Shown one piece after another: positions 1 through 64,000 of a DNA stretch of 64,000 nucleotides. The DNA comes from Gallionella sp. (GTDB lineage: Bacteria > Pseudomonadota > Gammaproteobacteria > Burkholderiales > Gallionellaceae), in assembly GCA_022340615.1 (NCBI GenBank), contig JAJDNO010000005.1:1-64000 (forward strand). The letters run 5' to 3'. The notes beneath the pieces are model-generated. The model did not search any database, was not told the origin of the DNA, and saw only the letters and a program-made list of their open reading frames with translations. The position numbers and the translations under genes were made by a program. Each line of letters begins with the position of its first letter. The stretch's first letter is position 1.

Positions 1-676
1 CGGTCGCCAGCGCGCCGCGCGCCGATGCCAGCTGTCCCTCGGACTGCTGCAGCGCCAGCCTGCTGCCGGCCAGTGCGGCTTCGGCCTTGTACACATCACC
101 GACGGTGGCCAGCCCCGAAGTCCTTCTGTCCTGTACCGCGGACAGATTGGTCCGGGCATCCTGCAGGCTCTGCCGGTTCACCTCCACCACCGCCTGCAAT
201 CCAAGTACCTGGTAATAGGCCTGCTCAACCTGCAGTATTACGTCCTGCACGGTCTGGTCCTGACTCAGCTGCGCCGACGCGAGTTCGAACTTGCCCTGTT
301 CCAGCGTGCCGCTGCGCACGCCGAAATCCCAGAGCAGATAACTGATACTGACGCTGGCCCCGTAACGCGTCTGGGTATTTGCCGGCTGGCCGGAAAAATT
401 CAGCGCGCGGTAGCGCTGTCCGGTCAGGGTCGCATCGATCAGCGGCCAGTAACCCGCGCGCGCGAGTTCCACGCCGGCTTCCGATGTGCGAATCGCGGCC
501 CAGCCCATACGGGTTTTGGGATTGCGCTGCAGCGCCAGGTCGGTCAGCTGCATCAGCGTCATCGGCCGTGAAGAAACCGGACCGTGTATATCAGCCGCAA
601 TGCTCTCCGCACCGGTGTCCGCGGACACGAGCAGCAACGCAGCAAACAGCAAGGAAGTGAGAGTGGACGTATTCAA
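1..676 (-). CDS. TolC-family outer membrane efflux protein (N-terminal part; continues past window start)
   Basis: Minus-strand reading from a TTG at 674-676: NTSTLTSLLFAALLLVSADTGAES...LMQLTDLALQRNPKTRMGWAAIRTSEAGVELARAGYWPLIDATLTGQRY...VSISYLLWDFGVRSGTLEQ...; TolC-like repeats. Partial, so absent from the ORF track. Confidence 0.8.
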   Translation of the reverse strand, partial: MNTSTLTSLLFAALLLVSADTGAESIAADIHGPVSSRPMTLMQLTDLALQRNPKTRMGWAAIRTSEAGVELARAGYWPLIDATLTGQRYRALNFSGQPANTQTRYGASVSISYLLWDFGVRSGTLEQGKFELASAQLSQDQTVQDVILQVEQAYYQVLGLQAVVEVNRQSLQDARTNLSAVQDRRTSGLATVGDVYKAEAALAGSRLALQQSEGQLASARGALAT

Positions 677-1051
677 TTCCAAAGGTCATTTAAAAGCATT
701 CAATACGAAGGATCAGGACGGATTGACCCCTGTTGGAGAAACCGCGCCATCATACGCCGGGCATGCTCTGCCGAACAAATAAAAAAGATTGCACATTGTG
801 CAATCCTGGTAATGGAGCTGGCGAGGCCGGCCTGCATCCGGCAAGGCATGAGTATTGCATGTGTAATTGCGTAAACCAGCCCAGGCGTGTGATGAAACTA
901 TCTGCAGAAAAAATTGTGCTGATCGCTTCGTATCCTTACATGCAACTCATTTCAATCCAATATGGGCGAGCACGGAACCATTCACCACTTATCCAGTCCA
1001 ATTTTCGCCCTGATCGCTGGGACGAACGATGATTATTGAAGGAGATTAATA

Positions 1052-1186
1052 ATGAGCGTCAACAATCGCAGCAAAGTCCTCTCTCAAGACTACAGGTTCC
1101 CTATTGTCTTCGGCTGGATGTTGACGGCTACTGCCGTAGCAATTGCCAGTTGGGCCAGTCTTTATTTGGAGCACAGGATGGTATAA
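1052..1186 (+). CDS. Small 44-aa predicted single-TM membrane protein (MSVNNRSKVLSQDYRFPIVFGWMLTATAVAIASWASLYLEHRMV)
   Basis: ATG preceded by GAAGGAGATTAATA (strong SD), hydrophobic core, followed directly by an intrinsic terminator. Below the ORF-track length cutoff. Confidence 0.6.
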   Translation: MSVNNRSKVLSQDYRFPIVFGWMLTATAVAIASWASLYLEHRMV

Positions 1187-1191
1187 CAATT

Positions 1192-1216
1192 AAAGCCGGT
1201 GATGAACCGGCTTTTT
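1192..1216 (+). terminator. Rho-independent terminator after the 44-aa ORF
   Basis: AAAGCCGG-TGATGAA-CCGGCTTT followed by TT; perfect 8-bp stem. Confidence 0.75.
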
Positions 1217-1420
1217 CAACTTCAAGCATGACGGCCAGCGCTCCCGAACTACGATCTAGTTTCGTCTGCTTCGGCAGAACTGCACGGTTCAGGTTGAGAT
1301 CTCTCTTCTTTTCTTTGCAGGAAGACAGAGACGATTGACTCAATCGCGGATAATATTTTTGATTGGAGTCAAGAATTGTTCGATGCCAATATATGAGCAA
1401 TCAAAAAAGGGAATATGCAA

Positions 1421-1768
1421 ATGATGCGAAATTATCGAATCAAATTCCTTGCCTCTTGTTTGCTGGTAACAGCATTAGCCTCTCCAATGTTGGCACGAGC
1501 AGAGACAATATTTATTAAATGTGAATATATCGATATATTGTCCGTCAATTTAACAAATAACACAGTTAACAATATTCCCGCAGACATAACACCAATTGCC
1601 ATCGATTGGGAAATCATAAATCAACATGGTGACTTTCACTTTCATATCGACAGAACCTTAGGGACATTGACAACATCCGGCACATCCTACAGGCCAGATG
1701 GAAATCTCCCCATTCCACAAAGTACAGTATCCTGCGCTGCTGTAGACAAGCCGACCACCAAGTTTTAG
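1421..1768 (+). CDS. Hypothetical secreted protein
   Basis: ORF with N-terminal signal peptide (MRNYRIKFLASCLLVTALASPMLARA^E), AT-rich composition, no recognised family. Start could be 1415. Confidence 0.5.
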   Translation: MMRNYRIKFLASCLLVTALASPMLARAETIFIKCEYIDILSVNLTNNTVNNIPADITPIAIDWEIINQHGDFHFHIDRTLGTLTTSGTSYRPDGNLPIPQSTVSCAAVDKPTTKF

Positions 1769-2010
1769 GCTGAATAGCTGCGGCCACAGCCTCACAACCG
1801 ATGTGCCCATCATCACTTTGAGCGTGCATTGATGACCAATCGCCGCAGGCAATTGCATAGCAGAAACAGTTTTGACCGTGGCAGAGCAACGCACTTTTCG
1901 CTGCAAATTTTGATGTGACTTTTGAAGTAGGTCTCAACACTACAGAAACTGCGGGGCCGTGGTCTGCCGCAAAAAGGAACAGGGAGTGCACATTGTGCAA
2001 CCCCTTGTCG

Positions 2011-2086
2011 TGGTGCTGGAGAGAGGAATCGAACCTCCGACCTACGCGTTACGAGTGCGTTGCTCTACCAACTGAGCTACTCCAGC
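2011..2086 (-). tRNA. tRNA-Thr (anticodon CGT)
   Basis: Reverse complement GCTGGAGTAGCTCAGTTGGTAGAGCAACGCACTCGTAACGCGTAGGTCGGAGGTTCGATTCCTCTCTCCAGCACCA folds as a cloverleaf; anticodon loop CTCGTAA; encoded CCA. Confidence 0.95.
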
Positions 2087-2189
2087 AAATTCCGGTGTGT
2101 TACCAAGTGCAGATTATAGGGGACGGCGTCCCTGCCCTCAATCATTTATCACGCCGCGCAAGCTTCACCAGCCCCGGACTGCGATCGTT

Positions 2190-3254
2190 TCAACGCCAGC
2201 GGTATGCTTCAACGTCGTAAGGCTGGGGCTTGCCTTCGATTTCATTGAGCAGCAGTTCTGCGCTGGCAAACGACATGGTCACGCCATAACGAAAATGCCC
2301 GCTGTTGGCATAAAGATTCGCGAGAACCGGATGTCGCGCTATGGTGGGAATGTTGTCGGGCGAACCCGGGCGAAAGCCGGCCCATTGCTGCACCGGTTCG
2401 CAGTCGCGCCAATCCGGAAACAGTTCACGCACCCTGCCAAGCAGGTCATCGCGCGCCTCCGCCGTAATCGATTTGTCGAAACCGACGTCTTCCAGCGTGC
2501 TGCCGACCAGCACGTGCCCGTCGCGGCGCGGGATCAGGTACAGATTTTCCCTGAGCAGGATGTTCCGGAACGGCGGCGCATCGAACTTGAGCAGCAATAT
2601 CTGTCCGCGGATCGGGCGGATGTTGATGTTGAGCGCATGTTCGCCCAACAACGCCCTGCTCCACGCACCCGCCGCAACGATATATGCATCGGCCGACAGC
2701 CTGCCTTGCGGAGTATGCAGTGCGACCACGCGTTCCCCCGCAATCTCGAATTTATGCACCTCCTGATGTTCGAGTATCGTCCCGCCCAGCATTTCGACAT
2801 GCCTGCGCAGCGCCTGCATCAGGCGCGGATTGCGCACTTGAGCGACGTCCGGCAACAGCATCCCGGCACCCTGCATAGCGGGAAGATAGTCGGCGAGGTT
2901 GACCTGTTGCAGCGCGAAGCGATGCTGTGCGCACCATTGCCCGGCAAGACCGGATTTGAAAGGCGGCAACACCAGCATGCCGCTGCGCTGGAATTCCGGA
3001 TCGATTCCGGTGGCGGCGTGCAATGCAGCTGCCTCTTCGCCGAACATTTCCATCCCGCGCAACGCGAGGCGCGTCACGGGTTCACGGTAATCCCATGGAC
3101 ATAGCGGTGAAAGGATGCCGCCGCCCGCCCATGATGCCTCACGTCCGACCTCACCGCGTTCGACCAGCGTCACGCTATATCCCGCCTTCAGCAGAATCTG
3201 AGCGCTGGCCAGACCGACCGCGCCGCCGCCGACGATCAGAAAATCCGTTTGCAT
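2190..3254 (-). CDS. thiO: Glycine oxidase ThiO (FAD-dependent oxidoreductase)
   Basis: MQTDFLIVGGGAVGLASAQILLKAGYSVTLVERGEVGREASWAGGGILSPL...; Rossmann GxGxxG. The listed ORF start is over-extended into ispH. Confidence 0.9.
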   Translation of the reverse strand: MQTDFLIVGGGAVGLASAQILLKAGYSVTLVERGEVGREASWAGGGILSPLCPWDYREPVTRLALRGMEMFGEEAAALHAATGIDPEFQRSGMLVLPPFKSGLAGQWCAQHRFALQQVNLADYLPAMQGAGMLLPDVAQVRNPRLMQALRRHVEMLGGTILEHQEVHKFEIAGERVVALHTPQGRLSADAYIVAAGAWSRALLGEHALNINIRPIRGQILLLKFDAPPFRNILLRENLYLIPRRDGHVLVGSTLEDVGFDKSITAEARDDLLGRVRELFPDWRDCEPVQQWAGFRPGSPDNIPTIARHPVLANLYANSGHFRYGVTMSFASAELLLNEIEGKPQPYDVEAYRWR

Positions 3255-3280
3255 GGGTAATGTATGCCGGGTTTGCGCGT

Positions 3281-4219
3281 TCAGGATTTCGCGGTGGCTG
3301 GATTCAGCGATTTCGGCAACGGGAATACCACGTTCTCGACGATGCCCTGCAGTTCCACGACCTTTTCCCCGCCCAATTCTTCCAGGCTCGAAATCACACC
3401 CTGCACCAGCACCTCGGGTGCTGATGCGCCGGCGCTGATGCCGACCCGCGAAATTCCGGCAAACCACTCCGGCCGCAATTCGCTGGCGTCGTTGACCAGG
3501 TAGGCGCGCACCCCGACATTCGCGGCAACTTCGCGCAGGCGGTTCGAGTTGGAACTGTTCTGCGATCCGACAATTACGACGGCATCGCACTGCCTGACCA
3601 GCATCTTGACCGCATCCTGGCGGTTCTGCGTCGCATAGCAGATGTCGTCCTTCTTCGGGCCGGTGATGAACGGGAAACGTGTCTTCAGCGCGGCGATGAT
3701 CGTGCTGGCATCGTCGACCGACAGCGTCGTTTGCGTGACATAGGCTAGGTTCTGTTCGTCGTTCACCCTGAGACCGGCAACCTGTTCGGGCGATTCGACC
3801 AGATACATGCCGCCATTGCTCTGTCCCATGGTGCCTTCCACTTCGGGATGGCCGGCATGGCCGATCATCACGATTTCCTTGCCCTGCTCGCGCATCCGCG
3901 ACACCTCGATATGCACTTTCGTAACCAGCGGGCAAGTCGCGTCGAATACCGTCAATCCGCGTGCTTCTGCTTCATGGCGCACCGCCTGTGAAACTCCGTG
4001 CGCGCTGAAGATCAGGATGCTTCCACTCGGCACATCCGCCAGATCCTCGATGAAGATCGCGCCCTTGCGGCGCAGATTGTCCACCACAAACTGGTTGTGC
4101 ACCACCTCGTGGCGCACGTAGATCGGCGCGCCGTGCAGTTCCAGAGCGCGTTCCACGATCTCGATCGCGCGATCCACGCCGGCGCAGAATCCGCGCGGGT
4201 TAGCCAGCAACAGTTCCAT
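3281..4219 (-). CDS. ispH: 4-hydroxy-3-methylbut-2-enyl diphosphate reductase
   Basis: [27 protein letters not shown]..., typical IspH/LytB. Confidence 0.97.
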
Positions 4220-4676
4220 GTTTCTTCTCCTTCAGACTATCCAGTATCAACAGGAACGCACCGCAGGTAATCGCGGAATCGGCCAGGTTGAATGCCGGAA
4301 AATAATGTTCGTTCCAGTGGAACGACAGGAAATCCACCACATAGCCATACCTGAGACGGTCGATCAGGTTGCCCAGCGCGCCCCCGAGTATCATGCTCAG
4401 CGCCGCGGCAAACAGCAGTTGTGCGCTGTGTCTGCGCAGCAGCCAGATTATCCAGGCCGACGCCGCGATCGCGATGATGCTGAACAGCCAGCGCTGCATT
4501 CCGCCCGCATCGTTCAGGAAACTGAATGCCGCTCCGGTATTATGCGCCAGCACCAGATTGAACAGGCTGAACACGGTCAGGGTTTCGCCGAATGCAAAAT
4601 GACCGATGATCCATGCCTTGCTCAACTGGTCCAGCACGATGACCAGAGCGCTCAATGCCAGCCAGCGCTTAAGCAT
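4200..4676 (-). CDS. lspA: Lipoprotein signal peptidase (SPase II)
   Basis: [23 protein letters not shown]...NTGAAFSFL...[24 protein letters not shown]...FNLADSAI; catalytic Asp motifs. Confidence 0.95.
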
Positions 4677-7536
4677 GGTTGCGCACCTCGCCGCTGCCGT
4701 ACAGGTTGCTGACGCATCGCCCGCACAGCGTTGGGTGACTTGCATCCGCTCCGACATCCTCGCGGTAATGCCAGCAACGTTCGCATTTGTCATGCCGGCT
4801 CGCGGCTACTTCGATACGCTGCCCCGCTTCGTTTGCCGCACGATGCACTGTTGCACGCGATGTGATTAACACCAGACGCAGATCGTCGCCGAGGCGCGCC
4901 AGTACATCATGATCCCGGCCCGCAGCATGGATATCAACTTCGGCTGCGAGCGCCGAACCGATCTGGCCTGCGGCACGAGCCTCTTCCAGCTGCTTGTTCA
5001 CCCTGGCACGCCATGCAGTAATGCACTGCCAGTCGGCCATATCAACCTGGTACTGCGAAGAGGACGGAAGTGCATGCCACTCGCCTACAAACACGCTTTG
5101 GTCTTCCTGTCCGCACAGCACCGCCCAGGCTTCTTCCGCGGTAAAACTCAGTATCGGCGCAATCAAGCGCACCAGGCAGCGGGTAATGTGGTAGAGCGCA
5201 TTCTGCGCAGAACGGCGCGCGCGTGAATCTGCGCCGGCAGTGTACAACCTGTCCTTGAGGATATCGAGATAGAAACCGCCCAGGTCCTCGGAACAGAATA
5301 TCTGCAACTTATGCACGATCTGGTGGAACTCATAGCGGTCGTAATCGGCAACGATCCGGTCCTGCAGGTTCTGCGTGATTGCCAGCGCATAGCGGTCGAT
5401 CTCCAGCCACTCTCCGACAGGCAACGCGTGAATTGAGTGGTCGTAGTCCGCCGTGTTCGCAATCACGAAGCGCAGCGTGTTGCGGATGCGCCGGTAGCTG
5501 TCGGTCACGCGCTTCAGGATTTCTTCGGACAGCGATATTTCGCCTGAATAATCGGTCGACGCGATCCACAGCCTCAGAATGTCCGCACCCAGGCGATTGC
5601 AGATATCCTGCGGCTCGATACCGTTGCCGCGCGACTTCGACATCTTGTAGCCCTTCTCGTCGACCGTGAAGCCGTGCGTGAGCAATTGCCGGTATGGCGC
5701 CTGCCCGTCGATCGCGCAGCCCGTCAGCAGCGAACTCTGGAACCAGCCGCGATGCTGGTCCGACCCTTCCAGATACAGGTCTGCGGGATAGGCCAGGTCT
5801 TCGCGCTTGCGCAATACCGAAAAGTGCGTCGAGCCGGAATCGAACCACACGTCGAGCGTGTGGGTAAGTTTTTTGTAGTGCTCTGCTTCCTCGCCGAGCA
5901 GATCCACCGAGTTCAGGCTGAACCAGGCTTCGATGCCGTCCTGCTCGACGCGTTGCGCGACCTGCTCAAGCAGTTCGGATGTGCGAGGATGCAGCTGACC
6001 GGTTTCACGGTTCACGAAGAAAGGCATCGGCACGCCCCAGTTGCGCTGGCGCGACACGCACCAGTCGGGGCGGTTCCTGATCATGGACTCCAGGCGGGCA
6101 CGCCCCCAGGCGGGGAAAAATTCGGTGTGTTCGACCGCTTTGTTCGCCAGGTCACGCAGCGTCACGCCATCGCTTTTCTCGTTCTCCGCGGAGTGGGAGC
6201 GCTTTTCCCGGACCAGCCGTTCGACGCCTTCAGCACCGTCATGTCCGACATTGTCCATCCCGATAAACCACTGCGGCGTGGATCGGAAGATAATCGGCGT
6301 CTTGTGCCGCCAGCAATGCGGGTAGCTGTGCTTGATCTTTTCGATGTGCAGCAGATGCCCGCTGTTCTGCAGCGCTTCTATCACCACATCGTTGGCTTTC
6401 CAGACGAACAACCCGCCGACCAGCGGCATGTTGGCGAGGAACTTGCCGTCGCCGCCGACCGGGTTGTCGGTAGGCAGATTGTATTTCTGGCCGACGGCAT
6501 AGTCATCCATGCCGTGCGCCGGTGCGGTATGCACCAGGCCGGTACCCGCTTCCAGCGTGACATGGTCGCCGCAGATGATCTCGACGCTGCGCTCGTAGAA
6601 AGGATGCTGCAGCAGCAGCCCTTCCAGCGCGCTGCCCTTGCAGGTCGCCGCCATCCCGTCGCCGCGGTCATTGCTGCCGCCGAGCTGGTAGCGCGCCAGG
6701 CATTGTGTCGCGAGATCATAGGCGAGAATCAGGTAGCCCTTCTCCGTCCTGATCAGGTCGTATTGAAGTTCCGGATGCACGCAAACCGCCTGGTTCGCGG
6801 GCAGGGTCCACGGCGTCGTGGTCCAGATCACCGCATAGACTTTCGCATCGCCAGGCAGGGAAACGCCAAACGCCTTGTCGAGCGCGCCCTTGTCCAGCAC
6901 CTCGAAACCGACGTCGATTGCGGCGGACACCTTGTCCTCGTGCTCGACTTCCGCTTCGGCCAATGCCGACTGGCAATCCAGGCACCAGTTGACCGGCTTG
7001 TAGCCCTGATACAGATAACCGCGCTCGTGGATTTTCCCCAGGGCACGAATGATTTCGGCCTCGGTTCTGAAGTCCATGGTCAGGTAGGGATGATCCCAGT
7101 CGCCCATCACGCCAAGGCGGATGAAATCCTTCTTCTGCTTTGCGACCTGTTCCATCGCATAGGCGCGGCAAAGCTCGCGGAATTGCGCGGGCGGGATCGC
7201 CTTGCCATGTTTTTTCTCGACGACCAGTTCGATCGGCAATCCGTGGCAGTCCCAGCCCGGAACATACGGCGCATCAAAACCCGCCAGCGTCCTGGATTTG
7301 ACAATGATGTCCTTCAGAATTTTGTTGACCGCATGTCCCAGGTGAATGTCGCCGTTCGCATAGGGCGGGCCGTCGTGCAGTATGAACAGGGGTTTCCCTT
7401 TCTTCGCGGCACGGATCTTCCTGTAACGCTGCTGTTCCTGCCAGCGCGCGAGCATCTGCGGCTCGCGTTTGGCTAGGTCGCCGCGCATCGGGAACGGGGT
7501 GTCGGGCAGATTCAGCGTGGCTTTGTAATCGGTCAT
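4669..7536 (-). CDS. ileS: Isoleucyl-tRNA synthetase
   Basis: 955 aa; [35 protein letters not shown]-terminal zinc-binding CERCWHYR...CGRC. Confidence 0.97.
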
Positions 7537-7545
7537 ATCGGATAA

Positions 7546-8472
7546 TCAATCATGTTGTTCGAACCATTGTTTTGCATGCTCCACATCCAGCGCGATTTGC
7601 CGCGTCAGGGTTTCAAGGTCGGGATATTTTTCTTCGTCGCGCAGTTTCTGCAAAAACTCCACGCGCAGATGCCTGCCATATATCTGCTGCGCAAACTCGA
7701 ACAGGTGCACTTCCAGCACTGGCTTGGCATCATGCTTCAGCGTCGGGCGCACACCCAGGCTGGCGACACCCTGCAATATGCCCAGGCCTTCGGCATGCAC
7801 CTGCACCACGAAGATACCCGACAACGGCGGGCGGTTGTGCTTCAGCTGGATATTCGCGGTGGGGAAACCGAGTTTTTTCCCCATCCCGTCGCCATGCACA
7901 ACCCGTCCGCTGATGCTGTAATGCCGTCCCAGGTAGGACTTCGCCTCGCCCAGTTGTCCGGCCAGCAAGGCAGAGCGCACCGCGGTGCTGGATATGCGCA
8001 CCCCGTCGCTCGACACGGTCGCCAAAGACTGCACGACGAAGCCGTGCCGGGATGCAAGCTTTTCCATCAGCGCGAAATCGCCGGAACGCCCGCTGCCAAA
8101 GCGAAAGTCGTCGCCAATCAATACGTATCCCGCATACAGTTTTTCGTGCAGCGCTTTGACGAACTCTTCCGCACCTATCTGCGCAAAGTGCGAGTCAAAT
8201 CGGCAAACATGCAACCGATCCACGCCTGCCTCGATAAACAGCTCCAGTTTTTCGCGCAGGCTGGTCAAGCGCGGCGGCGCCTGCTGCGGGGAAAAAAATT
8301 CGCGCGGATGCGGCTCGAAAATCATCACGGCCGAGTGCAGGCCGCGCTGTTTTGCCTGAGCCCCGACTTCGCTCAGCAATGCCTGATGCCCCAGATGCAC
8401 CCCATCAAAATTTCCGATGGTGAGCGCAACAGGCTGCTGGTCTGGGGAATAAAGTCCGCGAAGAATCTGCAT
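7546..8472 (-). CDS. ribF: Bifunctional riboflavin kinase / FAD synthetase
   Basis: MQILRGLYSPDQQPVALTIGNFDGVHLGHQALL...; start set at MQILRG. Confidence 0.95.
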   Translation of the reverse strand: MQILRGLYSPDQQPVALTIGNFDGVHLGHQALLSEVGAQAKQRGLHSAVMIFEPHPREFFSPQQAPPRLTSLREKLELFIEAGVDRLHVCRFDSHFAQIGAEEFVKALHEKLYAGYVLIGDDFRFGSGRSGDFALMEKLASRHGFVVQSLATVSSDGVRISSTAVRSALLAGQLGEAKSYLGRHYSISGRVVHGDGMGKKLGFPTANIQLKHNRPPLSGIFVVQVHAEGLGILQGVASLGVRPTLKHDAKPVLEVHLFEFAQQIYGRHLRVEFLQKLRDEEKYPDLETLTRQIALDVEHAKQWFEQHD

Positions 8473-8641
8473 AGCCGGCGGATTATACAGTAGGCGCCAT
8501 GATCGTAGCGGAATGCGCCACTGATTGTTGCCGCTGCGTAGTCTGCGTAATGGCACTACGGGCAACATGACGGACGAGAGCTGAACGGAAGAAGTACCGG
8601 TGGATCCACCGGATTGAAATCCGGATTCCGGGAGATCCCGG

Positions 8642-10105
8642 TCAGGCTGTCCCGCCCACCGTCAAACCGTCTATCTTCACGGTAGGCTGTCCGACTCCGA
8701 CCGGCACGCTCTGCCCTTCCTTGCCGCAGGTGCCGACGCCGGGATCGAGCGCCATATCATTGCCGATCATCGAAATGCGCGTGAGCACGTCGGGGCCGTT
8801 GCCGATCAGCGTCGCGCCTTTCACCGGCCGGGTAACCTTGCCATCTTCGATCATGTAAGCCTCCGATGTGGAGAACACGAATTTTCCGCTGGTGATGTCC
8901 ACCTGCCCGCCGCCGAAGTTTACCGCGTACAGCCCGTGCTTGACCGAAGCGATGATTTCCTCCGGATTCTTGTCGCCATTGAGCATGTAGGTGTTGGTCA
9001 TGCGCGGCATCGGCAGATGCGCAAACGACTCTCGACGCGCATTGCCGGTGACCGGCACGCCCATCAGGCGTGCGTTCAAAGAGTCCTGGAGATAGCCCCT
9101 GAGGATGCCGTTCTCGATCAGCGTGGTGCACTGGGAAGGATTGCCCTCGTCGTCCATTTGCAGCGAGCCGCGCTGTCTCGCCAGGGTCCCGTCATCCACT
9201 ACGGTCACGCCATCCGCCGCAACGCGTTCGCCGATGCGGCCGGAAAATGCCGAACTGCCTTTGCGGTTGAAGTCGCCTTCCAGGCCGTGCCCGATGGCTT
9301 CATGCAACAGGATGCCCGGCCAGCCATTGCCCAGCACCACGGTCATGTTGCCGGCCGGTGCGGCGGTTGCATCCAGGTTGGTTACTGCTTGATGCACGGC
9401 CTGCTGCGCGTAGTGCTGAAGCATCTCATCGTCGAAGTAGGCGTAGTCGAAACGCCCGCCCCCGCCGGCAGAACCCTGTTCGCGCTTGCCGTTGCTCTCC
9501 ACGATTACGGTTACCGACAGGCGCACCAGCGGCCGTATGTCGGCGTTCATCAGGCCGTCGCTGCGCGCGACCATCACCACTTCATATTCACCGGCCATAC
9601 CCGCCATCACCTGCACCACGCGCGGGTCGAGCGAACGCGCATAGCGTTCGATGCGCTCCAGCAGCGCGACTTTTTCCGCATCCCTGAGGCTCGCAATCGG
9701 ATCGTGCGGCAGATAGATTTCGCGGCGCGAGCCATGGTGCAGCATCGGTACGGATTGCGAGCCGCCCTGGCGCGCAATCTCGCGTGTTGCCTGCGCCGCG
9801 CTGTCCAGCGCACCCAGGCTGATTTCGTCGGAATAGGCGAATGCGGTCTTTTCGCCGCTCACCGCGCGCACTCCGACACCCTGGTCGATGTTGAAGCTTC
9901 CGGTCTTGACGATGCCTTCCTCCAGCGACCAGGTTTCGGCGCGGCTGTACTGGAAATACAGATCCGCGTAATCAAGCTGGTGCGCCATCATGCTCGCAAA
10001 AACCTGCTCGAGGTCGCGCGATTCGATCGAATACGGCAGCAACAGCGACTGCTGCGCGGTCGCAAACAGCGTATCTAACGGAGAATTCTGAAGCTTGGTA
10101 CCCAT
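8642..10105 (-). CDS. tldD: Metalloprotease TldD
   Basis: [14 protein letters not shown]...[28 protein letters not shown]...; [11 protein letters not shown] motif. SD AGGGAG upstream of the 10105 ATG; ORF extends to 10129. Confidence 0.93.
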
Positions 10106-10121
10106 TCCGGTGTTCTCCCTG

Positions 10122-10979
10122 TTAGTCACAATTGAATAATATCCGGTGCGTCAGCGCTGGCAGGCTTGCGCGCAGGCTGGCCTGATAGGATGGATTGACA
10201 TCCGCGACTACCACCCCCGAACCGCGCGGCAAACGATCGAGTACCCTGCCCCACGGATCAACGATCATGCTGTTGCCGTGAGTCTCTCGACCATTGACGT
10301 GATAACCGCCCTGCGCCGCTGCGATCACGTAGGCAAGATTTTCGATCGCGCGCGCGCGCACCAGTACTTCCCAATGCATCTTTCCTGTAGTCTCGGTGAA
10401 TGCGGACGGCAGCACGATGATATCCACATCGCGCATCGATCGAAACAGTTCCGGGAAGCGCAGATCATAGCAGATCGCGAGACCGATACGCCCGAACGGG
10501 CTGTCTACCACAACCACCTGATCGCCCGGCTCTATCGTTTTCGCCTCGTGGTAATTTTCATTGCCCAATTCCAGGTTGAAAAGATGAATCTTGTCGTAGC
10601 GTGCCACCTGCTCGCCGCGGTCATCGAACACCAGACAGGTATTCCTGACCTGGTCAGGTGCGCTCGCCGCCAGGGGAATCGAGCCGCCCACCAGCCATAT
10701 CTTGTGCTGGCGCGCAGTTTCACTGAGGAACGTCTGGATGTTTCCCGATCCGGATTGCTCGCGAACCTTGACCTTGTCATTTTCGGTCATACCCATGATC
10801 GCGAAAAATTCCGGCAACACCACCAGGCGCGCGCCCTGCTCGGCTGCATTGGTGATCAGACGGCGCGCTTCGCTCAGATTGCCCTCGACATTTGGGCCTG
10901 AAGCCATCTGGATCGCTGACACCTTGAAAGCGTTAACCTGCGCCGCGATGCGTTTCTGTGTGGATTCACCTGCTGACAT
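10122..10979 (-). CDS. Carbon-nitrogen hydrolase (Nit/nitrilase superfamily)
   Basis: [24 protein letters not shown]...LPEFF...YDKIHLF...[15 protein letters not shown]. Confidence 0.9.
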
Positions 10980-10988
10980 TATTGCTTC

Positions 10989-13900
10989 CTAATTATCCGG
11001 TTTGCCCGGTTTCGATACGGCGGGTGCCCGGTTTACTCTGACCACGTCCGGATCACGCCAAGAACCGGTCACATTGTATTCAAATGACGCCAACTTATCG
11101 AGCGGATTGCCCAGAACCTTGTTCATGATCAGCGATCCGATCCCGACCGCCGGACTGATCGCAAATGCGCCGATCAGCGACACGCTGTCACCCAGGGTAG
11201 GCAATATCCTTACGTGCAGATTTTGAGTTTCATCATTCAGGTTGATGTCGCCTTTCATCGTCACCTTCGCGGATGAACCGTAAATTCGGAAATCCTGACT
11301 ATTAATGATGCCGTCCTTGATGGAGGCATTGCCATTGATGCTGTCGAACTGGAAGCCCTCGCTGAACACGTCGGTAAAGCCCAGCGCGATATGTTTCGGC
11401 AAATCCTGCAGGCTGAGCACACTGAGCAATTTCCCGGCACCCGGATCCATTTTCAGGAACTTGCCCTTGCCGGCATCCAGTTTCAGCGAGCCATCCAGCG
11501 TGGCATAGCTGAAATTTTCCGGCGGGCCCGCCCAGGACAGGTCTGCCGTCAGCCTGCCACTGCCGCCCTTGACGGTATTTGGATAACCGGATCGGGCAAG
11601 TATCTTCCCTGCATCGCTGATGTCCAGCATCAATTTGAGCTGGGTATTCTGCTGTCCTTCCGTATCGCCCCAGACGCCGTCTCCAACCAGGCTGCCGTCC
11701 GGATTAGCGATATTCAGGCGGCGCATCCGCCAGTCGCTGCCCTCGGGATGTCCGATCAATTCGAAGTGGCCGATGTGTTTTCCTTTGACCAGCAGGTTCT
11801 CGATCGAGATATCCAGAGCCGGAATATCGCCCGGTATTGTCCTGTCCGCCTGTCCGGGTTCGGCAGATTTGTCAGGTACGGACACATTGGCTGGCGTCCG
11901 GGTAAACTGCTCGTCACCCGACAATTTCAGGTTGCTGAATCTGGCGCGGAGCATGTTGCCAGATTCGTATCCGTGAGGTTCCCAAACCACCTCCCCCTTC
12001 AGCCCGACTCCGCTAAGCCGTGCAGCCAGACCGTCGCCACGACGGTTAGCGACGACGTGCACAGCGCCAACATGCTGGCCGTAACCGCTCAATTTCCCGA
12101 TATTCAGATTCGCTCCCGCGATGACCGACCAGGTACCGTCACCGGCCAAACGGGCTGACGATCCGGGCAGCTTTGCCGCATGACTGGCGGCAACCCCTGA
12201 ACCGCCGGCTGCGGCGGATTTTTTCGCGGAGCCAGCCAGTCCGCCCCAGCCCTGCAGCGACAGTTCCGGCAGGCTGCCGACCAGCCATACACCATCATTC
12301 CGGCGATGTCTGACGCGTGATGTTTCCCGCGCAATCGTTGATGGAGGCAACTTGTCCGTGGCACCAAAGCTGACCACACCGCGCTTGACCACCATTGCCC
12401 CTCCCTGGTTCTGTCGCTCCAGCCGGGCACCGAGCAGATTCCCGAGCCGGGCGGTAACCACATCACGATCCGGGTCAGGAACACTCTCAGCTTTGGGGCA
12501 ATCACCGACGCAATGTCTGACAGGTTCTGGCGGGAGCAGAACCGGGCTGCGTTCCACGCGCAGCAGCATGGACTCTCCTGCGGACTTCGCAAACGGCGCC
12601 GGCAAACTGGAACTCAATCCCTCCAATCTGGACGTAACGACGACCTGCGCGGACTTTTTGACCACGCTGACATCGGCATCCCAATCCGTGCTGCCGTGCA
12701 GGTAATTCAGCACGGAATAGTGTTCGGTCTTGCGCAGCAGGTCGACATTGCTTCGCCCCGTGACTTTGGCATGCACCGTACCGTCCTCGCTGCTCTGTAC
12801 ATTGATGGTCGCGGGTCCGCCGAGTATTTCCGCTGACACATCGTCGGCATGCATGCCCGCTTCGTTAAATTCCAGTGTTCCCCGGGTCTTGTACAGAACC
12901 GGCACTTCCTTGCCCAGCTCGATTTGGTTGTCCTGCACCTTGATCGTTCCCGACACCTTCACCGGGTTGTCTCCCGACAGCGGAATGTGCGCGGACAAAT
13001 CAAGCTGCCCGTTCCCCTTGGCGCCAATACCGTCGGTAAACCCGTGTATATAGCTCCGCACCGGACTTTTCTGGACGAATTCAAGGAACGAACTGCTTGC
13101 GCCGGTCGCCTCGCCATTGATTTCCAGCGACTTATCCTTGCTCATCATGTCCGGTATCGTGACAGTGACGTTGTGCAGCTGCGTGTCGAGGATGGTCGCC
13201 GACGGCGACTCCACGACCAGCTTGTTGCCGCGTATCAAAAATTCGCCGGAAATATGCTCGATGCTCGGCCAGTGCTTGTCGAATTCCAGCACTGCATCCC
13301 GCGCGTGGCCGCCGATTTCAAGCAGCACATCCTTGCTGCGGCGCGAGCCGGCAGGGCTGGCGCAGCCGGCTGTCTGGTCCATTGAAGGATGGGGTGCTGG
13401 AGTTGGCGCAACTGCACTTGCCACGCCCTGTTGTTGCTGCAGGGCGGAAAGCTCGGCAACGCCGGAAACGCGGGCAAGATCCGGCGAGTTGCGGGGCGGA
13501 TTTCGATCCTCCTTTCCGGATGGCTGTAAACACTGTGCTGCACCGTTCCGGAAGTCGCTCAGATTGCCCTTGATGCGGATACGAAAGTCTTCGGTATGGC
13601 CGGCTTTCAGCGCGTCATTCAGCCAGTCACTGGCCGGCCCGTGCAGCGCGATCAGCGGGGTATAACGGGCCGCGCGCCGGATATCGCCGCGCGTCAGTTT
13701 TCCGGTCAGGTCCAGCACTCCCAGTGTGCCGGCCTGAGTCCGGTAACTGCCGTACAAATTGCCGGCCAGATCATCATTGGAAACCGCGATATTGTCGGCA
13801 TTGATCGACAACTCTCCATCCTTGCGCTGCCAGGATCCCTGCCCGATCAGGGTAGCAAACGACAACGGTTCGCGCATTTCATCCGGCGCGTCGACGACCA

Positions 13901-15272
13901 TTCCGTGCGCATCGATACTCAGTTTGCCGCTGGACTCGCTGCCGATCACGTCCCCGGTCAAACCGGTAAAACCTGGGATTTTTCCGACCTGGTTCAAACC
14001 GAGATTTTTGAAATGCGTTTTAATCCTGTAGTTATTCGGGTTTCCTGGCTCACCCTGCCATCGTGCATCCAGATTGCTCACAATCCCCCTGGGCGCATAA
14101 GCATCCAGACGCGAGCGCAAGTCATCCCGCATCGGCAGATATTTCGACAATGCGGCAAGTTTCTTCAGACTGAGCAGATTGGCCCTGATCTCTCCGCCTG
14201 AAGTCCGGCCACCGAAAAACATACGGTGTCGCCCCTTGATCGTGCGGAAATAGAAATCCGTCGGCTGGAAATCTAGCCCGTCCTGCAGGTGCAATGCCAG
14301 ATGTCTGGTGGAAACTTCAAAACCGCCTTCAAGCTCCTGCCATGAAGCGCGGCCGCTCAGTTCGCGCACGTGCATTTCAGGCACATCTTCACCAAGCCGG
14401 GTAATCACATCGCGCAGATCCATATCAACGGTAAGCTGGCTGATCTTGCCGTCGCTGACACCCAGCCAGCCGCGCAACGCCCCGCGGCCCTGGCTGAATT
14501 CGCCGGGCAAATTCAGCCAGGGCCGCCATGCGGTCACGTCGGTGTAATCGAGCCGGGTAAACAGCATGCCGCTCCAACCGGACAGGTTGTCGAAACTGGC
14601 ACCGTTAAAATCGCCGCGCACTTCCAGCGGCGTTGCCAGTTCCGGAGGCGGCAACGCCTGAAGCGCAAATCGATGCCGGTTGAAAAAATTGGTGATGCGC
14701 AGGTTTACCTGTTGCAGCACCAGCGGCGGCGCAGCTCGCTGCTGATCAATCCAGACGATCAGCGCATTTCGCACGACCAGGTTGGACTGGTGCAGCAACC
14801 AGTCGGATATGTCGTTGTTCTCGCCTTTTCTGGAAAGCACCAGGTTGCCGATATACAGTTTTCCTTCCGCATCACGGCGTATCAGCAGTTCCGGGCTGTC
14901 TATCTCCAGATTGGCGAGGCGTATTTCAGCAGTCAGCAGCGACATCCATGACAGGCTGCCGTCGATGCGTTTCAGCGCCAGCGCGGTCTGCCGGTGGTCA
15001 TCCAGAACCTGCACATCGGAGAGCCTGAGCCGCGGCATGAATCCTCGCCACTCACCCTGTATCTTTCCGATCGTTACCGGACTTCCTATCGCTGCCGACA
15101 ACGAGTAAGTGATGCTGTCATGATATTGCTCTATATTCGGCAACAACCAGTAGCGCAGCGCCATGATCGAAAATGCGACCAGAATCGCGGCAACCGTCGA
15201 CGCAACAACAATAAGACGCGACAGCCAGTTCAAGCTGTACCAAAAAATGCGGACAGGAAGCGAGTTCAACAT
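10989..15272 (-). CDS. yhdP: YhdP family (AsmA-like) large envelope protein
   Basis: 1427 aa, N-terminal TM anchor, DUF3971/AsmA-like C-terminus (GKGKFLKMDPGAGKLLSVLSLQDLPKHIALGFTDVFSEGFQFDSINGNASIKDG). Confidence 0.88.
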   Translation of the reverse strand: MLNSLPVRIFWYSLNWLSRLIVVASTVAAILVAFSIMALRYWLLPNIEQYHDSITYSLSAAIGSPVTIGKIQGEWRGFMPRLRLSDVQVLDDHRQTALALKRIDGSLSWMSLLTAEIRLANLEIDSPELLIRRDAEGKLYIGNLVLSRKGENNDISDWLLHQSNLVVRNALIVWIDQQRAAPPLVLQQVNLRITNFFNRHRFALQALPPPELATPLEVRGDFNGASFDNLSGWSGMLFTRLDYTDVTAWRPWLNLPGEFSQGRGALRGWLGVSDGKISQLTVDMDLRDVITRLGEDVPEMHVRELSGRASWQELEGGFEVSTRHLALHLQDGLDFQPTDFYFRTIKGRHRMFFGGRTSGGEIRANLLSLKKLAALSKYLPMRDDLRSRLDAYAPRGIVSNLDARWQGEPGNPNNYRIKTHFKNLGLNQVGKIPGFTGLTGDVIGSESSGKLSIDAHGMVVDAPDEMREPLSFATLIGQGSWQRKDGELSINADNIAVSNDDLAGNLYGSYRTQAGTLGVLDLTGKLTRGDIRRAARYTPLIALHGPASDWLNDALKAGHTEDFRIRIKGNLSDFRNGAAQCLQPSGKEDRNPPRNSPDLARVSGVAELSALQQQQGVASAVAPTPAPHPSMDQTAGCASPAGSRRSKDVLLEIGGHARDAVLEFDKHWPSIEHISGEFLIRGNKLVVESPSATILDTQLHNVTVTIPDMMSKDKSLEINGEATGASSSFLEFVQKSPVRSYIHGFTDGIGAKGNGQLDLSAHIPLSGDNPVKVSGTIKVQDNQIELGKEVPVLYKTRGTLEFNEAGMHADDVSAEILGGPATINVQSSEDGTVHAKVTGRSNVDLLRKTEHYSVLNYLHGSTDWDADVSVVKKSAQVVVTSRLEGLSSSLPAPFAKSAGESMLLRVERSPVLLPPEPVRHCVGDCPKAESVPDPDRDVVTARLGNLLGARLERQNQGGAMVVKRGVVSFGATDKLPPSTIARETSRVRHRRNDGVWLVGSLPELSLQGWGGLAGSAKKSAAAGGSGVAASHAAKLPGSSARLAGDGTWSVIAGANLNIGKLSGYGQHVGAVHVVANRRGDGLAARLSGVGLKGEVVWEPHGYESGNMLRARFSNLKLSGDEQFTRTPANVSVPDKSAEPGQADRTIPGDIPALDISIENLLVKGKHIGHFELIGHPEGSDWRMRRLNIANPDGSLVGDGVWGDTEGQQNTQLKLMLDISDAGKILARSGYPNTVKGGSGRLTADLSWAGPPENFSYATLDGSLKLDAGKGKFLKMDPGAGKLLSVLSLQDLPKHIALGFTDVFSEGFQFDSINGNASIKDGIINSQDFRIYGSSAKVTMKGDINLNDETQNLHVRILPTLGDSVSLIGAFAISPAVGIGSLIMNKVLGNPLDKLASFEYNVTGSWRDPDVVRVNRAPAVSKPGKPDN

Positions 15273-15365
15273 TAATTAACCCAGACGGCAAATGTGCCGG
15301 AAGACTGGCTAAAACCTATAATTGGACGACAATCAGTATTCTAACTTAATGAGCCCTAGAATATC

Positions 15366-18164
15366 GTGAACTCAACCACTTTGACCTTCCCCGATCTGCT
15401 GCAGAAAACCTTGCGCTGCAGCCGTTATGCCAAAAGAGCACTCGACACAGACCCGCAGTTGCTGAAATGGTTGCAGGAAAATTTCTCCGCGCCGTGCAGC
15501 AGCCAGGAAATGCAGGAACTGATGCTGCAATCCGGCATGAACCTGGACGATGAAACCGGGCTGGCACGCGCAATGCGCCGCTTGCGCAAGCTGGTGATGG
15601 TCAAGCTGATAATGCGGGACCTGAATGGCATGGCCGGGCTGGAAGAAGTCATGCAATCGATGACGTGGCTGGCCGAATTGTGCGTGCAGCGCGCGCATGC
15701 ATGCCTGACGAGCGCTATGCAAGCACAGTTCGGGGCGCCGACTGACCATGCCGGGGCTGCAACGCAGGAATTGCTGGTCATTGCGATGGGCAAGCTCGGC
15801 GGCGGCGAACTGAATGTATCCTCCGATATCGACCTGATATTTGTATATCCGGAAGACGGCGAAACCACCGGCCCGCGCAGACTGGGCAATCATGAGTACT
15901 TTTCCCGGATGGGACGTCGACTGATCAGCATGATCAGCGAACATACTGCCGATGGTTATGTGTTCAGGGTCGACATGCGCTTGCGCCCATATGGCGAGAG
16001 CGGACCGCTGGTGGCAAGCTTTGCCGCCCTTGAGGAATATCTGGTCAGCCAGGGCCGCGAATGGGAAAGATACGCGTGGATCAAGGCGCGAGTGATTTCG
16101 CCTGCCCAGGATCCGCTGCGTCCGAGTCGGCAGGCAGCCGAATTGTCCCGTCTGGTGCGACCCTTCATATACCGGAAATACCTGGACTACGGCGCGATTG
16201 ATTCGATGCGCAAATTGCATGCACAGATCAGCCAGGAAGTGCAGCGGCGCAACCGGCTCAACAACATCAAGCTCGGCCCGGGAGGCATACGCGAGATCGA
16301 ATTCATCGCACAGGTGTTCCAGCTGATACGCGGCGGCGGCGATGCGCGTCTGCGTATCCGCCCGACCCGCAGAGTGCTGCAGCAGATCGGTGAGAACGCG
16401 CAGATGTCATTGCAGGAAGTGGCCGCACTGGATGCGGCCTATGTATTCCTGCGCAACCTGGAACACCGCCTGCAGTATCTGGACGATCAGCAAACCCAGG
16501 AGTTGCCGGGAGCTCCGGAAGACCGCGAAATTATCGCCTACGGAATGGGTTACGCTGATTACGCCGCATTCATGAATGAGCTTGATCGCCATCGCAAACT
16601 GGTCAGCCGGCAGTTCGAACAGATTTTCGGTGCACAACAACTGCTGCAATCCAGTGCACCTTTGATCGACCATGCTGCAAAGTCACAGGATGCGTCAGGC
16701 TTGCAGCACGGCATGCCGCTGTGGCACGAAGGAATCACTGCCGAGGACCTGACAGCGGCGCTGGCGAATCTGGGCTACCACGATATGCAGAACAGCTCGC
16801 AGCGCCTGCTGCAATTGCGCCGCAGCGGGCGCTATCTGCATCTGCCCGAATTGAGCAGGCAGAGGCTGGACCGGCTGATCCCGCAATTCATTGCGTTGAG
16901 CGCGCAGCACAGCGACCCAGATGCGACGCTCTCCAGATTGCTGAATTTTCTCGAAGGCATCAGCGGCCGCGCCTCATATCTCGCGTTTCTGGCCGAATAT
17001 CCGCAGGCCCTGCAGCGCTTGACCCGGCTCATCGCCGCAAGCAGCTGGGCCAGCGAGTACCTGACCATGCACCCTGCGCTGCTGGATGAATTGCTGGATG
17101 CCCGCGAAATATACCAGCCGCCGCTGTGGCAGCAGATCGATCGGGAACTGCAAACCCGGCTGGAAGACAATGTGGACGATGCGGAACGGCAGCTGGACGT
17201 GCTGCGCCACACGCAGCAGGAACAGACCTTCCACCTGCTGGCGATGGACCTGCAGGGGTTGCTCCCGCTGGAAATGCTCAGCGACCACCTGAGCGAACTG
17301 GCCGACCTGATGCTGCGCCATGTACTGAAACTGTGCTGGGCGACACTGCGCAATCGTCATCGCGAAGAACCCGCATTCGCGATCATCGCTTATGGCAAGC
17401 TGGGCGGGCGGGAGCTGGGCTACGCGTCGGATCTCGATCTGATCTTCCTGTATGACGACGATCATCCGGATGCGCAGCAAAATTATGCGCGGCTGGCGCA
17501 GCGCATCAACACGATGCTGAGCAGCTACACTTCATCGGGACGGCTGTACGAAACCGATTTGCGGCTGCGCCCGGACGGCGCCAGCGGCATGCTGGTGAGC
17601 ACAACCGCGGCTTTCGCCGAATACCAGCAGAAACATGCCTGGGTCTGGGAGCACCAGGCTTTGACGCGCGCCCGTTTCAGTGCAGGAGATAATCAAGTCG
17701 GAAGAATATTCGAACAGATACGCAAGCAAGTGCTTTGCAAGCCGCGCGACCTGGTGGCGCTGCGGAAGGACATTCTGGCGATGCGCCAGAAAATGCACGA
17801 AGGTCATCCCAATCAAAGCGGCCTGTTCGACATCAAGCATGACAGCGGCGGCATGGTGGATATCGAATTCATGGTGCAATATCTGGTGCTTGCCCATGCT
17901 CATGAGCATCCGCAGCTATGCGCCAATGCCGGTAATCTGGCATTGCTCAAACTTGCGGGGGAACTCGGTCTGATCCCGGATGAACTGGCCGAACAGGTCC
18001 GCCTGCTGTACCGCGAGTTGCGCCAGATTCAGCACCGCATGCGGCTCAACAGCAATTCGCCGTGCCGTGTCGAACAGGACAGGATTGATACCCGCGCTAG
18101 CGGAATATTATGGGAAAGGCTATTTGGCAGTACCGGCAGAGGCAGCGGCGCCGAACTTGCCTGA
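15366..18164 (+). CDS. glnE: Bifunctional glutamine synthetase adenylyltransferase/deadenylylase
   Basis: 932 aa; GTG start; two nucleotidyltransferase motifs (GKLGGGELNVSSDIDLIFVY; GKLGGRELGYASDLDLIFLYD). Confidence 0.96.
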   Translation: MNSTTLTFPDLLQKTLRCSRYAKRALDTDPQLLKWLQENFSAPCSSQEMQELMLQSGMNLDDETGLARAMRRLRKLVMVKLIMRDLNGMAGLEEVMQSMTWLAELCVQRAHACLTSAMQAQFGAPTDHAGAATQELLVIAMGKLGGGELNVSSDIDLIFVYPEDGETTGPRRLGNHEYFSRMGRRLISMISEHTADGYVFRVDMRLRPYGESGPLVASFAALEEYLVSQGREWERYAWIKARVISPAQDPLRPSRQAAELSRLVRPFIYRKYLDYGAIDSMRKLHAQISQEVQRRNRLNNIKLGPGGIREIEFIAQVFQLIRGGGDARLRIRPTRRVLQQIGENAQMSLQEVAALDAAYVFLRNLEHRLQYLDDQQTQELPGAPEDREIIAYGMGYADYAAFMNELDRHRKLVSRQFEQIFGAQQLLQSSAPLIDHAAKSQDASGLQHGMPLWHEGITAEDLTAALANLGYHDMQNSSQRLLQLRRSGRYLHLPELSRQRLDRLIPQFIALSAQHSDPDATLSRLLNFLEGISGRASYLAFLAEYPQALQRLTRLIAASSWASEYLTMHPALLDELLDAREIYQPPLWQQIDRELQTRLEDNVDDAERQLDVLRHTQQEQTFHLLAMDLQGLLPLEMLSDHLSELADLMLRHVLKLCWATLRNRHREEPAFAIIAYGKLGGRELGYASDLDLIFLYDDDHPDAQQNYARLAQRINTMLSSYTSSGRLYETDLRLRPDGASGMLVSTTAAFAEYQQKHAWVWEHQALTRARFSAGDNQVGRIFEQIRKQVLCKPRDLVALRKDILAMRQKMHEGHPNQSGLFDIKHDSGGMVDIEFMVQYLVLAHAHEHPQLCANAGNLALLKLAGELGLIPDELAEQVRLLYRELRQIQHRMRLNSNSPCRVEQDRIDTRASGILWERLFGSTGRGSGAELA

Positions 18165-19430
18165 AACAATATGGCGGCCAGAGGCTTCACCGTCCTTGCG
18201 CGCGACCAGCCGATACATGACCATATCGCCCTTGCCCTTGACGGTTATCGTGGCCGGCGGCTCGAAATCATAGTCAAAGCGGATGCGGTTGTACGTTGTC
18301 TTGTCAACCTGGATCACGCCCTCGATCGCCTCATCGGTGAGCCTGCTGGCAACGTTCACCGTGTCTCCCCACAAGTCATAGATGAAACGTTTGGTGCCGA
18401 TCACGCCGGCAACTACCGGACCGGTGGCGATGCCGGAGTGTATATTCAGCTTGAATGGAGAGAGTTCGGGATGCGTGACCACATAATCGCGCATTTCCAG
18501 AGCCAGATTCGCAATGTTGGTCGTGTAATTTGAATTTGTCTGATTCAGGCCGCCCACCGCCATGTAGGCATCACCGATCGTCTTGATTTTTTCCAGCCCG
18601 TATTTTTCGCACATCTGGTCAAAGCCGGAAAATATCGTATTCAGAAGACTGACCATCTGCTCCGGTGAAAGCGATTCGGTCAACTGGGTGAAATTCACCA
18701 GATCGGCAAACATCACCGTCACATCTGCATGACCGTCAGCAATCAGGCCCTGATGCTCATCCTTGAGCCTGGTTGCAATGCTGCTCGGCAGCACGTTCAG
18801 CAGCACGCGCTCCGATTTCTTCTGCTCTTCGGCGAGCAGTTGGTGCTGCTCATCGAGCTGTCTATTGGTCTTTTCCATCGCAACAACAAAGTGGCGGACC
18901 AGGAAGTAGATGATGGAAGACATCGCTGCAAAATTTAGCGCAAAGAAAAAACCGATGGTTTTCATTGCAACACCGCTGTTTTCACCGTTGCCGAGGTAGA
19001 AATCGAAGCCGCCTGATATGACCGTCATCACCATGTACGCGAAGAACCAGGGGATCGAATCCCGCCAGCCAGAAACAACCAGCGCACCGATCGGAGCAAG
19101 CAGCGCCCATAGCATCACGCCGCTGGACGTCACTGCACTGCCTATGCTCCATTGCATGATGAATGGTACAAACAGAAAAAGGCTGAGCTGGATGAATCGG
19201 AATACTTCGAAATTCTTGGTCTTTGAAAAATATACCAGCGAGGCAACCGAAATCAGCTGGTAGGCCAGCGGGACATTGGTTGAAAAATGTATTCCCATTG
19301 CCCAATAGATCGCCAGCCACAGCACTACTGCAAGATTCATGAAGGCACAGGCGAAGATGAGCAAATCCCGGTGCAACTTCTCCTCTTGCTCGTATGGCTT
19401 TGATTCGCTGGCTGAGGGGTTAATTCGCAT
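18120..19430 (-). CDS. Membrane-anchored class III adenylate cyclase
   Basis: N-terminal multi-TM region, then VTVMFADLVNFTQLTESLSPEQMV...EKIKTIGDAYMAVGG...YDLWGDTVNVASRLTD. Confidence 0.88.
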   Translation of the reverse strand: MRINPSASESKPYEQEEKLHRDLLIFACAFMNLAVVLWLAIYWAMGIHFSTNVPLAYQLISVASLVYFSKTKNFEVFRFIQLSLFLFVPFIMQWSIGSAVTSSGVMLWALLAPIGALVVSGWRDSIPWFFAYMVMTVISGGFDFYLGNGENSGVAMKTIGFFFALNFAAMSSIIYFLVRHFVVAMEKTNRQLDEQHQLLAEEQKKSERVLLNVLPSSIATRLKDEHQGLIADGHADVTVMFADLVNFTQLTESLSPEQMVSLLNTIFSGFDQMCEKYGLEKIKTIGDAYMAVGGLNQTNSNYTTNIANLALEMRDYVVTHPELSPFKLNIHSGIATGPVVAGVIGTKRFIYDLWGDTVNVASRLTDEAIEGVIQVDKTTYNRIRFDYDFEPPATITVKGKGDMVMYRLVARKDGEASGRHIVSGKFGAAASAGTAK

Positions 19431-19627
19431 GATTTAAATGTTTGGAAACAATATCCGTTTTTTGAGGCGTTGGCCATATTTCACGATATGATGTAATCAT
19501 AACCGAATTAACCGCCCAGAAATCAAGTCAGCGATGCCTAATTTTAATTTTCGCAGCTTCATAAGTCTGCGGGAAAAGGCTAAAATGCGCGCTTCGAAAA
19601 TTGCCTAATCTTAAAGGGAACACCATT

Positions 19628-20548
19628 ATGTCGATGTCCGACCGCGACGGATTTATCTGGTACGACGGCAAGCTTGTGCCATGGCGCGATGCCACAACCC
19701 ACGTGCTGACCCATACACTCCACTACGGCATGGGCGTATTTGAGGGCTTGCGCGCGTACAAGGCCGCCCAGGGCACCGCAATTTTCCGTCTCAAGGAACA
19801 TACCGACCGACTGTTCAATTCCGCGCACATATTCCAGATGAAGTTGCCATTTGACAGGGAAACCATCAGCGAGGCGCAGCTCGAGGTGGTGCGCGCCAAC
19901 AAACTGGAATCCTGCTACATCCGCCCGATCTGCTTTTATGGCTCGGAGGGGATGGGAATTTCGGCCAAGACCATTTCCACACACGTTGCGATCGCGGCCT
20001 GGCCATGGGGCGCCTACCTTGGCGATGACGGCATGCAGAAGGGAATCCGCGTAAAGACTTCCAGTTTCACCCGCCATCACGTCAATGTGAACATGTGCCG
20101 GGCCAAGTCTGTTACGACCTATACCAATTCGATACTCGCCCACCAGGAAGCCGACAACGACAATTATGACGAGGCGCTGTTGCTGGACGTGGACGGCTAC
20201 GTTGCCGAAGGTGCGGGCGAGAACATTTTCATCGTGAAAAAAGGCCGGCTGTTCACGCCCGACCTGACCGCCTGCCTGGAGGGCATCACGCGCGATTCAA
20301 TCTTCACGCTGGCCGGGGAAATGGGGATCGAAATCGTTGAGAAGCGCATCACCCGGGATGAAGTGTATTGCGCCGATGAAGCCTTTTTCACCGGCACCGC
20401 TGCCGAGGTAACGCCAATCCGCGAACTCGACCGACGCACCATCGGCTCAGGTTCGCGCGGTCCGATTACCGCCCGCCTGCAACAGGCATTCTTCGACTGC
20501 GTCGCGGGCAAGCACCCGCAGCACACCGGCTGGCTGAGCTATATTTAA
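19628..20548 (+). CDS. ilvE: Branched-chain amino acid aminotransferase
   Basis: MSMSDRDGFIWYDGKLVPWRDATTHVLTHTLHYGMGVFEGLRAY...; typical IlvE. Confidence 0.95.
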   Translation: MSMSDRDGFIWYDGKLVPWRDATTHVLTHTLHYGMGVFEGLRAYKAAQGTAIFRLKEHTDRLFNSAHIFQMKLPFDRETISEAQLEVVRANKLESCYIRPICFYGSEGMGISAKTISTHVAIAAWPWGAYLGDDGMQKGIRVKTSSFTRHHVNVNMCRAKSVTTYTNSILAHQEADNDNYDEALLLDVDGYVAEGAGENIFIVKKGRLFTPDLTACLEGITRDSIFTLAGEMGIEIVEKRITRDEVYCADEAFFTGTAAEVTPIRELDRRTIGSGSRGPITARLQQAFFDCVAGKHPQHTGWLSYI

Positions 20549-20569
20549 CATGGCATTTGGAGAGTTATC

Positions 20570-20770
20570 TTGAACAAACAGGACATCAACCAGCGTTATA
20601 TCGAAGTCACCGCGAAAGATCTGCCACTAGCCTGCCCGATGCCGAACATGAATGTATGGAACGCACATCCCAAAGTGATGATCCCGCTGGATCATGGCGG
20701 TGAAGCACGCTGCCCGTATTGCGGTACCTTGTATAAATTTACGGGCGAACTCCCCAAAGCTCATCATTAA
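20570..20770 (+). CDS. Small zinc-finger domain protein (NDUFS6/CHCC-like)
   Basis: CPMPNMNVWNAHPKVMIPLDHGGEARCPYCGTLYKFTG; TTG start; just downstream of ilvE and upstream of waaF. Confidence 0.85.
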   Translation: MNKQDINQRYIEVTAKDLPLACPMPNMNVWNAHPKVMIPLDHGGEARCPYCGTLYKFTGELPKAHH

Positions 20771-20813
20771 AAATCCGAGCCGGTTTGTCTCGCGCCGGCG
20801 CACATAACGAAAA

Positions 20814-21818
20814 ATGAACAAAATCCTGATCATCGGTCCGAGCTGGGTGGGTGACGCCATGTTGATGCAACCCATGCTGCGGCGGCTGCGGCAACGTCAT
20901 CCGGAATGCCGGATCGATGTTCTGGCCCCGCCCTGGACAGCCGCACTGTTGGGTGCGATGCCCGAGGTTGACGAAGTCATCATCAATCCTTTTCCGCATG
21001 GCGAATTGAGGCTGGGCGCGCGGTACCGGCTGGGAAAGAAACTGCGCGAATCGCAATATGACCAGGCCATCGTACTGCCCAATTCGCTGAAATCGGCATT
21101 CGTGCCTTTTTTTGCCCAGATCCCGCTACGCACAGGATTTGTCGGGGAACTCCGCTACGGCCTGCTCAACGATGCGCGCAAACTCAGCAAAAAGCGCCTG
21201 CCGCTGATGGTGGAGCGATTTGCCCAACTTGCCGAAGACCGGGATGGCGCCATTCCACGCCCCCTGGCCAACCCCGGTCTGGAGGTTTCCGCAGCCCGGC
21301 GCGATGAGGTATTGCACAAGCTGGGGCTGGCAACGGATTTGCCCGTCGCAATATTCTGCCCAGGCGCCGAATACGGGCCCTCCAAGCGCTGGCCCATACC
21401 ATATTTCGCTGAGATCGCTCAGCGCCTCCAGAAACATGGCTTTGCAATCTGGCTGATCGGATCCGCCAAGGACAGGGAAATTGCCGATAAAATCGTCGCC
21501 ATGGGAAATCCCGCATCCCGCAATCTGTGCGGCAGCACCGATCTGGCCGATGCAATTGCTTTGTTGTCCTGCGCAGAACTGGTCATCAGCAATGATTCCG
21601 GTCTGATGCACATTGCTGCCGCGCTGAATCGCCCGATGCTGGCGCTGTTCGGCTCCAGCAGCCCGCAATTCACCCCCCCGCTTTCGCCCAAAGCCGAGGT
21701 CGTCAAACTCGATCTCAAATGCAGTCCCTGCTACAAGCGTGAGTGTCCGCTCGGGCACTTCAACTGCATGATGCAGCTCACTCCGGATCTGGTCTGGAAC
21801 AAGATTGAGCAAATGTAA
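20814..21818 (+). CDS. waaF: Lipopolysaccharide heptosyltransferase II
   Basis: MNKILIIGPSWVGDAMLMQPMLRRLRQRHP...FCPGAEYGPSKRWP...SNDSGLMHIAAALNRPMLALFGSSSP. Confidence 0.95.
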   Translation: MNKILIIGPSWVGDAMLMQPMLRRLRQRHPECRIDVLAPPWTAALLGAMPEVDEVIINPFPHGELRLGARYRLGKKLRESQYDQAIVLPNSLKSAFVPFFAQIPLRTGFVGELRYGLLNDARKLSKKRLPLMVERFAQLAEDRDGAIPRPLANPGLEVSAARRDEVLHKLGLATDLPVAIFCPGAEYGPSKRWPIPYFAEIAQRLQKHGFAIWLIGSAKDREIADKIVAMGNPASRNLCGSTDLADAIALLSCAELVISNDSGLMHIAAALNRPMLALFGSSSPQFTPPLSPKAEVVKLDLKCSPCYKRECPLGHFNCMMQLTPDLVWNKIEQM

Positions 21819-21842
21819 CGCCCGGGAATCCGGAAAAATTTC

Positions 21843-23222
21843 ATGCTGAATAACCTACCCAAAGAAATTTTCAAGGCATACGATATCCGTGGCATCGTCG
21901 GCAGGACGCTGACACCGGAGGTGGTTGAAGCCATAGGACATGCGATCGGCTCCGAGGCGCGCGCGCGCGAACAGAAAGCCGTCGCAATCGGTCGCGACGG
22001 CAGACTGTCCGGACCAGAACTGATCGCCGCGCTGGCCAGCGGAATACGGAAAAGCGGCATCGACGTGATCGACGTCGGCTGCGTACCCACACCGATGGTG
22101 TATTTCGCCGCTTATCATTTGCAGACCAACTGTGCGGTGATGCTGACCGGCAGTCACAACCCGCCCGATTACAACGGGCTGAAAATGGTGCTGGCGGGAG
22201 AAACACTGTCTGGAGAAACCATACAGCAATTGCGCGCCCGCATAGAGGAGAACAGGCTGACGCACGGCAACGGCAGTTATACCAAACGCAACATCAACGT
22301 GGATTATGTCAAACGTATTGTCTCCGACATCAGACTGGCAAGACCAATGCACATCACCGTGGATTGCGGCAACGGCGTGGCCGGGGCCTATGTCGCGAAC
22401 CTGTATCGCGAACTCGGTTGCATCGTCGATGAAATGTACTGCGATGTCGACGGGCACTTCCCGAATCACCATCCCGACCCTTCACAACCCGAGAATCTCG
22501 CCGACCTGATCACCGCTCTGCGCAGCAACGGCAGCGAACTGGGCCTAGCGTTCGACGGTGACGGCGATCGGCTCGGTGTGGTAACCCGGGACGGCAATAT
22601 CATTTACCCGGACCGGCAGCTGATGCTGTTCGCCGCCGATGTGCTAAGCCGCAACCCCGGCGCAGAAATCATTTTCGACATCAAGTCGACGCGCAACCTG
22701 TTCGACTGGATACGCAAACACGGAGGCAAACCGACGCTATGGAAAACGGGGCATTCGCTGGTCAAAGCCAAAATGCGCGAAACCGGTGCACTGCTGGCCG
22801 GCGAGATGAGCGGCCATGTGTTTTTCAAGGAGCGCTGGTATGGTTTTGACGACGGACTTTACAGCGGGGCCCGTCTGCTCGAAATCCTGAGCAGGGTGCA
22901 GAATCCCAGCGCGTTGCTGAATTCATTGCCTGATGCGGTATGCACACCGGAGCTGCACATACACACCGCCGAAGGGGAGAACCACGCGCTGATTGAAAAG
23001 CTGCAGCAGACCGCCAGATTTTCCGGTGCAAAGGAAATCATCACGCTGGACGGGCTGCGCGTCGAATACGCGGACGGCTTTGGACTGGCGCGTCCGAGCA
23101 ACACCACGCCGGTGATCGTGCTGCGTTTCGAAGCGGATAGCACGGATGCGTTGCAGCGCATCCAGGACGACTTCCGCAAGTTGTTCCTGCAAGCCGCACC
23201 GCACCTGAAATTGCCGTTCTAG
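21843..23222 (+). CDS. Phosphomannomutase/phosphoglucomutase
   Basis: FKAYDIRGIVGRTLTPEV...MLTGSHNPPDYNGLKMV...FDGDGDRLGVV...GEMSGHVFF; AlgC-type. Confidence 0.95.
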   Translation: MLNNLPKEIFKAYDIRGIVGRTLTPEVVEAIGHAIGSEARAREQKAVAIGRDGRLSGPELIAALASGIRKSGIDVIDVGCVPTPMVYFAAYHLQTNCAVMLTGSHNPPDYNGLKMVLAGETLSGETIQQLRARIEENRLTHGNGSYTKRNINVDYVKRIVSDIRLARPMHITVDCGNGVAGAYVANLYRELGCIVDEMYCDVDGHFPNHHPDPSQPENLADLITALRSNGSELGLAFDGDGDRLGVVTRDGNIIYPDRQLMLFAADVLSRNPGAEIIFDIKSTRNLFDWIRKHGGKPTLWKTGHSLVKAKMRETGALLAGEMSGHVFFKERWYGFDDGLYSGARLLEILSRVQNPSALLNSLPDAVCTPELHIHTAEGENHALIEKLQQTARFSGAKEIITLDGLRVEYADGFGLARPSNTTPVIVLRFEADSTDALQRIQDDFRKLFLQAAPHLKLPF

Positions 23223-23241
23223 CTGCTAGCTGGCAGGACGC

Positions 23242-23802
23242 TCAGTCTTGCTCCGCTGCGCCATCCGTCGAGGAGAAAGTCGGTTTGTGCTGCGGCTGTA
23301 TCCAGTGTGTCAGACGCTGCTGGAATATTTCGGCATAACCCGCAACGTCACCTGGCTTAGCCACGAATGTGTTCGCGCCGGCCTTGTAGCTCATCAGCAC
23401 TTCATCCTGGGAATATTCGGCAGAAAATACCACGACAGGAATTTCGCTGGTAACGGCAAGACTGCGCATTTTTCGCAGTACAGCCAGCCCGTCGAGTTTC
23501 GGCAATTTCAAATCCAGCAGGATGATCTGAGGCATTTGCTGCTGGTTTTTCGCGCCGGCTTCAAACCAGTCCAGCACGGCATCGCCGCCGTCCACTGCTG
23601 CAAGATCAACCTCGGGGCAGGCAGCCGCCGCGGCCAGGCGAGCAAACTCAATCTGAGCCACTTCGACATCAACCAGCAACACGCTGCAACGGCCTGTGTC
23701 CACCACTATCGCCCCCCTGTATGTGAGACTTTCTCCAACCAGTATAAAGAAATCCGAAGCTGCAGCAGGCTGTTCAGGTTGCGCACCACCTGCGATTGTC
23801 AT
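23242..23802 (-). CDS. Single-domain response regulator (CheY-like / Rcp1-like receiver)
   Basis: CSVLLVDVEVAQIEFARL...QIILLDLKLPKLDGLAVLRKM...PVVVFSAEYSQDEVLMSYKAGANTFVAKP. Confidence 0.85.
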   Translation of the reverse strand: MTIAGGAQPEQPAAASDFFILVGESLTYRGAIVVDTGRCSVLLVDVEVAQIEFARLAAAAACPEVDLAAVDGGDAVLDWFEAGAKNQQQMPQIILLDLKLPKLDGLAVLRKMRSLAVTSEIPVVVFSAEYSQDEVLMSYKAGANTFVAKPGDVAGYAEIFQQRLTHWIQPQHKPTFSSTDGAAEQD

Positions 23803-23868
23803 GTCTCCGATTCAGCTGCGTTACGGTGGCAATGTGACCGCACTTTACAGCAACTAGCCAGATTTATA

Positions 23869-26490
23869 CTATAACTTGCCCTGCACCCAGGCAGGAACAG
23901 AAGCCAATGCCGCTGCCAGATGCTCCGGTTGCGTGCCGCCTGCCATGGCCATGTCCGGCCTTCCACCGCCCTTTCCGCCAACCTGCTGCGCCACCATGTT
24001 CACCACCTCGCCGGCCTTGATGCGGCTGGTGAGATCGGAAGTTACGCCGGCGATCAGGCTTACCTTGCCATCGGCCACCGCGGCCAGAACGATAGTGGCC
24101 GTCTTGAGCTTGTCCTTGAGCTTGTCCAGGGTTTCGCGCAGTACCGCCGCATCAGCTCCCTCCAGCCGGGCGGATAGCACCTTGATACCGCTGCAATCGA
24201 TCGCCTGGCCAACCAGGTCTTCACCCTGTGCGCTGGCGAGTTTCGATTTCAGTCTGGCCAGTTCCCTTTCCAGTGTTCTGGCATTGTCCAGGATCTGCTG
24301 AATGCGCACTGCTGCTTCGTGCGGCTGGGCCTTCAGCGCGTTGGCAACCTGCTGCAATTGGTGCTCCTGCTGTTGCACGTACGCCAGTGCTCCTTCGCCG
24401 GTCATTGCTTCGACTCGCCTGATTCCTGCGGCAACGCCACTCTCGGCTACGATTTTGAATAGCCCGATGTCGCCGGTGCGACTGACATGCGTACCGCCGC
24501 ACAGTTCGCACGAAGAACCAATGTCCAGCACGCGCACCACGTCGCCGTACTTCTCGCCAAACAGCATCATCGCGCCGGATTTCTGCGCTTCCTCTATGGG
24601 CATCACGCGCGCATGCGTTTCGGCATTTGCAAGGATTTCCCGATTCACGATGTCTTCGACACGGCGTATTTCTGCATCGCTCATCGGCTGAGTATGCACG
24701 AAGTCGAAGCGCGTCTTGTCCGGATCTACCAGCGAGCCCTTTTGCTGCACATGGCTGCCCAACACCTCGCGCAGTGCCTTGTGCATCAGGTGAGTGACCG
24801 AGTGGTTGCGTTCGGTGCGCGCCCGCGCATTGATGTCAACACGTGCAGTGACACCATTGCCGACCTCCAGCTTGCCGGTCTTGACCACGCCGTAATGCCC
24901 GAACACCGTCGCCTGTATTTTCTGCGTGTCCTCAACCGCGAAGATACCGTGCGCGCTGCGCAGCTCGCCGCGATCGCCGACCTGGCCGCCGGATTCGGCA
25001 TAGAACGGCGTGTCGTCCAGCACCACCACGCCCAGCTCACCTTCATTCAGTTCATTGACCGACACGCCGTCCCGGTACAGAGCCAGCACGCTGGCCTTGC
25101 CTTCAAGCATCTCATAGCCGTGGAATGCGGTTGCCGGACCGGCATATTCCAGATTCACCGCCATCTTGAACTTGCCTGCTGCGCGCGCAAGTTGCTTCTG
25201 CTGTTCCATCGCCGCCTCGAATGACACGGTATCAACCGCTATGCCGTGTTCGCGGCATACATCCTGGGTCAGATCAAGCGGAAAGCCGAAGGTATCATGC
25301 AGCTTGAAGGCGGTCACGCCGTTGAAAATCGTGCTGCCCAGCTTTTTCATTTCGGACAGGTCAGTCTCGAGTATCGCCATGCCGTGCTCGATCGTCGCAA
25401 AAAAGCGCTCCTCTTCCTGCCTGAGGATTTCCATAACACGCACTTGTTCCTTGGCCAGCTCCGGAAAAGCCACCCCCATTTCGGCGACCAGATCCGGTAC
25501 CAGCCGGTGAAAGAACGGCGCGCGGGCATTCAATTTGTAGCCATGGCGGATTGCGCGGCGAATTATGCGGCGCAGCACATAGCCGCGCCCTTCGTTGCCG
25601 GGAATCACTCCGTCCGCGATCAGGAAGGCACAGGCGCGGATATGGTCTGCCAGCACCTTGAGCGAATTGTTGGTCAGGTCGTTGGATTTTGTTTCGCGGG
25701 CAGCGGCGCAGATCAGCGACTGAAACAGGTCAATATCGTAATTGCTATGCACATGCTGCAATACCGCTGAAATGCGCTCCAGCCCCATGCCGGTATCTAC
25801 CGACGGCTTGGGCAACGGATGCATCACACCTTGCTCGTCGCGGTTGAACTGCATGAATACGTTGTTCCATATCTCGATGTAGCGGTCGCCGTCCTCGTCG
25901 GGAGAACCCGGGGGTCCGCCCCAGATCTCCGGCCCGTGATCGTAGAATATTTCGGTGCACGGTCCGCACGGGCCGGTATCGCCCATCATCCAGAAGTTGT
26001 CGGACGCATAGCGTGTTCCCTTGTTGTCACCAATGCGGATGACACGATCGGCCGGAAGACCGATTTCTTTGGTCCAGATATCGTATGCTTCGTCATCCTC
26101 GTCATACACCGTGACCCACAGCTTGTCGTTGGGCAGCCGGTAAACAACCGTCAGCAATTCCCATGCATAGCGGATCGCATCCTGCTTGAAATAATCGCCG
26201 AAACTGAAGTTGCCCAGCATCTCGAAAAAGGTATGGTGGCGTGCGGTGTAACCGACGTTTTCCAGATCATTGTGCTTGCCGCCCGCGCGCACGCATTTTT
26301 GCGACGAGACTGCACGGCTATATGGGCGCTTGTCGAATCCGAGGAACACGTCCTTGAACTGGTTCATTCCGGCATTGGTGAACAACAGCGTGGGGTCTTC
26401 GTGCGGAACCAGCGAACTGGACGGCACGATGGTGTGCCCCTTGGAGGCAAAGAAGTCCAGGAATTTCTGGCGAATCTCACTGCTTTTCAT
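23869..26490 (-). CDS. alaS: Alanyl-tRNA synthetase
   Basis: [51 protein letters not shown]...; start corrected from the over-extended ORF. Confidence 0.97.
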
Positions 26491-26608
26491 GTTTTGCATC
26501 CATTGCTGATATCGTTGTATTTTGCGACTGTGGGGGTCTGTCCAGTATGCCGGGACAGGCGCTCCGGACAAGGTTCGCATCATACCATTCTCCCGCCGCC
26601 ACAACCGA

Positions 26609-27040
26609 TCAGCGCAGCACTTCCCATTTCTCGATATCGCCGGCCACAACGCTGAACAACGGGTGCGGTTCCGGTTCGTTCACCGTAATGATGCGCTGGA
26701 ATGCTTCAGGATCGCGCTGCTTCAGCTTAACGCGCAGATGTTCCAACTCGTAGTTGAGCTGCCCCCGCGTAACAGGGATGATTGCCCCCTCGGCACTGCG
26801 TCCGATCTTTTCTGAATCGAATCGGTATCCGCGCCGTACGGCTTCGCGCTGCACCTCAGCCAGATATGCAGCGATTGTACCCTGCGCATCAGGATGCTCG
26901 CGAAAGCGCGAAAGCTGCGGATGATGGCGATAACCGCGGGTCAAGCCGGCGAGCACTTTCTGCGCGAGCAACCCTTCCCGCCACAGCGCAACCAGCCCCC
27001 TGGCATCGAGATAGTGCGGATGGAGCGACCACAGCCTCAT
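26609..27040 (-). CDS. Pyrimidine dimer DNA glycosylase/endonuclease V family protein
   Basis: [51 protein letters not shown]..., family signature recognised from memory. Confidence 0.8.
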
Positions 27041-27158
27041 TCAGACAGAACTCGATAGACGGTTGTTCCGGCCTGTGATGCAACAAGGCCGGTCATCCGG
27101 CCGCATTGGCGATACCTGGCCGGACGATTTGCCCGGTGCGTGATGGGTGTTTGCTGGT

Positions 27159-27659
27159 TTAATTGGAGACATCCTCACCGTCCGGAGCTTGCCGCAGCAC
27201 CTGGAATATCACATCGAGAGCAAACCCCCGTGATTGCAGGAAGCGCATTTGCCTGGCCTTTTCCTTCGCACCCTGCGGCAGCACACCAAACCTTCTTTGC
27301 CATACCTGCTGAGCCGTCTCCAGTTCGGTTTCTTTCAGCTGCGGCAGCGCTGCGCCGATCAAATCCTCGGCGATGCCTCGCTGGCGCAGTTCATGGGTGA
27401 TCCGCTGCAGGCCGAAGCGGTTGCGTTTGGCATGCAGCAGCTGGCTGACAGCACGCGCATCGGACAACCAGCCGCGCTCGGTCAGATCGTCCAGCAACGC
27501 GTCAAGGCTTTCGGGAACAGCCTGTTCAAAATCCGTGTCTGCCTGAACATGCGGCAATAGTTTCCCGCGCAATTCGGCACGGCTGTATTCGCGCCGGGCC
27601 AGGTACTTCAGCGCCCGTGCGCGCAAATTTAAAGATGCACCTTTTGATCCAGATTTCAT
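27159..27659 (-). CDS. recX: Regulatory protein RecX
   Basis: LRARALKYLARREYSRAELRGKLLPHV...LTERGWLSDARAVSQLLHAKRNRFGLQRI; downstream of recA. Start ambiguous (27659 to 27716). Confidence 0.9.
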   Translation of the reverse strand: MKSGSKGASLNLRARALKYLARREYSRAELRGKLLPHVQADTDFEQAVPESLDALLDDLTERGWLSDARAVSQLLHAKRNRFGLQRITHELRQRGIAEDLIGAALPQLKETELETAQQVWQRRFGVLPQGAKEKARQMRFLQSRGFALDVIFQVLRQAPDGEDVSN

Positions 27660-27779
27660 TCCAGCTGCTGCGTTGCTAAAAAATTTTCTTGCCTGCATAT
27701 AAACCATATGCGGCACTGTGAAAATTTATTTGCACCTTGCATCTGGACAAACTCTGAAACCCTCGATGCATCTTTACCC

Positions 27780-28874
<1,095 letters not shown>

Positions 28875-28923
28875 TTCCTTTCAAAATTCGATGCCGGATT
28901 GTGGCACAACATTCCGCATTTGT

Positions 28924-28941
28924 ACAGAACGTTCGTTCTGT
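28924..28941. promoter_or_regulatory. Palindromic operator candidate upstream of recA (possible SOS box)
   Basis: ACAGAACG-TT-CGTTCTGT, perfect 8-bp inverted repeat 50 bp upstream of the recA ATG; contains GAAC-N4-GTTC. Overlaps CTGT-N8-TCAG (28938-28953), 7/8 to CTGT-N8-ACAG. Confidence 0.5.
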
Positions 28942-28949
28942 TTGTTTGA

Positions 28950-29441
28950 TCAGGCAATTTCGGTTCTTTTATCAAGCAGATCAAGCACTCCTTGCAAGGC
29001 AATATCCACAGCCTGGCTGCGAACTTCGGCACGATTTCCATCCAGTTTCAAGCGCTGCGCGCGTATTTCGCCGTCCTTCAATCCCCAGGCAAACCATACC
29101 GTGCCAACCGGCTTATCCGCAGTGCCCCCGCCCGGGCCGGCGATGCCGCTGACCGCCAGCGCGACTTGTGCCAAACTGCGCTGCAGCGCGCCCGCAACCA
29201 TTTCGCGAACCGTCATCTCCGATACCGCGCCGTGCTGAATAAGCGTGTTCTCGCGCACGCCCAGCAACTGCTGCTTGGACTGGTTTGAATAAGTCACGAA
29301 GCCGCGCTCGAACCAGGCCGAGCTGCCAGCCACCTCGGTAATCGCGTGGGCGATGCCTCCCCCGGTGCAGGATTCCGCAGTAGCCAGCATCAGGCCATGC
29401 GATTTGAGCGCTTCCCCGACTTTCGCGGCAAGACTGTTCAT
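28950..29441 (-). CDS. pncC: CinA family protein / nicotinamide-nucleotide amidohydrolase
   Basis: LKSHGLMLATAESCTGGGIAHAITEVAGSSAWFERGFVTYSNQSKQQLLGV...; upstream of recA. Confidence 0.93.
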   Translation of the reverse strand: MNSLAAKVGEALKSHGLMLATAESCTGGGIAHAITEVAGSSAWFERGFVTYSNQSKQQLLGVRENTLIQHGAVSEMTVREMVAGALQRSLAQVALAVSGIAGPGGGTADKPVGTVWFAWGLKDGEIRAQRLKLDGNRAEVRSQAVDIALQGVLDLLDKRTEIA

Positions 29442-29454
29442 TTACAAATTCCAT

Positions 29455-29509
29455 TAACCACACAGAGAATTCCAATTGCATCCCCAGTCTCACTCTGTGA
29501 TCTCTGTGG
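29455..29509. repeat. Candidate dispersed intergenic repeat with CACAGAG motifs in inverted arrangement
   Basis: TAACCACACAGAG...CTCTGTGATCTCTGTGG between cinA and metZ; outer arms CCACACAGAG / CTCTGTGG. Confidence 0.45.
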
Positions 29510-29525
29510 CTGCATTGCTTTCACT

Positions 29526-30701
29526 TCAGTTGCCCATACCGCGTGCAAGATCGTTCTGTATATCCACGACTGCTTCCAGGCCGACCGCGATGCGGATCAG
29601 GCCCTCGGTAATGCCTGCCGCCGCGCGGGCCTCCGGGGTGATGCGCGCATGGGTGGTGCTGGCCGGATGAGTGATCGTGGTCTTGGTGTCGCCAAGATTC
29701 GCGGTAATGGACAGCAGCCGGGTGTTGTCGATGATGCGCCAGGCAGCATCCTTGCCGCCCTTGACCTCGAACGACACGATACCGCCGCCGGTTTTCTGCT
29801 GGCGCATCGCCAGTTCGTGTTGCGGATGCGATGGAAGGCCCGGATAGAAGACCCTGGACACATTAGCCTGTGCTTCCAGCCAGCGTGCCAGTTCGAGCGC
29901 GTTCGCGCTGTGCGCGTCCATGCGCAGCTTGAGCGTCTCCAAACCCTTCAGAAACACCCAGGCGTTGAACGGGCTCATGGTCGGGCCGGCAGTGCGCAGG
30001 AACCCGTAAACGCTTTCCATGTTCTTCCTGCTGCCCAGCACAGCACCGCCGAGCACCCGCCCCTGACCGTCGATGTACTTGGTCGCTGAATGGATCACGA
30101 TATCCGCGCCCAGCAGCAGCGGACGCTGCAGTATCGGCGTGCAGAAACAGTTGTCCACCGCGAGCAGCGCACCGCAACTCCTTGCGATTGCCGCAATAGC
30201 GCCGATATCGGAAATCTCGGTGAGCGGGTTAGACGGCGTCTCCAGGAAAAACAGTTTCGTTTCCGGCCGCACGGCGGCTTTCCACTCGGCAACATCGGTG
30301 GCAGACACGTAGGATGTTTCGACGCCGAATTTTCGGATCACGTTGTTGAACAGGTTCACCGTGGAGCCGAACAGGCTGCGCGAAGCAACGACATGGTCGC
30401 CGGCCTTCAGAACGCCCATCACGCAGGCCAGTATCGCAGACATGCCTGATGCGGTCGCCACGCACTGCTCTGCCCCTTCCAGCGCGGCGAGCCGTTCCTC
30501 GAACATCGTCACGGTCGGGTTGGTGAAGCGCGAATAGATATTCCCGGGCTGTTCGCCGATGAAGCGCGCGGCCGCCTGGGCGGCATTCTCGAACACGAAA
30601 CTGGAAGTCAGAAACAATGCTTCGCTGTGTTCGCCAAACTGGCTGCGTGCAGTGCCGGCGTGCACTGCCAGCGTTTCCGGCTGGTAGGTTGATTCAGACA
30701 T
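29526..30701 (-). CDS. metZ: O-succinylhomoserine sulfhydrylase
   Basis: Cys/Met-metabolism PLP enzyme: YQPETLAVHAGTARSQFGEHSEALFLTSSFVFENAAQAAARF...VIHSATKYIDGQGRVLGGAV. Confidence 0.93.
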   Translation of the reverse strand: MSESTYQPETLAVHAGTARSQFGEHSEALFLTSSFVFENAAQAAARFIGEQPGNIYSRFTNPTVTMFEERLAALEGAEQCVATASGMSAILACVMGVLKAGDHVVASRSLFGSTVNLFNNVIRKFGVETSYVSATDVAEWKAAVRPETKLFFLETPSNPLTEISDIGAIAAIARSCGALLAVDNCFCTPILQRPLLLGADIVIHSATKYIDGQGRVLGGAVLGSRKNMESVYGFLRTAGPTMSPFNAWVFLKGLETLKLRMDAHSANALELARWLEAQANVSRVFYPGLPSHPQHELAMRQQKTGGGIVSFEVKGGKDAAWRIIDNTRLLSITANLGDTKTTITHPASTTHARITPEARAAAGITEGLIRIAVGLEAVVDIQNDLARGMGN

Positions 30702-30711
30702 GTTGGCCTCT

Positions 30712-30750
30712 CAAAACAAAAAACCCGGATAGCTTGAGCTAAACCGGGTT
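30712..30750 (-). terminator. Intrinsic terminator in the metZ leader (riboswitch expression platform)
   Basis: Minus strand AACCCGG-TTTAGCTCAAGCTAT-CCGGGTT-TTTTGTTTT; 7-bp GC-rich stem plus inner TAGCT/AGCTA stem, then U-tract. Confidence 0.88.
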
Positions 30751-30754
30751 CCCC

Positions 30755-30807
30755 ACGCTTTAGCCGAATTTATTATGCGCCCGCAAGCTGATCCTCAAAT
30801 CGGCGCA
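30755..30807 (-). promoter_or_regulatory. SAM-II (SAM-alpha) riboswitch aptamer upstream of metZ
   Basis: Minus strand UGCGCCGAUUUGAGGAUCAGCUUGCGGGCGCAUAAUAAAUUCGGCUAAAGCG: P1 UGCGCC/GGCGCA, conserved GAUUU loop, UUGC, AUAAAU linker and 3' GCUAAA, as in the SAM-II consensus. Confidence 0.9.
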
Positions 30808-30815
30808 GGCTGAAA

Positions 30816-30843
30816 GGTATCACCCGGCTTCTGTTGTTGTCAA
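30816..30843 (-). promoter_or_regulatory. Sigma-70-like promoter for the metZ leader
   Basis: TTGACA (30838-30843) then TGATAC/GATACC after 15-16 nt, just upstream of the aptamer. Confidence 0.5.
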
Positions 30844-30856
30844 ATTCGGCCCGGAC

Positions 30857-32383
30857 TCACATCGAGGTTGAACTGACCGCGAGATTCAGCTCCAGCTGGT
30901 CGTCTTCGATTGGCGGATTGGCAGCCCCGCTGGCGCGCAGCGCTTCGACCCGGTTCAGGTAATCCGCGCTCACATCGCCGGTGATATAGACACCATCGAA
31001 GCAGGACGCATCGAAGCTGTTGATCTTGGGGTTGGCTTTGTGGACGGCCGCCTTCAGATCATCGAGGTCCTGGTAGATGAGCCGGTCGGCGCCAATCTCG
31101 CGGCAGATTTCATCGTCGCTGCGCCCGGTCGCGATCAGCTCCTGCGGGCTGGGCATGTCGATGCCGTACACATTCGGGAAGCGCACCGGCGGTGCCGCGG
31201 AAGCGAAATACACCTTGCGCGCACCGGCATCGCGCGCCATCTGGACGATCTCGCGGCTGGTAGTGCCGCGCACGATCGAGTCGTCGACCAGCAGCACGTT
31301 CTTGCCGTTGAATTCGACGCCGATCGCATTCAGTTTCTGACGCACCGATTTCTTGCGCATTGCCTGTCCTGGCATGATGAAGGTGCGCCCGATGTAGCGG
31401 TTCTTCACAAAACCCTCGCGAAACGGGATGTTGAGGCGGTTCGCCAGCTGCAACGCGCTGGGGCGGCTGGAATCCGGGATCGGGATCACCACGTCGATGT
31501 CGATCTCGCTCCAGCTGCGCAGGAGTTTGTCGGCCAGGTATTCGCCCATGTACAGGCGCGTCTCGTACACCGAGATGCCGTCGATCACCGAGTCTGGACG
31601 CGCCAGATAGACGTATTCGAAAATGCACGGGTTCAAGGTTGCCTTGTCGCTGCACTGCTTGCTTTGCAGATTACCGTCGAAATCGACGAACACCGCCTCG
31701 CCCGGTTTGATGTCGCGCAGAAATTTGAAACCCAGGGTATCGAGCGCGACGCTTTCCGATGCAACCAGGTACTCCGAACCGTTGGGGGTCTGGTTCACGC
31801 CTATCACCAGCGGGCGGATACCGTAGATATCGCGGAACGCGAGCAGACCGTAGCCCGCGATCATCGCGACGACTGCATAGGCGCCGCGGCAGCGCCGATG
31901 CACGCCGGACACCGCTGAAAAAATGGTTTGCGCATCGAGCCGGTATTGCCTGGAGTTGACCTGCAACTCATGGGCCAGCACATTCAGCAGCACTTCCGAA
32001 TCGGAGTTGGTGTTGACATGGCGCAGGTCTTCCGCGAACAGCTGCTGCTTCAGTTCGTCCGCATTGGTCAGATTGCCGTTATGGCCGAGCATTATGCCGA
32101 ACGGGGAATTCACATAGAACGGCTGCGCCTCGTTGTGGTCCACCGCGGATCCGGCAGTCGGGTAGCGCACGTGTGCGATCCCCGCATTGCCGAGCAGCGA
32201 ACGCATATGCCTCGTGCGGAACACGTCGCGCACCAACCCGTTGTCCTTGTGCAGGTGGAAGGTATGTCCTTCCACGGTGGCGATTCCGGCCGCATCCTGG
32301 CCGCGATGCTGCAATACCTGCAAGCCGTCATACAACAGCTGGTTGGCCGGTGATTGCGAGATCAATCCGAGTAAGCCGCACAT
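30857..32383 (-). CDS. purF: Amidophosphoribosyltransferase
   Basis: [36 protein letters not shown]...[22 protein letters not shown]. Confidence 0.97.
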
Positions 32384-32402
32384 GGTTCTCTATCCCAATA
32401 TA

Positions 32403-32897
32403 TTAACTACGAGTCCGGTAATGGATGCGTTGCGCGATATTACCCGGCAGCCACGCTTTGGTCGGCAGTGCAATGGCTTCGAGCATAGACCCGGTCAACG
32501 AAGAGCGCCAGAAGTGCTGCTCTGGAACACGGGTCAATCCTGCCAGCCAGGACAGCACAAGCACAACAAATACACCGCGCATTATCCCGAACAAACCGCC
32601 CATTGCCCTGTCTGCCCAGTCGGGCCCGATCGCCTTCAGCAGCTTGGCGATCAACCTGGACACCACAGCCCACGCAATCAATGCAGCAATAAACACCAGC
32701 GCATAGGCGGCTGTGACACGCATCTCCTCCTGTGCGACCGGAATCAGCGGAGCGACGCTGGCGGCGGATAGCCTGCTCAGGATAATCGCAATCGGCCAGC
32801 CCAGCAGCGACAACACTTCATATATCAGGCCGCGCCACAGACCGAGAATCATTGAAAGCAGCAAGATCCCGATGACGACAAAATCAAGTCCGTTCAT
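32403..32897 (-). CDS. cvpA: CvpA family membrane protein
   Basis: MNGLDFVVIGILLLSMILGLWRGLIYEVLSLLGWPIAI...; upstream of purF. Confidence 0.93.
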   Translation of the reverse strand: MNGLDFVVIGILLLSMILGLWRGLIYEVLSLLGWPIAIILSRLSAASVAPLIPVAQEEMRVTAAYALVFIAALIAWAVVSRLIAKLLKAIGPDWADRAMGGLFGIMRGVFVVLVLSWLAGLTRVPEQHFWRSSLTGSMLEAIALPTKAWLPGNIAQRIHYRTRS

Positions 32898-33481
32898 TTG
32901 TTGCTGATAACGACCGGATGCAGGCCGTGTTTTTCCAGCAATCTGGCGGCCTTCTCCGCCTTTGCGCGATCATGGTAAGGGCCGACTCGGACGCGTATAT
33001 TGGCCCCGACTTTTTCGGTGTATACCTTGAAACCCCATTGCTTCAGTTTCTTGTACTCCTCCTGGGCAGTGTCCGCATTTGCGTATGCACCGACCTGCGC
33101 AACATACCCTGAACCTGCCGGAATGCTTTCTGCCGGCTTTTGCGGTGCCTGCTTTACCTTGGCCGGCTTCGCATTGTCAGGCTTCTTTTGTGAGTCCGGC
33201 TTGACCTTGTCCGGAGTGCTGGCAGGCGTCGAACCGGTTGCGGCGGGCGTATTGGCGGAAGAGGTTTGCGCCTGCGGGATCGAAACTTTGGGAACGAACG
33301 GGCCTGCATTATCCGGGGCGGGTATGCGCAGATCTATGTTGCTGCCGGTAGACTTCGGTTCGCTGTCCAGCACCATCGGCAACAGCACCACCACAGCCAG
33401 TGTGAGTGCGATTGCACCGATCAAACGGCGACGCGCCTTGCGCCTGAGATTCAGTTCATCTTCCGTCTGCTGTTTTGCCAT
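32894..33481 (-). CDS. SPOR domain-containing protein (DedD-like)
   Basis: N-terminal TM, Pro/Ala-rich linker, C-terminal YVAQVGAYANADTAQEEYKKLKQWGFKVYTEKVGANIRVRVGPYHDRAKAEKA. Confidence 0.92.
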   Translation of the reverse strand: MAKQQTEDELNLRRKARRRLIGAIALTLAVVVLLPMVLDSEPKSTGSNIDLRIPAPDNAGPFVPKVSIPQAQTSSANTPAATGSTPASTPDKVKPDSQKKPDNAKPAKVKQAPQKPAESIPAGSGYVAQVGAYANADTAQEEYKKLKQWGFKVYTEKVGANIRVRVGPYHDRAKAEKAARLLEKHGLHPVVISNK

Positions 33482-33521
33482 GCTTTGCTCTCGCCTGTTT
33501 GATTACCTGCCTGGAATCGGA

Positions 33522-34784
33522 CTATCCCTTTACCGCCATCACTTCCGCCACCGTATAGAACGATCCGAACGCCAGAATTCTATCATTTTCCCCTGCAGCG
33601 TTATAGGCATAACTCAGCGCATCGGGGATGTTTTTGCAGATTATGATCTCGCCGCGCACCCGGCTCTGTTCCAGCACGCACTCAAGCCGTTCCGGGCTTG
33701 TCCCGCGCGGCGTATCGAGCCCCCCCACCAGCCAGGTATCGATGTGGGGATCGAGTGCCTCCACCACTCCGCCAATATCCTTGTCCGCCAGCATCGAAAA
33801 TACCGCCCAGGTATGAGGGCAAGGCGGCAAGGCAGCCAGGTTATTGGCCAGAACGCGCGCAGCATGGGGATTGTGCGCCACATCCAGGATCAGCGACGGC
33901 CTGCCGGGCACAATCTGGAAACGGCCCGCAAGTTGTACTTCGCCCAGTCCGCGCCGCACCGCTTCCATGCTGACCGGAAAGCGGTTCCTGATCGCATCCA
34001 GCGCGGCCAGCGCGGCGCTGGCATTGGCCAGCTGGTATGCGCCGCGCAGTGCGGGCCAGGGCAGCGCATTTCTCGAACCCGTCTTGCCGTGAAAATCCCA
34101 CTGCCCCTGGTGCGGGGTAAAGCCGAAATCACGGCCCATGCACCACAGTTCCGCACCGACCTGTTGCGCATGGCTGCAGATTGCATGCGGCACGTCCTGG
34201 TCCGCGCAGATCGCTACGCGACCCTTGCGCATGATCCCCGCCTTCTCGAACGCGATCTGTTCACGGGTATCGCCAAGGTATTCGGTGTGGTCGATGTCAA
34301 CGCTGGCGATCACCGCGCAGTCACTGTCGAACACGTTCACCGCATCCAGCCTGCCGCCCAGCCCGACTTCCAGGATCGCAATTTCCACCTTGTTGGCGAT
34401 GAAAACATGCATTGCGGACAGCGTGCCGAATTCGAAGTAGGTCAGTGAAGTGTCACCGCGCGCCTGTTCAATCAGTTCGAACGACTTGCACAGTTCCGCA
34501 TCGCCTGCCTGCTTTTTCTCAACGCGCACCCGCTCGTTGTATTCCAGCAGGTGCGGCGAGGTATAGCAACCGACACGATATCCGGCGGCGTGCAGGATGG
34601 ATTCCAGCATCGCGCACACCGACCCTTTGCCGTTGGTCCCGCCGACCACGATGACCGGGAAATCGGGAGTCAGACTCAGCCGTTGCCTGACTTGTTCCAC
34701 CCGCTCCAGGCCAAGTGCGATGGATTTCGGGTGCCGGGTTTCAAGATAGGCAAGCCAGCCTGGCAGGTTGCTGGGAATAGTCAT
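33522..34784 (-). CDS. folC: Bifunctional tetrahydrofolate synthase/dihydrofolate synthase
   Basis: MTIPSNLPGWLAYLETRHPKSIALGLERV...VVGGTNGKGSVCAMLESIL; FolC. Confidence 0.95.
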   Translation of the reverse strand: MTIPSNLPGWLAYLETRHPKSIALGLERVEQVRQRLSLTPDFPVIVVGGTNGKGSVCAMLESILHAAGYRVGCYTSPHLLEYNERVRVEKKQAGDAELCKSFELIEQARGDTSLTYFEFGTLSAMHVFIANKVEIAILEVGLGGRLDAVNVFDSDCAVIASVDIDHTEYLGDTREQIAFEKAGIMRKGRVAICADQDVPHAICSHAQQVGAELWCMGRDFGFTPHQGQWDFHGKTGSRNALPWPALRGAYQLANASAALAALDAIRNRFPVSMEAVRRGLGEVQLAGRFQIVPGRPSLILDVAHNPHAARVLANNLAALPPCPHTWAVFSMLADKDIGGVVEALDPHIDTWLVGGLDTPRGTSPERLECVLEQSRVRGEIIICKNIPDALSYAYNAAGENDRILAFGSFYTVAEVMAVKG

Positions 34785-34886
34785 AATTGATTGGCACGAG
34801 AGGCAAGACAACAACTGTTGAAAATTACACCAAGCGCCCTCAGCATGCGAATTGCTTAGAATCTGTACGGAATGATCCAGGCGCTG

Positions 34887-35768
34887 CTATGCGCCCTCAA
34901 TCTCCGCCGCAGCAGACTGTTTGGTCAGCAGCGTGATCAGCGTCGCCAGTTGATGTTTCATTTCGCGCCTGTCGATGATCATGTCCACCGCGCCGTGCTC
35001 GAGCAGGAATTCCGCGCGCTGGAAGCCTTCCGGCAGGGTTTCGCGCACCGTCTGCTGGATCACCCTCGCACCGGCGAAGCCGATCAGCGCACCGGGTTCG
35101 GCGATCACCACATCGCCCACGAATGCAAAGCTCGCGGAAACGCCGCCCATGGTCGGGTCGGTCAGCACCGAAATGAACGGCAGCCGCTCCTGGCTCAGCT
35201 GCGTCAACGCGGCGCAGGTTTTCGCCATCTGCATCAGCGACAGCAGGCCTTCCTGCATTCGCGCACCTCCGCTTGCGCTGAAACAGATGAACGGGCATTT
35301 GTATTCCAGAGCGACCTGCACGCCGCGCACGAAACGTTCACCCACCACCGAACCCATCGAGCCTCCCATGAACGTGAATTCGAATGCGGCGGCAACCACC
35401 GGCTGCGCGTGGATGCTGCCCTGCATCACGACCAGCGCATCGTCCTCGTCGGTGCTTTTCTTTGCGGCAGCCAGACGTTCCGAATATTTTTTCTGGTCCT
35501 GAAACTTTAGAGTGTCCACAGGCAGCACTTCCGCGCCGATTTCGAAACGCCCCTCGCTGTCCAGCAGCAAATCCAGCCGGGTGCGCGCAGTAATGCGGTG
35601 GTGATGGTTGCACTTGGGACAAACGCTCTGGTTCTTTTCAAGATCGGAGTGATACAGAACTGCCTGACAGGACGGGCATTTTGTCCACAAGCCTTCCGGC
35701 ACGTTCTTCTTCAGATCGCCTTCGCGGCGCTTTATCTTCGGCGGCAATAATTTCTGGAACCAGCTCAT
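34887..35768 (-). CDS. accD: Acetyl-CoA carboxylase carboxyltransferase subunit beta
   Basis: [56 protein letters not shown]. Confidence 0.97.
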
Positions 35769-35780
35769 GGCAATTCTCCT

Positions 35781-36581
35781 TTAGGCTTGATCGACGGCCT
35801 GTCTCAATTCCCTGACCAGCCTGGTTACGCTGGCAACGACATTCTGGCTGGTCGAATTCTCGATTTCCTGCACGATGCGGCTGCCCACCACCACACCGTC
35901 GCACAGCTTCGCCACTTCCAGCGCGGTGGCTGCATCGCGGATGCCGAAACCTACTCCGATCGGCAGTTTGATATGCTCGCGCAACTGCGGAATCTTTTCG
36001 GCAATTGCGGAAAGATCCAGATTCCCCGCGCCGGTCACGCCCTTCAGCGACACATAATACACATAGCCGCGCGCCTGCTCCGCGACGCGCTCGATACGTG
36101 CATCGGTACTGGTCGGCGCTAGCAGGAAGATCGGGTCGATACCGTGTTTATCGAGATGTGCAAAAGACTCATGGCTTTCTTCCGGCGGAAAATCCACGGT
36201 CAGCACGCCGTCGACGCCGGCTTCGGCGCAGCGCTTTGCAAAGGGTTCCCAGCCCATCGCCTCGATCGGATTGCCATAGCCCATCAGCACGACGGGCGTG
36301 GCGGCATTGCTGCGGCGGAACTCGGCGACCATATCCAGCACATGGTGCAGGCCGACATGGTGTTTGAGGGCGCGCTCGGATGCGCGCTGTATGGTCGGGC
36401 CGTCCGCCATCGGGTCAGAGAACGGCACACCCAGCTCGATCACGTCAGACCCGGCCTCGACCAGCGCATGCATCAGCGGCACGGTCAGTTTGGGGTCCGG
36501 ATCACCCGCGGTGAAAAACGGGATCAGGGCCTTGCGTTTATTTTGTTTGAGCTTGTCGAAAGTGGCTTGTATGCGCGACAT
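35781..36581 (-). CDS. trpA: Tryptophan synthase alpha subunit
   Basis: [62 protein letters not shown]. Confidence 0.97.
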
Positions 36582-36604
36582 GATGGTTCCTGAAATCCGC
36601 TAAT

Positions 36605-37801
36605 CTAAAATTCGATACCCGACGCACGGGCAACCGTCGCCATATCCTTGTCGCCGCGCCCGGAAAGGTTCACCAGCACAACCTTGTCCTTGCCCATGGC
36701 CGGCGCAATCTTGGCGGCGTGCGCCAGCGCGTGGCTGGATTCCAGCGCCGGGATGATGCCTTCCATGCGGCACAGGTCATGGAATGCCCGCAAAGCCTCG
36801 TCGTCGTTGATTGCGACATATTCCGCGCGGCCGCTGTCCTTCAGCCAGCTGTGTTCCGGACCGACGCCGGGATAATCGAGACCCGCCGAGATCGAATGCG
36901 TCTCGATGATCTGGCCGTCCGCATCCTGCATAAGATAGGTCTTGTTGCCGTGCAGCACGCCAACCGGACTGTTGGTGGTCAGCGGCGCGGCATGCGAGCC
37001 GCTGGCAATACCGTGCCCGCCCGCTTCCACGCCGATCAGGGTCACGCCGGGCACATCGATGTAGGAATAAAATATACCCATCGCGTTGGAGCCGCCGCCG
37101 ACGCAGGCGATCACCACATCCGGCTGGCTGCCGGCGATCTCGGGCATTTGCACCACGCATTCCTTGCCGACCACGGAATTGAAATCGCGCACCATCACCG
37201 GATAGGGATGCGGACCAGCCACGGTGCCGATGATGTAAAAAGTGTTCCCGATGTTGGTCACCCAGTCGCGCATCGCCTCGTTCAGCGCATCCTTGAGCGT
37301 CCTGGAGCCGCTTTCCACCGGCACCACGGTCGCACCAAGCAGCTTCATGCGATACACGTTCTGCGCCTGGCGCTTCACATCTTCGGAGCCCATGTACACC
37401 ACACATTCCATGCCGTAGCGCGCCGCAACCGTTGCAGTCGCGACGCCGTGCTGGCCCGCGCCGGTCTCGGCGATCACTCGCGGCTTGCCCATTCGTTTGG
37501 CCAGCAAAGCCTGTCCGACGGTGTTGTTCACCTTGTGCGCGCCGGTATGGTTCAGGTCTTCGCGTTTCAGAAATATCTGCGCGCCGCCAAGCTGTTCGGA
37601 CCAGCGCTTCGCATGGTAGATCGGGCTGGGGCGGCCGACGAAATGCTTGAGGTCGAAATTCAGTTCGGCAATGAATTCAGGGTCGCTGCGATATTTCTCA
37701 TAGGCCTGGTTCAGCTCATCCAGCGCGCCCATCAGGGTTTCCGCAACGTAAATGCCGCCGTAAGGACCGAAGTGGCCGGTGCTATCTGGATAGTTGTACA
37801 T
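36605..37801 (-). CDS. trpB: Tryptophan synthase beta subunit
   Basis: [30 protein letters not shown]...[14 protein letters not shown]. Confidence 0.97.
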
Positions 37802-38414
37802 CAGTTCTCTTGACCTCGTTGATGAATGCGGCAATTTTCGCCGCGTCCTTGATTCCCTTGCTGGTCTCTACACCACTAGACACGTCCACCGCGTAGGGCC
37901 GTACGCGTGCAACGGCCGCAGCGACATTTTCCGCATCAAGGCCGCCGGACAGGATAACCGGCAGCGGCAGGCTTTCCGGTATCAAGGACCAGTCGAAAGC
38001 GGTTCCGGTACCGCCCGGTATTCCCTGCACATGCGCATCCAGCAGCAACCCCCTCGCACTGCGAAAATCCTGCGCGCATTGTAGCAAATCCACCCCTGCA
38101 CTGACGCGTATCGCCTTCAGAAAAGGATGCGAAAATTGCTCGCAATAAGCCGGTGTCTCGTCGCCGTGGAACTGCAGCAGGTCAAGCGGCACACTGGCCA
38201 TTGCTTCGCGCACCAGGCCGGGTTCGGCATTGACGAACAGTCCGACGATCGACACGAATGGCGGTATCGCGGCAGCGAGCAATCTGGCCTGGGCTCTCGT
38301 GACGTGGCGCGGGCTGGGTTCATAGAACACCAGTCCGATCGCATCCGCACCGGCCTGCGCGGCAGCCAGTCCGTCTTCCACGCGCGTGATGCCGCAGATC
38401 TTGATTCGGGTCAT
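37782..38414 (-). CDS. trpF: Phosphoribosylanthranilate isomerase
   Basis: [39 protein letters not shown]...; 20-bp overlap with trpB start. Confidence 0.95.
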
Positions 38415-38640
38415 GTGGGGATGCATCCAGCTCAAAGGGGGTGCATTGTAATGCATTACGTCTCCGGACCAAATCCGTGACATCGTTGATGAGCTATGGT
38501 CATTCGCTGTCGTCATATCCCATGCATCAGATATTGACTCCCCTGCTCAACAGGAATAGCTTGGGACCTGCCAACAAACCCGGCGCATCACTATTGTTCC
38601 TGAAACTGATGTTCCTGAAACCGACAATGGTCGATACAAA

Positions 38641-39855
38641 ATGAACTCGCAAACCTTCCTGCTCCAGCTGCTCGGCATCCTGGTCGCGTCCCGGATCTTT
38701 GCGGAATTTGCAGTACGCCTGAAATTTCCTTCCGTAATCGGCGAACTGCTGGCCGGCGTGATGCTCGGCCCGAGCCTGCTGGGATGGATCGAACCGGCAC
38801 AGACTTTCCGCCTGCTCGCCGAGATCGGCATCATCCTGCTGCTGTTCGAAGTCGGCCTGGAAACCGATGTGATGCAACTGGTGCGCGCCGGCGCAAAATC
38901 CTTTGCCGTGGCGATGAGCGGCTTCATCCTGCCCTTTATGCTGGGGTTTGTGCTGTGCTTCTGGGCGTTTGAACTGAAATTGATTGTTTCCCTGTTTGTT
39001 GCCGGCACAATCACCGCCACCAGCATCGGCATCACCCTGCGCGTGCTGTCAGATCTCAAACGCCAGCATGGCCATGAAGCTCAGGTGATTCTGGGTGCCG
39101 CAGTAATCGATGACATCCTCGGCATCCTGCTGCTCGCGCTGCTTTATGAATTCTCGGTCAGCGGCAATATCAACTTCACGGAAAGCGGGAAAGTGCTGCT
39201 GTTCGTGGTGCTGTTCTTTGCAATGGCGCCTGCCGCTGCAAAACTGATGTCTGCCATCATCCAGCACTTCGACAGCGCGAGTGATCTGCCCGGGCTCATT
39301 CCCACGTCCATCGTCTCGCTGGTGCTGTTTTTCGCGTGGCTGGCGCATGCCATCGGCGCACCGGAACTGCTGGGCGGTTTCGCCGCCGGCCTTGCCCTGT
39401 CGCGCCGATTCTTTCTTCCGTTCGGCCTGGCGATGCACAACAATCCTGCTTTCAACGAGATGGTCGCCAAACAGATGCTGCCGATCATCAACCTGTTCAC
39501 GCCAATTTTCTTCGTTGTGGTTGGCCTGTCCCTCAACCTCAGACAGGTCGACTGGAACTCTCCCTTCGTTTACATCTTTGCGGGAAGCCTGTTTCTGGTC
39601 GCCGTTGCCGGGAAGATTGCAGGCCCGTTGTTTTTGCGCGAGCCTGCGCATGTGCGCTGGGCAGTCGGAATTTCGATGGTGCCGCGTGGCGAAGTCGGCC
39701 TGATATTTGCCGAACTTGGCCGCGTGAACGGAATTCTGGTCGATAATGTATACGCGGCGACGATCATCGTGATCGCGCTCACCACAATCTTGCCGCCATT
39801 TCTGCTCAGGACGATCTACACTCGTTACGGCGATCGTTTTGGAGAAACAGGCTAA
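38641..39855 (+). CDS. CPA2-type cation:proton antiporter (Kef/NapA-like)
   Basis: FPSVIGELLAGVMLGPSLLGWI...LLLFEVGLETD...AAVIDDILGILLLALL...MVPRGEVGLIFAELG. Confidence 0.9.
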   Translation: MNSQTFLLQLLGILVASRIFAEFAVRLKFPSVIGELLAGVMLGPSLLGWIEPAQTFRLLAEIGIILLLFEVGLETDVMQLVRAGAKSFAVAMSGFILPFMLGFVLCFWAFELKLIVSLFVAGTITATSIGITLRVLSDLKRQHGHEAQVILGAAVIDDILGILLLALLYEFSVSGNINFTESGKVLLFVVLFFAMAPAAAKLMSAIIQHFDSASDLPGLIPTSIVSLVLFFAWLAHAIGAPELLGGFAAGLALSRRFFLPFGLAMHNNPAFNEMVAKQMLPIINLFTPIFFVVVGLSLNLRQVDWNSPFVYIFAGSLFLVAVAGKIAGPLFLREPAHVRWAVGISMVPRGEVGLIFAELGRVNGILVDNVYAATIIVIALTTILPPFLLRTIYTRYGDRFGETG

Positions 39856-39878
39856 CCGACCGGGAAGCAGTCCTGATC

Positions 39879-40670
39879 CTAGGCGAGCTGCGGCAGCCCC
39901 CATTTTTCGTCGTAGGTGATCCGGCGCAAATATAGTCCATCAGGTGAAAAGGTAGGCGCGGCAAGACTTCGTTCCCGGCCATTCAGCACCTCGGCAAGCC
40001 AGTCCGGCGGATACTTACCCTTGCCAACATACACCAGGCAACCAACGATGTTGCGCACCATATGGTGCAGGAAGGCGTTGGCGCTCAGATCGAATATCAG
40101 CATTTCCCCCTGCCGCCGGATATCCAGCAGGTGAAGATTCTTGACCGGCGACCTGGCCTGGCATTGCACCGCACGGAATGCGCTGAAGTCATGTTCACCC
40201 AGCAGGCATTGCGCAGCGGCCTGCATCGGTGCCAGGTCCAGCGGTGCGTGATACCAGCCAACCTTGCCCGCCTGAATGGCCGGGCGCACCGCGCGGTTGA
40301 CCAGCAGGTAGCGGTAACTGCGGCCGTGCGCCGAAAATCGCGCATGGAATTCATCCGGAACGGGATGCGCCCAGCGTACCGCAATACTGTCCGGCAGCAG
40401 CGCATTCACGCCGCGCACCCAGGCGGTCAGGGGACGTTCGACACGGGTATCAAAATGAACCACCTGTTCCAGCGCATGCACGCCGGTGTCGGTTCGTCCC
40501 GCCGCAATCACGGGAACCGGCTCCGCGCCATTCTGGCCGCCAGCAATCTGGTCACCCGAAATCTGGCCCAGTGCGCGTTGCAGCGTGTCCTGCACCGTCC
40601 TGCCGTCAGTCTGGCTCTGCCAGCCGAAGAATGGAGAACCGTCGTACTCGACCCCCAGTGCAATCCTCAT
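39879..40670 (-). CDS. truA: tRNA pseudouridine synthase A
   Basis: MRIALGVEYDGSPFFGWQSQTDGRTVQDTLQRALGQI...AAGRTDTGVHALEQVVHFDT; listed ORF start over-extended. Confidence 0.95.
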   Translation of the reverse strand: MRIALGVEYDGSPFFGWQSQTDGRTVQDTLQRALGQISGDQIAGGQNGAEPVPVIAAGRTDTGVHALEQVVHFDTRVERPLTAWVRGVNALLPDSIAVRWAHPVPDEFHARFSAHGRSYRYLLVNRAVRPAIQAGKVGWYHAPLDLAPMQAAAQCLLGEHDFSAFRAVQCQARSPVKNLHLLDIRRQGEMLIFDLSANAFLHHMVRNIVGCLVYVGKGKYPPDWLAEVLNGRERSLAAPTFSPDGLYLRRITYDEKWGLPQLA

Positions 40671-41281
40671 CTGTATGTCCCGTATAACAGCAGCAGCGCA
40701 AAGCCGACCAGCAATCCGTCGCGGAATGCAAAACGATAAAGCTTGAGCTCCAGATGTTTGCCGGCGTCCCCGGGCGTTTCGAACAGACTGCGCAGGCTGT
40801 CCTGCCAGGTGCGGGTCTCGCGCACCATCGCGACTTCGGCATAATGAAGCGTCAATGCCAGCCGCACCGCAAAACGCTCCCGCGACACCCCGATCAACCG
40901 CAGCGGCGCGGATAAAGTGTACAGGCCGGCAATCAACTGCTGCCTGTGCAGCCTGTCCAGCAGTATCGCCAATCCGGCCAATGCGCACAGCAAACGGGCA
41001 AGCTGCAATACTCCGTCGTATAGCCCCTCCCGGCTGGGACTGAACATCCCGAGACCGTCCCAAAGAGACTGCCCCGGGGTGCTGTAGGCATAGACCAGCA
41101 GTAATGAAATCATGACCCAGCGGGTGCGTCGAAGCAACTGGCCGAGTTTACGGGCCGAATTCAACAAAGCAAACGCCAGAATCAGTGTTGCCGCAGGCAG
41201 GAGCATGACGGGCGCGAGCGATTGCAATATCGCGACCAGCAAACACCATGTCACGATCTGTGCTGCAGGATGAAAATTCAT
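40667..41281 (-). CDS. EcfT/CbiQ-like energy-coupling factor transmembrane protein
   Basis: Polytopic protein resembling CbiQ (LLLVYAYSTPGQSLWDGLGMFSPSREGLYDGVLQLARLLCALAGLAILL); ATGA overlap with truA. Confidence 0.65.
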   Translation of the reverse strand: MNFHPAAQIVTWCLLVAILQSLAPVMLLPAATLILAFALLNSARKLGQLLRRTRWVMISLLLVYAYSTPGQSLWDGLGMFSPSREGLYDGVLQLARLLCALAGLAILLDRLHRQQLIAGLYTLSAPLRLIGVSRERFAVRLALTLHYAEVAMVRETRTWQDSLRSLFETPGDAGKHLELKLYRFAFRDGLLVGFALLLLYGTYR

Positions 41282-41297
41282 TCAGTTACCCCGCTTC

Positions 41298-41331
41298 AAA
41301 AGAAAACGGCAGCCCAGTCCTGAGCTGCCGT
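41298..41331 (-). terminator. Intrinsic terminator downstream of fimV
   Basis: Minus strand ACGGCAGC-TCAGGACTGG-GCTGCCGT-TTTCTTTT. Confidence 0.85.
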
Positions 41332-41349
41332 CACGAATTGAATGCATGA

Positions 41350-44208
41350 TCAAGCGAGTTGTTCGATAATTGCCTGAGCGGATTCGCGTTGCTCGGCATT
41401 GCCCTCGCGCATGACTTCCTCGAGGATTTCGCGCGCTCCGCTGGCATCACCCATTTCCTGATAAGCCTTCGCCAGATCGAGTTTCGTTGCGACATCTTCC
41501 CAGTTCTCGCTTTTGCTTTCCGTGGTCGACGCGGACGGCTCGGCGACTTCGTCAAAGTTCAGGCTGATATCCGCAAAGCTGCTTGAAGCGGGTGTTGCGG
41601 CAGGCGCCGGTTTTTCGGCTGCCTCCTCGACCGGGAAGTCCAGTGTAAAGGCCAATCCGCCATCATCCGGCTCGGGAACCTCGGGCGCCGGCTTTGCTGG
41701 TTCCGGCTGCAAAGCGGAACTGTCCGGGGCTTCGAAAGCCAGGTCGTCGGAGCGTGCCGCCGTATTTTCCTGGCTGTCTTCTGCTGGCAGCGCAGGATTG
41801 GTGGATGTGATATCGAAATCCAGCCCGCTGCCGGCTCCTCCGGCAACCTCGGGCGAAAGGGTCTTGTCGGAAGTGACATCGAAATCCATTTCCGTCATCG
41901 TCGTCGCAAACCTGTCTTCATCCGACATGACCTGGGTCGCTTCTCCGTTGCCAAAAATGCTCTGCTCCAGAGAATTATCGGACAATTCCGATGGCGAACC
42001 CTGGTCGAAATCGAAATCGAGCGCAGAGCTTTGTGCCTTCGGCGCGCTTCCGGTTACAGCTTCGGGGTTGAATACCGGTACCTGTGCGGTTGCGCTGCCG
42101 GTATCTTCAATCGAACCTAATCCGCCACCATACATCGGATTGTTCGGTTCCAGTTTTCGGCCCATTTGAACCGCCTGCTGCCACGCGGCATCATCACCCG
42201 AATCCTGCAACTTGCGTGCATATTCAGTAAAGGTATTGGCATCCTTGCGGTTTGAGTAGATTCCCAGCAATTTAAGCAATATCTGGGAATTGCCCGGAGT
42301 ATTCTGCAGCGCATCCTTGAGAATTTCTTCTGCCTGGACATCACGGCCGAAATTCAGGAACAAATCCGCTTCACTGATCGGATCGACTATATCCGATTGA
42401 GAGGGTTCGTTTGCCTGGCTCGTTACAGCAGGAATGGTAAAGTCACCGGTGTCAGGGGATGGCAAAACCGGTGATGCCATGCGGCCGGTAATCTCGCTGT
42501 CGTCTTCAGGCAGTTCGTCACCGAACTGCCTTACGGACTTTTTTCTTCGGAATACCATGTAGCCCAGAGCAGCCAATGCAAGCAACACAGCCGCACCAGC
42601 CTCCAGATAAAGCGGTTCTTCCAGGATCTGGTCCAGCAAGGACGGCTCGGGTTTGACCGTCTGCTTGACAACCGGCGCGGGTTTCGGCGCTGGTTTGGCT
42701 ATCGGCAAAGGTTTGGCAGACGGAGCCGGCTTGGCGGCTGGCTTTTCAGTAACCGGCTTGACCGCATTGGCAGTCGCTACTTCGCTTGCCGCAGCCGGTG
42801 CCTTTGCCAGCGCTGCCGTTTCAACTTTCAATTTTTTCAGATGCTGAATGTCCTGGAGATTCTTTTCCAGCATCGCGGCACGTGACTGCTCTTCCTTCAC
42901 CGCCTTTTCCTTGGCAATCGCATTTTCCTGGGCCGCATTGCTGCCAGCCTCCCCGGTAGTCGACTTGCCACCGGCTCCCGAGCCAATCTGATCCCCGGGC
43001 GCTTCGCCTCTGGAAAGTTTCAACACTTCTTTGGCGGATTCTTTGGCGACCGGCGCCATGTCGGCTACAGAACTGCTGATCTTGCCGGTTGCGACCTGCT
43101 CGGTAGCCTGGGTCTGTTTGCTAGGTGGAGCGGCGCTGGCAAGTTTCTGCCTGTATGCATTCCAGTCTGCTGCCTGCGCATGAATTTCCTTCCTCGCTTC
43201 GGCCTGCGTCACACTCGAATACTCTTCCTCGGTGGGCAACCGCAGAATCTTGCCGGCCTTGATACGGTTCATGTTTCTGCCGTCAAACTTGTTGGCATTC
43301 ACGCGATACAGCGCGACCAGCATGCGATCCAGATCCATATCCGCAAGTTTGTATTTTTCGGCGATTTTATACATCGTGTCGCCGCGTTGAACCTCAAGCC
43401 ATTCCTTGTTCGGTAATTCATCAACTTCCACAGCGGCAGCCTGCTGCGCCTGCTTCATCTTGGCTTGGGTTTCGACTTGTCCTGCGTGCTGAGCAGATGC
43501 CTCCTGTGACGTCGGCTGAATCTGGGTACCCCCGGTAGCCGCAGCGGCTTCCTGCACTCCAGGTGCGACAGCAGGCTCTTCAGTCACTGCAGATGTGGGT
43601 GATTCGGCCGCCGGCGCGCTAGGTGCCACGGCCTGTACATTAACGGGTGCGGGTTGCAGTGGTTGATAACCGGGAGGATCGAGCAGGAAGGTATATTCCC
43701 TGGTCAGTTTGCCGGCAGACCAGGTCAGTTCAACCAGCAGGCTTACGAACGGATCGTTGACCGGCTGCGCACTGCTCACATTGATGTATTGCTGGCCGTC
43801 TGCGCGGGTTTTAATTTCGAATTTGAACTTGTTGCCGTATGGATATTCCAGACCAGAATCCTTGTAGGCATCAGGTGAAGCGAGATGTACGGACAGGCTG
43901 TCTTTTTCTTTCTTGTCGATGTCGGACAACTGAATGTCGGCCTTGAGTGTTTGCCCCAAAGCAGATGCCACGTTGATTCCGCCCAGACTTACTGCGGAAG
44001 CGGTTGCGGACAGCATCAAAGCGGCAGCAATGCCAAACAGTTTCAGTATAGCCAGACGCCTGGTCAGCGGCGATTGCCAACCGAGACGCAGGGCCAATTG
44101 TTTCACCAGTGATTTGTGCACGCGATCACCCACACCATATTTTTTCTGCCATGGAATATAAAATAACATCATAGAGTTATCAGCACAAGCTAATAATATG
44201 CTTCGCAT
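41350..44208 (-). CDS. fimV: FimV/HubP-family pilus assembly protein
   Basis: LGGINVASALGQTLKADIQLSDI...LTREYTFLLDPPGY...LysM-like WLEVQRGDTMYKIAEKYKLADMDLDRMLVALYRVN..., TM, acidic C-terminal domain, EARREILEEVMREGNAEQ-type end (ASGAREILEEVMREGNAEQ). Start ambiguous. Confidence 0.92.
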   Translation of the reverse strand: MRSILLACADNSMMLFYIPWQKKYGVGDRVHKSLVKQLALRLGWQSPLTRRLAILKLFGIAAALMLSATASAVSLGGINVASALGQTLKADIQLSDIDKKEKDSLSVHLASPDAYKDSGLEYPYGNKFKFEIKTRADGQQYINVSSAQPVNDPFVSLLVELTWSAGKLTREYTFLLDPPGYQPLQPAPVNVQAVAPSAPAAESPTSAVTEEPAVAPGVQEAAAATGGTQIQPTSQEASAQHAGQVETQAKMKQAQQAAAVEVDELPNKEWLEVQRGDTMYKIAEKYKLADMDLDRMLVALYRVNANKFDGRNMNRIKAGKILRLPTEEEYSSVTQAEARKEIHAQAADWNAYRQKLASAAPPSKQTQATEQVATGKISSSVADMAPVAKESAKEVLKLSRGEAPGDQIGSGAGGKSTTGEAGSNAAQENAIAKEKAVKEEQSRAAMLEKNLQDIQHLKKLKVETAALAKAPAAASEVATANAVKPVTEKPAAKPAPSAKPLPIAKPAPKPAPVVKQTVKPEPSLLDQILEEPLYLEAGAAVLLALAALGYMVFRRKKSVRQFGDELPEDDSEITGRMASPVLPSPDTGDFTIPAVTSQANEPSQSDIVDPISEADLFLNFGRDVQAEEILKDALQNTPGNSQILLKLLGIYSNRKDANTFTEYARKLQDSGDDAAWQQAVQMGRKLEPNNPMYGGGLGSIEDTGSATAQVPVFNPEAVTGSAPKAQSSALDFDFDQGSPSELSDNSLEQSIFGNGEATQVMSDEDRFATTMTEMDFDVTSDKTLSPEVAGGAGSGLDFDITSTNPALPAEDSQENTAARSDDLAFEAPDSSALQPEPAKPAPEVPEPDDGGLAFTLDFPVEEAAEKPAPAATPASSSFADISLNFDEVAEPSASTTESKSENWEDVATKLDLAKAYQEMGDASGAREILEEVMREGNAEQRESAQAIIEQLA

Positions 44209-44214
44209 TATGGC

Positions 44215-45237
44215 TCAATTGATATATTTCGCAACCAAAATTTCTGCAATTTGCACGCTATTCAACGCCGCCCCTTTGCGCAAATTGTCACTCACCACCC
44301 ACAGATTCAGGCCCATCGGATGGGAAATATCCTCGCGGATGCGCCCGACGTAAGTCGCGTCGTTTCCCGCCGCGTCGATCGGAGTCGGGTAGCCGCCCGG
44401 CTCGTGCTTGTCCATCACCACAACGCCGGGAGCCTTTTCCAGCAAGACTCTCGCGTCATCTGCAGTGATCTTTTTGCGGGTCTCGATATGCACCGCCTCG
44501 GCGTGGCCGTAGAATACCGGCACACGCACCGCGGTCGGATTGACCAGGATGGTTTCGTCCTCCATGATCTTGCGGGTCTCCCAGACCATCTTCATTTCTT
44601 CCTTGGTGTAGCCGTTCTCGAGGAACACGTCGATCTGTGGCAGCACATTGAAAGCGATGCGCTTCGGGTATACCTCCGTTTTGACATCCTTGTGATTGAA
44701 CAGCGCGCGGGTCTGTTCCGCCAGTTCTTCGATCGCCTCCTTGCCGGTACCCGACACCGCCTGATAGGTCGCTACATTGATGCGCGCGATGCCGACCGCG
44801 TCCTTGATCGGTTTCAGCGCGACCAGCATCTGGATGGTAGAACAATTCGGGTTCGCGATGATGCCGCGATTCGTGTATTGCGCGATGGCATGCGGATTCA
44901 CCTCCGGCACCACCAGCGGAATATCGCGGTCATAACGGAAGTGCGCAGTGTTGTCGATCACCACACAGCCGGCTGCAGCCGCAATCGGGGCGTACTTCTC
45001 GGAAACGCTTCCGCCGGCGGAGAACAAGCCGATCTGGGCCTTAGAAAAATCGAAATCATCCACGTCGATGACGGTCAGCTCCTCCCCTTTGAAGTTCACG
45101 GTTGAACCTGCGGAACGGCTGGAGGCCAGCGGATAAAGATTGCGCACCGGAAAATTGCGCTGTTCCAGTATCGACAGCATCGCTTCTCCGACCGCGCCGG
45201 TCGCGCCTAATATGCATACATCGTATTGCTTGGCCAT
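44215..45237 (-). CDS. asd: Aspartate-semialdehyde dehydrogenase
   Basis: MAKQYDVCILGATGAVGEAMLSILEQRNFPV...NPNCSTIQMLVALKPI. Confidence 0.96.
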   Translation of the reverse strand: MAKQYDVCILGATGAVGEAMLSILEQRNFPVRNLYPLASSRSAGSTVNFKGEELTVIDVDDFDFSKAQIGLFSAGGSVSEKYAPIAAAAGCVVIDNTAHFRYDRDIPLVVPEVNPHAIAQYTNRGIIANPNCSTIQMLVALKPIKDAVGIARINVATYQAVSGTGKEAIEELAEQTRALFNHKDVKTEVYPKRIAFNVLPQIDVFLENGYTKEEMKMVWETRKIMEDETILVNPTAVRVPVFYGHAEAVHIETRKKITADDARVLLEKAPGVVVMDKHEPGGYPTPIDAAGNDATYVGRIREDISHPMGLNLWVVSDNLRKGAALNSVQIAEILVAKYIN

Positions 45238-45261
45238 GTTTTTTCTCTCTGAAATTGTTTG

Positions 45262-46341
45262 TTACAGCGCCGCGACGACCGCATCGCCCATTGCCGCGGT
45301 GCCGGTCTTGCGCTCGCCCGCTTCGGCAATATCCGCAGTACGCAAACCCTGTTGCAGCGTGCTGCGCACCGCATTTTCGATGCGCTGCGCGATGTCTTCG
45401 CGCGTGAAGGTGTAGCGCATCATCATCGCCACCGACAAAATCGTCGCAAGCGGATTGGCGATGTCCTTGCCGGCAATGTCCGGTGCCGAACCGTGGCAGG
45501 GCTCATACAGGCCCTTGTTGTTCGCATCCAGTGAAGCGGACGGCAACATGCCGATCGATCCGGTCAGCATCGACGCTTCGTCCGACAGGATGTCGCCGAA
45601 TATATTTCCTGTCAGGATCACATCGAACTGCTTGGGTGCGCGTACCAGTTGCATCGCCGCGTTATCCACATACATGTGCGACAATTCGACAGCCGGATAG
45701 TCCTTCGCGACGTCGGTCACGATCTCGCGCCAGAACATGCTGGTGTCCAGCACGTTGGCCTTGTCCACCGAACACACCCTGCCCCGGCCAGTTTCTCCGG
45801 CGCGTTTCATCGCGATACGGAATCCGGCATGTGCGACGCGGCGAATCTCGGATTCGCTGTACAGCATGGTGTCGAAGCCCTGGCGCTCGCCATTGTCCAG
45901 TGTGCGTATTCCGCGCGGCTGTCCGAAATAGATGTCCCCGGTCAGTTCGCGCAGGATCATGATGTCCAGTCCGGACACCAGCTCCGGTTTCAGGCTGGAT
46001 GCATTCACCAGTTCGGGATAAACCAGCGCCGGTCGCAGGTTGGCAAACAGCCCCATACTCTTGCGGATACGCAACAGACCCTGCTCCGGACGTTTTGGGC
46101 GGGGCAGCGTATCGTACTGGTAGCCGCCGACCGCGCCCAGCAGCACCGCGTCCGATGCCTTTGCGAGTTTTTCCGTCTCGGCCGGATACGGATCGCCCGA
46201 TGCATCGTAGCCGGCGCCGCCAATATGGGCATACTCCAGCTCGATCTTCAATCCGTCACTGCGCAATGCCTCCAGCACCTTTGCCGCCTGAGCGACAATT
46301 TCCGGCCCTATGCCGTCACCCGGCAATACCGCGATTTTCAT
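45262..46341 (-). CDS. leuB: 3-isopropylmalate dehydrogenase
   Basis: [26 protein letters not shown]...; between asd and leuD. Confidence 0.96.
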
Positions 46342-46386
46342 TTGCTTCCCCGTTCAGAATTGTCCATTGGCAGAATTGCACATCGA

Positions 46387-47025
46387 TTACGCAAACAGCC
46401 ACGGCTGTGCCGAGCGGTGTTTTTCCTCGTAAGACTTGATCTCGTCCACATGTTGCAAAGTCAAACCGATATCGTCCAGACCGTTCAACAAGCAATGCTT
46501 GCGAAATGCCTCGACTTCAAACTTGTACACCTTGCCATTTGGCGCGCTGATGGTTTGCTGTTCCAGATCGACAACCAGTTTGTAGCCCGGATTGGCGACC
46601 ACTTCCGCGAACAACTCATCAACCTGCTCTGCTGTCAGGCGTATCGGCAGCAAGCCGTTCTTGAAACAGTTGTTGTAAAAGATATCGGCAAAGCTGCTCG
46701 CGATGATGACGCGGAAGCCGTAATCGTCCAGCGCCCAGGGCGCATGCTCGCGCGACGAACCACAGCCGAAATTTTCACGGGCAAGCAGAATCTGCGCACC
46801 CTGATAGCGCGGCTGGTTCAGCACGAAATCTGGATTGAGCGGACGGCCGGAATTGTCCATGCCCGGCTCGCCGTGATCCAGGTAGCGCCATTCATCGAAC
46901 AGGTTGGGGCCGAAACCGGAACGCTTGATCGACTTCAGGAACTGTTTCGGAATGATCGCATCGGTGTCGACATTGGCCCTGTCCAGCGGCGCGACCAGCC
47001 CGTTCAGCACGCTAAATTTTTTCAT
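46387..47025 (-). CDS. leuD: 3-isopropylmalate dehydratase small subunit
   Basis: [50 protein letters not shown]. Confidence 0.97.
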
Positions 47026-47027
47026 TG

Positions 47028-47165
47028 CTATTCAGACGCCTTATCCTTTTGAGCCGCCTGTTCCAAAGCACTGCCGCCCTTTTGAAGATCCTTGCCCAGC
47101 CCTTCCATGGCATTGCATCCAGCCAGAAACAATACCGCCAATATCAAAGACACTGCTGCTTTCAT
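47028..47165 (-). CDS. Entericidin A/B family small lipoprotein
   Basis: [45 protein letters not shown] (45 aa): lipobox LAGC, entericidin pattern. Below ORF-track cutoff. Confidence 0.85.
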
Positions 47166-47179
47166 CAATTGCTCCTTAT

Positions 47180-48586
47180 CTAATTAACAGCACTAACATC
47201 AACAAAATGACCGGCAATCGCTGCAGCCGCAGCCATTTCCGGACTGACCAGATGAGTACGTCCGCCCTGCCCTTGCCGGCCCTCGAAGTTGCGGTTGGAA
47301 GTCGAGGCGCAGCGTTCGCCCGGGGAAAGTTTGTCGTCGTTCATCGCGAGACACATTGAACAGCCCGGCTCGCGCCATTCGAAGCCCGCCTCGATAAACA
47401 CCTTGTCCAGCCCCTCCTGTTCGGCCTGCCGCTTCACCAGACCGGATCCGGGCACGACCATCGCCAGCTTCACGTTGCCCGCCACGTGTTTGCCGCGCGC
47501 GATCGTCGCGGCGGCGCGCAGATCCTCGATGCGCGAGTTGGTGCAGGAGCCGATGAACACCTTGTCGATCCTGATTTCAGAAATCGGCATATTCGCTTTC
47601 AGGTCCATGTACTTCAATGCGCGCTCGGCCGCTTCGCGCTTGACCGCATCGCTCATCGTCGCCGGATCGGGCACGCGTCCGTCCACCGCCACTACCATTT
47701 CCGGCGAGGTGCCCCAGGTCACCTGCGGCTTGATCTGCGCCGCGTCCAGACTGACCACTTTGTCGAACTGAGCACCTTCATCACTGTGCAAGGTTTGCCA
47801 ATAGGCGGCCGCCTTGTCCCACATCGCGCCGCTGGGCGCGAACGGGCGACCCTTCAGATAGCGGATGGTGGTCTCGTCGACCGCGACCATCCCCGCGCGC
47901 GCGCCGGCCTCGATCGCCATGTTGCACAAGGTCATGCGCCCCTCCATCGAAAGGCCGCGTATCGTGCTGCCGGCGAACTCGATCGAAAATCCGGTGCCGC
48001 CAGCGGTGCCAATCTTGCCGATCACGGCCAGCGCGACATCCTTCGCGGTGACGCCCGGTCCCAGCGCACCCTCGACCACAACCTGCATCGCTTTCGATTT
48101 CTTCATCAGCAGGCATTGCGTTGCCATAACATGCTCGACCTCGGACGTGCCGATGCCGAACGCAAGCGCGGCAAAGGCCCCGTGCGTGCTGGTGTGTGAA
48201 TCGCCGCACACCACTGTCATGCCCGGCAAGGTCGCGCCCTGCTCCGGGCCGATCACATGCACGATGCCCTGGCGCTGGTCGGACATCCTGAATTCGGTCA
48301 CACCGAATTCCTTGCAATTGTCATCCAGTGTTTCAACTTGCAAACGTGAAACCGGATCGTGGATACGCTCAACCCGGCGCACTGTCGGCACGTTATGATC
48401 TGCCACAGCGATCATGGAAGAAACGCGCCAAGGCTTTCGCCCTGCCAGCCGCAGGCCTTCGAAGGCCTGCGGGCTGGTAACTTCATGCACCAGATGACGA
48501 TCGATATATAGAAGCGCGGTTCCGTCAGCTTCGCTGCGGACCACGTGGTCATTCCAGAGTTTGTCGTAAAGTGTTTGCGCTTTCAT
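47180..48586 (-). CDS. leuC: 3-isopropylmalate dehydratase large subunit
   Basis: [16 protein letters not shown]...[33 protein letters not shown]...; LeuC. Confidence 0.97.
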
Positions 48587-48745
48587 GTATTTTCGCTTGG
48601 CTGACCGCGTTTTCAGAGCCGCGGATTATGCCACAACAGGTACGGCTTGGCATTAAACCTGGCGGATGATCCGGGAGGGACATCGGCAAAATTGCCGCAA
48701 AGCGGCCTCGAAAATGTCCTGCATCAACCGAGGAATTCCTGCACA

Positions 48746-49909
48746 ATGCCAGACAATCAGAACTCCCCAGAAATACAAAGCCGGACCTTCTCTGTGATAG
48801 CATATGGCATGCAAAACAAGGATCTGAAATTCCGCCGCAACAACTTTGATGTGTCCAACACAGTCAATGTGACCAACCATGCCATTGTTGGCGATGCGGT
48901 GGAAAGCCTGTTTCTCGATCTGTTTCCCGGCGCAGACTCCAGCATCCTGCGCAATGCGTTCGATCATATATCACAGCTCTATCGCGGCAATGATCCGCAC
49001 TTTGCCCCCTGCGATACCGGCTATCACGATTTGCAGCACATTCTCGATGTTACGCTGGCCAGCGCTCGCCTGATGGACGGCCATGAGCGTTCGCACAAAT
49101 CCGGCGGCGGACTGGGTGCAGAGCTGTTTGTATTCGGCATATTGATCGCGCTGTTTCACGACAGCGGCTACCTGCGCAAACGGGGCCACGAGGAAGACCG
49201 GCAAGGCGCCGAATTCACGCTGATCCACGTATCGCGCGGCGCGGAATTGCTGAATCACTATCTGCAGGAAGTCGGCATGGGGAACCTCGCAGAGATGGCA
49301 GCAAAGGTGGTGCACTTTACCGGGTATGAAGTTCCGGTAGACAACATCCAGGTGCCCGACAATTTCCGGGCCATCGGCAACATGATCGCCTCGGCAGACA
49401 TCCTGGCGCAGATGGCGGATCGGTGTTACCTCGAAAAATGCCATGACCGCCTGTACAAGGAGTTCGTGCTGGCCGGCCTCGCGCAGGAACTCGATTCGAC
49501 CGGAAACAAGAAGGTGATCTTCTCTTCCCCCCAGGATCTGGTAATCAAAACGCCGAATTTCTACCAAAGCGCCAAAACCCGCATGAATGAAACGCTGAAG
49601 GGCGCCTATCATCTCGCCGAGAAGCATTTCAACGGAAAGAATCTTTACATTGAGGCGATCGAAAAGAATATCCTGTTTGCCGAATATGTAATTGCCCACG
49701 ATGCCGACATCGGCATGCTGCAGCGAAACCCGCCCAGGACACCCGGCTCCGACCTCGTCTCCCCGGAAACGGCCGACCGGGAACAGCATATCGAAGACCG
49801 GCGCAAACGCAACGGCGACAGAAGAAGAAATCCCGCACAGCGCTATCCGGATCTGCTGGAAAGGCGGCTTTCCGGCGACAGAAGGCATTACCCCATCAAA
49901 ATGGCATGA
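48746..49909 (+). CDS. HD-domain phosphohydrolase-like protein
   Basis: YHDLQHILDVTLASARLMDGHE...IALFHDSGYLRKRGHEEDRQGAEFTLIHVSRGAELL; HD-type H..HD; Arg-rich GDRR tail. Start uncertain (48647/48746/48809). Confidence 0.75.
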   Translation: MPDNQNSPEIQSRTFSVIAYGMQNKDLKFRRNNFDVSNTVNVTNHAIVGDAVESLFLDLFPGADSSILRNAFDHISQLYRGNDPHFAPCDTGYHDLQHILDVTLASARLMDGHERSHKSGGGLGAELFVFGILIALFHDSGYLRKRGHEEDRQGAEFTLIHVSRGAELLNHYLQEVGMGNLAEMAAKVVHFTGYEVPVDNIQVPDNFRAIGNMIASADILAQMADRCYLEKCHDRLYKEFVLAGLAQELDSTGNKKVIFSSPQDLVIKTPNFYQSAKTRMNETLKGAYHLAEKHFNGKNLYIEAIEKNILFAEYVIAHDADIGMLQRNPPRTPGSDLVSPETADREQHIEDRRKRNGDRRRNPAQRYPDLLERRLSGDRRHYPIKMA

Positions 49910-49925
49910 TGCATGCAGCGCAGAA

Positions 49926-51083
49926 TCACACCTGCGCGTCCGCCATGCCCTGCTTCCACCAGATCAGCAGCAATCCCAGCAGTCCCGCCAGCGCGCTACA
50001 GGTATACAGCACGCTCGCCCCATAGTGCTCCCAGATCGGTCCGCTCGCAAGACCGCCCAGCATCCCGCCCGCGCCATAGGTAAAGCTGCCGAACAGCGCC
50101 TGACCTTTGGACTGATGCCGTCCCCTGAAGAACTCATGAACAAGCCCCATCGACGCAGCGTGATACGCGCCAAAAGTGGCCGCATGCAGCACCTGCGCAA
50201 TCAGCAGCAAGGACAGAAAGTCCACGCCCCAGCCGATCAGCATGAAACGCACTACAGCGGCACTGAAACTGGCCAGCAGGATGCGGGTAAATCCGAAGCG
50301 GTTGACCAGCCACGGCATCAGGAAGAACACGCCGATTTCGCAGATCACGCCGAGCGCCCACAAACCGCCCACCGCGCTCTTCGCATAGCCGTGCTCGACC
50401 AGGTAAATCGAATAAAACGTGTAATAAGGCCCGTGCGCGACGGACATCAGGAAGCAGGCGCTGAACAGCGCGATGACTTTCGGCTGCAGCACGATCTGCC
50501 TGACCGGCTGGTGATCGGTGTGATGCGCCAGCACTTCGGTAGGGGGAATCTGCCGGGCAAAGATCAGGATGCCGAGTTCGCAAGCCAGGCCGGCCCACAG
50601 CAGCCACGCGATCGCGATGTAGTCGAACGCATAACCGAGCCCCACCACCGCGACAATGAAGCCGACCGACCCCCAGGAGCGGATCCGTCCATAACGTGAG
50701 CTGTGCTTGCCGAGGTAACTGAGCGTGGTCGCTTCGACCAGCGGCATGGACGCGCTCCAGAAAAAGCTCATCAATGCCAGCACCAGGAACATGCCCCAGA
50801 AACTGGTGGTCGCGAACACGCCGAGGTAGCACGCCGCGCTCAAAGTCGCGGCTGCCTGGACGACCTGATGCCGCTTGCCGGAATGGTCGGCCAGCCAGCC
50901 CCAGATACTCGGCGCCACCATGCGCATCACCGGCTGTATCGACATCAGGATCGCAATCTCGATCGCATCGAAATGAATGGATTTCAGGTACAGGCTCCAG
51001 TAGGGCGCGAACAGCCCCACGAAGGCATAGTAGAAGAAATAGAATCCGGCAATACGCCAGTAGTGATTTTTGGAAGGGGACAT
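49926..51083 (-). CDS. MFS transporter (HcaT/PPP-like)
   Basis: YYAFVGLFAPYWSLYLKSIHFDAIEIAILMSIQPVMRMVAPSIWGWLADHSGKR...; 12-TM MFS pattern. Confidence 0.85.
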   Translation of the reverse strand: MSPSKNHYWRIAGFYFFYYAFVGLFAPYWSLYLKSIHFDAIEIAILMSIQPVMRMVAPSIWGWLADHSGKRHQVVQAAATLSAACYLGVFATTSFWGMFLVLALMSFFWSASMPLVEATTLSYLGKHSSRYGRIRSWGSVGFIVAVVGLGYAFDYIAIAWLLWAGLACELGILIFARQIPPTEVLAHHTDHQPVRQIVLQPKVIALFSACFLMSVAHGPYYTFYSIYLVEHGYAKSAVGGLWALGVICEIGVFFLMPWLVNRFGFTRILLASFSAAVVRFMLIGWGVDFLSLLLIAQVLHAATFGAYHAASMGLVHEFFRGRHQSKGQALFGSFTYGAGGMLGGLASGPIWEHYGASVLYTCSALAGLLGLLLIWWKQGMADAQV

Positions 51084-51145
51084 GGCAATGTAGCTTTCGA
51101 ACGGCGCGCATTATCTCATGGGGGAAATATATTTTTGCTGTTGCT

Positions 51146-51173
51146 CTTGAAACGGGAAAACCAGTCCCCATAA
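51146..51173 (+). promoter_or_regulatory. Sigma-32 (RpoH) heat-shock promoter upstream of grpE
   Basis: CTTGAAA-N13-CCCCATAA, matching the RpoH consensus; -10 box ~30 nt upstream of the grpE ATG. Confidence 0.85.
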
Positions 51174-51200
51174 CCTCCAGACCGAAATCTGGAGAACGGC

Positions 51201-51740
51201 ATGGAACAGAACGAAACAAACAACGAAACCAACCCGAAAAACGAAACCCAGTCACCGGAAACAGGCACGCCTGATGTGATGCCCAGCCCGGAAGAAATGC
51301 TCAAGGAAGCCGAGCGCAAGGCCCAGGAACATTACGATGCATGGATGTATGCCAAGGCGGAAAGCGAGAACATCCGCCGCCGCGCGGCTGATGATGTCAG
51401 CAAAGCTCACAAGTTTGCGGTAGAGCGGTTCTCCAACGAAATGCTCGCAGTCAAGGACAGCCTGGAAGCCGGGCTGGCGGTCGAAACCGCGACGGTGGAA
51501 AGCTTCAAGAGCGGCATGGAACTGACGCTGAAGCAGCTGTCCGGCGTGTTCGAAAAATTCAACATCAGCGAAATCAACCCGGTCGGCGAGAAATTCGATG
51601 CACACAAGCATCAGGCCATCAGCATGGTGGACAGCGACCAGCCCGCCAACACCGTGGTCAGCGTGATGCAGAAAGGCTATGCGCTGAACGACCGGATATT
51701 GCGCCCGGCGCTGGTGATGGTATCCAAAGGCAAGGAATAA
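51201..51740 (+). CDS. grpE: Nucleotide exchange factor GrpE
   Basis: [53 protein letters not shown]...; upstream of dnaK. Confidence 0.96.
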
Positions 51741-51857
51741 GCCTGCCACTGAGATGTTTCCCCGGTTACGGGGCTTGAAATATACAGTACCGCCCTGATG
51801 TTAGGCGGCAAAGCAGCAGAATTGAATAATTGAGCAATCAACTGAAAGGAAAGCATC

Positions 51858-53789
51858 ATGGGAAAAATCATCGGTATCGACCTGGGCACGACCAACTCCT
51901 GCGTGGCCATCATGGAAAACGGCAAGACCAAGGTGATCGAGAACGCGGAAGGAACCCGCACCACACCGTCCATCGTTGCCTATATGGAAGATGGCGAAGT
52001 GCTGGTCGGTGCGCCCGCGAAGCGCCAGGCTGTCACCAATCCGACCAACACGCTGTACGGCGTGAAACGCCTGATCGGGCGCCGCTTCGACGAGAAGATG
52101 GTGCAGAAGGACATCGCCATGGTGCCATTCAAGATCATCAAGGCCAAGAACGGCGACGCATGGGTGAAAGTGCGCGACAAGGAATATTCCGCGCCCGAAA
52201 TTTCAGCCCAGGTGCTGATGAAAATGAAAAAAACCGCCGAAGACTATCTCGGCGAATCGGTGACCGAGGCGGTCATCACCGTACCTGCGTACTTCAACGA
52301 CTCGCAACGCCAGGCAACCAAGGATGCCGGCCGCATCGCGGGCCTTGACGTCAAGCGCATCATCAACGAGCCGACCGCAGCCGCGCTGGCCTTCGGTCTG
52401 GACAAACAGGAAGGCGACCGCAAGATCGCCGTGTATGACCTGGGCGGCGGTACCTTCGATATCTCCATCATCGACATCGCCGAAATCGAGGGCGAGCACC
52501 AGTTCGAGGTGATGTCCACCAACGGCGACACCTTCCTCGGCGGCGAAGACTTCGACATGCGCGTTATCGACTTCCTGGTCGACGAATTCCAGAAGGACAG
52601 CGGCATCGACCTGCGCAAGGACGTGCTGGCATTGCAGCGCCTGAAGGACGCTGCTGAAAAGGCCAAGATCGAGCTGTCTTCTGCACAACAGACCGAGGTC
52701 AACCTGCCCTACATCACCGCCGATGCAACCGGCCCGAAACACCTGGCCGTGAAAATCACCCGCGCCAAGCTGGAAAGCCTGGTCGAGGACCTGATCGCGC
52801 GCACCATCGAACCGTGCAAGATCGCGATGAAGGACGCGGGCGTTTCCACCTCCGACATCAGCGACGTGATCCTGGTCGGCGGCCAGACCCGCATGCCCAA
52901 AGTGCAGGAAAAGGTCAAGGAATTCTTCGGCAAGGAAGCACGCAAGGACGTGAACCCTGACGAAGCCGTTGCTGTCGGCGCGGCCATCCAGGGCGGCGTG
53001 CTGCAGGGCGAAGTCAAGGACGTGCTGTTGCTGGACGTGACCCCGCTGAGCCTGGGTATCGAAACCATGGGCGGCGTGATGACCAAACTGATCAAGAAGA
53101 ACACCACGATCCCGACCAAGGCATCGCAGGTATTCTCGACCGCCGAGGACAACCAGAACGCGGTGACCATCCACGTGCTGCAGGGCGAGCGCGAAGTGGT
53201 GTCCGGCAACAAGAGCCTGGGCCAGTTCAACCTGTCCGACATTCCGCCTGCACCTCGCGGCATGCCGCAGATCGAAGTGACCTTCGACATCGACTCGAAC
53301 GGCATCCTGCACGTGTCGGCGAAGGACAAGGCGACCGGCAAGGAGAACAAGATCAAGATCCAGGCAAGCTCCGGTTTGAGCGAAGCAGAAATCAACAAGA
53401 TGGTTCAGGATGCCGAAGCCCACGCCGAGGACGACCGCAAGGCACTGGAACTGGTGACCGCGCGCAACCAGCTCGACGCGCTGATCCACTCAACGCACAA
53501 GTCGCTGAAGGAATATGGCGATCAACTGACTGCAGATGAAAAGAGCGCAGTCGAGGCTGCCTTGAAGGAGGCCGAGGAAGTCGTGAAAGGTGACGACAAG
53601 GAAGCAATCGAAGCCAAGGCTGAGGCACTGGCGACCGCAGCGCAGAAGCTCGGCGAGAAGATGTACGCAGCCGAGCAGGCCAAGGCGCAGGCCGGTGAAG
53701 CAGGTGCTGAATCCGGTGCGGAAGCGAAGAAGGACGAGGGCGATGTGGTGGACGCAGAGTTCACCGAAGTGAAAGACGAAAAGAAGTAA
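51858..53789 (+). CDS. dnaK: Chaperone DnaK
   Basis: [42 protein letters not shown]... Confidence 0.99.
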
Positions 53790-53807
53790 GGTACTATAAA
53801 GGCTGAG

Positions 53808-53842
53808 GGCTGGATGCCGGGTCTCCCGGTCTCCAGCCTTTT
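53808..53842 (+). terminator. Terminator/attenuator-like hairpin between dnaK and dnaJ
   Basis: GGCTGGA-TGCCGGGTCTCCCGGTC-TCCAGCC-TTTT; long GC-rich stem followed by four T. Confidence 0.7.
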
Positions 53843-53879
53843 ACGTGTTCCATTTATCACAAGCATTTAGCCACCGATT

Positions 53880-55001
53880 ATGTCAAAAAAAGATTACTAC
53901 GAAGTTCTCGGCGTGAACCGCGATGCTTCCGAAGAGGATATCAAGAAGGCTTATCGCAAGCTGGCGATGAAGCATCACCCGGACCGCAATCCCGACAACC
54001 CGAATGCAGAGGAACATTTCAAGGAAGCCAAGGAAGCCTACGAGGTACTGAGCGACGGGCAGAAACGCGCTGCCTATGACCAGCATGGCCATGCCGCTTT
54101 CGAATCCGGCGGGATGGGCGGCAACCCGTTCGGTGCCGGTGCGCAGGGATTCGATTTTTCCGATATCTTCGGCGATATCTTCGGCGGCGGACGCGGCGGC
54201 GGGCGCAGCAATGTGCAGCGTGGCGCGGATCTGCGCTACAACCTCGAGATCACGCTGGAACAGGCTGCGCGCGGCACCGAAACGCAGATACGCGTCCCGG
54301 CGATGGCGGAATGCGAGACCTGCCACGGCTCCGGCGCAAAACCGGGGACCAGCCCGACCACCTGCTCCACCTGTGCCGGCCATGGCCAAGTACGCATGCA
54401 GCAGGGTTTCTTTTCGATCCAGCAAACCTGCCCGCGCTGCCACGGCTCCGGCAAGATGATCACCTCGCCGTGCAAGGACTGCAACGGCAACGGACGGATC
54501 AAGCAGCACAAAACGCTGTCGGTCAAGATTCCGGCGGGCGTGGATACGGATGACCGCATCCGCCTATCCAGCGAGGGCGAACTCGGCGTGAACGGCGGGC
54601 CACCCGGCGACCTGTATGTGGTTATACAGATCAAGCCGCACGCGGTTTTCCAGCGCGACCACAACGATCTGCATTGCGAAATGCCGATCAGCTTCACCAC
54701 CGCCGCACTAGGCGGGTCGATCGAGATTCCCACCCTGGATGGCGTCGCAACGATCAAGATCCCTGCCGAAACCCAGAGCGGCAGAATATTCCGGCTGCGC
54801 GGCAAGGGCATCAAGGGCGTGCGCAGTTCCAGCCATGGCGACCTGCATTGCCACGTGGAGGTGGAAACACCGGTGAGCCTGACAGATCGCCAGCGGGAAC
54901 TGCTGCGCGAATTCGAAGAAATCAACGAAAAAGACAGCGAGCGCCACAATCCGCGTGCCCGGTCGTGGATGAACAAGGTCAAGGATTTCTTTGTCGCATA
55001 G
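53880..55001 (+). CDS. dnaJ: Chaperone DnaJ
   Basis: [38 protein letters not shown]..., G/F region, four CxxCxGxG zinc motifs. Confidence 0.98.
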
Positions 55002-55148
55002 CAACTGGACCGGTGCGATCGCCGCACCGGATCCGACACCCGCCCGGCTGACCTAGGCACGGCGCGGAAACCCATTTAAAATTCTGCTAGAATGAACAAA
55101 CGATTCGATTATTGATCTATCCGGGTCCCTGCACCAATACAATTCAAC

Positions 55149-55943
55149 ATGCATTCCCGAACGAATATTTCCAGACGAAAAGCCTTTCTCATCCACCTGT
55201 CGATCAGCGCAGCCATTGCCGTAGCCGTGGTCGCGCTGATGATGCTGGTCTGGTACAAACCGCCTTTTTTCTCGGCGCTCGGCGGGAAGCACATCCTGCT
55301 GATACTGCTAGGCGTCGACGTGACGCTCGGACCGCTGATCACGCTGCTCATCTTCAACCCTCTGAAGAGCCGCAAGGCACTGAGGTTCGATCTGTCGGTG
55401 ATCGCGGTGCTGCAATCCGCGGCGCTTATTTTCGGCGTGAGTGTGCTGTTCCAGGCACGCCCGGTTTTCGTGGTGTTCAGCAAAGGTTCCTTCGACCTGA
55501 TCACCGCCAACATGCTCAGCGAACACGATATTGCACAGGCAAAATATCCCGCCTACCGGTCGCTGCCGCTGACTGGTCCAGTTTACGTTTATTCGGAAAT
55601 GCCGTCGGATATCAAGGAAAGAAACCAGCTGGTATTCAGCGCGTTTTCCGGCAAGGATTTGCCGCAGTTTCCGCAGTACTACAAACCATACGATGAGCAC
55701 GGCAAGGTCGAAGGCAGCGCCGCCAAGCCGATCGCCGAACTGAAGCAACTGAACCCCGGTCTGGCCGCGGAAATCGACCGCTCGGGAGAGGCCAGCGGGC
55801 GGAAACTATCGGACATCGGTTTTGTGCCGTTGCGAGCCAAATATCAGGATCAGGCCATATTGCTCGGGAAGAGCGACGGCAAAGTGCTGGGCTTGCTGGA
55901 TGTAAACCCCTGGCCAGGTTCTGCGATGTTCAGACGCAAATAA
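55149..55943 (+). CDS. TfpX/TfpZ family type IV pilin accessory protein
   Basis: RRKAFLIHLSISAAIAVAVVALMMLVWYKPPFFSALGGKHILLILLGVDVTLGPLITLLIFNPLKSRKALRFDLSVIAVLQ... Confidence 0.82.
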   Translation: MHSRTNISRRKAFLIHLSISAAIAVAVVALMMLVWYKPPFFSALGGKHILLILLGVDVTLGPLITLLIFNPLKSRKALRFDLSVIAVLQSAALIFGVSVLFQARPVFVVFSKGSFDLITANMLSEHDIAQAKYPAYRSLPLTGPVYVYSEMPSDIKERNQLVFSAFSGKDLPQFPQYYKPYDEHGKVEGSAAKPIAELKQLNPGLAAEIDRSGEASGRKLSDIGFVPLRAKYQDQAILLGKSDGKVLGLLDVNPWPGSAMFRRK

Positions 55944-55952
55944 GCTTCGCAG

Positions 55953-56753
55953 TTACTTCGCCGCGAACACCTCGCGCAGAAATACCCTGGCCTGCTCCCA
56001 CGAATCCTTGTCCGCTTTTGCATCGTAGGCTATCGGCAGGTTGAATTTCTTGCCCAACACATCCGCAGCCGGATTGGTGAACGCATGTTTCGCTCCGGGA
56101 TAGGTGACCACGCGGAAATCCGCGCCGGCGTGTTCCATCTCCAGCCTGAATGCGGCAACCTTTTCCGGCCCGATGGTCGGATCGGCATCGCCGCTGAATG
56201 AAATGATGTGCGCCTTGATCGCGCCCGGCTGCGCCGGGTTCGCGGTACCGAGCCCGCCGTGGAAACTCGCCACGCCCTTCAGGTCCTCGCCCATGCGCGC
56301 CATGTTCAGTACCACGCTGCCGCCGAAACAATAGCCGAACGCGGCAATTTCATCGGGATTCACCGTTGCATGTTTGCGCAGCAAATGCATAGCCGCCTCG
56401 AAGCGCGCCTTTTCCATCGGCAAGTTGCTGTATAACTCGCCAGCCAGCTTGCGTGCATCATCAGGATTGTCGACAACCTTGCCGTTGCCGTACATATCGA
56501 CCGCGAGCGCGGTATATCCCAGTTCTGCAAGCATGCGCGCGCGTTTGCGCGCATATTCGTTTTGCCCCCACCACTCGTGCACCACCAGAACCCCGGGGCG
56601 CTTGCCCTTGATCGAATCGTCGTAGGCAATATATCCCTTCAGCTTCGTGCCATCCGCCTCATAAACCACTTCGGTGCCCTGCACCGCGGCATACGCGGAC
56701 GGTCCGCCCAGACAGAAGATCGACATCGACATTGCCAACAGCAATTCTTTCAT
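55953..56753 (-). CDS. Dienelactone hydrolase family protein (exported)
   Basis: Signal peptide; RPGVLVVHEWWGQNEYARKRARMLAELGYTALAVDMYGNGK...FGYCFGGSVVLNMA...FRVVTYPGAKHAFTNP. Confidence 0.9.
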   Translation of the reverse strand: MKELLLAMSMSIFCLGGPSAYAAVQGTEVVYEADGTKLKGYIAYDDSIKGKRPGVLVVHEWWGQNEYARKRARMLAELGYTALAVDMYGNGKVVDNPDDARKLAGELYSNLPMEKARFEAAMHLLRKHATVNPDEIAAFGYCFGGSVVLNMARMGEDLKGVASFHGGLGTANPAQPGAIKAHIISFSGDADPTIGPEKVAAFRLEMEHAGADFRVVTYPGAKHAFTNPAADVLGKKFNLPIAYDAKADKDSWEQARVFLREVFAAK

Positions 56754-56804
56754 GATCGCTCCTTTGCAATAATCTAGCGGCTATTTGCCGACCGGCCTGG
56801 CTGG

Positions 56805-57110
56805 TCAGGCTGTTCCCATTTCAACCTGCTGTTTCAGATAATACACCTCCATGTTGAGGCGGCATATTCTCTCAATCAGCTGTTCGGCCAGCGCATCGTC
56901 GAGCACGAACTCGACCTTGACCGCCAGTTCCCCGGCAAGTTCGAAAAAGGTTTCTTCATGCATGCGTCCGTGCCTTCCGAAACCGGCGATCGCGCGAAAA
57001 GCCGAGCCTCCATGCACACCCATCCCCCGCGCTTCCTCGAGTAGCCATTCATAAAGCGGCATGTCCGAGTGGTGCTGTTTTTCAGAGATATAAAACGAGA
57101 GCAGGTTCAT
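56805..57110 (-). CDS. DUF190 domain-containing protein
   Basis: LLSFYISEKQHHSDMPLYEWLLEEARGMGVHGGSAFRAIAGFGRHGRMHEE; next to crcB. Confidence 0.88.
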   Translation of the reverse strand: MNLLSFYISEKQHHSDMPLYEWLLEEARGMGVHGGSAFRAIAGFGRHGRMHEETFFELAGELAVKVEFVLDDALAEQLIERICRLNMEVYYLKQQVEMGTA

Positions 57111-57131
57111 GTTCGTGTTCTCCCAGTAATA

Positions 57132-57515
57132 TTATGTTTGCATCATCCTGAAAGTCTGTATACCCAGGATGGTCATCAGCAGCGAACCGCCGAGATGGGT
57201 AAGGATGATCGCCGATCCCCATGCATACTGGCCGCGCAACAGCAGCGTGACGGTCTCTGCAGAAAAGGTGGAGAAAGTGGTCAGGGCGCCGAGAAATCCG
57301 GTGATGATCATCAGTCGCCACTCCGGCGAAAGGCCGGAGTAGTGCGAAAAAAATGCGATCGCAAGGCCGATCAGGTAGCCGCCCAGCAAATTGGCAGCCA
57401 GCGTTCCGAGCGGCAGTTCCGGCAGTGCCGGATTCAGCCACAAACCCAGCCCCCAGCGCAGGCTTGCGCCGAATGCGGCGCCGGTCCCAATGGCAAGAAG
57501 ATTTAACAGCATCAA
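57132..57515 (-). CDS. crcB: Fluoride efflux transporter CrcB
   Basis: [45 protein letters not shown]...[15 protein letters not shown]. Confidence 0.94.
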
Positions 57516-57558
57516 TACGGCCCCGTCAGAATCATCTGAATCATGAATAGAGTTCGCT

Positions 57559-58758
57559 TCATTCTACAACACGCACCAGTGCAAAACCGCCGCCCAGCGT
57601 GCGCAAGTTGGTGGTCTGCCCCTGGTACAGCCGTGCAACCACTAGTTGAATTTTTCCGGCATATACATAACAGCGCACATCATACTTCAGCGACACCGGA
57701 TCGGCCCCGTCCAGGCAAACCGCACGTTCTCCCGGCGGAGTCAGCTTTTGCGCGACATAGTCACCCTGCACAATCTCGCCATACACCCGTTTGGTCAGGT
57801 TTGCGCCGCGATACGTGCCCTTGCTGCCATATCCGGTGTGGGGTTTGAAGAACAAGCCCTTGCGGTCGGTCCAGAGCGTGTCCTCCATGTCGGCGCTCAC
57901 GACAAAGGTATGCGGCACGCCCGCCTGCAGCGTCGCGATGTCAGCCTCGGCGGCCCCCAGTGCGCGCAGGCCCTGCTCTTCGGTCAGTCGCGCCAGATTG
58001 CGCTTGTCCGCGTATTTAGCGTAGGCATGGGGATGCGGGGTCAATACCACCCGCCCGCTCCGGTATGCCCTGTCCAGAAGCGGATGCTGCTGCAGCGAAA
58101 AATCGGTCAGGCGGTTGTACACCATGTCGATTTTTTCCTTGCCGAAGTACAAACCGTCTTCGTGCAACTTCAATGCGACCGGATCGACGATATAAACCGT
58201 CAGCCCGTCGCGTTCCAGCATCCGTTTGGCCAGCAGAAATTCGGGATAGAGATATTGCTGCTCCGGATTCTCATCGACGATAGCGATACTCCTGAACGGC
58301 GCCGAGCCGCGTTCCACGCGCCATTCGTTGCGGAACATCGCGATGAACGCCGATTCGAGATTCTCGATCGCAACGGTTTTGCCGGGCATCTCTGCATCGC
58401 GCTGGCTGCCGGCCAGAAATTCATTGAAGAACGCGCCGCCCGCGTTGGAATTGATTTCTATCAGGTGCACGCCCTGTGCGTTGAGGTGAAAATCGTAACC
58501 GAAGAACACACCACCGGCTTTCGGTTGTTTCCCGTCACCGGGCGGCAGCCAGCCTTCAAGCCCGACCACCCGCTCTACCGCCGCAACCACCTCGTACATC
58601 TTGCGCAATTGCGCCGGTGAGATGAACACCGGCACTCCGGCAAACAGGTACGGGCAGCGCTCCGCCACCAGACTATGCCAGGCTTCGCCCTGCGCCCGGC
58701 ACGCCTGCACAAGGGCATCCCGGTTCAATTCTGCAGAGTGACAATCGGCATTCAACAT
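57559..58758 (-). CDS. ATP-grasp domain-containing protein, uncharacterised
   Basis: [31 protein letters not shown]...[44 protein letters not shown]...; ORF extends to 58833. Confidence 0.7.
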
Positions 58759-58769
58759 TTCAGCTTCGA

Positions 58770-59339
58770 TCACTTCGTTCCGCCCAGCAATTCTGCTTTC
58801 AGATCGGCCTGCACCGCATGCGTACCGATCCATATCTTCAGCAATGCATGGTGGAACATCTCCCCTTCGATCGTGCCATAAGTGACGCCATTCACGCTGA
58901 TCTGCGTTCCGGTGCCGGGCACATAATCCATCACGATCAGGTCACCCGAGTGCACTTCTTCGACCAGATGGAAAATGTCACTCATCTGCTTGAGCTGGTC
59001 ATGCAGCATCGCCATTTCCGCCTTGGAGTGGTTCGCCTCGATAGCCTCGATGAACGCATCCATGAACCTTTTCTCCCCCAGGTCGCGCAACATGTACAGC
59101 GCGATGCGTTGCGGCTCGTCTGCGGTGATGATGGCATCCGCGGAAGTCTGTTTCTCCGGCAGGTACAGCGCCGCCACATATATCTTGAAAAAGAATTTGC
59201 TGCGCAAGCCCGCGCCGTTCAGTATCAGAACCTGGTTGCCGAGCGTAACGCTGTCCGCCGGCTTGACGCCTGCCACTTCCATTGCATTCACGTTCCAGCT
59301 CACCAACAAACCACAGATCAGAAATAGTATTTTTCTCAT
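58770..59339 (-). CDS. Chalcone isomerase-like family protein (exported)
   Basis: Signal peptide; GNQVLILNGAGLRSKFFFKIYVAALYLPEKQTSADAIITADEPQRIALYMLRDLGEKRFMDAFIEAIEANHS...; bacterial chalcone-isomerase-like pattern. Confidence 0.85.
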   Translation of the reverse strand: MRKILFLICGLLVSWNVNAMEVAGVKPADSVTLGNQVLILNGAGLRSKFFFKIYVAALYLPEKQTSADAIITADEPQRIALYMLRDLGEKRFMDAFIEAIEANHSKAEMAMLHDQLKQMSDIFHLVEEVHSGDLIVMDYVPGTGTQISVNGVTYGTIEGEMFHHALLKIWIGTHAVQADLKAELLGGTK

Positions 59340-59390
59340 TTTTTTCTTTCAATCCGGATCAACCCTCGGAATTTCGGTTCGTGCCTGATC

Positions 59391-60599
59391 CTACAACGAT
59401 TCAAATATACCAGCAGCACCCATGCCTGTCCCGATGCACATCGTCACCATGCCGTATTTCTGCTTGCGTCGGCGCAGCCCATGCAGCAGCGTCGCTGTTC
59501 GGATCGCGCCGGTCGCACCGAGGGGATGGCCGAGCGCGATCGCGCCGCCGAGCGGGTTCACCTTCGCCGGATCCAGCCCGACATCATTGATCACCGCCAG
59601 AGACTGCGCGGCAAATGCCTCGTTCAGCTCGATCCAGCCCATGTCGTCCAGATTCAATCCCGTCTGCTTCAGCACACGCGGGATTGCCTCCTTGGGGCCG
59701 ATGCCCATGATCTCGGGTGGCACACCAGCCACCGTGTAGCCGACGAAGCGGCCGATCGGCGTCAGGTTGTAACGCTTCAGCGCGTTCTCGCTGCACAGCA
59801 GCACCGCGGCCGCACCGTCGGACATCTGCGAACTGTTGCCCGCGGTGACCGAACCGCGCTGCGCAAACACCGTTTTCAGTTTTGCCAGTGCTTCCAGCGA
59901 GGTGTCCGCGCGCGGACCTTCGTCTCGGGTCGCGTCGCGCCGGTTGATTTTCATTTCGCGGCTCGCCAGATCAGGCGCATGTTCGGCGATCTGATACGGT
60001 GTGATCTCGTCGCTGAATTCGCCGTTCGCGGTCGCGCTGATCGCGCGCTTGTGGCTTTCATAGGCGAACGCATCCTGCGCCTCGCGCGACACATGCCAGC
60101 GTTCGGCAACTTTTTCGGCGGTGATGCCCATGCCGAATGCGATGCCGAGATTCTCGTCATGCGCGAATATCTCCGGATTGAACGCGATCTTGTTTCCCAT
60201 CATCGGCACCATGCTCATGCTCTCGGTACCCGCCGCGATCATCACCTCCGCTTCACCCAAACGAATCCGATCCGCGGCCATCGCGACTGCCTGCAGGCCA
60301 GAAGAGCAAAAGCGGTTCACCGTCACGCCTGGTACGCCGTCCGGCAGCCCGGCCAGCAGCAGCCCGATGCGCGCGACGTTCATGCCCTGTTCCGCCTCCG
60401 GCATCGCGCAGCCAACGATCACGTCGGCAATCTGCGAGGTATCGAGCGTAGGCGCCTGCACAAGCACGCTCCTCAGCACATGCGCGAGCAGATCGTCTGG
60501 ACGGGTGTTGCGGAACATCCCGCGCGGCGCCTTGCCGACCGGCGTGCGCGTCGCGGCAACGATGTAGGCTTCCTGGACTTGTTTGCTCATGATGTTCAC
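59391..60599 (-). CDS. Acetyl-CoA C-acyltransferase (thiolase)
   Basis: VTVNRFCSSGLQAVAMAADRI, GHPLGATGAIRTATLL, CIGTGMGAAGIFE; FadA/FadI-type. Confidence 0.94.
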   Translation of the reverse strand: MNIMSKQVQEAYIVAATRTPVGKAPRGMFRNTRPDDLLAHVLRSVLVQAPTLDTSQIADVIVGCAMPEAEQGMNVARIGLLLAGLPDGVPGVTVNRFCSSGLQAVAMAADRIRLGEAEVMIAAGTESMSMVPMMGNKIAFNPEIFAHDENLGIAFGMGITAEKVAERWHVSREAQDAFAYESHKRAISATANGEFSDEITPYQIAEHAPDLASREMKINRRDATRDEGPRADTSLEALAKLKTVFAQRGSVTAGNSSQMSDGAAAVLLCSENALKRYNLTPIGRFVGYTVAGVPPEIMGIGPKEAIPRVLKQTGLNLDDMGWIELNEAFAAQSLAVINDVGLDPAKVNPLGGAIALGHPLGATGAIRTATLLHGLRRRKQKYGMVTMCIGTGMGAAGIFESL

Positions 60600-60643
60600 C
60601 TCTTCGAAAATAATGCGGCAAGCCGCGGATCATTTCTGCTGTA

Positions 60644-61438
60644 TCAACCGCCAAACTTCACGTTCACGCCGGTGAAGAACAGCAGGTCATTGGGTTTGAT
60701 GGGTGTTTCTGCAAGACTGTCATACCGGTCCTGCAACGATACTTTCAGGCTCATGGTATGGTTTATCGCAACCGACAGGCTGGCATCGAACGTCGCGCGA
60801 TATCCGCCATCGCTGTTCAGCCCATGGCTCGCCGCAAGGCGTTGTTTGAATGTGGTCGATGGTGTCAGCGTGTTCGTCGAATCTTCGCCGATCATCGCTT
60901 CTGCCGAATTGAATTTGGTGCGCAGCTGGTTCCTGACCAGAACACCGGGATCGATATATTCGTCGCCGCGATACGAAGCGCCGCCGAAAAGGTCCCACTG
61001 CGTATCGTTCGTGTTGATCAGGTGGTAACCCAGGCCGAGGCTGGCCACGCTGCGCAACCTCAGCAGCCTGATCACGTCGCGGCCGAAATCCAGCCCGGTA
61101 AAGCCGAACATTCTTTTCGAGAGATTGTGGTCGTAACGCGCCCCTGCTGACCACTGGTTCGCCGTCGTGCTGGTCAGGTCTTTGCTTTCGGCGCGCGAGC
61201 CGAGCGCCTGTGCGTACAGCGACCATTTGTCGTGTGCAGTCCTTCTGGTCGCATCCGCGGTCAGACTCAGGCTCTGGCTCCGGGTGTTGCCTGCCGAAAG
61301 GGTTACTGCCAGACCGCCATTGGCACGCCACAAGCCGTCCCTGGGCGGCTCATCCCCCAGTGCGCACGGGCTGCAGACCGTCGCAGACAAGACCATCAAA
61401 TTGACAGGTATGATTTTCCCGAGTGATGCTGACTTCAT
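60644..61438 (-). CDS. DUF481 family outer membrane protein
   Basis: Signal peptide then beta-rich SLTADATRRTAHDKWSLYAQALGSRAESKDLTSTTANQWSAGARYDHNLSKRMFGFTGLDFGRD... Confidence 0.8.
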   Translation of the reverse strand: MKSASLGKIIPVNLMVLSATVCSPCALGDEPPRDGLWRANGGLAVTLSAGNTRSQSLSLTADATRRTAHDKWSLYAQALGSRAESKDLTSTTANQWSAGARYDHNLSKRMFGFTGLDFGRDVIRLLRLRSVASLGLGYHLINTNDTQWDLFGGASYRGDEYIDPGVLVRNQLRTKFNSAEAMIGEDSTNTLTPSTTFKQRLAASHGLNSDGGYRATFDASLSVAINHTMSLKVSLQDRYDSLAETPIKPNDLLFFTGVNVKFGG

Positions 61439-61645
61439 GTATTGAATTTCTCTGAAAGTATTGAAATTGCGCGACTTGCTCCTGCTGAAGCAATATACAT
61501 TAATTCCGCGAGAAGCTCGAACTGCCTTCTTGATGGATAGCGCCGCTCGCAGGGCCATGTCCGAGCAGCGACGGGCATCCGCGGCACTCATTGAATTTTC
61601 CGCTTGCAAAAATATCGGCATGCTAATGAAATGCGCATCGCGATT

Positions 61646-62500
61646 TCAGTACAGCAAACCCGACAGCTTGCGCCGGTATTCCGAAACCAGCTCGCCCTGC
61701 CCGCCCAGCAGGTTGAACACGTCGAGCAGCGTCTTGCGCCCGATGTCGTCCCGGAAGCCGCGATCCCGCCGCACGATCTCCAGCAACTGGTCCATCCCCT
61801 CGGCGGCACGATTAGCCGCGATCAGCACGTTCGCGAGCTTGAGTCGCGCTTCGAGATCGTTCTCGTTCGCGCTGACCGCGGCGGCGAGCTTTGCTTCGCT
61901 GTCGCCTTCCGACTTCATTGCCGCCAGCCTGACCTGCGCCTTGAGTTGCAGCACGCGCGCATCCTTCAGCAGGTCGATATCCTTCAGCGTATCGAGCAGC
62001 CGCTGCGCACCTTCCGCATTGTGCTGGGCAAGCAGCAATTCAGCCGCATCCACACGCACCCACTCGTTGTTCGGGTCGAGCTCGGTGGCTTCTGCAAGGC
62101 GCTGCAGCGCAGTATCCACGTCGCCCGAGGCGGCCAGCTGCTGTGCCTCGCGACGCAATTCCTCGGCCGGGCTCGGGATGATCTTGTCCAGCCAGTCGCG
62201 CACCGCAGCTTCCGGCAGCGCACCGGTGAATTCGTTGACGACCTTGCCATCCACGATCGCCTTCACCGATGGTATCCCGCGTACCGCATAGCGCGCCGAG
62301 ATTTCCGGGTTCTCGTCCGAATTCACCTTGGCGAGCTTGAACTTCCCGCCATACTCATCGGCCAGCTTTTCCAGGATCGGTTTGAGCACCTTGCACGGCG
62401 CGCACCACGGCGCCCAGAAATCGATCACCACCGGCTGCTTGAACGAAGCCTCAACCACCTGTTCCTCGAAATCGGCCTGACTCACATCCTGCGCATTCAT
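61646..62500 (-). CDS. Thioredoxin-TPR chaperedoxin (CnoX/YbbN-like)
   Basis: FEEQVVEASFKQPVVIDFWAPWCAPCKVLKPILEKLADEYGGKFKLAKVNSDENPEIS... plus C-terminal TPR-like region. Confidence 0.92.
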   Translation of the reverse strand: MNAQDVSQADFEEQVVEASFKQPVVIDFWAPWCAPCKVLKPILEKLADEYGGKFKLAKVNSDENPEISARYAVRGIPSVKAIVDGKVVNEFTGALPEAAVRDWLDKIIPSPAEELRREAQQLAASGDVDTALQRLAEATELDPNNEWVRVDAAELLLAQHNAEGAQRLLDTLKDIDLLKDARVLQLKAQVRLAAMKSEGDSEAKLAAAVSANENDLEARLKLANVLIAANRAAEGMDQLLEIVRRDRGFRDDIGRKTLLDVFNLLGGQGELVSEYRRKLSGLLY

Positions 62501-62513
62501 TTCCTGCTGTTCC

Positions 62514-62870
62514 TCATAACAGATTCTTGCCGTCGAACATTGTTGTCTCCAGCGCAAAGGTATCCACTCCATCCACGCAGCCGAGGTTCACGATGTATTG
62601 CCCCGGACGGCGGGTCGTCTCGCTGAAGGTGTGGATGCCGCAGTTCCTGCAGAAATAGTGTTTCGCCTGATTTTTGCCGAACTGGTAATAATTCAGCGCA
62701 TCATCCTTTGTATCAATCTGGAATTTCTCCCCCGGCACCAGATGCATCATCGCTCCGCGTTTGGAACAGAATGAGCAGTTGCAGCGTATTCCTTTCGTAA
62801 TCGGCTCGGCCTCGAACGAGAACTGGATCGCGCCGCAGTGGCAACTGCCCTTGTATGGCTGCATTACCAT
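62514..62870 (-). CDS. GFA family protein (glutathione-dependent formaldehyde-activating-like)
   Basis: YKGSCHCGAIQFSFEAEPITKGIRCNCSFCSKRGA...HYFCRNCGIHTF; zinc-binding CxC/CxxC pattern. Confidence 0.9.
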   Translation of the reverse strand: MVMQPYKGSCHCGAIQFSFEAEPITKGIRCNCSFCSKRGAMMHLVPGEKFQIDTKDDALNYYQFGKNQAKHYFCRNCGIHTFSETTRRPGQYIVNLGCVDGVDTFALETTMFDGKNLL

Positions 62871-62911
62871 TTTCCCTTTATCCACGCCATTTGAGTTTGC
62901 TTCAGTTGTTA

Positions 62912-64000
62912 TTAATTCCGCAACGGCTTCCCGTTCTTCAACATGTACTCCACCCTCGCCCTGGTCTTTTCCGTCGCCAGCAATTCCATGAAATTCCTTC
63001 GCTCCAGGTCGAGCAGCCATTGTTCGTCGACCATGCTGCCCGCTTCCACGTCGCCGCCGCACATCGTTTCGGCGATGCGGCAGCCGATGTCGTAGTCGTG
63101 ATCGGAAATGAAGCCGCCTTCGAGCATGTTGACCATCGCGGCCTTCAGCGTCGCGATACCGGGGCGCCCGGCCACCGGTATCTGGCGCGGCGCCAGCGGC
63201 GGACGCCATGCGGTCGCGGTCAGCGCGCGCGCTTCCTGCTTCGCGACATGCAGCAGTTCATGCTGGTTCATCACGATGCGGTCCGACTGTTTCAAATAAC
63301 CCATGTCGCGCGCGAGCTCGGCGCTCTTTGCGACTTCGCCCATCGCGATCTGCTGGAAGTAGCGCTTCAGATGCGGGAAGACGTCGCCGCCGCGTGCCTC
63401 GTTCGCCGCGCGCATCGCCATCTCCTTGCAGCCGCCGCCCGCCGGCAACACGCCGACGCCGACTTCGACCAGGCCGATGTAGCTTTCCAGCGCGGCCACA
63501 ATTCTTGTACAGTGGAGCGGGAATTCGCAGCCGCCGCCCAGCGCCAGCCCATATACTGCCGCGATGGTCGGTACCTGCGCATACCTGAGGCGCTGCGACA
63601 CGTACTGGAACTTCGCGATCACTTCTTCGACACGCGGCACGTTGCCGGTCGCCGCGCTCAGTACCTGACCCAGTCCGCCGCCGCCCGCGACGGTGTATTT
63701 AACGCGGTTCGCCGCGCCTTTCAGCTTGTCGAACAATCCGGCCGACGGCGCGTCGGCGGATTCCTGCACGCCCTGCATCAACTGCAGCAGGTGCGCGCCG
63801 GCCGAGAACGGCGCCTCTGTCTGCCAGATGATCAGCGCGGAGAAATTGGCCTCGGCCTCATCGATCGCGCGCAGGATGCCATCCAGCACCTCGTTGCTGA
63901 TCGCGTGCATCTTGGACTTGAAACTGAGTATCGCGATGCCGTCGCCGGTGAACCACATTCTGACGTCATCGGTTTCGAAGATGGTCTCGCCGTATCGCAC
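62912..64000 (-). CDS. 3-hydroxyacyl-CoA dehydrogenase/enoyl-CoA hydratase fusion, C-terminal part (runs off window)
   Basis: Crotonase-like region: ISNEVLDGILRAIDEAEANFSALIIW...FSAGAHLLQL...VPTIAAVYGLALGGGCEFPLHCTRIVAALESYIGLVEVGVGVLPAGGG. Confidence 0.85.
   Translation of the reverse strand: MRYGETIFETDDVRMWFTGDGIAILSFKSKMHAISNEVLDGILRAIDEAEANFSALIIWQTEAPFSAGAHLLQLMQGVQESADAPSAGLFDKLKGAANRVKYTVAGGGGLGQVLSAATGNVPRVEEVIAKFQYVSQRLRYAQVPTIAAVYGLALGGGCEFPLHCTRIVAALESYIGLVEVGVGVLPAGGGCKEMAMRAANEARGGDVFPHLKRYFQQIAMGEVAKSAELARDMGYLKQSDRIVMNQHELLHVAKQEARALTATAWRPPLAPRQIPVAGRPGIATLKAAMVNMLEGGFISDHDYDIGCRIAETMCGGDVEAGSMVDEQWLLDLERRNFMELLATEKTRARVEYMLKNGKPLRN

Follow-up and report, generated by a model that had tools for sequence, protein, structure and literature searches.

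The question raised by this locus is whether the short leader in front of metZ, on the minus strand of the window (the whole stretch of 64,000 nucleotides that was analysed), is a SAM-II riboswitch, and if it is, how it acts and how it came to stand in a betaproteobacterium. A sequence-only reading had proposed such a switch from the layout of the leader, i.e. a P1 stem, a GAUUU loop, UUGC, an A-rich linker and a 3' GCUAAA, about 50 nt upstream of metZ. That layout is present, from 30807 down to 30751, and the 3' end of the aptamer lies about 50 nt before the metZ ATG (30701-30699). We consider it highly probable that the leader is a SAM-II riboswitch controlling metZ through transcription attenuation; SAM as the ligand, a SAM-dependent pseudoknot and termination in the cell are its predicted properties. 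The promoter, the terminator and the antiterminator pairing had no place in the earlier account. The features of the locus are as follows.

30838..30843, minus strand: -35-like element TTGACA, from the sequence.
30814..30822, minus strand: extended -10-like element TGATACCTT, from the sequence and its conserved spacing.
30740..30816, minus strand: extent of the match to RF00521 (SAM-II), 35.6 bits, E 1.5e-6, model positions 1-79.
30756..30807, minus strand: SAM-II aptamer from P1 to the end of the pseudoknot, from the sequence, the RF00521 match and alignments.
30802..30807, minus strand: 5' strand of P1, UGCGCC, partner of 30776-30781; 6/6 pairs show changes on both sides (92 matches not chosen by sequence).
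30776..30781, minus strand: 3' strand of P1, GGCGCA; covariation in the same 92 matches.
30797..30801, minus strand: GAUUU, putative third strand of the ligand-binding triplex, conserved in alignment A1, with its role taken from SAM-II and SAM-V structures (PMC6061858).
30783..30786, minus strand: 5' strand of P2b, UUGC, pairing with GC(U)AA at 30760-30764; 100% paired, invariant.
30759..30764, minus strand: GCUAAA, 3' strand of P2b, putative ligand-contact nucleotides and antiterminator strand, from folding and alignment.
30738..30743, minus strand: UUUAGC in the 5' arm of the terminator, complementary to GCUAAA (30759-30764), together the predicted antiterminator; pair probability 0.98-1.0 for nascent RNA ends from 30737 to 30726.
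30724..30748, minus strand: intrinsic terminator hairpin CCCGG..CCGGG, -12.3 kcal/mol; probability 1.0 with the P2 strands sequestered.
30713..30723, minus strand: U tract UUUUUUGUUUU, from the sequence.
30707..30712, minus strand: Shine-Dalgarno-like GAGAGG, from the sequence.
29526..30701, minus strand: metZ, O-succinylhomoserine sulfhydrylase, the downstream gene (NCBIfam NF006003, 732 bits, cut-off 522).
30857..32383, minus strand: purF, the upstream gene, outside the switch (NCBIfam TIGR01134, 525.7 bits).

P1 joins U30807-C30802 to G30781-A30776, CUUGC is present, and the linker reads AUAAU-AAAU. In the likely register of P2b, U30786, U30785, G30784 and C30783 would pair with G30764, C30763, A30761 and A30760, leaving U30762 unpaired for the ligand. 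We infer this register from the structural description of the SAM-V and SAM-II site, in which the adenine of SAM is bound by a U and the aminoacyl end by an A, with a U:A.U triple opposite the sulfonium (PMC6061858). P2a is a single pair (C30790-G30756) and not an extended helix, whereas a 5-bp P2a is found in 60% of SAM-II members; an extended P2a is not obligatory, as the crystallised metX SAM-II has 2 bp (PMC6061858). The position of TTGACA (30843-30838) and TGATACCTT (30822-30814) suggests that transcription would start just before or at the first base of P1, and a start near the first base of P1 was described for SAM-II by Corbino et al. (PMC1273637). The arrangement TTGAC-N18/19-TANNNT precedes 115 of 180 leaders, and 0-1 after dinucleotide shuffling. 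The default scan, a consensus scanner, flagged neither promoter nor terminator in the leader region, because an interrupted terminator stem and a promoter spacer of 18 nt are outside its rules.

In the default gathering-threshold scan of the window SAM-II is absent and a tRNA is the sole listing. Nevertheless, the cmscan match to RF00521 covers the full model, with the above E value calculated for the 401-bp stretch (2.0e-6 for the whole genome), and it is the sole RF00521 match in the genome (2.27 Mb, 99.5% complete). The curated gathering cut-off of the family is 36 bits. The sequence-only reading was prepared to give up the assignment for a cmsearch score under this value, and the score is indeed 0.4 bit under it; the full-length match and its E value speak for the family all the same. 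The rule is a poor test here, since the metZ leaders of relatives fall both above and below 36 bits: RF00521 matches 74 of 150 relatives, 33 of them above the cut-off. The betaproteobacterial matches mostly lie at 25-48 bits vs about 50-88 bits for SAM-II otherwise. R1, a covariance model made from betaproteobacterial relatives, scores the element at 81.9 bits, which is partly so by construction.

The strongest evidence that such hits are not chance is the genes that follow them. The surroundings were fetched for 148 matches found with RF00521 or R1, a few of whose loci overlap. Downstream on the same strand stands metZ or a PLP relative in 95 cases, metX in 27, metK in 6, metH in 2 and metF in 2. 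A methionine or SAM gene is thus found in 132/148 (89%), and many of the other 16 are tandem arrangements before small genes of unknown function. At three loci (L014, L060 and L113, about 1612; in L060 at 2378) a gene for an FMN_bind_2 (PaiB-like) protein stands between aptamer and metZ; this gene occurs there in some Gallionellaceae and is thus placed under the switch.

The leader shares with the SAM-II class of Corbino et al. (2005) P1, GAUUU, UUGC, the A-rich linker and GCUAAA, as well as the promoter just before P1, the terminator after P2 and the methionine gene downstream. It differs in the P1 sequence, which is GCGCC/GGCGC here vs CGUGGU/ACCACG in RF00521. SAM-V has in common with SAM-II an H-type pseudoknot and the SAM site (PMC6061858), and with our leader a short P2a, but it is translational. 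No Rfam match to SAM-V was found at the window up to an E of 10, and we therefore discard SAM-V, or another SAM class, for the window leader.

The paired structure was examined in two alignments. The first (A1) consists of 63 leaders chosen by a core-sequence pattern that fixes the P2 letters; P1 and P2 jointly are paired in 97.9-98.1% of its cells, with 31 cells changed on both sides. A1 supports P1, while the invariance of its P2 is partly due to the selection. For this reason the count was redone on 92 matches found by covariance models and not chosen by sequence (A4). Here all six pairs of P1 are changed on both sides, so the covariation that the sequence-only reading expected in close relatives is there, and 98.2% of the P1 cells are paired. 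The whole structure is paired in 98.9% of cells, as against 25-52% in the slid controls, and 76 cells are changed on both sides vs 18.8 in shuffles (0/500 shuffles as high). The P2b core UUGC/GC(U)AA is 100% complementary but invariant in A4, i.e. its pairing is neither supported nor refuted by covariation. A homopurine pair of positions reads GG in 87 sequences and AA in 4, with no mixed combination. A G-G/A-A covariation was predicted for SAM-II by Barrick and Breaker (PMC2258182), and under our own mapping of the positions it appears to be kept here.

The proposed mechanism is that of an attenuator. RNA polymerase would start at the promoter between purF and metZ, and the first ~50 nt would fold into P1, joined by the P2 pseudoknot when SAM is bound. 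With SAM, the 3' strand of P2, GCUAAAGC, would be locked in the aptamer, the terminator at 30724-30748 with its U tract would form and transcription would stop before metZ, i.e. high SAM would turn metZ off. Without SAM, GCUAAA would pair with UUUAGC of the terminator 5' arm, which would delay the terminator and let the polymerase read into metZ. On the folding model, this pairing shared by P2 and the terminator arm is a classical antiterminator. When the nascent RNA is folded with no SAM constraint the antiterminator has a probability of ~1.0 up to base 30726, the terminator starts to win at 30724, and at full length the terminator is the ground state. The antiterminator can thus compete only by kinetics, which is usual for attenuators. 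The program used folds no pseudoknots, so a constraint had to stand in for the SAM-bound state; under it the predicted probability of the terminator is 1.0 once P2 is sequestered.

The same design is seen in the relatives. A terminator-like hairpin with a U tract follows within 110 nt in 157 of 179 unique leaders, and in 110 of these 157 the 3' strand of P2 pairs with the terminator arm better than with 95% of shuffled arms, where near 8 are expected. The relatives are not independent of one another, but the sequence of their arm varies (UUUAGC, UUUGGC, CUUUAG) and the pairing is kept. A comparable case is the metZ SAM-II of S. meliloti, for which a SAM-dependent terminator is also predicted and a terminated RNA of ~100 nt rises in rich, high-SAM medium (PMC9373788). 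It has the target gene name and the predicted mechanism in common with our leader; its host is alphaproteobacterial, and the likeness is one of description. L024, L059 and L062 have an additional stretch of ~60 nt, with hairpins of its own, in the loop of the terminator; in L059 and L062 it matches no Rfam family.

Since the ribosome-binding site is the target of some SAM-II members (PMC6061858, PMC9373788), one could suppose that SAM controls the translation of metZ and not its transcription. Here the Shine-Dalgarno-like site lies ~45 nt beyond P2 and outside it, with a strong terminator and its U tract in between, and we regard translational control as extremely unlikely. We give just as little credit to the suggestion that the hairpin at 30724-30748 is the terminator of purF, preceded by a SAM-II remnant that has ceased to regulate. 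It is true that purF ends at 30857, ~100 bp upstream on the same strand, and that the aptamer is absent at metZ in 38 of 81 relatives. However, the aptamer core, the pairing of P1, the promoter and the antiterminator pairing are intact and conserved, the same pair of aptamer and terminator stands before metX in the same genome, and relatives in which the leader has decayed have visibly broken aptamers (L050 and L095). The latter two have kept GCUAAA and the terminator, ~150 bp before metZ, but no longer have the 5' half of the aptamer, apparently a decay that is still going on.

The SAM-II element is not confined to metZ in this host. A second copy was found on contig 15 at 13247-13307, plus strand (L192 2248-2308), where R1 gives 65 bits; RF00521 missed it in the whole-genome scan. 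It lies directly before metX (homoserine O-succinyltransferase) and is followed by a terminator-like hairpin. In this genome the element thus stands before the genes for both reactions that lead from homoserine to homocysteine. A reading of the metK leader of the host showed no SAM-II-type element there.

These two sites bear on an element that was described as novel in 2014. Leyn et al. reported SAM_alpha only in Rhizobiales and Rhodobacterales, and separately a metXZ element in Betaproteobacteria with a stem 1-4, a pseudoknot 2-6 and a terminator; in most genomes it precedes metX, in Thiobacillus, Nitrosospira and Methylophilales metZ (PMC4239095). All these traits, the pseudoknot as a predicted pairing and with metX or metZ downstream, are found in our host at both genes, and in Thiobacillus and its relatives the target changes to metZ for the described element and for our leaders alike. 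The metZ leaders of Thiobacillus (L092, L102) carry the SAM-II core, which suggests that the metXZ element is SAM-II, a match at the level of the described architecture. The difference is that it was presented as new, without a link to SAM-II, and no paper making this link was found in the literature searched.

This separate description is also an argument for a different ligand, i.e. for a SAM-II-like attenuator that senses SAH, methionine or homocysteine, for example, with metXZ as a class of its own; the reduced P2a and the Rfam score below the cut-off point in the same direction. Yet all the SAM-II ligand-contact motifs (GAUUU, UUGC, GCUAAA) are conserved, relatives with the same core exceed the Rfam cut-off, and alphaproteobacterial SAM-II discriminates strongly against SAH (PMC1273637). 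We find a ligand other than SAM very unlikely, and SAM-II remains our reading of the leader.

A second name may be attached to the same switch. RF02424 (Bp2_287) comes from a study of Burkholderia pseudomallei, where it was reported before metZ and metX and called a methionine cis-element (PMC3521395); its entry is that of an sRNA of the opposite strand. In the window this model matches the strand opposite to the leader (30718-30840, plus strand) with 19.3 bits, far under its cut-off of 70 bits, so a real antisense RNA at this place is unsupported. In three genomes it scores 37.4, 28.7 and 28.0 bits, again far below the cut-off and opposite an R1 SAM-II match. Among 23 genomes tested it gave 5 matches, and the two without SAM-II overlap (L263, L266) look like chance. 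Loci with RF02424 on the opposite strand of a SAM-II leader are L153, L158, L181, L203, L262, L264 and L265. As judged from these overlaps, RF02424 is probably a model of this switch built on the wrong strand.

As to the host, the nearest named relatives of its metZ (89-92% identity) are mostly from Gallionella and Ferrigenium metagenome assemblies, which makes the organism a member of the Gallionellaceae; the earlier guess of a betaproteobacterium was right. In NCBI terms the Gallionellaceae belong to the Nitrosomonadales, and their GTDB order is Burkholderiales within the Gammaproteobacteria. SAM-II before metZ in such a host is borne out by the RF00521 match, the matches in relatives and the NCBIfam assignment of metZ.

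The sequence-only reading had left a choice between horizontal spread and an under-reported lineage. R1 matches 293 of 399 genomes (73%) and 128 of 158 genera (81%) of the host's order, which corresponds to the former Betaproteobacteria. In the class, RF00521 is matched by 118 of 369 genomes; elsewhere in the phylum it has further matches, mostly at ~46-88 bits, and in 14 control genomes it has none. The element is also present in many gammaproteobacteria. On a tree of 81 MetZ proteins, 43 with the aptamer and 38 without, its presence requires 10 changes vs 27 with shuffled labels, in an unrooted count that treats gain and loss alike. This clustering, together with the two sites at metX and metZ, suggests that the lineage has long had the element and lost it repeatedly at metZ, and not that it was imported recently. 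Horizontal acquisition is not favoured, given the order-wide presence and the clustering on the tree. The alternative of an under-reported lineage holds in part. Betaproteobacterial SAM-II was noted early, with a Bordetella example in Corbino et al. 2005 (PMC1273637), members with terminators in beta-Proteobacteria in Barrick and Breaker 2007 (PMC2258182), and alpha, beta and gamma groups named by Meyer et al. 2009 (PMC2704228); the 2014 survey, on the other hand, confined SAM_alpha to two alphaproteobacterial orders. Two further observations were made on the way. The metZ of L083, titled 'Rhizobium sp.', falls among Hydrogenophilales and Thiobacillus in the tree, and the assembly is probably mislabelled. 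A genome of the same class (G746; L172, L212, L214) holds five SAM-II copies that pass the Rfam cut-off, and some of these precede genes with no evident link to methionine.

A divergent SAM-II-like form stands alone before metK in other families (e.g. f8, f20, f21). Its sequence is CCGCCGAGUUAA..GACAACUUGCGA.GGCGG..AUAAAU..CGCUAAAGCGUC, and the subtype follows the pattern GAGUUAA...GACAACUUGC...GCUAAAGCGUC with a P2a of GAC/GUC; the variant GAGUUAA..ACAACUUGC..GCUAAAGCGUC is seen in L280, L282, L284-L290, L293, L294 and others (at about 1500). Representatives scanned up to an E of 1 gave no match to an Rfam riboswitch family at the site, no U-tract terminator was seen, and the form was not found in the literature searched. 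Pooled with related tandem elements, its P1 has 7 cells changed on both sides (0/500 shuffles as high). A second model, R2, matches 288 of 399 genomes of the order, a number that cannot be counted as metK subtype since ordinary SAM-II is matched by R2 too, with 49.3 bits for the window. At three loci an SAH riboswitch (RF01057) lies right behind a metK with a SAM-II-type leader (L153 2909, L170 2830, L284 2896), which would place SAM and SAH sensing in adjoining units.

A similar form is the second member of tandems in which the first member is an ordinary SAM-II with a terminator. Such tandems are present in L172, L181, L196, L203, L210, L212, L214, L267, L271 and L273, and the second aptamer, of the GAUUUAA/ACAACUUGC type, is close to the start codon. 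Tandem SAM-II pairs as such are known, with 44 examples (PMC9481103). Directly behind the second aptamer we also observed proteins of 104-114 aa starting with MYDC or MFDC (L203 1719, L267 1698 on the minus strand, L291 1608, L296 1611, L310 1614); the three tested have no Pfam match, and a function related to SAM or methionine is possible.

Taken together, we think it rather probable that Betaproteobacteria carry a distinct branch of SAM-II which comprises the orphan metXZ element of 2014 and, as its antisense, RF02424, and which includes a divergent metK subtype that Rfam does not recognise. If this is true, the metK subtype would provide the feedback of SAM on SAM synthetase that has been missing in these bacteria, for which metK was stated in 2014 to be without a known regulator (PMC4239095).

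For metZ itself the finding would mean ordinary SAM feedback on methionine synthesis by a known kind of switch, and SAM-II outside the Alphaproteobacteria is not new. What matters is that the Rfam SAM-II model is at or below its own cut-off for much of a whole order, so that the switch was probably redescribed under two names, metXZ and Bp2_287, while the metK form is still unlisted. With a corrected RF00521 model, the methionine genes of a large fraction of betaproteobacterial genomes could be assigned a ligand and a mechanism, and the 2014 statement on the regulation of metK would be addressed as well.
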